Source: a virus. From it: a stretch of 23,998 bases of DNA. The notes below the pieces were generated by a model. The model made no database searches, was not told where the DNA came from, and saw nothing but the letters and a program-made list of their open reading frames with translations. The DNA lies in the IMG/VR virus record IMGVR_UViG_3300045996_000832, positions 1 through 23,998 of that record; one strand, 5' to 3'. This document shows, piece by piece, positions 1 to 23,998 of this stretch (position 1 is its first letter; each line of letters opens with the position of its first letter). Made by a program: the position numbers and the translations under genes.

Positions 1-3
1 GTC

Positions 4-816
4 CTATAGGTTGCTAGATTGTTGCATTTTGACAAGACCCCTGCCCTGTGGAAATGTTTCATTCGCAACATTATTCCATGCGTGCAATATATTATCAGAC
101 TTCCTCAAATTGCATTGCCTGCAAGAACACTGTGTATTCGCGTATGAATGCGCGCCACCCTTAGATATCGGCATGATGTGGTCCAACTCAGGTGCGTTGT
201 CGTCATGACTGCCGCGCTTATCCCGTGGAGTTGGTATGCCACACATGCGACAGTGCCACTCATCTCGCTCAAATACTACGAACGGATCAACCTTCTCAAT
301 AGTTGCCTTCCGAACCTTAGCCTTCCGCTCGGAGTTCAGTATACGCCGTTGAGATGCTGCTACTACATCTCGACATTCGAAGGAGCAATATTGCATTGGC
401 ATACCACCAGTGCTCCTTGCCTCATACTCAGCATCGCAAAGCCGGCATCTCTTCATTCTTATCGGCTTCTCTACCTTTGGAGCCACAGGAAGACATGCTT
501 TGCCGCAGTACTTGGAATTGGAACTACGCGACACCATCGGCATATTGCATGTTAGGCACTGTGCTGTGTATATCCTACTGAACGGCCCAGGCTTACTATC
601 CTTGATGTGCTGCGACTTGCAATCCCAACTACAGAACAGGCCGCGCTTGTGCTCGTGGCCTTTGTCCTTAGCTGCTGGGTGGTAGTTGTACCCTGTGCCA
701 CACTGTAAGCAGTTGCGAGGATAGCTACCCTTGACGAAGGCTCGCTGCCTATCCTCATCCGTTACTAAGTGCGGCTTCTTAGGCTCTGGCCTTACCTTCC
801 GTTGATACGCTGCCAT
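4..816 (-). CDS. HNH homing endonuclease with N-terminal zinc ribbons
   Basis: A 270-residue protein that reads as a free-standing HNH nuclease. The N-terminal two thirds carries three Cys pairs of zinc-ribbon type: CLQC with FCSWDC, CLTC with YCGKAC, and CRLC with YCSFEC. The C-terminal part is the nuclease: FERDEWHCRMCG, then ELDHIMPISKGG, the spacer Asn in YANTQC, and CRQCNLRKSD, giving the H-N-H core plus a CxxC pair on each side. Several zinc modules ahead of an HNH domain are common in phage homing nucleases, where they help DNA binding. The start follows AAGGGT about five bases upstream. The stop lies three bases from the window edge. The target is unknown; a packaging-associated HNH is less likely because of the zinc-finger array. 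Confidence 0.85.
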   Translation of the reverse strand: MAAYQRKVRPEPKKPHLVTDEDRQRAFVKGSYPRNCLQCGTGYNYHPAAKDKGHEHKRGLFCSWDCKSQHIKDSKPGPFSRIYTAQCLTCNMPMVSRSSNSKYCGKACLPVAPKVEKPIRMKRCRLCDAEYEARSTGGMPMQYCSFECRDVVAASQRRILNSERKAKVRKATIEKVDPFVVFERDEWHCRMCGIPTPRDKRGSHDDNAPELDHIMPISKGGAHSYANTQCSCRQCNLRKSDNILHAWNNVANETFPQGRGLVKMQQSSNL

Positions 817-826
817 CGCTTACCCT

Positions 827-1024
827 TCAACAATCAATGAATCGCCATCCTTCGCAGTCCTCTAGGTCGATCCACCTACCGCGATAGGTTACCACGCCCC
901 AAGTTCCGCCGCCTTCATCTGTAATATGCACAGGGTAAGGGACATTGGCTAGCTCTCCTGTCATTGACCCGCCACCGAAGTGGAACTCAATCATGCGGCC
1001 GTTGCTCTCTTGGCTCAGTTCCAT
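827..1024 (-). CDS. Small hypothetical phage protein, 65 aa
   Basis: An acidic 65-residue protein with no family that I recognise. It contains a Gly-rich turn (FHFGGGSM), a short GGGTWGVVTYRGRWIDL strand-like segment and a C-terminal WRFIDC. It overlaps the end of the upstream membrane-protein gene by ten bases in another frame, as expected for translationally coupled phage genes, with a GAGTGAG stretch just before the ATG as a weak ribosome site. Coding is supported by the tight packing and the absence of a better frame. The function is unknown. Confidence 0.6.
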   Translation of the reverse strand: MELSQESNGRMIEFHFGGGSMTGELANVPYPVHITDEGGGTWGVVTYRGRWIDLEDCEGWRFIDC

Positions 1025-1398
1025 GGCTCACTCGGCTCATGATGCGGGCGGTTGTCGTCACGACGGCGCAGGGGCTCAGTCGGCGGCGCGTTCGTTACAT
1101 GCAGGCCACTCACCACGTCGATCCTTATCCCAGCCTCCAGCACGATCACCTTGACGCCTTGGCCTACCTGATACTCGATGCTCTGCTTGATGGCCTGGCG
1201 CTGCTCCATGTTCAGGATTGCGTCATAGCTCACGGTGACGATGGACCCTGGCGGCAGGTTGCGCAGGTCGTCGCGTACCTCGACGCGCGGCAGGTCAGGT
1301 ACATCGGGGGCGATCTTTCGTGCAGCCCTGATGCTGGCAACGAATAGGCCAATGCCTAATGCGCAGATGAGTAGGCCGATTACGGTTAGCTCATTCAT
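1015..1398 (-). CDS. Single-pass membrane protein, unknown function
   Basis: A 127-residue protein. The first 25 residues form a strong hydrophobic segment (VIGLLICALGIGLFVASI) followed by positive residues (RAARK), so an N-out or uncleaved-anchor membrane protein is likely, with a soluble domain of about 100 residues. The soluble part alternates charged and hydrophobic residues (VRDDLRNLPPGSIVTVSYDAIL and VKVIVLEAGIRIDVVSG) and ends in a Pro- and charge-rich tail. The ATG overlaps the stop of the gene before it as ATGA, so the two are coupled. I do not recognise the family. Confidence 0.65.
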   Translation of the reverse strand: MNELTVIGLLICALGIGLFVASIRAARKIAPDVPDLPRVEVRDDLRNLPPGSIVTVSYDAILNMEQRQAIKQSIEYQVGQGVKVIVLEAGIRIDVVSGLHVTNAPPTEPLRRRDDNRPHHEPSEPWN

Positions 1399-1862
1399 GG
1401 AGCATCACTCCCACTCAACTGACTGTCCAGCTCTTGAGCCTTAGCAATGACATAGTTGCGACGGCTACCGTACTTGCTGCGGGCAGGGGCGTCGAGGTTG
1501 TTGTACTCCTGCTCCAGGTTCTCGATGCAAGTGACCTTGGCGGGTTCTACTGCCGACTCCTTCCAGTACGTAAGGTTGCGGGCGACTTCCTCATAGGTGA
1601 TTTCAGGAAGGGCGAGAGGCCGCGGCTCAACACCGTAATGCTCGCAGATTTGCTCGACGGTCGGTGCGCGCAACTGCTGTGCGCGGTTGACGATGCCGGC
1701 CACGTCTTCGAGGGTAAGCGCTACCTTAAGCGTAACGTCGAACGTGCCGCCTGCTGAAAAGGAACTACCCAATAGCATCTGCTCGGGAGGGATGCCGAAG
1801 TAGGAGAAGGCCGCGCTCAGGAGGTCAGCATGAGTGCTGTAGGTGGATGCTGGGAGAGTCAT
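1395..1862 (-). CDS. Hypothetical phage protein, 155 aa
   Basis: A 155-residue soluble protein with no recognised domain. The N-terminal half is mixed alpha/beta and contains TFDVTLKVALTLEDVAGIVNRAQQL. The C-terminal half is helical and charged (LEQEYNNLDAPARSKYGSRR, given only in part). It sits in a chain of overlapping genes: its start overlaps the stop of the 53-residue gene before it by ATGA, and its own stop overlaps the next ATG in the same way. This makes a four-gene coupled string from 2020 down to 827. The role is unknown. Confidence 0.65.
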   Translation of the reverse strand: MTLPASTYSTHADLLSAAFSYFGIPPEQMLLGSSFSAGGTFDVTLKVALTLEDVAGIVNRAQQLRAPTVEQICEHYGVEPRPLALPEITYEEVARNLTYWKESAVEPAKVTCIENLEQEYNNLDAPARSKYGSRRNYVIAKAQELDSQLSGSDAP

Positions 1863-2020
1863 GCTGTCACCTCTTCCGAAAGCTTCTGCAGATAGTCGTA
1901 CTCTTCTTCAGTCAGACCGCTGTTCCCTGCAACATGGTGTGCATGCCCAAGCGTATCGCAATCATACTCGTTGATAACGACCAGCCTGATGTACTTCTTC
2001 AGCAGTTCTTCGTAGTTCAT
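1859..2020 (-). CDS. Small acidic hypothetical protein, 53 aa
   Basis: The reading frame is open further upstream, but that part runs through the tRNA-like sequence. I place the start at the ATG ending at 2020, preceded by AAGGA at 9 bases. The resulting 53 residues are rich in Glu and Tyr (MNYEELLKKYIRLVVINEYD and LTEEEYDYLQKLSEEV), probably two helices around a HAHH turn. No family is recognised. It is the first gene of the coupled string after the tRNA-like element. Confidence 0.6.
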   Translation of the reverse strand: MNYEELLKKYIRLVVINEYDCDTLGHAHHVAGNSGLTEEEYDYLQKLSEEVTA

Positions 2021-2100
2021 ATGGGTTCCTTGGGAGGGAGGATTGCCGCATACGGTGCGGCGCCGGTAAATTTGAAGTGGTGGCCGGTGCTGATCTCCGG

Positions 2101-2170
2101 CTTTGACGGCTGGACTCGAACCAGCATCTCCCGCTTTCGGCGGTGCGCTTACCCATATCGCTACGTCATC
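2101..2170 (-). tRNA. Degenerate tRNA-like gene (shortened anticodon arm)
   Basis: The minus strand reads as a tRNA in most parts. The T arm is complete (GCTGG, loop TTCGAGT, CCAGC). The D arm has TAGCG, ATATGGGTAA and GCGC with the expected T8 and A9. The variable loop is GAGAT. The acceptor arm keeps only five pairs (TGACG with CGTCA), with the two terminal pairs mismatched and no encoded CCA. The anticodon arm is abnormal: CCGC, a five-base loop CGAAA and GCGG, instead of a five-pair stem with a seven-base loop and U33. GAA lies in the loop, which would be Phe in a normal tRNA, but I do not assign an identity. It is most likely a decayed tRNA or a tRNA mimic. Confidence 0.45.
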
Positions 2171-2261
2171 AGGCATCAATTCCGCGGGCGATCAACTCCG
2201 CTACTTTCTCCACCCTTCGCGCATCAGCCTGCGCATTCACCACACAGAAGCCCACTTCCAT
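2169..2261 (-). CDS. Possible 30-aa ORF ahead of the tRNA-like gene
   Basis: A short ORF of 30 residues (begins MEVGFCVVNAQADARRVEKV) with helical, coding-like composition. Its ATG shares the TGATG overlap with the stop of the 41-residue ORF upstream, so it could be translationally coupled. Its stop overlaps the 5' end of the tRNA-like gene. There is no clear ribosome site of its own. Length and lack of a known family make this a weak call. Confidence 0.3.
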   Translation of the reverse strand: MEVGFCVVNAQADARRVEKVAELIARGIDA

Positions 2262-2307
2262 CAACCGCACACGTGGAACGTGATTGTCAGGCTTAGGCTT
2301 CTGTGTG
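2241..2307. repeat. 12-bp perfect inverted repeat with 43-base loop
   Basis: CACACAGAAGCC at 2241-2252 is exactly complementary to GGCTTCTGTGTG at 2296-2307. A second hairpin, GACTGG-TTAAG-CCAGTC, follows at 2310-2326. Neither is followed by a T tract on either strand, so a simple terminator is unlikely. The repeat overlaps the two weak small ORFs in this otherwise gene-poor stretch (2171-2411). Confidence 0.55.
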
Positions 2308-2386
2308 ACGACTGGTTAAGCCAGTCAGGCTGCGGCTCTAATTTCCTCCGCCCGCCAACGCAGTTAAGGATTGCGTCTCCGTTCAT
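2261..2386 (-). CDS. Possible 41-aa ORF, unknown
   Basis: An ATG ORF of 41 residues preceded by AGGTG six bases upstream. The product begins MNGDAILNCVGGRRKLEPQP and has no recognisable family. It fills the gap between the remnant C-terminus near 2412 and the 30-residue ORF. A decayed gene or chance ORF is about as likely as a real gene. Confidence 0.3.
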   Translation of the reverse strand: MNGDAILNCVGGRRKLEPQPDWLNQSSHRSLSLTITFHVCG

Positions 2387-2411
2387 CCCGAACACCTACA
2401 GTGTAGCATTT

Positions 2412-2483
2412 TCACTCTGTAATCGGCCATCCATCAGGGCCAATTTTGGGCCTTGGGGCGTTCTTTTTCTTGCCCTGCTCACT
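2412..2483 (-). pseudogene. Second, orphan copy of the C-terminus of the HNH gene at 3234-3557
   Basis: Read on the minus strand, 2483-2412 encodes SEQGKKKNAPRPKIGPDGWP followed by ITE and a stop. The last residues of the HNH gene at 3234-3557 are EEQGKKKRPPLPRIGPDGWP then IE and a stop. The two match over more than 20 residues but differ at many third positions, so they are diverged homologues and not a recent duplication. The homing endonuclease gene lies exactly between the two copies. The orphan copy has no start of its own in frame and is probably not translated. Confidence 0.7.
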
Positions 2484-3183
2484 TCTCCGGCTTCGGCCCA
2501 AATTTCCCTCTAGGCTCGCTCAGCGCCTTCTCTAGCGGCCACCCTTTTTTTATCCTTGCAACAAGCGCAGGCCTACTGATTCCTATCAGTTCAGCCCACC
2601 CGTTGATCGTATGAATCTCTCCATTCATCTCGATCCCACTCTTTGCGGCCCTCCTAGCTTTTTTCATCTCCATCCCACGCCCCGTATTGCACTTGCAACA
2701 ACTTGCGGCAAGATTCGAAAGACTATTGTCTTTCTTGTCTTCGTTTAAGTGATCAATATGTAGGTTGTCCCAAGTAACTTCCTTGCCGCACCATTTGCAA
2801 GCGAAGGGGCCTTCCCCATAAGCATCGTAATAAACCATGCGATGGACATATGCACGACTCCCGCCAACTGCCATTGGATGGCCCTTAGCTCTCCTTAACA
2901 TATACCCAGCGGAATGCTCGACATCTTCTGGATTTCCCAATCCAGTCAATTCGGTAGATCCGTTACGACGCTTTCTGTAGTAATGAACCTCACAAAGACC
3001 AAGCCCAGTTCGATTAGCCATTCTTGTGCAGCCGTCAACTGTGCATGGCTTATATTGATTCTTCTTGGCCTCAGCAGTCTTTTTTGCAAGAGCCACCTTG
3101 CAAGATTGGCCGCAAGTCTTTAACTGCCTACCCCTTCCTTGTCTTATGGGGATACCTGTGCCGCAGATCACGCATTCGTTCAT
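2479..3183 (-). CDS. Free-standing HNH homing endonuclease
   Basis: 234 residues. The N-terminus has two zinc-type motifs (CVICG with TCGQSC, and CTVDGC with LCEVHYYRKRRNG). A central part follows (RAYVHRMVYYDAYGEGPFAC), running into the HNH fold: CKWCG, LHIDHLNEDKKDN, Asn in SLSNL, and CCKCNTGRG. The C-terminal 45 residues look like a helix-turn-helix (GWAELIGISRPALVARIKKG), typical of the DNA-recognition tails of phage HNH nucleases. A consensus AAAGGAGG ribosome site precedes the ATG, and a candidate promoter lies just upstream. It is bracketed by two diverged copies of its neighbour's C-terminus, which is the best evidence that it is mobile. Confidence 0.88.
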   Translation of the reverse strand: MNECVICGTGIPIRQGRGRQLKTCGQSCKVALAKKTAEAKKNQYKPCTVDGCTRMANRTGLGLCEVHYYRKRRNGSTELTGLGNPEDVEHSAGYMLRRAKGHPMAVGGSRAYVHRMVYYDAYGEGPFACKWCGKEVTWDNLHIDHLNEDKKDNSLSNLAASCCKCNTGRGMEMKKARRAAKSGIEMNGEIHTINGWAELIGISRPALVARIKKGWPLEKALSEPRGKFGPKPEK

Positions 3184-3201
3184 GTGCCACCTCCTTTACT
3201 G

Positions 3202-3231
3202 ATTATGGCACATGGCACGGATATTTTGTAA
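3202..3231 (-). promoter_or_regulatory. Candidate sigma70-type promoter for the homing endonuclease
   Basis: On the minus strand TTACAA (3231-3226) and CATAAT (3207-3202) are separated by 18 bases, about 20 bases ahead of the start of the endonuclease gene. The -35 element abuts the stop codon of the upstream HNH gene. Assigned by consensus only. Confidence 0.4.
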
Positions 3232-3233
3232 GT

Positions 3234-3557
3234 TTATTCAATGGGCCAGCCATCCGGCCCGATACGTGGAAGTGGTGGCCGCTTCTTCTTACCTTGCTCC
3301 TCTTCGGTCTTGATCTTGTGGGCTTCACTCGATACGGCTTGCAGGTTAGTAAGCGCATCAATCTGCGCATCAGTCCAGCCTCGCCGCTTTCCCTCGGCCT
3401 TGCTCACAATGTGGTCGACCTCGGTTGCGCGAACGATCAAGCCTTTCTTTAGGCTGATCTGGCATAAGCCTTTATCACGCTCCATGACTATCTTGCGCAG
3501 CTTAGTCCACGCTGAGCCGTAGCCCCTGCTCTGACGCGATTCCTTAGACCATGCCAT
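3234..3557 (-). CDS. HNH endonuclease, packaging-associated type
   Basis: 107 residues with the compact HNH arrangement seen in proteins encoded next to phage terminases: RGYGSAWTKLRKIVMERDKG and LCQISLKKG, then ATEVDHIVSKAEG, and the final Asn in LTNLQAVSSEAHKIKTEEEQGKK (shown in part). Unlike the other HNH proteins here it has no zinc-finger array, and it ends in a basic, Pro-rich tail. I chose the ATG ending at 3557 because GGAGGATG lies just upstream; the longer frame runs through a terminator. The packaging role is family knowledge; no terminase is visible in the window, though one could lie to the left. Confidence 0.75.
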   Translation of the reverse strand: MAWSKESRQSRGYGSAWTKLRKIVMERDKGLCQISLKKGLIVRATEVDHIVSKAEGKRRGWTDAQIDALTNLQAVSSEAHKIKTEEEQGKKKRPPLPRIGPDGWPIE

Positions 3558-3569
3558 TGCATCCTCCAC

Positions 3570-3594
3570 AAAAAGAACCCCGCAGGAGCGGGGC
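3570..3594 (-). terminator. Rho-independent terminator
   Basis: On the minus strand CCCCGC-TCCT-GCGGGG forms a six-pair GC stem with a four-base loop followed by TTCTTTTT. It ends the leftward operon after the gene at 3630-3962. The T tract stops only two to three bases before the ribosome site of the HNH gene (GGAGGATG), so that gene needs either read-through or initiation very close by. Confidence 0.8.
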
Positions 3595-3629
3595 AAATGT
3601 GCGTAGTTCACTCACTGGAGGAGTGGTGA

Positions 3630-3962
3630 TCATCGTACCATAGCCTCGCCAATTTCCGCAGCAATCGTGACGATCGCCAATCTATTAATAGCCATGCGGT
3701 CGTGATCTGCGTAAGCGATCTCGACTACCCTTGTCATCGGGCCGCAGATGACTCTTACACGGCGCTCGTCCATGTCGACCATGAGGTGGAGCGCATCGGC
3801 CAGGCGGAACGCGTCGCCGTCGTCACCCCCGGGGTTCCACGGACTTGGGTACTCTTTCCCCGCCGGATCCGGCACCAGCAGCGCCGCGCCGAACGACGCA
3901 GGGCCCTCGTGGGTAATGCCAGCCGCCTTCGCCGCCATCTCCAGCATGCGCCGCGTGATCAT
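3630..3962 (-). CDS. Conserved-type small phage protein, 110 aa
   Basis: 110 residues starting at the ATG ending at 3962, with TAGGGG seven bases upstream and an ATGA overlap with the preceding 58-residue gene. The pattern is one that recurs in phage accessory regions: an N-terminal helix MLEMAAKAAGI, a WNPGGDDGDAFRLADALHL segment, then a basic beta strand (RRVRVICG) and a C-terminal helix. I know it only as a family of unknown function. It is the last gene before the terminator. Confidence 0.7.
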   Translation of the reverse strand: MITRRMLEMAAKAAGITHEGPASFGAALLVPDPAGKEYPSPWNPGGDDGDAFRLADALHLMVDMDERRVRVICGPMTRVVEIAYADHDRMAINRLAIVTIAAEIGEAMVR

Positions 3963-4135
3963 GCTTTGTCCCCTACCCGCAGGCCGCCGCCCAAGGATGC
4001 GGCCACCTTGCGGCGCTTCTCTGCACATTCTTTCTCGTCCTCGATGATGCGCAGGCCGATCTTCGGGCTCACCAGGGACATCAGAGCCACCATCTGGAAA
4101 TATGCGAACAGAATGATACGGTTCTTGATTTGCAT
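3959..4135 (-). CDS. Small hypothetical protein with hydrophobic N-terminus, 58 aa
   Basis: A 58-residue ORF in the space between 3962 and 4184. The start is ATG with TAGGGTGA upstream, and the stop overlaps the next start as ATGA. The product begins MQIKNRIILFAYFQMVALMS, a hydrophobic helix, followed by an acidic and then a basic segment (IIEDEKECAEKRRKV). It may be an anchored or peripheral membrane protein. No family is recognised. Ribosome site, exact coupling and gap-filling support it. Confidence 0.6.
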   Translation of the reverse strand: MQIKNRIILFAYFQMVALMSLVSPKIGLRIIEDEKECAEKRRKVAASLGGGLRVGDKA

Positions 4136-4183
4136 TTTGTCACCCTAGCATTTGCGCGCCGCTCATCGCCGCGGCGCTTGGCG

Positions 4184-4732
4184 TTATTCTATCGCTGCGC
4201 GCACTGGTGCAACTGAATAGTCGCGGCCCGATCCCTCGCACCAGTTGCATACGCCATCATGGGCGTCTGACGCTTTCCCGGTCCCCTTGCACATTTCGCA
4301 TTCGGGCCAAGGTTTGGAAGCTGCGCTCACTGGTGCGCCCGCCCGCGCCTGGCGGCGGCTGGTGATGGCTTCGAGTGCGGCTTCGCTGTCGGCAAGCGCC
4401 TGCTGCATTTCCGGCGTCACGCGCGGCACGGCGCTCACTGGTGCGGTAGCGGCGCGCAGCCCTTCCCACTGGTCTTTGTAGCCCTCGGCCATCTCCTGCC
4501 AGTAGGCCACGGCAGCGGCGGTGTGCCGGTTGATGTGGTCGATGATGGCATCGTATGCGTAGGCCACGCCGGCGCGCTCTGCACGGAACGCGCTGTGGTA
4601 TTTCCCGCCCCACGCCATCACCAGATTGCGAAACTCTTCGCTGTCAATCGTTCCCGCAGCTACAGCGTCTCGGCACGGGCATCCTTGGCCGGTGAGGCAG
4701 GCTTGCCCGTTGGTGCATTTTTTGATGTTCAC
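4184..4732 (-). CDS. Phage protein with DnaJ-type zinc finger
   Basis: 182 residues. The N-terminus has a Cys cluster (CTNGQACLTGQGCPC). The middle is helical (YAYDAIIDHINRHTAAAVAY) and then Ala-rich and low complexity. The C-terminus has two DnaJ-like CxxCxGxG repeats, CEMCKGTGKAS and CNWCEGSGRD, expected to bind one zinc. There is no J domain, so this is not a chaperone; isolated CxxCxGxG modules are frequent in small phage accessory proteins. The ribosome site is weak (GGAAAG at a distance). Function unknown. Confidence 0.7.
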   Translation of the reverse strand: MNIKKCTNGQACLTGQGCPCRDAVAAGTIDSEEFRNLVMAWGGKYHSAFRAERAGVAYAYDAIIDHINRHTAAAVAYWQEMAEGYKDQWEGLRAATAPVSAVPRVTPEMQQALADSEAALEAITSRRQARAGAPVSAASKPWPECEMCKGTGKASDAHDGVCNWCEGSGRDYSVAPVRAAIE

Positions 4733-4767
4733 GGTGTTCTTTCCCTTCGGTGGTTATGCCGCACGGA

Positions 4768-4986
4768 TTACGAGCGGCCTTTCTTCTTGCGCAGCCAGGG
4801 TTGCGGGTTCTGCCAGGGTGGCGGAGGTGGCGGCAATTCGATCTGCCCCAACTCGATCACCGGCAGTTCAATCACAGGCAGGAGCGGCGGCGCCGTCCGA
4901 ACCACACGCACGCCGAGATCCGCCAGCTTCCGCTCGGTTTCGGACGACACAAGCATGTCGTCGCCCACGATCAGCACGTCAACCAC
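4768..4986 (-). CDS. Small protein with Pro-rich tail, GTG start, 72 aa
   Basis: I place the start at the GTG ending at 4986, which overlaps the stop of the preceding gene and has AAGGGG about nine bases upstream. The ATG frame further upstream runs antisense-like through another gene. The product begins MVDVLIVGDDMLVSSETERK, a short alpha/beta unit, followed by a repeated LPVIELPVIELG segment, six consecutive prolines and a basic end (WLRKKKGRS). Such tails often bind SH3-like or structural partners, but no partner is evident. Function unknown. Confidence 0.5.
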   Translation of the reverse strand: MVDVLIVGDDMLVSSETERKLADLGVRVVRTAPPLLPVIELPVIELGQIELPPPPPPWQNPQPWLRKKKGRS

Positions 4987-5320
4987 GCTCGCCCGCCCCT
5001 TTCCGGTCCACGCCCTGAGAGGCAGCCGCACGGATCGCGGCAGCGCATTCCTTCGGCCCGCTCGTGGAATCTTCGCCATCGCCGAACCGCCAGTTGTAAT
5101 GCTTGTCGTCGCAGATCGCCGCAGCTTCTTCCAAAGCATCGGCACGGGCTTGCGCGGCGTGCTCGCGGATGGCCGGTGCCTTTTTGACCTTCACGCTGGC
5201 AAGGTGCTCGAACTCGTCGCGCAGCGCCGCGCGCACGGTCTTTTCGATGATGGCGGACGTTACAGGCTTGCCGTTGTGCTGCCAGTCGCCCTCGATGGTG
5301 ACGATGAATTGCGCTTTCAT
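4979..5320 (-). CDS. Small phage accessory protein, 113 aa
   Basis: 113 residues. The N-terminal half is an alpha/beta unit (MKAQFIVTIEGDW, SAIIEKTVRAALRDEFEHL). The C-terminal half has the recurring phage module ARADALEEAAAICDD followed by ECAAAIRAA, seen in many small early proteins of phages from proteobacteria, of unknown function. The ATG lies after AGGGAGG and overlaps the stop of the upstream gene by four bases. The two genes probably form one translational unit with the gene at 4768-4986. Confidence 0.7.
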   Translation of the reverse strand: MKAQFIVTIEGDWQHNGKPVTSAIIEKTVRAALRDEFEHLASVKVKKAPAIREHAAQARADALEEAAAICDDKHYNWRFGDGEDSTSGPKECAAAIRAAASQGVDRKGAGERG

Positions 5321-6288
5321 GCCTCGCCTCCCTTCACGCCCTGAGAGGCCAGAGCGGCGCGGGCCGCGTGCACAATGCAGTCCTCTTCGTGCGCGTGGTT
5401 GGTGTGTGCGCCAAATGCGTAGCAGAACGGGCAGCAGCCTTCATCGCACCATTCTGCAGAAACAATGGCTTCAGCGAACTTCGCATCCGCGTTCGTCACT
5501 GCCGAAGATGCGGATAGAGCGGCTTTCCAGGCCCACCACGCGATGTCGACCGTGTGGCGCACATAGCCTTCCTCATATCGCTGCACATCGTTGGAGAGCG
5601 TATAGTGCGTTTCGTTATCAATCACCATCTTCTCAAACAGAGCGCGGCGATTGTCTTTCAGCATCGGCGCCTCCTGCACGCCTGCCTGTTGCGCGGAGAG
5701 AGCGGCGCGGGCGTATTCCTTGACTGCCGCTTCGTGCGCCTGCGCCGACATTGCCGGGTATTCCTCGTACAGCGTGCGGGGCAGTTTCGGCAGGCGCGTC
5801 TTGACGCTCGGCGCCGGGTGCGCGGCTGCTGGTGCGGCTTCTTCGGCGGCAAGCGCTTTGCCGATCTCGATGCCGGCCATGTAGCCTTGGTGGTACGACG
5901 TGGTGTGTGCGTCGATTTTCTGCTTTGCCGTCGCCACTGGCTCGCTCGTCGCTGCCTGGGTGAGCGAGGCGGCGATCTCTTTCTCGAACGCACGCGCCAA
6001 TCGGGTAATGCATTTCGGGTCTTCGTCACCGTAGTCCTGTTCGGCCGCGATTTCCAGTATCCGCGCATCCGTCAGGCCGCTCGCCGTGCCTTGCGGGGCT
6101 GGGGTGAGCGAGGCGGGAGCGGCGGCGAGGTCGGCACGGACATAGCGCACGTCGTTGGCGTTGATATTGTCGGCGCACCACGTCAGTTCCCAGCCGCAGA
6201 CCTCCGCATAGTTGGGCAGCCAATCGACGCCGTGTTGCAGCCAGATTTCGGCGGGCCACGTCTTCAGTTTGTCGTTCAGGTCGGTCAT
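5317..6288 (-). CDS. Large mosaic phage accessory protein, 323 aa
   Basis: The start is the ATG ending at 6288 with GGAG five bases upstream, eight bases after the previous stop; the longer frame has no ribosome site. The protein is a mosaic of short modules common in phage ead/ea-type proteins: a DLNDKLKTW start with a Trp/Cys-rich stretch (WLPNYAEVCGWELTWCADN), a LTDARILEIAAEQD module, an Ala/Pro-rich linker, a VDIAWWAWKAALSA motif, and a C-terminal Cys/His cluster (CDEGCCPFCY, HTNHAHEEDC) that probably binds zinc. Function unknown. Confidence 0.7.
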   Translation of the reverse strand: MTDLNDKLKTWPAEIWLQHGVDWLPNYAEVCGWELTWCADNINANDVRYVRADLAAAPASLTPAPQGTASGLTDARILEIAAEQDYGDEDPKCITRLARAFEKEIAASLTQAATSEPVATAKQKIDAHTTSYHQGYMAGIEIGKALAAEEAAPAAAHPAPSVKTRLPKLPRTLYEEYPAMSAQAHEAAVKEYARAALSAQQAGVQEAPMLKDNRRALFEKMVIDNETHYTLSNDVQRYEEGYVRHTVDIAWWAWKAALSASSAVTNADAKFAEAIVSAEWCDEGCCPFCYAFGAHTNHAHEEDCIVHAARAALASQGVKGGEA

Positions 6289-6299
6289 GCTGGCTCCAT

Positions 6300-6494
6300 T
6301 CAATGTACGGTGCTTGCGGACAGGCCGCGCGATTGCAGTTCGGCGGCCAGGACCAGCACGCCAGCGAAACAGGCCTCGTGCCATTCGCTCTCCGGTTCGT
6401 CGCGCGCCGCGTTTTGCAGGTCGCGCTTCGCCTCTTCCAGGGCCTCGCGCAACTCGGCCTCGCTGTAGGTCGTCGGATCGTATGGGTCGGTCAT
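6300..6494 (-). CDS. Small acidic helical protein, 64 aa
   Basis: 64 residues, strongly acidic and helical (YSEAELREALEEAKRDLQNA), ending in a hydrophobic helix (ACFAGVLVLAAELQSRGL). It is packed between neighbours with gaps of four and eleven bases, in the same direction. AAGGAG lies about six bases upstream of the ATG. No family is recognised. Coding potential is supported by spacing and ribosome site. Confidence 0.6.
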   Translation of the reverse strand: MTDPYDPTTYSEAELREALEEAKRDLQNAARDEPESEWHEACFAGVLVLAAELQSRGLSASTVH

Positions 6495-6498
6495 TCGG

Positions 6499-6729
6499 TT
6501 ACTCCTTGTTCTTTGGGTCGGCGCGAAACTTCGCGCGGCCGATTTTGTTGACAGTGAAAATGGTCCGGCCTGCCTCCTGCCGCTCGTCCAGCCATCCGCG
6601 CTTTGCCAGGCGCCGGCAGATCATGGTCATTGGGTAGCCGCCGAACACGGTCCAGCCGTCGATAACGCCGCGCCACGTCCCGCCGTGCTCGATCAACGCG
6701 CGCATCACTTTGAATTCGCCGATGACCAT
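6499..6729 (-). CDS. Small winged-helix-like protein, 76 aa
   Basis: 76 residues resembling a minimal winged helix: FKVMRALIEHGGTWRGVIDG, then a helix MTMICRRLAKRGWLDERQEA and a hairpin GRTIFTVNKIGRAKF. This is the layout of small DNA-binding wHTH proteins in which a helix ends with RGWL and is followed by a beta wing. DNA binding is an inference from pattern only. The ATG overlaps or touches the preceding stop at 6731. A competing overlapping frame at 6491-6676 lacks any such pattern. Confidence 0.6.
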   Translation of the reverse strand: MVIGEFKVMRALIEHGGTWRGVIDGWTVFGGYPMTMICRRLAKRGWLDERQEAGRTIFTVNKIGRAKFRADPKNKE

Positions 6730-6730
6730 G

Positions 6731-7252
6731 CTATTGCGCCTCTCCAGGTGCAGGAGCGGCCGGGCGTGCGGGCAGCGGCATCCAGTGCGTGGGCGGGTAG
6801 CTGGTATGCCATTCGCTCGCGGTTTCGATCTGCCAGCCGTCCTGGCGGCTCCACTGCATCACGGCTTGGCCGACCTTCTTCGCGCCGCACGTCAGAACCG
6901 TGTCCCACTCCTTCGGCATCTGTTTCGCGCACGCGATCCACGTCGGCGCGGCTTCGGCTACTGGAGCGCCGGCAAGCTTGTACTCATTGGCCGATTCGTC
7001 CAGATAGACGCCGGACGCGATGAAAAGCTTTTCCATGCCCTTCAAAAACGATTCGTGGTTGTAATACCCTGCGCCATAGTTGTAGCCTTCGACCATCAGC
7101 CGCACAGCCTCGCGCAGTTCGCCGGTCAGCTCGGCCGGTGCTGCTGGAGAAGCGACCTCACCAACCGCGGCGCTGATCAGGCCATTGAGGCGCGCTACTT
7201 CTTTCCGCCAATCGGCTACCTGCACGGACAAAGCTTTCTCGTGATCGATCAT
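6731..7252 (-). CDS. Phage protein with C-terminal DUF551 domain
   Basis: 173 residues. The N-terminal 40 residues form a helix that reads as a coiled coil (VQVADWRKEVARLNGLIS). The middle is helical (LREAVRLMVEGYNYGAGY). The C-terminal 65 residues are DUF551-like: WIACAKQMPKEWDTVLTC, then Trp-rich spacing, and the hallmark THWMPLP near the end. DUF551 proteins are common in phage accessory regions and have no known activity. The gene at 10591 carries the same THWMPLP motif, so the phage has two members. It overlaps the upstream gene by ATGA. Confidence 0.75.
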   Translation of the reverse strand: MIDHEKALSVQVADWRKEVARLNGLISAAVGEVASPAAPAELTGELREAVRLMVEGYNYGAGYYNHESFLKGMEKLFIASGVYLDESANEYKLAGAPVAEAAPTWIACAKQMPKEWDTVLTCGAKKVGQAVMQWSRQDGWQIETASEWHTSYPPTHWMPLPARPAAPAPGEAQ

Positions 7253-7446
7253 TTCGCTTGCTCCTGTTGTTGAGACGGCATCGGCGGCTTGCCGGTCGCT
7301 TTCCTATACCAGTCTGCCCGATGCACGCTCGATTCGGCCAGCCCATGCTTTGCCGCCAACTCCCGCGCGCTCGGCTTGTCCCACGCCGGCGCCTTCTCGT
7401 ACTGCTTCTTTGCCGCCTCTTGTGCGGCGCTGTATCGTGCTGCCAT
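7249..7446 (-). CDS. Small HTH-like protein, 65 aa
   Basis: 65 residues from the ATG ending at 7446, which has GGAGGAAG four bases upstream; the longer frame lacks a ribosome site. The core SARELAAKHGLAESSVHRAD is a good helix-turn-helix candidate of the MarR/sigma-like replicon type, flanked by a basic helix and a Gln-rich tail. A DNA-binding role is inferred. It is coupled by ATGA to the DUF551 gene after it. Confidence 0.6.
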   Translation of the reverse strand: MAARYSAAQEAAKKQYEKAPAWDKPSARELAAKHGLAESSVHRADWYRKATGKPPMPSQQQEQAK

Positions 7447-7492
7447 TACTTCCTCCAGATTTTGCGCCCCTCGGGAGAAGGGCGCGGGGTTG

Positions 7493-7777
7493 TTAGGCGA
7501 ACAGCGCCGCATCCTTCTTGGCGGCAGTCGGGTCGCTTTCGCACGGCAGCCATTCCGAGATTTCCGGGTCCAGATCGACCGACGCTTGACGGTTGTTCGG
7601 GAAGAACGTCATGTGGTAGCCGCGGATGCGCGAGGTTTGCTTGCTGACTTTGTACTCGCGGCCGGCTTCCGATTTGGCGAAAACAAAACACGCGGTTTCG
7701 CGAGTGACGGTAAGCATTTGGCCGACCTCGAATTCTGCGTAGCCTGCGGTTGCGGTGATTTCGATTTGCTTTGCCAT
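7493..7777 (-). CDS. Hypothetical phage protein, 94 aa
   Basis: 94 residues from the ATG ending at 7777, preceded by GGAGAAG. The composition is beta-rich (QIEITATAGYAEFEVGQMLT, then a Phe/Tyr-rich segment RIRGYHMTFFPNN). No family is recognised. It is the first gene downstream of a strong promoter candidate at 7826-7854, so it begins a separately expressed leftward sub-operon that contains the accessory genes. Confidence 0.65.
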   Translation of the reverse strand: MAKQIEITATAGYAEFEVGQMLTVTRETACFVFAKSEAGREYKVSKQTSRIRGYHMTFFPNNRQASVDLDPEISEWLPCESDPTAAKKDAALFA

Positions 7778-7825
7778 GTTTTCTTCTCCAGTTCTCGCCG
7801 CGCGGTATGCGCTGCCCATGAACGT

Positions 7826-7854
7826 ACTATAGCAAGACGCCACGCATTACGCAA
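7826..7854 (-). promoter_or_regulatory. Strong sigma70-type promoter, leftward
   Basis: On the minus strand TTGCGT (7854-7849) and TATAGT (7831-7826) are separated by exactly 17 bases, in the 96-base gap between ninB and the gene at 7493-7777. It would start transcription about 45 bases ahead of that gene and drive the accessory genes down to the terminator at 3570. Its -35 box resembles two other promoters in the window (TTGCGG and TTGCGC). Confidence 0.65.
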
Positions 7855-7873
7855 GTGCTTAGACGGAAATAAA

Positions 7874-8266
7874 TCACACTTTTACGCCACGCTCTGCCGC
7901 CACGAAGTGAAGGAACTCCAACCATTCGGAGAACTCTTTGGTGGTCATCTTCGACGTCCGAGCGCCGAGCATGATGACGCCGCCATTCAGGCCCATTGCA
8001 AGCCGTGCTGTCTCCTGGCGAAACGCTGCACTGAGAACCTCCTTCCACTCTTCCGGTTCCAGCTTGCACATGGCCCCGTTCACCGGCCACTCTAGCTGCG
8101 CGCTGAAGGCTTCCAACAGGGGCCACTGGGCGGCATTCTGCTCTAAGCTGCGTGTTGGCGGCGTCAGGCGCATTGCGTACCCATCCGGCGCCGCGTCTAT
8201 CGCCTCATGCGCACGGCGGCGGGTGGACTGGTCGCGCAGGATGACTAGGCGTTTCTCGCCGCTCAT
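7874..8266 (-). CDS. ninB: NinB-like recombination protein
   Basis: 130 residues with the NinB (lambda Orf) pattern: ILRDQSTRRRAHEAIDAAPD, then LTPPTRSLEQNAAQWPLLEA, WKEVLSAAFRQETARLA, and a C-terminal MTTKEFSEWLEFLHFVAAER. In lambda this protein binds single-stranded DNA and works with the Red pathway in place of host RecFOR. Length is a little shorter than lambda's 146. I chose the ATG ending at 8266, which overlaps the endonuclease stop as ATGA. The gene order exo-HNH-ninB suggests the HNH gene was inserted between partners. Confidence 0.85.
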   Translation of the reverse strand: MSGEKRLVILRDQSTRRRAHEAIDAAPDGYAMRLTPPTRSLEQNAAQWPLLEAFSAQLEWPVNGAMCKLEPEEWKEVLSAAFRQETARLAMGLNGGVIMLGARTSKMTTKEFSEWLEFLHFVAAERGVKV

Positions 8267-8718
8267 GGCTTCACCGGTAAGTAGGGATGCACATATGCAA
8301 CCTCTGCCGCCTTGCGTACACAGCATGCCTCGAAAAAGTCGCTCACTTGGATGTCAACAACAATCTTCCCCCCGTGCCGCAGCCTTACGCGCCATCCGTT
8401 ATGCCTAGCCACTACGCCGGATATGCCGCTAACTGAGCACTTGTAGACGCGCTTGTTCTTGTTGTTTTCGAAATATGTCACCCATCGACAATTTTGCTTA
8501 CTATATCCAGCGTTGTTATCGATGCGGTCGAGCACCGCTCCTTCAGGGCGCGGCATCATATCGGCCATGAAATTCTTTGCCGTCCGCCATTCAGGACAAA
8601 CAGCGATTCCGCGCCCTCCATAGTCTCGGTATTGTGGATTTTTCGGATTGTGGCATCGAGCCACCATAGCGCCCCACACCCAGTAGACTTGCTGCTCTTC
8701 ACGTGAGAACTTAGACAT
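8263..8718 (-). CDS. HNH homing endonuclease with AP2-like domain
   Basis: 151 residues from the ATG ending at 8718, with GGAGGG at six bases. The N-terminus has the YRDYGGRGIAVCPEW motif of phage HNH nucleases, then VLDRIDNNAGYSKQNCRWVT with the HNH-related Asp and Asn residues, and a C-terminal AP2-like DNA-binding segment (GISGVVARHNGWRVRLR). The same GGRGI and DRID..YS..NCR motifs occur in the nuclease at 20483-21067, so the two are relatives. It is inserted between exo and ninB, overlapping the latter by ATGA, and touches exo with TGAAATG. Confidence 0.88.
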   Translation of the reverse strand: MSKFSREEQQVYWVWGAMVARCHNPKNPQYRDYGGRGIAVCPEWRTAKNFMADMMPRPEGAVLDRIDNNAGYSKQNCRWVTYFENNKNKRVYKCSVSGISGVVARHNGWRVRLRHGGKIVVDIQVSDFFEACCVRKAAEVAYVHPYLPVKP

Positions 8719-8719
8719 T

Positions 8720-9364
8720 TCATGCCCTCCCCATAGCCATGAAAGCCTGCACCTTGCGCTCAACCTCATCGAGAAACGACAGCACACGCTCCTCCAGTTC
8801 ATCGATGTACCTTTGATCGCGCTCGATGCGCTGCCGGTAAAGCTTCAAGTGCTCGCCACCGTTTTGCATACGCGGATCGTAGGAGCAGAAGTCAACCCAC
8901 TCTAGGCCGAGTACCCACATCTGCCCGTAGACCTGGGGCGCATGGTGCTCTGGCATCCCGTCCTGCCACGTCAGGAGATGGATCGTGCTGTTGTAGGGCG
9001 ACTTCAGCTCAATACCGCCTTTGTCGCCCACAAGGCCATCAGAAGAGGCGCCAAGCCACGAATGGACCGGGTGCTTAGCGAATCCCACCTCACGCACCAT
9101 AAGCCCCGTCTGAAGCTCGTATTCGGCCCGTGCGTAGGGTTCGGCGTCAGTTCCCCACTTCATCGCAAAGCTGCTTGCCGATTCGATTGCCTCGCCAGTG
9201 ATGCGCTCGACTACCAATTCCATCAGGTAGTCATCACGCGCTTTGAGAGGCTTTCCATCGCGCTTGCTGGTCGCCAGGATATCCACGAAGCGGCTTGCGG
9301 TCGCATGGCCGGCGCGCTGTTGCTGCCAGCCGGCAGAACCTTGATCGGATTGGCGCTCAAACAT
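8720..9364 (-). CDS. exo: YqaJ/lambda-exonuclease family recombinase nuclease
   Basis: 214 residues. The lambda-exo family features are in order: WQQQRAGHATASRF (residues 13-26, cf. WxxxRxGxxTAS), the metal-binding ASSDG (Asp109) followed by IELK (Glu119, Lys121), and APQVYGQMWVLG with the conserved Gln residues at 142-153. The enzyme degrades the 5' strand of double-stranded ends, making 3' tails for Bet. I prefer the ATG ending at 9364, six bases after AAGGGG, over the ATG at 9370. The start lies inside the end of bet, so translation is coupled. C-terminal residues 180-210 form a long helix. Confidence 0.9.
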   Translation of the reverse strand: MFERQSDQGSAGWQQQRAGHATASRFVDILATSKRDGKPLKARDDYLMELVVERITGEAIESASSFAMKWGTDAEPYARAEYELQTGLMVREVGFAKHPVHSWLGASSDGLVGDKGGIELKSPYNSTIHLLTWQDGMPEHHAPQVYGQMWVLGLEWVDFCSYDPRMQNGGEHLKLYRQRIERDQRYIDELEERVLSFLDEVERKVQAFMAMGRA

Positions 9365-10127
9365 TCTCATCCCCTTCGGCCTGCTCTATGACCTTTGCAG
9401 CCCGGTCCTTCAACGCCTGCAGATGCGGCGCCAGGGCCTTGCGCTGCTCTTTGGTGATGCCTGACCATGCTTCCTCCAGTGCGGCAATGCCCGTGTCTGC
9501 GACAGCTTCCAGAGCGGTCAGCAAGGTTTGATCTGCGTCCGTGAACTCGACCGTCATTGCCTGCTCTGCCAGGGAGGCAGGATTCCGCCGGCCGACTGGT
9601 TGCCGCGGCGTCACATCAACCTCGGCGATGCGCTCGGCCTCGTCCTGATCGAAGATGCCGACATAGCCAAAGGCCAGGCGCGCGCACTGAATCATGGCCT
9701 TGTGGCGCAGCATGCGCTTCGGGTGCGACTGCCAGGGCTTGACGCCTCGCTTGCACTCGCTCATGTACTCGGTGACTTTGATCGGGTGGTTCCGATCCTT
9801 GCGGTACATGATGCACGTACAGGCTTCGTCATCTTGCTGGAAGTCCATTCCGTCAAACATAGGGTGTGAGTTGATGATGCGCGACCACCCATCTACGCCG
9901 ACCACTGGCACGATCCCGTTGTTCTGGTCCGGAAACGCGTAAATCTCTTTCGTCCAGGGATTTAGGCCGTATTGTTGCGCAACGATCAACAGTGCGGACA
10001 TTTGCGCATCGCTGACGTTGCCCCGGAAAGCTGTTGCCTTCAAGACAGTCGTCAGATCATCGGATGCTGGAATGTTGAACTGTTCGGCCAATTGGTTGAC
10101 CTGTTGAACTACGAGCGTGTTGCTCAT
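9357..10127 (-). CDS. bet: Bet-like single-strand annealing protein
   Basis: 256 residues, close to lambda Bet (261). The Bet family pattern is clear: MSALLIVAQQYGLNPWTKEI (residues 42-61), then IYAFPDQNNGIVPVVGVDGW, the DFQQDDEACTCIMYRK region, and a central RMLRHKAMIQCARLAFGYVG. Bet anneals complementary single strands exposed by Exo. The N-terminus begins MSNTLVVQQVNQLAEQFNIP. A ribosome site GAGAGG lies six bases before the ATG. The C-terminal 80 residues are helical and variable. It follows a 460-base structured leader that separates it from the promoter-proximal genes. Confidence 0.9.
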   Translation of the reverse strand: MSNTLVVQQVNQLAEQFNIPASDDLTTVLKATAFRGNVSDAQMSALLIVAQQYGLNPWTKEIYAFPDQNNGIVPVVGVDGWSRIINSHPMFDGMDFQQDDEACTCIMYRKDRNHPIKVTEYMSECKRGVKPWQSHPKRMLRHKAMIQCARLAFGYVGIFDQDEAERIAEVDVTPRQPVGRRNPASLAEQAMTVEFTDADQTLLTALEAVADTGIAALEEAWSGITKEQRKALAPHLQALKDRAAKVIEQAEGDENV

Positions 10128-10218
10128 TTGATGCCTCTCTGCTGAGACTATGTCAGCTCTTAGGGTTTAAAGGTACTTCTTAGTTTGCTTGTTAGAGGTA
10201 TATCCAAGGGGCTTGAGC

Positions 10219-10240
10219 GGACCTAGCCTTAGCTAAGTCC
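10219..10240. repeat. Inverted repeat in the bet leader
   Basis: GGACCTAGC, CTTA, GCTAAGTCC: two nine-base arms with one mismatch, which is a G-U pair in the leftward RNA. It lies about 90 bases before the bet start. A stem-loop in the leader RNA or an operator both fit; there is no T tract on either strand. Confidence 0.45.
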
Positions 10241-10392
10241 TTCACAACGAGATCCAGTGGGGAATCGCATTGACCCGACGGCCTTTCGTGTTAGAGGTGC
10301 CATCTTCGCCGCCTCTTTCCGGTGTTTCAAACACTGACGCCCCAGTACCGGTACTCGCTGCTTGCCCTGGTGCTTGCGTTCCCAACAGGCAG

Positions 10393-10509
10393 CTAGTCGA
10401 TGGGGTGAAGCAGAAATGCAAAAAGCCTTTGTATTCTGCTTTCGTGTGGGTGGAGCACACTTGCCGTCTCGCCGGCTAGAAAACAGAATACAAAGGCTTC
10501 GTTTGTCAT
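10393..10509 (-). CDS. Possible 38-aa ORF inside a long inverted repeat
   Basis: An ATG ORF of 38 residues (begins MTNEAFVFCFLAGETASVLH) with GGAG three bases upstream. Its start codon and ribosome site lie in or near one arm of the inverted repeat at 10396-10527 and its stop in the other arm, so the whole ORF can fold into one hairpin. Downstream, in a shifted frame, a stretch ending in MRFPTGSRCEGLS could be the rest of a decayed gene. I know no family for it. It could be a leader peptide or chance coding. Confidence 0.4.
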   Translation of the reverse strand: MTNEAFVFCFLAGETASVLHPHESRIQRLFAFLLHPID

Positions 10510-10527
10510 AGGCTCCACCCCATCGAC
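10396..10527. repeat. Long composite inverted repeat (hairpin)
   Basis: Outer arms GTCGATGGGGTG (10396-10407) and CACCCCATCGAC (10516-10527) match over 12 of 12 bases. Inner arms AAGCCTTTGTATTCTG (10423-10438) and CAGAATACAAAGGCTT (10484-10499) match over 16 of 16. The bases between them pair partly. The 45-base central loop holds a small hairpin, GTGTG-CACAC (10444-10460). No T tract follows. It lies in the 463-base stretch between the gene at 10591 and bet, which also contains a 13-base palindrome at 10322-10334 and the repeat at 10219-10240. Confidence 0.75.
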
Positions 10528-10590
10528 AAGGCCATTGTTTCACACATTCGCCCGCAACGCAAGCCATGAAGCGGCGGGCGCCGCAACAGG

Positions 10591-10818
10591 CTATTTTGGC
10601 GCGGCCGGAAGCGGCATCCAGTGAGTGGGCACGGCACTGCCAATTCCGTGATACTCCTCACGCACCGGATCGTCAGGTATCGTGCCTACTTGCCAGTTGC
10701 GCCACGGCGAATACCAGCGAGCTTTCTCAACGTTATTCCACGGTGCGCCAAGCCAAAGCAAAACCTCGGATCCGTCCTTGGGTGCCGTCTCAATCGGCTG
10801 CCAAATCATTTCGCTCAT
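10591..10818 (-). CDS. DUF551-family small protein
   Basis: 75 residues with the complete DUF551 signature: WQPIETAPKDGSEVLLWLG, a Trp-rich centre (ARWYSPWRNWQVG), and THWMPLPAAPK at the end. DUF551 proteins recur in phage accessory regions and have no established activity. I prefer the second of two adjacent ATG codons (ending at 10818) because AGGA lies six bases before it. It is the last gene before the structured leader of bet. Confidence 0.8.
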   Translation of the reverse strand: MSEMIWQPIETAPKDGSEVLLWLGAPWNNVEKARWYSPWRNWQVGTIPDDPVREEYHGIGSAVPTHWMPLPAAPK

Positions 10819-10853
10819 CATTATTCCTTTTCTTTTCTATGGGAGGGTACAAC

Positions 10854-11117
10854 TCAAATCTTGCTAAACATCCGCGCCACGTCAGCGCGGTCCTCGGCAG
10901 CTTCGCGGGCGCCGGCCGATTGCCTGGCGTCGAGAATGCGATTCACCTCGGCGCTCACTTTCGCATACTCCGGCTTGTAGTCGCCTGTGCCGCCGTTCTC
11001 GTAGTATTCCCGCGTCATCCTGGCGTGAACCGTTTCGAAGAGCGTATCGAACACTTCTGCCTCTTCTTCCTCGCAGCGGTCGCGGTCAGCGGCGCTCATG
11101 TTGGGGTAGCGGCGCAT
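10854..11117 (-). CDS. Small acidic helical protein, 87 aa
   Basis: 87 residues, helical and charged, with a run of Glu (RCEEEEAEVFDTLFETVHAR) and a central YYENGGTGDYKPEY turn. It probably folds as three helices. The ATG follows the previous stop by two bases. No family is recognised, and there are no Cys or His clusters that would suggest metal binding. Confidence 0.6.
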   Translation of the reverse strand: MRRYPNMSAADRDRCEEEEAEVFDTLFETVHARMTREYYENGGTGDYKPEYAKVSAEVNRILDARQSAGAREAAEDRADVARMFSKI

Positions 11118-11119
11118 GG

Positions 11120-11755
11120 CTAGCCTTTCATGAACTTTGTGCGAGCGGGAAGGATTTCGTTTGAGGGCATGATTCCCGTAGGATTCTCTGTATAACCCTC
11201 AAACCAAGGGCCGTTACTTGGCATTGACAGCCTAACGAATTGGCGCTTGGTCTGCTTAGAGACTGGAACCGATTCATGCACGCAAGCCCCGTCAAGCCAA
11301 TAAACCTCACCCGGCGCGAACAACTCACCATCATTTGGCATTGTCAGGTGATCGCATTCGCCCTCTGGTCCGGGCTCACCATCAATATGCCCAAGGTAGG
11401 CGCGGCAGTGCGCAGTGCTGCTAACAGTCAGCATCCCATTGCCAACTGAACCCCAGCCACCGCCACCACCCCACGCGCCGCAACGACCGTGGTAGTAACC
11501 ATCAACGTGCAAGCCCGAGCGACGAAGAGATTCGGCAGGCTGCAATTCTTTCTCATCAATCGTCAGATAGCCTACTTGGCCAATGTGGCGCGCTTCCATC
11601 ACCTCATAGAGCCTAGTAACCAAGGGCCGGTAAAGTCCAGGGACGCCGTCAAGGTGGCCGAGTAAGACAGGCATCATCATTACCCTGATTCCCGTGAACT
11701 CAGGGAATTCCACAGGGGAGTGATTCCAAACCTTGCGGTATGTCGAGATAAACAT
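11120..11755 (-). CDS. Putative 2-oxoglutarate/Fe(II)-dependent oxygenase-like protein
   Basis: 211 residues from the ATG ending at 11755, preceded by GGAGAAG; the longer frame would run into the promoter. The double-stranded beta-helix iron triad is suggested by His83 and Asp85 in SGLHVDGYYHG, and His160 in LDGACVHESVPV, with Arg171 or Arg175 (KRQFVRLSMP) placed as expected for the 2-oxoglutarate ligand. The strand GELFAPGEVYWLDG before His160 also fits. A Gly-rich loop (GAWGGGGGWGSVGNG) lies between. A substrate cannot be read from the sequence. It is the first gene of the leftward block, so it would be made early. The alternative is a non-enzymatic cupin-like protein. Confidence 0.5.
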   Translation of the reverse strand: MFISTYRKVWNHSPVEFPEFTGIRVMMMPVLLGHLDGVPGLYRPLVTRLYEVMEARHIGQVGYLTIDEKELQPAESLRRSGLHVDGYYHGRCGAWGGGGGWGSVGNGMLTVSSTAHCRAYLGHIDGEPGPEGECDHLTMPNDGELFAPGEVYWLDGACVHESVPVSKQTKRQFVRLSMPSNGPWFEGYTENPTGIMPSNEILPARTKFMKG

Positions 11756-11792
11756 TTCATCTTCTCCGGTTTGCGCCGCGCTGGATTGCGCT

Positions 11793-11822
11793 GCTATAGG
11801 TAGAACTATGCCCGAACCGCAA
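11793..11822 (-). promoter_or_regulatory. Leftward early promoter candidate
   Basis: On the minus strand TTGCGG (11822-11817) and TATAGC (11798-11793) are separated by 18 bases, about 40 bases ahead of the oxygenase-like gene. It would drive the leftward block from 11755. It lies back to back with the rightward promoter. Confidence 0.5.
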
Positions 11823-11829
11823 ACGAATA

Positions 11830-11845
11830 TCAACAACTATGTTGA
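11830..11845. promoter_or_regulatory. Operator-like inverted repeat in the divergent control region
   Basis: TCAACA-ACTA-TGTTGA is a perfect six-base inverted repeat with a four-base centre. It lies between the leftward -35 (ending 11822) and the rightward -35 (starting 11868), the position expected for a repressor site that controls both promoters. The HTH protein encoded at 11925 is the obvious candidate to bind it, but nothing in the sequence proves that. Confidence 0.4.
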
Positions 11846-11867
11846 CGCACATCTGCAACTGTTTTGC

Positions 11868-11896
11868 TTGACGGTGAAACTCTAAGCGCGCATACT
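11868..11896 (+). promoter_or_regulatory. Rightward early promoter candidate
   Basis: TTGACG (11868-11873) and CATACT (11891-11896) with a spacing of exactly 17 bases. It would start transcription about 20 bases before the HTH gene at 11925 and drive the replication block. The -35 is a near-perfect sigma70 match. Confidence 0.65.
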
Positions 11897-11924
11897 CGCT
11901 TCATCACCACCCGAAAGGAATCGT

Positions 11925-12146
11925 ATGAAACAGGAAGAAATGACCCGCGCTCTGCGTGTCCATATCGTCAGCAAGCACGGCACGCAGGGCGAGGCGGCAA
12001 AGCATTGGGGCGTGAGTGAAGCAATGCTGTCTCGCGTAATCAACAGCAAGGTTGTGCCGCCCGAGCCGATCCTTGCTGACTTGGGGCTTGAGTTGGTTCA
12101 GGCTCAGCCGACCTACAAACGAGTGAAGAAGGAGAAAGCCAAGTGA
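11925..12146 (+). CDS. Cro-like helix-turn-helix regulator
   Basis: 73 residues. MTRALRVHIVSKHGTQGEAA leads into AAKHWGVSEAMLSRVINSKV, a typical XRE/Cro-type helix-turn-helix (residues 25-44), followed by an EPILADLGLELV motif common in Cro-like phage proteins and a basic C-terminus (YKRVKKEKAK). It is the first gene of the rightward block, in the position of Cro, and faces the divergent leftward promoter. AAAGGAATCG lies just upstream of the ATG. No partner CI repressor is seen in the window. Cro-like activity is inferred from position and motif. Confidence 0.7.
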   Translation: MKQEEMTRALRVHIVSKHGTQGEAAKHWGVSEAMLSRVINSKVVPPEPILADLGLELVQAQPTYKRVKKEKAK

Positions 12147-12571
12147 AGCGCCAATCCGTCGCCATCAATCCGTTGATGGTCATCGCAGCAAAGAACCGCA
12201 TCCCGCAAGAAGATGCCGAACTGATCGAACTCGGCGTGCTGATCTGCCTTGATGAAGTCAAGCGCGGCAAGGCGAACAACAGTGTTGCAAACCGTCTGAC
12301 TGAGCACCTGGCGACGATTCAAGCGCTCTGGGGCGAAATGACGAACCGCGCGCTGTATGACCAGTCCGTGAAGTCTTGGGGCCTGTGGTGCAAGGCGTGC
12401 AACCGTGACCCAAGCCGGCCTATCGCTCTGACTACCGGCGAATACCAGGCCGTACGCCAGACCATCAGCTACTTTGTCCGCTCGCTGACTAAGCTTGAAG
12501 CTGGCCGACTGGTTAGCGCGAAACGTACCGCAGTGAACTATCTCAACGCGATCACGCAGGAGGCCGCATGA
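12143..12571 (+). CDS. Hypothetical helical protein, GTG start
   Basis: 142 residues beginning with GTG that overlaps the stop of the HTH gene (GTGA); AGGAGAAAG at eight bases supports the start. It is largely helical: IPQEDAELIELGVLICLDEV, then a SVANRLTEHLATIQALWGEM segment, and a central WGLWCKACNRDPSRP. No family is recognised. It sits in a coupled string of early genes with overlaps at each junction. Confidence 0.65.
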   Translation: MKRQSVAINPLMVIAAKNRIPQEDAELIELGVLICLDEVKRGKANNSVANRLTEHLATIQALWGEMTNRALYDQSVKSWGLWCKACNRDPSRPIALTTGEYQAVRQTISYFVRSLTKLEAGRLVSAKRTAVNYLNAITQEAA

Positions 12572-12972
12572 AAGGCGCCGGAAAACTTCTCGTTGCCGAA
12601 ACACTGGCATTCATCGAAACATCGCCAACTGCTGTGTCGACTGCCATGGTGGCGCGGCACGTCAAGCGCTCTTGCTCGCACCTAGCCGCTGTCATGAATC
12701 TTCTGGCAACGGAGCACAAGATTACCGCCGCCGCTGGCCTGGATGGGAAAAGCCATTACGTTGTCCTGTACCGCCCGTACGGCCTGCCGCTGGTGCTGCC
12801 TGAAGGGATGAAATTCCGCGCCACCGAAGAGCGCCGGAAAGCTGAACGGCCGATCAAAGGCGAGCAGCCGAAGCGCATCATGGTTGCGGCAACGCAGATC
12901 GGGATCGCGCGTCACTGGCTTGATCGCGCCCTCTTTGGCGATGGGCCGGCACATGGGGAGGTGGTGGCATGA
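12568..12972 (+). CDS. Hypothetical protein with winged-helix-like N-terminus
   Basis: 134 residues. The first 70 residues resemble a winged helix: LVAETLAFIETSPTAVSTAM, VARHVKRSCSHLAAVMNLLA, a TEHKIT strand, then GKSHYVVLYRP. The rest is basic (RATEERRKAERPIKGEQPKR) and ends in a helix with RHWLDRALFG. DNA binding is plausible from the pattern and the early position but not certain. The ATG overlaps the upstream stop. Confidence 0.6.
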   Translation: MKGAGKLLVAETLAFIETSPTAVSTAMVARHVKRSCSHLAAVMNLLATEHKITAAAGLDGKSHYVVLYRPYGLPLVLPEGMKFRATEERRKAERPIKGEQPKRIMVAATQIGIARHWLDRALFGDGPAHGEVVA

Positions 12973-13214
12973 ACCAGTACACGAGGCAATTTATTGCCGC
13001 CTGCCCGAATAATGATGAGCCGATTGTCTACACGGTGATCATTGAGACGAGCCGAACCCTGATGGTGGAGCACATCGTGACGGCAACGAAGATGATCCGC
13101 AAAGGCTTTCATGAGCAGATCGCAGACAGCCTTCATGCGCAGTTCGGCGGGCTGCAGACCATGACTGCGCATCATCACGGGGTCGATATCAAGACAGTTA
13201 GAGGCGCGGCATGA
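12969..13214 (+). CDS. Small hypothetical protein, 81 aa
   Basis: 81 residues, alpha/beta, with a strand-rich N-terminus (EPIVYTVIIETSRTLMVEHI) and a His-rich tail (MTAHHHGVDIKTVRGAA). The His cluster could bind metal but there are no Cys partners. No family is recognised. It is coupled to both neighbours by four-base overlaps, so it belongs to the early string. Confidence 0.6.
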   Translation: MNQYTRQFIAACPNNDEPIVYTVIIETSRTLMVEHIVTATKMIRKGFHEQIADSLHAQFGGLQTMTAHHHGVDIKTVRGAA

Positions 13215-13957
13215 TTCACTACCACGGCCTGCCAATCACGCCGGCAACAGCAGCTGTGCGCGCCGTGAGTGGCGGCCATGCGTTCGTTTCATTCCGTCAT
13301 CCTGACCAACTGACGATTGCTCTTGAGGCGGCACAGACGTTTGCTGTTGACAATGGTGCGTTCTCGGCCTGGCGAAGCGGGAACCCGATCACGGATTGGA
13401 AACCGTTCTACGAGTGGGTTGCCGAGTTGCGCAAGTACCCGCCATTCGACTTTGCAGTTATCCCGGACGTGATCGATGGCGACGAGGCAGCAAACGACGC
13501 ACTTCTTGCCGAATGGCCCTGGCGCAAGACAGCGCCGCATGTTGGAGCGCCCGTATGGCATTTGCACGAATCACTCGACCGGCTTGATCGGCTTGTGACT
13601 GAGTGGCCCCGTATCTGTCTAGGCAGTTCGGGCGAGTTCGCATCGGTTGGCACGCCGGCATGGTGGACGCGCATGGCTGAAGCAATGGACGTGATCTGTG
13701 ACCGCGACGGCCTCCCGGCTTGTAAGTTACATGGCCTTCGCATGCTGGACCCGGCGATCTTCACCCGCTTCCCTTTCGCCAGCGCCGACAGCACGAACAT
13801 AGGGCAGAACGTAGGCATCGACAGCGCCTGGAAGGGCACGTACACGCCGCCGACGAAGGAGGCCCGCGCCGCTATCATGCGTGAGCGGATCGAATCGCAC
13901 CAGTCGCCTATATTTTGGGTGCGCGCTCTGGCGCCTATTCAGGAGGGATTGTTTTGA
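13211..13957 (+). CDS. TGT/DpdA-like TIM-barrel protein
   Basis: 248 residues that read as a tRNA-guanine transglycosylase-like barrel of the kind found in phages. In order: AFVSFRHPDQ, then AVDNGAFSAW (residues 46-54, at the place of the DSGGF catalytic Asp motif), FAVIPDVIDGD (81-91), PVWHLHESLD (114-123), LGSSGEF (137-143, like the Gly-rich substrate loop), LHGLR (173-177) and ADSTN (192-196, a possible nucleophile Asp). In DpdA proteins this fold inserts 7-deazaguanine bases into phage DNA; in bacterial TGT into tRNA. No preQ0 synthesis genes are in the window, so a precursor would have to come from the host. The family assignment is by motif only. It neighbours NinG and a methyltransferase. 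Confidence 0.5.
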   Translation: MIHYHGLPITPATAAVRAVSGGHAFVSFRHPDQLTIALEAAQTFAVDNGAFSAWRSGNPITDWKPFYEWVAELRKYPPFDFAVIPDVIDGDEAANDALLAEWPWRKTAPHVGAPVWHLHESLDRLDRLVTEWPRICLGSSGEFASVGTPAWWTRMAEAMDVICDRDGLPACKLHGLRMLDPAIFTRFPFASADSTNIGQNVGIDSAWKGTYTPPTKEARAAIMRERIESHQSPIFWVRALAPIQEGLF

Positions 13958-14616
13958 AGCAAACCGAACTCAAACGCACCAGCAGCCTTCGCCGCACGGC
14001 TTTCGTCTCTACGCCTAAGCCAGCAAAAGGACCGAAGCTGAAGAAGTGCCAGAGCAAGGAATGCCGGAAGCCTTACGAGCCGGATCCGAAGCAGCCCTTC
14101 AAGGTCTGGTGCAGCGATGATTGCGGCGCGGCGATCGGCCTGCAGCGGATGGCGAAGCAGCGCGCCAAACAGGCACGGGCCGAGCGCGCCGCCGACCAGG
14201 CAAAGCTTGAGGCAATGAAGCCGGCGAAGTGGTGGAAGGCGAAGGCGAAGAAGGCGATGCACCTGTACGTGCGAACGCGCGACGCTGGTAAGCCATGTGC
14301 GTCATGCGACACCATCTTGCTGCAGCTCGGGCGCGTAGGTGGTGACTACGATGCCGGTCATCTGCGCAGTGTCGGCAGCGCGAAGCATCTTGAGTTTGAC
14401 GAGAGAAATGTATGGGGCCAGTGCAAGCGATGCAATGACTTCCTGAAAGGCAACTATCAGGAATATGAGCGACGCTTGCGGATCCTCAAGGGTAACGCAT
14501 TCGTTGATGAACTGATGGCAGACCAGGCGCCGCGGCATTATAAGACTGCGGACTTCCAAGCGATCGAGGCGCACTACAAGGCCAAGCTGGCCGCGTTGAA
14601 GAAGGAGAGAGCATGA
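13954..14616 (+). CDS. ninG: NinG (Rap)-like recombination nuclease, TTG start
   Basis: 220 residues. The NinG pattern is clear: a basic N-terminus KQTELKRTSSLRRTAF, a zinc motif (KKCQSKECRKPYEPD, with WCSDDCG), a long helix rich in Lys and Ala, then the nuclease end CASCD, YDAGHLRSVGS, and QCKRCNDFLKGN. In lambda this enzyme cleaves branched DNA such as D-loops and Holliday junctions. No ATG is available at the right place: AGGAGG lies seven bases before the TTG at 13954, and that TTG overlaps the stop of the previous gene. Length is close to lambda NinG (204). Confidence 0.88.
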   Translation: MKQTELKRTSSLRRTAFVSTPKPAKGPKLKKCQSKECRKPYEPDPKQPFKVWCSDDCGAAIGLQRMAKQRAKQARAERAADQAKLEAMKPAKWWKAKAKKAMHLYVRTRDAGKPCASCDTILLQLGRVGGDYDAGHLRSVGSAKHLEFDERNVWGQCKRCNDFLKGNYQEYERRLRILKGNAFVDELMADQAPRHYKTADFQAIEAHYKAKLAALKKERA

Positions 14617-15287
14617 CACCTGTGATTATCGGAGATGCGACGCTTTACCTGGGAGACAGCGCTGAGCTGCTGCCGCTGATCGGACGCGCTGACGCCTGCA
14701 TAACTGATCCGCCATACGGGATTGGCGCAAGTGCTGGAACTGGCAAATATGGGCGGCTCAAGGTCGAAAAGACCGGCGACTATGGCTGGGATGACAAAAT
14801 CCCAGACGGCGAGCTGCTTTCTGCCATCTTAAACTGCGCTGACCGCAAGATCATATTCGGCGGTAATTATTTCCCCCTTCCACCATCGAGAAACTTCCTC
14901 GTTTGGGACAAGGGCGCAGGCTTCAAAGGGCGTGACTTCGCCGAGTGCGAGATGGCTTGGTGTTCATGGGATGCTAACGCAAGAACTCTGCTTCATGATC
15001 CTCTAGCGCGCGGCGATTACAAGAATAAGGAGCATCCAACACAAAAGCCTGTAGCGGTAATGGCGTGGGCAATTCAGCATGCCGGGTCAGTAAATACGAT
15101 CATTGATCCATTCATGGGCAGCGGGACAACTGGCGTTGCAGCAATCCAACTCGGCCGCAAGTTCATCGGCATTGAGCGCGATGAGCGTTACTTCGAAATC
15201 GCATGCAAGCGTATCGAGCGGGCCGTAGCGCAAGGCGTTCTATTCGCGCCTGAGCCGATGAAGCAAGTTCAGGAATCGCTGCTATGA
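14613..15287 (+). CDS. Orphan DNA methyltransferase (N6-adenine or N4-cytosine class)
   Basis: 224 residues with the order DPPY before the SAM motif (beta class). Motif IV DPPYG (residues 32-36), HPTQKP (141-146) and the SAM-binding DPFMGSGTT (165-173) are all present, followed by FIGIERDERYFEIACKRI (184-201). DPPY allows either adenine N6 or cytosine N4. It overlaps ninG by ATGA, and no restriction partner is encoded nearby, so it is a solitary modification enzyme, probably protecting phage DNA or regulating packaging or replication. The recognition sequence cannot be read from the protein. Confidence 0.9.
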   Translation: MTPVIIGDATLYLGDSAELLPLIGRADACITDPPYGIGASAGTGKYGRLKVEKTGDYGWDDKIPDGELLSAILNCADRKIIFGGNYFPLPPSRNFLVWDKGAGFKGRDFAECEMAWCSWDANARTLLHDPLARGDYKNKEHPTQKPVAVMAWAIQHAGSVNTIIDPFMGSGTTGVAAIQLGRKFIGIERDERYFEIACKRIERAVAQGVLFAPEPMKQVQESLL

Positions 15288-15520
15288 ACGGCATGATCGC
15301 CCCTGCCGACCTGTACGACGATCCGCTAGACCCTGGCACGGTGGACTTCACGACGAAGCCAGGGCGCAAGTGCCGTACGTGCTACTTTTCTCGCCAGAAG
15401 TCAGCAGTGTGCGACGAGGCTGTGCGGCTAGCGCTGCGGGCTGGCATGGATTCTTGCGACGACAGTGATGTTGTGTATGTCGTGAAAGTGCGAGATCCGC
15501 GGCAGATCGCTATTGAATGA
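15284..15520 (+). CDS. Small Cys-containing phage protein, 78 aa
   Basis: 78 residues beginning MNGMIAPADLYDDPLDPGTV. The core is KCRTCYFSRQKSAVCDEAVR followed by SCDD, four Cys in the order CxxC-Cx-C that suggests a small zinc site. Proteins of this layout are frequent in early phage regions; I know no function. The ATG overlaps the methyltransferase stop. After it the operon enters a 168-base untranslated stretch with strong folding. Confidence 0.65.
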   Translation: MNGMIAPADLYDDPLDPGTVDFTTKPGRKCRTCYFSRQKSAVCDEAVRLALRAGMDSCDDSDVVYVVKVRDPRQIAIE

Positions 15521-15528
15521 TCGCTTGA

Positions 15529-15549
15529 TGCCCGCGCAGTTTGCGGGCA
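15529..15549 (+). promoter_or_regulatory. Hairpin after the small Cys protein gene
   Basis: TGCCCGC-GCAGTTT-GCGGGCA, a seven-pair stem ten bases after the stop at 15520. It is followed by AAAAT, not T, on the plus strand, so it is not a Rho-independent terminator; an RNA-stabilising hairpin or the first stem of a longer leader is possible. Confidence 0.45.
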
Positions 15550-15589
15550 AAATAGACGTGTTGCCTTGGCAGGCGGCATAAAATCAACG

Positions 15590-15688
15590 GAAGCGCTTTA
15601 TGCATCGTGGCCGGTTCGTTGTCCGGTTCTGCCAACCCATAGAAATATGGGACGGTGCATAGAGCGCTTTTGCTTTTAAGGAGCAAAA
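15590..15688 (+). promoter_or_regulatory. Folded 5' leader RNA before the gene at 15689
   Basis: A multi-branched RNA can be read directly. The outer stem pairs GAAGCGCTTTATGCATCG (15590-15607) with CGGTGCATAGAGCGCTTT (15653-15670) with few mismatches. Inside is a perfect hairpin CCCATA-GAAA-TATGGG (15636-15651) with a GNRA tetraloop, and a second arm with TGGC (15608-15611) and GCCA (15631-15634) around CCGG repeats. A separate short stem TTTTGCT with AGCAAAA (15668-15674, 15682-15688) brackets the ribosome site AAGGAG and overlaps the end of the outer stem, so the two could compete. It is followed by ATG at 15689. No known riboswitch class fits. Confidence 0.6.
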
Positions 15689-15898
15689 ATGCTTACCTTC
15701 ATTACCTTAGGACCGGATGGCAACGGTCGCTACTCAGTGGCGTACCACACGCCCGGCAGCATCCAGAAAACGCAACATTCTATCGGCTACTCAAAAGAAC
15801 AAGCCGATACGGAGTGTGCGCGCCTGAACGAATGTCAGGTTTTCGACAAGCGTTTGGCGCTGGCCGACCGAGCAAACCGCATCGTGAAGGATCTGTGA
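15689..15898 (+). CDS. Small protein, 69 aa, downstream of the folded leader
   Basis: 69 residues beginning MLTFITLGPDGNGRYSVAYH and ending RLALADRANRIVKDL. An alpha/beta unit with no Cys or His clusters. AAGGAG lies six bases before the ATG, inside the leader hairpin. It overlaps the replication gene after it by ATG within the stop. The function is unknown; position suggests a product regulated together with the replication initiator. Confidence 0.65.
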   Translation: MLTFITLGPDGNGRYSVAYHTPGSIQKTQHSIGYSKEQADTECARLNECQVFDKRLALADRANRIVKDL

Positions 15899-16707
15899 TG
15901 CACTACTACAAACATCACATTGGAGACTTCCGATCTGGAACGGCCAACATGACCAGGCAGGAGCGCTGGCTGTACCGTGACATGCTGGACTTCTACTATG
16001 ACAAGGAAAAGCCTCTTCCTCTTGAGCCGCAAGATGTTGCGGACCAGATCGGCGCACAGGATACCGAACTGGCTATGATCGGGAAAATCCTGCGCCTGAA
16101 GTTTAACCGGATGGAAACCGGCTGGGTTCATGAGCGATGCGAGGCAGAGCTTGAATCCTACCGCGCCAATGCCGAGAAGGCCAAAGAGAACGGGAAGAAG
16201 GGCGGCCGACCTAGGAAAAATAACCCAGCGGGTTTCCAGCAGGTTCCCAGCGGGTTGCAAGGCGATTCCGGTTTGGAACCCGGCGGGGGGCCAGAGGAAA
16301 GCGGATCACAAGCTAACCATAAACCATTAACCATTAACCATGAAGAATCCCCCATACCCCCAACGGGGGCGAAAGCGGGCAAGGAAAAATCTTCTGCAAT
16401 CGCACTCCGGACATACCTTGATCGCTGCAAGGCTGAAAACGCAAAACCCCTGCCCCAAGACGACCCGGTATTCGACTATGCAGAGAAAGTCGGGATCCCG
16501 CTCGAGTTCCTGCGCCTGCAGTGGCATGAGTTCAAGGACCGCTACACATTGCCAGATGCGAAGCGTTACAAGGCCTGGAAGACGGTTTTCGGTAAATCGG
16601 TCCGCGGCAACTGGTTCAAACTCTGGTACGTGGCGCAGGACGGTTCCTACGCTCTGACGACGGTAGGCCAGCAGGCGCAGCGTAATCACACTTCGGAGGC
16701 CGCATGA
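15898..16707 (+). CDS. DUF1376 replication-initiator-like protein
   Basis: 269 residues. The N-terminus is the DUF1376 pattern: MHYYKHHIGDFRSGTANMTR, QERWLYRDMLDFYYDKEKPL and PLEPQDVADQIG. A basic segment (KENGKKGGRPRKN) and a repetitive, low-complexity middle (NNPAGFQQVPSGLQG) follow, then a globular C-terminal half. In phages this family stands directly before a DnaB helicase and acts as origin-binding or helicase-loading protein, as lambda O and P do. The gene itself contains two sets of tandem DNA repeats, so the origin is probably inside it. The start overlaps the previous stop by one base (TGATG). Confidence 0.8.
   Translation: MHYYKHHIGDFRSGTANMTRQERWLYRDMLDFYYDKEKPLPLEPQDVADQIGAQDTELAMIGKILRLKFNRMETGWVHERCEAELESYRANAEKAKENGKKGGRPRKNNPAGFQQVPSGLQGDSGLEPGGGPEESGSQANHKPLTINHEESPIPPTGAKAGKEKSSAIALRTYLDRCKAENAKPLPQDDPVFDYAEKVGIPLEFLRLQWHEFKDRYTLPDAKRYKAWKTVFGKSVRGNWFKLWYVAQDGSYALTTVGQQAQRNHTSEAA
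16224..16256 (+). repeat. Three tandem 11-bp repeats (origin iterons)
   Basis: CCCAGCGGGTT (16224-16234), TCCAGCAGGTT (16235-16245) and CCCAGCGGGTT (16246-16256), exactly in register with no spacer. They lie inside the DUF1376 gene. The setting is like the iterons in lambda O, so they are the best candidates for initiator-binding sites. Confidence 0.65.
16315..16341 (+). repeat. Four AACCAT repeats at 7-base spacing
   Basis: AACCAT begins at 16315, 16322, 16329 and 16336, each separated by one A or T. The block is more AT-rich than its surroundings and lies 60 bases after the 11-bp iterons, like the AT-rich part of a phage origin. In protein it encodes the repetitive KPLTINH stretch, so some of the repetition could be coding drift. 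Confidence 0.5.
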
Positions 16708-18068
16708 TTGACCAGTTCAACATTGAAGCAGAGCAATCCGTCTTGGGGGCGCTTTTGCGGTTCAACGATGCATTCGACCGCATCCCGCATCTGGAGGCGC
16801 AGCACTTCTACCGTGGCGACCACCGGGCTATCTTCTCGGCCATGCTGGAGGACTTCGCCGCCGGCCGACCCTTCGACCTGTTCACGGTGCTGGCGAAGGT
16901 TGGCGACCAGGTGCAGGACGGCATGCGCTATCTGAACCAGATGCAGCAGACCATGCCAAGCGCAGCGACTATTGAGCGCCATGCAAACGCGGTTCGCGAG
17001 AAATTCGTAAAACGCTCTATGGCGGCTTTGGGCGTCGAGTTGGAGGAGTTGTCCCATTCGCACGAAGAAAGCGCCGTATGCGTCGATCTGGCGGCTTCTA
17101 AGCTGGAATTGCTGGCCGAGCGTCGGTCGAAGTTTGAGCCGGTGCGAGTTTCGGACACGATCAGCGATTACCTGGCGCTGATTGAACAACGCATGAACAG
17201 GGACGCTAGCGTGATGCCGATTGCAACCGGCTACCAACATCTTGACGATCAGTTGGACGGCGGCTTGGAGCGCGGGACACTTACCGTTATCGGTGGCCGA
17301 CCTGGCACCGGCAAGACGGCGGCAGCACTGGGGATTGCTCGTCACGTAGCAATTGATGGCTTGGCCTACGTGCAATCAATGGAAATGTCGAAGAACCAGT
17401 TGAACGAGCGGAACATCGCTGCATTGGGGCGTGTGCCGATCAAGTGGCTCAAGAATCCACAAGAGGGGCCGACCGATAAGGAATATTGGGATGGCATGAC
17501 AGCCGGCGTTGCAGCGGCGTCGAAGTTGAATCTGTTCGTTGACGATCAGCCTGGCGTGACCCTGATGGAGTTGCGCGCCAAGGCCAGGAAGATCAAGCGG
17601 CAGAACGGCGGGAAGTTGGATCTAATCGCGGTCGACCAACTCAGCTTTCTGACCGGCGCGCGTTCCGACAAGCTGCACGAAGCGATGGGCGAATACACGC
17701 GCGGCCTGATCGCCATTGCGAAGGAGTTGGACTGCGCCGTGATCCTGCTTGTCCAGTTGAACCGCGACTGTGAAAAGCGCAACGACAAACGCCCGATCAT
17801 GAGCGATATCGGCGTTTCCGGCTACATCGAGCAGGACGCGGCCAACATCATCTTCTTGTATCGGGATGAGCTTTGGCACCCCGATACGACGCAGGACAAG
17901 GGCATTTGCGAGTGGATCTGTGTTAAGCAGCGCCAGGGAGCCCCCGGCACCGTGGGGCTGGAGTACATCGGTGATCAGACCCGGTTCGCCAATCCGCCCT
18001 ATCGCTGGCATCGCAAGCCTGTCACGCCACCGGCCAAGGGGAAGGTATTAAGGGGCGGATTCGATTGA
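16704..18068 (+). CDS. dnaB: Replicative DNA helicase, DnaB family
   Basis: 454 residues. The N-terminal domain starts MIDQFNIEAEQSVLGALLRF and contains FYRGDHRAIFSAMLEDFAAG. The RecA-like domain has Walker A GGRPGTGKT (about residues 197-205), a MEMSKNQLNERNIAALG stretch, Walker B DLIAVDQLSFL (about 306-316), the DnaB-type H3 VILLVQLNRDCEKR and the SGYIEQDAANIIFLYRDE segment near the end. It unwinds DNA at the fork as a ring hexamer. The ATG overlaps the DUF1376 stop, so initiator and helicase are coupled. No primase domain is present, so host DnaG is probably used. Confidence 0.93.
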   Translation: MIDQFNIEAEQSVLGALLRFNDAFDRIPHLEAQHFYRGDHRAIFSAMLEDFAAGRPFDLFTVLAKVGDQVQDGMRYLNQMQQTMPSAATIERHANAVREKFVKRSMAALGVELEELSHSHEESAVCVDLAASKLELLAERRSKFEPVRVSDTISDYLALIEQRMNRDASVMPIATGYQHLDDQLDGGLERGTLTVIGGRPGTGKTAAALGIARHVAIDGLAYVQSMEMSKNQLNERNIAALGRVPIKWLKNPQEGPTDKEYWDGMTAGVAAASKLNLFVDDQPGVTLMELRAKARKIKRQNGGKLDLIAVDQLSFLTGARSDKLHEAMGEYTRGLIAIAKELDCAVILLVQLNRDCEKRNDKRPIMSDIGVSGYIEQDAANIIFLYRDELWHPDTTQDKGICEWICVKQRQGAPGTVGLEYIGDQTRFANPPYRWHRKPVTPPAKGKVLRGGFD

Positions 18069-18074
18069 TGTACC

Positions 18075-18110
18075 GGCCGCGCAACAGCCTCACAAATATA
18101 TTGCGCGGTC
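18075..18110. repeat. Inverted repeat after dnaB overlapping a promoter
   Basis: GGCCGCGCAA (18075-18084) and TTGCGCGGTC (18101-18110) pair over ten bases with one G-T, around a 16-base loop. No T tract follows. The right arm contains the -35 of the next promoter (TTGCGC), so protein binding or extrusion at the repeat could affect it. Confidence 0.5.
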
Positions 18111-18129
18111 GCGGTGTAGCATGTACTAT
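18101..18129 (+). promoter_or_regulatory. Promoter for the post-dnaB genes
   Basis: TTGCGC (18101-18106) and TACTAT (18124-18129), spacing 17 bases. It would start about 25 bases before the small membrane protein gene at 18160. This splits the rightward block into two independently started parts. Confidence 0.5.
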
Positions 18130-18159
18130 GAAGTCTCCTTACCTCCCATAGGAAACATC

Positions 18160-18285
18160 ATGAAAACGCTAGACAAGTTCTTGAACGGAATCAATGAGCG
18201 CACGCTCAACGTTGCAATGCTGATTTGCTGCATGGTGCTCGCCATTCTGTTGACCTGGCTTATCGTTTTGGAGTTGACGATATGA
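18160..18285 (+). CDS. Small single-pass membrane protein, 41 aa
   Basis: 41 residues, with AGGA six bases before the ATG. The start is MKTLDKFLNGINERTLNVAM and the C-terminal half is one hydrophobic helix (LICCMVLAILLTWLIVLEL), so a type II single-pass inner-membrane protein is likely. The stop overlaps the next start by ATGA. Small early phage membrane proteins of this size can be immunity or host-takeover factors, but no family is recognised. It follows the candidate promoter at 18101-18129 directly. Confidence 0.65.
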   Translation: MKTLDKFLNGINERTLNVAMLICCMVLAILLTWLIVLELTI

Positions 18286-18560
18286 GCGCGCACGTAGGCG
18301 ACGTCGAACGCGCATTCGACACGATCCACGAGGCAATGCGTGGACTTAGCCGGCAGAATCTGGAACTCCGCAAACAGGTCGAGCAGGCCAAGGCTTGCAA
18401 GGCAATCGCGGAACAGGAGTGCGAAGACCTTCGCCGGCAGTTAATGCAACTTCGCGGCAAGTCTCTTCGCAACGGGGCAAAGCTCCTGGCGCTTCAGGAA
18501 ACGGTAGGACAAGATATTACGGATCAAATCCGGTTCGTTGATGAAGGGAATAGAGCGTGA
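18282..18560 (+). CDS. Coiled-coil protein, 92 aa
   Basis: 92 residues from the ATG at 18282, which overlaps the stop of the membrane protein gene; the longer frame to 18225 has no ribosome site. Residues 20-65 form a heptad-like coiled coil (RGLSRQNLELRKQVEQAKAC and ECEDLRRQLMQLRGKSL). The C-terminus is acidic (ITDQIRFVDEGNRA). A self-associating or partner-binding role is inferred. Its short TM partner upstream is co-expressed. Confidence 0.65.
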   Translation: MSAHVGDVERAFDTIHEAMRGLSRQNLELRKQVEQAKACKAIAEQECEDLRRQLMQLRGKSLRNGAKLLALQETVGQDITDQIRFVDEGNRA

Positions 18561-18748
18561 AGTTGATTGAATTCATCAGGATTTATGATTTCAAACCGGT
18601 TTTCATAAATCCAAAGTATGTGACTCAAGTCCTCCAGAATGACGAAGGGCAGACGCAAATTTGGTCACATGGAAAAAACTATCCCGCTAATGTAGTTGGG
18701 TTCGTTAGCGACGTGGCGAAGCGGTTGTCGGAAGAATGCGATGAATGA
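18557..18748 (+). CDS. Small protein, GTG start, 63 aa
   Basis: 63 residues beginning with GTG that overlaps the preceding stop (GTGA). Product: MKLIEFIRIYDFKPVFINPK, then YVTQVLQNDEGQTQIWSHG, ending VAKRLSEECDE. It looks like a small beta-rich protein with a C-terminal helix. No family is recognised. The overlap and in-frame spacing with the next gene support it. Confidence 0.6.
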   Translation: MKLIEFIRIYDFKPVFINPKYVTQVLQNDEGQTQIWSHGKNYPANVVGFVSDVAKRLSEECDE

Positions 18749-19037
18749 ACCAGCAGATAAGCCAAAGAAGCCGCGCGGCTTTGCGGCGATGAGCCCGGAG
18801 AAGGCTGCGGCGATTCGGGCAAAGGGCGCGTTCACCAGCGATCGAGGGCGAGAAGTAGGCGCAGCAAGCCGCAAGCACATCGCGGCCCGGAACAAAGCAG
18901 CTCCGGCCCTTGAGGCGGCTTTAACGAGCCTGTACGAGCTTGCTTTGATGAAGCTGATACCGACGTGGCACCCAATCATGAAAACCGCCGCAGAAGCCCT
19001 TAAATCGGCGCGCGGCGAAACTGAAACTAAGGAATGA
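18741..19037 (+). CDS. Small basic Ala-rich protein, 98 aa
   Basis: 98 residues from the ATG at 18741, which overlaps the previous stop; the frame to 18696 is open but lacks a ribosome site. The N-terminus is Pro/Lys-rich (MNEPADKPKKPRGFAAMSPE), then a repeated Ala/Arg basic region (KAAAIRAKGAFTSDRGREVG) and a helical C-terminus. The basic, low-complexity start suggests nucleic-acid contact; nothing more can be supported. Confidence 0.6.
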   Translation: MNEPADKPKKPRGFAAMSPEKAAAIRAKGAFTSDRGREVGAASRKHIAARNKAAPALEAALTSLYELALMKLIPTWHPIMKTAAEALKSARGETETKE

Positions 19038-19039
19038 AC

Positions 19040-19228
19040 ATGGAAGCACAACCAATCATCATCGTAGGCCTGATTCTCATCGCCTACTTTGCGCCAACGT
19101 GGATTGCAAAGAAGGGGCGCCGCGGTAGCATTTTCGTTCTCAACCTGTTCGGCGGCTGGACAATTCTGCTGTGGATTTTGGCCCTCTACTTGGCGGTGAA
19201 GTCCAACGAAAAGCCAGTGACGCCATGA
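19040..19228 (+). CDS. Superinfection immunity (Imm)-like membrane protein
   Basis: 62 residues. AYFAPTWIAKKGRRGSIFVL, NLFGGWTILLWILALYLAV match the T4-Imm-type superinfection immunity pattern: two hydrophobic helices around a short basic loop, with the NLFxGWT turn. Such proteins sit in the inner membrane and block DNA entry of related phages. The ATG at 19040 is six bases after AAGGA and is preferred over the one at 19034. It overlaps the next gene by ATGA. It is in the early block, where exclusion genes are typically placed. Confidence 0.75.
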   Translation: MEAQPIIIVGLILIAYFAPTWIAKKGRRGSIFVLNLFGGWTILLWILALYLAVKSNEKPVTP

Positions 19229-19386
19229 GCCAACTGACCAATGAAGAAATCCGGCGCCAGCTAGGGCCGACACAAGGCGCCGCGCAGTGCGATCACCACT
19301 TCGTGAAGATCGCGTATCACCAGTTCCAATGCCTGCACTGCCGCGTGGTCAAGAACGTGCAGGCGGCGCCGTGGGGTGTGCAATGA
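19225..19386 (+). CDS. Small Cys/His protein, 53 aa
   Basis: 53 residues from the ATG at 19225 (MSQLTNEEIRRQLGPTQGAA). QCDHHFVKIAYHQFQCLHCR contains a Cys-His-His...Cys-x-x-Cys set that may bind one zinc. No family is recognised. It overlaps both neighbours by ATG/stop sharing, so it is part of the same translational unit. Confidence 0.6.
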   Translation: MSQLTNEEIRRQLGPTQGAAQCDHHFVKIAYHQFQCLHCRVVKNVQAAPWGVQ

Positions 19387-19520
19387 ATAACCAAATTGAT
19401 CCGCCATGCTGGCGCGAGGCCAAAGCCTGGGCCGATGATCAGGAGTCAGGCGACGCGGTGGCCGCCTGGCTGGTAGTGTTAATCGTTGGCCTGTCGGCCG
19501 TTGGCTGGTGGCTGATCTAA
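19383..19520 (+). CDS. Small membrane protein, 45 aa
   Basis: 45 residues: MNNQIDPPCWREAKAWADDQ followed by a hydrophobic C-terminal helix (AAWLVVLIVGLSAVGWWLI). A tail-anchored inner-membrane protein is likely. The last 42 bases (19479-19520) overlap, on the opposite strand, the 3' end of the Rz gene, and its last few bases also overlap Rz1, so the rightward and leftward operons converge inside coding sequence. Confidence 0.6.
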   Translation: MNNQIDPPCWREAKAWADDQESGDAVAAWLVVLIVGLSAVGWWLI

Positions 19521-20003
19521 CGAGTCGTAGGCTTTGTAACAGGCAGCGAGGCCGGCGCGGATTGCGTCGGCGCGCTCTGCAATTCGAACAATACGTTCTC
19601 CGCTTCCGAGAGGAATGTCGGGCCGAGGTTGAGCCGGGCAAGCGGCGCCGGCTTGGGGCATTCCACCTGTTGGGGCGGGCTTGCTGGCAGCTTGCTTGCG
19701 CAGCCGCTCAATAAGAGCATCGGCAGTACTGCGTACCTGAGCGATTTCATTTTCCTTCTCCTGTTCGATCTGACCGGCGCGCGCCGCCAATGCCTGTTCC
19801 CGGGCCCGCGCTGCGCGTTCGTCGTTCCCGCGTTGTACCTCGCGCTGGCGCTTCTCTTCGGCCACCTGGGCCGACAGGTCGGTGTAGCGCTTCTGCGCGG
19901 CCGACACCTTTCCGTTCATCCATAAATGGTCTGCTCCTGCGCCGAGCACCAGGCCGGCCACCAGGGCGCCGGCCGCGATAGGCCAAGTTGGTAAGATGCT
20001 CAT
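19479..20003 (-). CDS. Rz: Rz-like inner-membrane spanin subunit
   Basis: 174 residues from the ATG ending at 20003, which overlaps the endolysin stop as ATGA. The N-terminus is a transmembrane helix (PIAAGALVAGLVLGAGADHL), followed by a long coiled-coil region (SAQVAEEKRQREVQRGND, RAAREQALAAR-like heptads) and a Pro-rich tail. This is the Rz layout: an inner-membrane protein whose periplasmic coil reaches the outer membrane through Rz1. Rz1 is embedded in another frame of the same gene, as in lambda. The C-terminal coding overlaps a gene on the other strand. Confidence 0.85.
   Translation of the reverse strand: MSILPTWPIAAGALVAGLVLGAGADHLWMNGKVSAAQKRYTDLSAQVAEEKRQREVQRGNDERAARAREQALAARAGQIEQEKENEIAQVRSTADALIERLRKQAASKPAPTGGMPQAGAACPAQPRPDIPLGSGERIVRIAERADAIRAGLAACYKAYDSLDQPPANGRQAND
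19517..19750 (-). CDS. Rz1: Rz1-like outer-membrane lipoprotein, nested in Rz
   Basis: 77 residues in a different frame fully inside the Rz gene. The start MKSLRYAVLPMLLLSGCASK is a lipoprotein signal with lipobox LLSGC (Cys17), followed by a Pro-rich mature part (LPASPPQQVECPKPAP), as in lambda Rz1. It would attach to the outer membrane and join Rz to form the spanin. The nesting and lipobox make it a confident call. Confidence 0.85.
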   Translation of the reverse strand: MKSLRYAVLPMLLLSGCASKLPASPPQQVECPKPAPLARLNLGPTFLSEAENVLFELQSAPTQSAPASLPVTKPTTR

Positions 20004-20482
20004 GGGAGCACCGACACAGCAGCGTTTGCCACGGTCCAATTCCCCAGCCATGCGCTCTCGTGGGGGCGACCAGGCCGCCAGGCACTTATGTATTGCTTCC
20101 ACGCTTCTGCGGCGTTCGTGGGAAGCTTATGAGGCAGCGTGAAAATAAGAAGCCTTGCGAAAGCAATAGACAGTGCGTCATTGAATTCGAAGATCATATG
20201 GAGCGCGGCCACGTCAGAATCGGCTCCCTCTAACTCAAGGTTCACCAGCACCGATCTGGCTAGTTCCTTACTTGACCGATGAGTAAGAACTCCTCTCAAA
20301 CCATTTATCTCAAACATTGGGAAGCCTCTTGCGGGGCCTTTGATTTGTCGTCTATACTTTAGTGCCGACTCTTGCAGGCAGATGGCAAGTAGGAAGCGGC
20401 GAGCATCATTCGATCGCATCGATTCCGGCAGGACCGCAAGCCCCGGATCGATAGCAACCTTCAAAAACATTTCTGGACTCAT
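20000..20482 (-). CDS. Endolysin, lysozyme-like
   Basis: 160 residues. Position (holin before, Rz after) and sequence point to a muralytic enzyme: FLLAICLQESALKYRRQIKG (residues 30-49) with Glu38 as candidate catalytic acid, followed by GPARGFPMFE, and a C-terminal AWRPGRPHESAWLGNW. The pattern resembles short lysozyme-superfamily phage endolysins. No SAR helix or signal peptide is visible, so export would depend on the holin. AGGAG lies seven bases before the ATG but inside the homing endonuclease gene on the other strand. Family assignment is by pattern. Confidence 0.6.
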   Translation of the reverse strand: MSPEMFLKVAIDPGLAVLPESMRSNDARRFLLAICLQESALKYRRQIKGPARGFPMFEINGLRGVLTHRSSKELARSVLVNLELEGADSDVAALHMIFEFNDALSIAFARLLIFTLPHKLPTNAAEAWKQYISAWRPGRPHESAWLGNWTVANAAVSVLP

Positions 20483-21067
20483 ATGGAAACTCCTAATTTA
20501 CCACCGGTTCACGTCAAGACAGCCAAGGGTACACTTTACCAAAAGACTTGCTCAGGCTGTGGAAAAGTCTCATATGTCGACAAAAGAAGGCTTAACTGCC
20601 TTTGCATGAACTGCGCGGCGGCAACGCGAAAAACCCATGGTCTCACGTCGGGAACTTGGCATCCTCTCTACAAGGTTCTAAGCGGAATAATCGGCCGTTG
20701 CACCTATCCTTCCGCCACAAACTACGAGTACTACGGCGGAAGAGGTATCGATGTTTGCAAAACGTGGCGCGATGATCCTCAATCGTTCGTTTCTTGGGCC
20801 GAACGGCAAGGATGGAAGCAGGGCCTTGAAGTCGACAGGATCGATTCAGACGGGCACTATTCCCCTGAAAATTGCCGGCTCATCAGTCACCAAGAAAACA
20901 GCCAGAGAACCCGCCGCATCAAGACCAAGCCTGAACAAGTAATCGAAGTAAGGAAAGCCCTTGATGCTGGTCTTGGCCTAAAAGCGGCGGCCTCTCAAGC
21001 TGGCGTCACTTACATGGTTGCGTGGCACATCAAGAATAGCCCTGGCGTTTGGTCTAACATCAGTTAA
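20483..21067 (+). CDS. HNH homing endonuclease inserted in the lysis cassette
   Basis: 194 residues. N-terminal zinc motif (KTCSGCGKVSYVDKRRLNCL, CMNC), then YEYYGGRGIDVCKTW, EVDRIDSDGHYSPENCRLIS (HNH-related Asp, Asn), and a C-terminal helix-turn-helix (KALDAGLGLKAAASQAGVTY). It is related to the nuclease at 8263-8718. It is on the opposite strand from the lysis genes. Its ATG at 20483 lies directly against the endolysin ATG (CATATG), and its TAA ends one base before the holin stop. Its own ribosome site is weak (only CTGGAC upstream), so expression may be low. Confidence 0.85.
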   Translation: METPNLPPVHVKTAKGTLYQKTCSGCGKVSYVDKRRLNCLCMNCAAATRKTHGLTSGTWHPLYKVLSGIIGRCTYPSATNYEYYGGRGIDVCKTWRDDPQSFVSWAERQGWKQGLEVDRIDSDGHYSPENCRLISHQENSQRTRRIKTKPEQVIEVRKALDAGLGLKAAASQAGVTYMVAWHIKNSPGVWSNIS

Positions 21068-21544
21068 TCATTGAGGTGTTTCCTCTCGTGCGGGCGGTGC
21101 AGGTGGCGCCATAGGCATTGGCGGGTCGGGGAGCTTTCCAAAGAACTGCGCCACCCGTGGGAAGAAGCCGTTATTCAGCAGCAAGTCAATGAACTTCGCG
21201 CCACCAGCGCCGCCAAGCAAAATAAGCAGGCAGGTGAATGACCAAGTTTGCTTCAATTCGATCATTGCGAAAAAGATGATCAGGCCGGCGACGAATGAAC
21301 ATACCACGTCCTTGACGATCTCTAGCGGAATGCTTCGGATTGTGATGGCTGGGTTGATGATCTTCGGGAGCGTTGCGGCCATGCCACCAAGCACAGACAG
21401 CACTAGGACATAGCCTATCGCCTTGAAAGGAAGTGATTCGATACCTTCTGCAAAGGTCAGTTCAGAGGCGTAAACCACCGACCCGTAGCAACATGCCAAG
21501 TAGAACCATAGGCAGGCTTTCAACCTCTGCACGCTGTTTGCCAC
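21068..21544 (-). CDS. Holin, LydA-like
   Basis: 158 residues, GTG start with AGGAG seven bases upstream, and overlapping the preceding gene by 25 bases. Four hydrophobic segments: LKACLWFYLACCYGSVVYAS, FKAIGYVLVLSVLGGMAATL, VVCSFVAGLIIFFAMIEL, and FTCLLILLGGAGGAKFIDLL, then a Pro-rich cytoplasmic tail (PDPPMPMAPPAPPAREE). This layout fits the LydA/phage holin 3 group. It would permit release of the endolysin encoded downstream. It is separated from the endolysin by the homing endonuclease gene. Confidence 0.65.
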   Translation of the reverse strand: MANSVQRLKACLWFYLACCYGSVVYASELTFAEGIESLPFKAIGYVLVLSVLGGMAATLPKIINPAITIRSIPLEIVKDVVCSFVAGLIIFFAMIELKQTWSFTCLLILLGGAGGAKFIDLLLNNGFFPRVAQFFGKLPDPPMPMAPPAPPAREETPQ

Positions 21545-21978
21545 CAGATTCTCCTTGATCTATCGCCGGCATCGAGAAACGCGGCCATCATATAAACTGC
21601 AGCCCACCAGTATACGATTATCTTAACAGTAATTGGTTGTCCAGCGGTATCAACAATTTGGGGTTGGGCAGCATACGATGCCGATATGACCACGAAAAGC
21701 CAATGACGATATGACCACGTTCGTTGCCAGTTTAACTTGAATCTCCGCCCAGCAATACGGATCGAGTCTGGCGTCCAGTCGTTGATGATTAAATCAGCAA
21801 CCATAATTGCACCAGACAAACCTATCAGGAAAAGGAATATCCCGCCGTCGTCGGTCGATGCCACGCCGGACAAGGTTGATTCGGGGTTCATGTGGGCGCT
21901 ATACCATGTGAGCATGGCATTGCCGCCTAGTAGGAAGCGGACAAACGGGGAGGTGTAGTCTTGCAGGCGACGTTTCAT
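21520..21978 (-). CDS. Multi-pass membrane protein, lysis-linked
   Basis: 152 residues from the ATG ending at 21978 (MKRRLQDYTSPFVRFLLGGN), which overlaps the previous stop as ATGA; the frame to 22140 runs through the upstream gene and is not used. Three to four hydrophobic segments (IFLFLIGLSGAIMVADLIIN, YRHWLFVVISASYAAQPQIV, IIVYWWAAVYMMAAFLDAG). It sits just before the holin and overlaps it, so a second holin, antiholin or holin regulator is possible. No family is recognised. Confidence 0.6.
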   Translation of the reverse strand: MKRRLQDYTSPFVRFLLGGNAMLTWYSAHMNPESTLSGVASTDDGGIFLFLIGLSGAIMVADLIINDWTPDSIRIAGRRFKLNWQRTWSYRHWLFVVISASYAAQPQIVDTAGQPITVKIIVYWWAAVYMMAAFLDAGDRSRRIWWQTACRG

Positions 21979-22364
21979 GATTCTCTGTTCCGGATTCTGT
22001 GAAACAGAACAGGTGACCAAAACACACATGCCACAATCTGCGCTGATTCTAGTAGGGGAACGATCAGGCGATATGAACTCAAAGCGTTCCAAGAGTTCAT
22101 ACAGTACCCCATAATGTGGGCGAGGATCAGGACGATACAAAGACTGGCAATAACTTCACTAGCTCGCGCCCTCAATAGCAGAGCAGAAAAAAGCACTACA
22201 GCTTCGAATGCCGCACAGAAGGAATAGAACACGGCGCCGGAATCTCTCGGGACCGGGATAAACACGCTCACGCCAATCATCAGCGTGAGCGCAAGCATGC
22301 GCCAGTCGCGCCAGTTGAGTAAGACGGCAACCAGAAGCAGGACGGCGTACGCTTGGTGCAGCAT
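21975..22364 (-). CDS. Membrane protein, 129 aa
   Basis: 129 residues, strongly hydrophobic throughout (AVLLLVAVLLNW, MLALTLMIGVSVFIPVP, CAAFEAVVLFSALLLRA, VIASLCIVLILAHIMGYC, SAQIVACVFWSPVLF), probably four or five membrane helices. It is coupled by ATGA to the next gene. Gene order places it in the region between tail and lysis genes. I do not recognise it. Confidence 0.6.
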   Translation of the reverse strand: MLHQAYAVLLLVAVLLNWRDWRMLALTLMIGVSVFIPVPRDSGAVFYSFCAAFEAVVLFSALLLRARASEVIASLCIVLILAHIMGYCMNSWNALSSYRLIVPLLESAQIVACVFWSPVLFHRIRNRES

Positions 22365-22367
22365 GGT

Positions 22368-22487
22368 TTATTTCGCGTCGGCGGGCTTGTCGACCGGATC
22401 CTTCTCGACTGGCACCGTTTGACGGTTCGGCGGCGGATTGCCGTTGCCAGTTTCGCCGCTGCGCTGCTGTTCGTTATCGCCTTGCAT
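22368..22487 (-). CDS. Small polar protein, 39 aa
   Basis: 39 residues from the ATG ending at 22487, with AAAGGA a few bases upstream; the longer frame to 22598 lacks a ribosome site. It is polar and Pro/Asn-rich (MQGDNEQQRSGETGNGNPPP, NRQTVPVEKDPVDKPADAK), probably disordered. It ends three bases before the next gene. No family is recognised. Confidence 0.5.
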   Translation of the reverse strand: MQGDNEQQRSGETGNGNPPPNRQTVPVEKDPVDKPADAK

Positions 22488-22517
22488 GGTTTTTCCTTTC
22501 AATGGAGGGACGGTTTT

Positions 22518-22539
22518 CCCGCCTGCATTATGCGGCGGG
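22518..22539. other. GC-rich hairpin in the intergenic gap
   Basis: CCCGCC at 22518-22523 pairs with GGCGGG at 22534-22539, with a further GCAT/ATGC inside. On either strand no T tract follows, so it is not a standard terminator. It lies between the 131-residue gene and the 39-residue gene, where an mRNA-stabilising or processing role is possible. Confidence 0.4.
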
Positions 22540-22557
22540 CTTGCCGACACGTCAACG

Positions 22558-22953
22558 TTAGACCGGCCTTGCTGCGGCGCGAATGAACAGATCATCAACT
22601 TCCGCTTCGGTCTTGCCGATTGCGGCCGGGATGGCCAGCACCAGCGGGTGACCGCGCTCCATCGTCAGCGCCTTGTCCCAGTACACCTGGGCCAGTGCTC
22701 GGTCTTCCTCGGGCAGCATCTCCTCGATGAAAGCGCGGATAGCTGGCATCCACCCAGCCTCGACCAGTTCCAGATGCGCATTCAGCATGGGGATGCGGTC
22801 AGGCACCGTGGGCGCCGGATTGGACCGCTCGTAAATCTCCGCGATCTCGGCCGGGGTGGCGTCGCGTAATACACCATCCTCCATCACGTGGATTGCTCCA
22901 GGCGTGACCACTGGCGGTTCGGCTTCTGGAACTTCTATCATTTCATCGCTCAT
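22558..22953 (-). CDS. Tail-fibre-linked protein, XkdW-like C-terminus
   Basis: 131 residues. The N-terminus is acidic and Pro-rich (MSDEMIEVPEAEPPVVTPGA). The middle reads LRDATPAEIAEIYERSN, and the C-terminal part ends EAEVDDLFIRAA, a pattern seen in XkdW-like and other tail-fibre neighbours. Its ATG overlaps the tail-fibre stop. It is probably a fibre assembly protein or minor structural component; the assignment rests on position and the short end motif. Confidence 0.5.
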   Translation of the reverse strand: MSDEMIEVPEAEPPVVTPGAIHVMEDGVLRDATPAEIAEIYERSNPAPTVPDRIPMLNAHLELVEAGWMPAIRAFIEEMLPEEDRALAQVYWDKALTMERGHPLVLAIPAAIGKTEAEVDDLFIRAAARPV

Positions 22954-23998
22954 ACAACCCCCGCTACATTACGAATGCCGTACACCCGAACGGTGCCGGC
23001 GGTGAAGTTCGCGCCCGCGCCCCAGTACAGACGGAAGCCTGTGAGCGGGCCCGTGCCTTGGTAGCCGAAAACGTTAAACAGATCCAGTGACGCCGCGATA
23101 TCAATACGTTTTTGAATGCCGCGACGAATGATCGTCGGACGATCCGCATTGGCGCCGATAGTCTCAATGATGCCCGAGAACTCCCGGATAAAGTTGGTGT
23201 CCGCGGCGGATATCGTCAACGATGAACCGAGGGCATTGTTCGTCAGGTAATTACTACCGGCATCGACTGCGCCGGTCTTTGCCACCCGCATCAGCAACGC
23301 GTTATTAACGGCACTGGACGCTGCGTTGTTGACGACAATCTCGTAGCGGTCATAGTCGGCCGTGAAAGCGTTCAGGAAGTCGATGTTCGCCACCGCGCTG
23401 GTGACCGTGGCCGTGCCGAGCAGCGTCATGGTCTGTGCCGGAGCGACAGTCGCCAGTCCATTACGACGCCGAATCGTTACTCGAAATATGTTGTTTCCGT
23501 TCTCCGCAACAACATCCATCAAATCACCATTCGAACTAGTAAAGTTCCCGCCGTACAAAATCAAGTTGGCGCTTGAAACAAGATTGATGGTGCCGCTCAG
23601 TAGTACGGTGCGTCGAGCACCCGGCTGCGGGGCGTTTGGGAATCCGGTTACTGTCCCATCACCCACAAGGCGAACAATGTTGCCTGCTCCACTCCAAATA
23701 TCGGGCGTCGCAGTAGTGTTAATCTGTACGGCCTGCGCCTCATTCAGCGCCCCAGTCAGCGATCCGCCCGCCACGCCACCCGCTGGGCCCATGGCGCCGT
23801 CCGCGCCGCGCTGACCGGTGACCGAGATATTCCAGGTCGCCACCGTGCCGCTACCGCCCACGATATCGACCGTAACCGTGAGCGTGGTGCCGCTGTACGA
23901 CGCCACCGTGCCGCTCATGTACTGCGCCGGGTTCGAAGGGTTGACCGCACTCACCCGGATGCCGGCCACGAACGACTTGCCGGCCGGGACGGTGAACG
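22950..23998 (-). CDS. Tail fibre or receptor-binding protein, 5' end beyond the window
   Basis: 349 codons are visible, ending at the stop at 22950; the gene continues past the right edge. The reading frame is open through the last base (FTVPAGKSFVAGIRVS at the edge), so an apparent GTG start at 23969 is only an internal valine. The visible part is repetitive and Gly/Ser/Thr/Asn-rich with short strands (ASYSGTTLTVTVDIVGGSGT), a short collagen-like stretch (GQRGADGAMGPAGG, about residues 62-75) and a beta-rich C-terminal domain with YDRYEIVVNNAAS and GFRLYWGAG. It is the right shape for a fibre tip, upstream of the lysis cassette. Confidence 0.75.
   Translation of the reverse strand, partial: FTVPAGKSFVAGIRVSAVNPSNPAQYMSGTVASYSGTTLTVTVDIVGGSGTVATWNISVTGQRGADGAMGPAGGVAGGSLTGALNEAQAVQINTTATPDIWSGAGNIVRLVGDGTVTGFPNAPQPGARRTVLLSGTINLVSSANLILYGGNFTSSNGDLMDVVAENGNNIFRVTIRRRNGLATVAPAQTMTLLGTATVTSAVANIDFLNAFTADYDRYEIVVNNAASSAVNNALLMRVAKTGAVDAGSNYLTNNALGSSLTISAADTNFIREFSGIIETIGANADRPTIIRRGIQKRIDIAASLDLFNVFGYQGTGPLTGFRLYWGAGANFTAGTVRVYGIRNVAGVV

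Follow-up and report, generated by a model that had tools for sequence, protein, structure and literature searches.

The stretch of viral DNA analyzed here (hereafter, the window; 23,998 nucleotides [nt]) carries on its plus strand a replication operon, in front of which lies a structured segment preceded by a promoter-like sequence. The features of this locus, with support from a 63-member alignment described below, are as follows.

15525-15553, plus strand: promoter-like pair TTGATG (15525-15530) and CAAAAT (15548-15553), separated by 17 nt and read directly from the sequence; predicted RNA start at about 15560
15560-15577, plus strand: hairpin P1, GTTGCC/GGCGGC around the loop TTGGCA (15566-15571); covaries across the 63 members
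15566-15571, plus strand: 5' strand of pseudoknot PK1, TTGGCA, with its partner TGCCAA at 15630-15635
15585-15590, plus strand: 5' strand of pseudoknot PK2, CAACGG, with its partner TCGTTG at 15616-15621 in the P3 loop; adjoins P2 directly
15591-15608, plus strand: 5' strand of the 18-bp outer stem P2, with its partner at 15652-15669; 17 of 18 pairs changed on both sides
15610-15627, plus strand: arm P3 (15610-15614 with 15623-15627), its loop carrying the 3' strand of PK2 (15616-15621); 4 of 4 pairs covary
15630-15635, plus strand: 3' strand of PK1, TGCCAA, inside the three-way junction; complementary across members
15636-15651, plus strand: arm P4, CCCATA-GAAA-TATGGG, from sequence and fold
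15652-15677, plus strand: 3' strand of P2 followed by the U-rich TTTTGCTTTT, a terminator-like end
15668-15688, plus strand: alternative hairpin P5 (15668-15676 with 15680-15688), which uses the foot of P2 and covers the ribosome site AAGGAG (15678-15683)
15689-15898, plus strand: first gene of the operon, encoding a 69-aa protein
15898-16707, plus strand: DUF1376-type primosomal/replication gene (PHROGs 4118, 9327, and others)
16704-18068, plus strand: gene for a DnaB-like replicative helicase (PHROG 19; E = 2.4e-92)

The 69-aa protein has no PHROG or Pfam match and no relatives in the viral contigs, and in locus L026 the RNA is likewise followed by a similar small gene.

The predicted fold of positions 15580-15700 has an energy of -53.3 kcal/mol versus -30.0 ± 3.3 in dinucleotide shuffles (z = -7.1; 0 of 200), and the segment 15555-15680 likewise stands apart from its shuffles (z = -6.5). 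A preliminary description had placed a multibranched leader RNA at 15590-15688, just ahead of the small gene and of the replication initiator. Its position in front of these genes and its structure were both borne out: the outer stem (15591-15608/15652-15669), the six-pair GAAA hairpin that it called a GNRA hairpin (P4), and the third arm (15610-15627) are all present, as is the short hairpin over AAGGAG, one strand of which takes in the last bases of the outer stem. Its 5' boundary was not, because only the 3' two-thirds of the RNA had been noted. The element begins at 15559-15560, about 30 nt before 15590, and spans 15559-15677, roughly 115 nt. Also missed were hairpin P1, the two pseudoknots, the terminator-like nature of the U-tract, and the copies at recombination operons; what identifies this RNA is above all the overlooked 5' part, in which P1 and the 5' strand of each pseudoknot lie.

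Relatives were collected by searching viral contigs with the neighboring DUF1376-type gene, which recovered 18 loci, two of which (L004 and L012) display the same architecture in the same place. Their comparison exposed a hairpin about 20 nt upstream, the loop of which is complementary to the single junction strand (TTGGCA with TGCCAA; in L012, TTGGCG with CGCCAA). Two patterns derived from this PK1 pairing recovered 93 contig stretches in the viral_contigs database, most of them genuine as judged by structure. A covariance model of 29 sequences from which the window had been left out (R1) matched window positions 15559-15674 at an E value of about 1e-9 to 9e-11, E values of home-made models such as R1 and R2 being rough, and it also recovered members that break the search patterns. 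The alignment used below (A3) comprises 63 distinct members, almost all of which come from metagenomic viral contigs, with the window included; R2, which was built from it, gives the window an E value of 2.3e-12, but here the window itself belongs to A3. Members collected with patterns or models are biased toward the consensus. A scan for the structure without any sequence motif gave 64 distinct matches in 5 Mb (both strands) versus 4 in shuffled sequence, and 60 of the 64 are of the family type.

In Rfam (release 15), which the preliminary description had proposed to search, no family matched at its gathering score over the element in the window, and 20 loci with relatives yielded a single tRNA only. 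The family is absent from Rfam 15 as searched with these loci; the literature was covered in part, so an earlier description elsewhere is possible. Direct BLAST comparison of this region of the window with phages and plasmids gave no meaningful match, and six diverse members searched against phages recovered MW202462 and MW202544 as the only genuine relatives, these being two GenBank records of equal length for one environmental phage. In the latter (L159:11903-12145; MW202544.1, 14777-15019), the element is overlapped on the opposite strand by an annotated hypothetical protein (UOF78377.1), which is probably a spurious gene call. The exact pattern occurred at 26 places in the genome_contigs database, one of them genuine, and only two matches turned up in about 800 proteobacterial genomes, which indicates that the element is mainly a phage one. 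Nor does it simply track the helicase, since a DnaB search recovered 16 related loci with the RNA in none of them.

Covariation across the family, the test on which the preliminary description had staked its structure, was overwhelming. In A3, 97.4% of the cells are paired and 31 of the 37 counted pairs are altered on both sides, giving a covariation score of 0.714 versus at most 0.102 when the structure was slid along the alignment. Helix by helix, pairing amounts to 97.4% in P1, 100% in P3, and 99.6% in P4. PK1 is fully complementary in all 63 members, in eight versions, and the structure-only scan added a ninth (TTGCAG/CTGCAA). PK2 complementarity is likewise found in every member, with a mean score of 14.4 versus 7.8 ± 0.37 when loops were swapped between members, a difference of about 18 standard deviations. 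On an earlier alignment (A2), a single fixed register had made PK2 look weak (60 to 68% paired), which was resolved by choosing the register per sequence. Short open reading frames do cross the region on both strands, as they might if it were ordinary protein-coding DNA or an inverted repeat serving as an origin or recombination site. The compensatory changes, however, retain G-U pairs and strand-specific pseudoknots, segment lengths differ by non-multiples of three, and a promoter directly upstream and a ribosome-binding site directly downstream lie on the same strand; we therefore regard an account in terms of DNA or coding sequence as barely credible. A promoter and protein-coding explanation was what the preliminary description had named as able to undo its own. 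Judged from sequence comparison, the element at 15559-15677 belongs to a new RNA family and forms the 5' leader of a phage replication operon.

The lengths of the parts are as informative as their pairing. P2 measures 18 bp in 62 of the 63 members and 19 bp in the remaining one, which has an extra base on both strands, and this constancy holds even though its sequence is nearly free to vary; the linker (5 to 17 nt), the P3 arm (13 to 24 nt), and the P4 arm (12 to 19 nt) all differ between members. We take a fixed stem combined with variable arms to indicate a closed three-dimensional fold whose P3 and PK2 would have to extend back as far as the P2 foot. The same constancy hints that P2 and the pseudoknots form together and are not alternatives. 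Conserved exposed bases are few in this very stable fold, with the junction bases U-G and U-C and the closing C-G pair invariant or nearly so. A compact pseudoknotted three-way junction with such bases, next to an expression platform with a terminator and a Shine-Dalgarno (SD) hairpin, could belong to a riboswitch, in which a metabolite or ion would stabilize the double-pseudoknot junction and thereby set the state of the P2 foot. Yet there are very few invariant unpaired bases from which to form a binding pocket, the first genes are concerned with phage replication and recombination and share no metabolic theme, and the two matches among the proteobacterial genomes give no sign of use in host operons, all of which makes a small-molecule sensor very improbable.

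Upstream of the RNA, TANNNT hexamers pile up 3 to 4 nt before P1 in 29 clusters (identity below 75%), with a best -10 score of 5.0 versus 3.62 ± 0.18 in shuffles, from which the transcript should begin at P1. The promoter-like pair of the window itself is weak and is not found by a consensus scan. An alternative -10 hexamer, TAAAAT at 15579, was dropped once P1 and PK1 had placed the RNA start near 15560. One subgroup of members (L155:2803-2911 on the minus strand, L205:6142-6247, L205:9529-9633, L054:2303-2425 on the minus strand, and L098:11333-11453) carries its TAAAAT-type hexamer some 25 nt farther upstream, and P1 is preceded by an additional hairpin. In five loci (L062, L045, L047, L102, and L087), the copy sits right behind the apparent terminator of the upstream unit, so the promoter of the RNA would itself serve the operon.

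At the other end, a U-tract (at least 5 T in the 9 bases after P2) is present in 57 of the 63 members. The window has 6 of 9, and its G+C-rich stem followed by this tract has the makeup of an intrinsic terminator or attenuator; a short-loop scan also flags 15654-15668 as terminator-like, though such calls occur at chance level in that region. Five members (two in L030 and one each in L027, L036, and L054) keep the whole fold without a U-tract, and hence termination cannot be the sole function. The start codon follows P2 at a distance of 12 to 29 nt, mostly 15 to 23 nt, a spacing that argues for action in cis. Moreover, the foot of P2 is common to the terminator-like end and to pairing with the SD region: across the 29 clusters, the foot/SD hairpin has a mean energy of -4.71 versus -3.53 ± 0.29, and none of 2,000 permutations of the SD segments was as strong. 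P5 is much weaker than P2. The idea of two competing stems that share a strand beside the ribosome site, put forward from the window sequence in the preliminary description, is thereby supported family-wide.

These ends bear on whether the RNA might instead be a free-standing small RNA that is abundant and acts in trans, for instance, by serving a host factor as a decoy; its adjacency to a gene would then be a coincidence of genome compactness. It has a promoter at one end, a terminator-like end in most members, and a highly stable structure that leaves few conserved bases exposed, as such a molecule might. Against this stand the start codon, which in nearly all members lies at an almost constant distance suited to a ribosome, the copies without a U-tract, and the free change of the P2 and P3 sequences, which also renders antisense action unlikely; overall, we consider a trans-acting RNA improbable.

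The reading that we narrowly favor, at slightly better than an even chance, is a cis-acting leader switch governing entry into early operons. Transcription would start at P1, the loop of which would pair into the three-way junction (PK1), while the strand before P2 would pair with the loop of P3 (PK2); both pseudoknots and the stem of exactly 18 bp would then form one compact fold, with the foot of P2 as the switch point. With the foot closed, it and the U-tract would make an intrinsic-terminator-like structure that halts RNA polymerase just before the first gene; with the foot open, its 3' strand would pair beside or over the ribosome site instead. Since the pseudoknot module abuts the foot, its state would set both polymerase read-through and translation of the first gene. 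The family, its structure with both pseudoknots, its position, the copy pattern, and the promoter and terminator signals come from the comparison itself; action in cis, real termination, and the direction of switching are what we infer from the arrangement. Transcription-attenuating riboswitches and leaders, such as SAM-II metZ (PMC9373788), likewise combine a 5' leader, a pseudoknot, a terminator-like end, and ribosome-site pairing before an operon. The differences are that phage early operons rather than metabolic genes follow the leader described here and that its terminator stem also closes the folded domain.

Across the family, the first genes include DUF1376 genes, other primosomal/replication genes, HNH and NUMOD4 endonuclease genes, and recombination genes, with replication or HNH genes forming the majority. 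HNH or NUMOD4 homing-endonuclease genes stand immediately after many copies (L012, L028, L043, L047, L053, L062, L072, and others), and the conserved leader DNA may be a marker of homing insertions or a target that draws them. Similar 39-aa proteins are encoded between the RNA and the replication gene in L004:2204-2320 and L014:3439-3555. Separately, a different structured-looking region with the motif CATCGGGAAC-GCTAGGG ... CCCACCTATT lies directly before the DUF1376 gene in L002:1330-1460, L003:3770-3880, and L006:3870-4000, and is possibly another leader family at the equivalent genomic place.

Five records hold more than one copy (three in G006 and two each in G007, G022, G032, and G447), some of them divergent. 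In G032, by our reading of the genes by eye, an ERF-like recombination gene follows one copy, and a DUF1376-like gene and a DnaB-like gene follow the divergent one. In the window, the leftward recombination operon shows two further RNA features.

10419-10525, minus strand: candidate divergent second copy (R2 without filters, 30.2 bits, E = 4.5e-5)
10273-10393, minus strand: Betaproteobacteria-1 RNA (RF02932; Rfam, 73 bits)

The former lies just upstream of the latter, which in turn immediately precedes the phage's Bet-like recombinase gene. The candidate (10525-10419) has its pseudoknot partner in a hairpin loop and lacks a start codon at the usual distance, and on these two grounds it is listed only as a candidate, its membership in the family being uncertain. 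The surrounding segment (10385-10530, minus strand) forms a very stable nested structure (z = -10.9) in which a 12-bp outer inverted repeat, GTCGATGGGGTG/CACCCCATCGAC, competes with the loop pairing GGTGGAG/CTCCACC, and it is a possible divergent copy or analogue. The Betaproteobacteria-1 RNA differs from the leader at 15559-15677 in both sequence and structure. Elsewhere in the window, 2104-2168 (minus strand) has a tRNA-like Rfam match (32.3 bits).

Repetition at both early operons is also known from lambda nut, a short boxA/boxB site read by N; the element described here has a large fold instead, and no N-like partner gene was identified. Put RNAs bind the beta' zinc-binding domain and suppress termination. 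In HK022, they are cis elements at both divergent early operons, with putL just behind its promoter, and they fold cotranscriptionally, no phage protein being encoded as part of the element (PMC9378689). The strongest rival to the leader switch is action of this kind, because of the copies at divergent early operons: the emerging leader would bind host RNA polymerase and make it resist pauses and terminators along the early operon without a phage protein, the U-tract serving as a loading pause rather than an off switch. The copies at both divergent operons of one phage, right behind the promoter, match the HK022 arrangement (PMC9378689), a fixed 18-bp stem could keep the junction a set distance away from the RNA exit, the fold persists in members without a U-tract, and in one divergent phage a terminator-like site immediately precedes a leftward gene. 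Conversely, an HK022 put RNA is about 70 nt long, with two stem-loops and no terminator-like end (PMC9378689), whereas the leader here, at about 115 nt, combines two pseudoknots with an 18-bp stem and a three-way junction and in most members has a U-tract, and a complete terminator-like end on an antiterminator itself would be odd. On balance, we judge such polymerase-modifying action rather unlikely. The two-stem-loop architecture is not seen in the window element, and membership among put RNAs is therefore not claimed; by analogy, HK022 put RNA is its closest functional counterpart and not a structural relative.

Found at the heads of replication and recombination operons, the element helps to annotate them. 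The compensatory versions that occur in nature indicate which pairs can be disrupted and rebuilt in tests of control of early transcription by the RNA alone, and the invariant 18-bp stem offers a sharp structural prediction. With at least 63 distinct sequences, the family is an abundant and structurally well-defined addition to phage gene control. We tentatively raise the further possibility, which we hold to be well short of even, that it represents a new class of phage RNA, in which a double-pseudoknot domain set on an 18-bp ruler stem acts in cis on the host transcription machinery and licenses early operons. If so, this class would be a second, structurally unrelated solution to the task performed by the HK022 put RNA.
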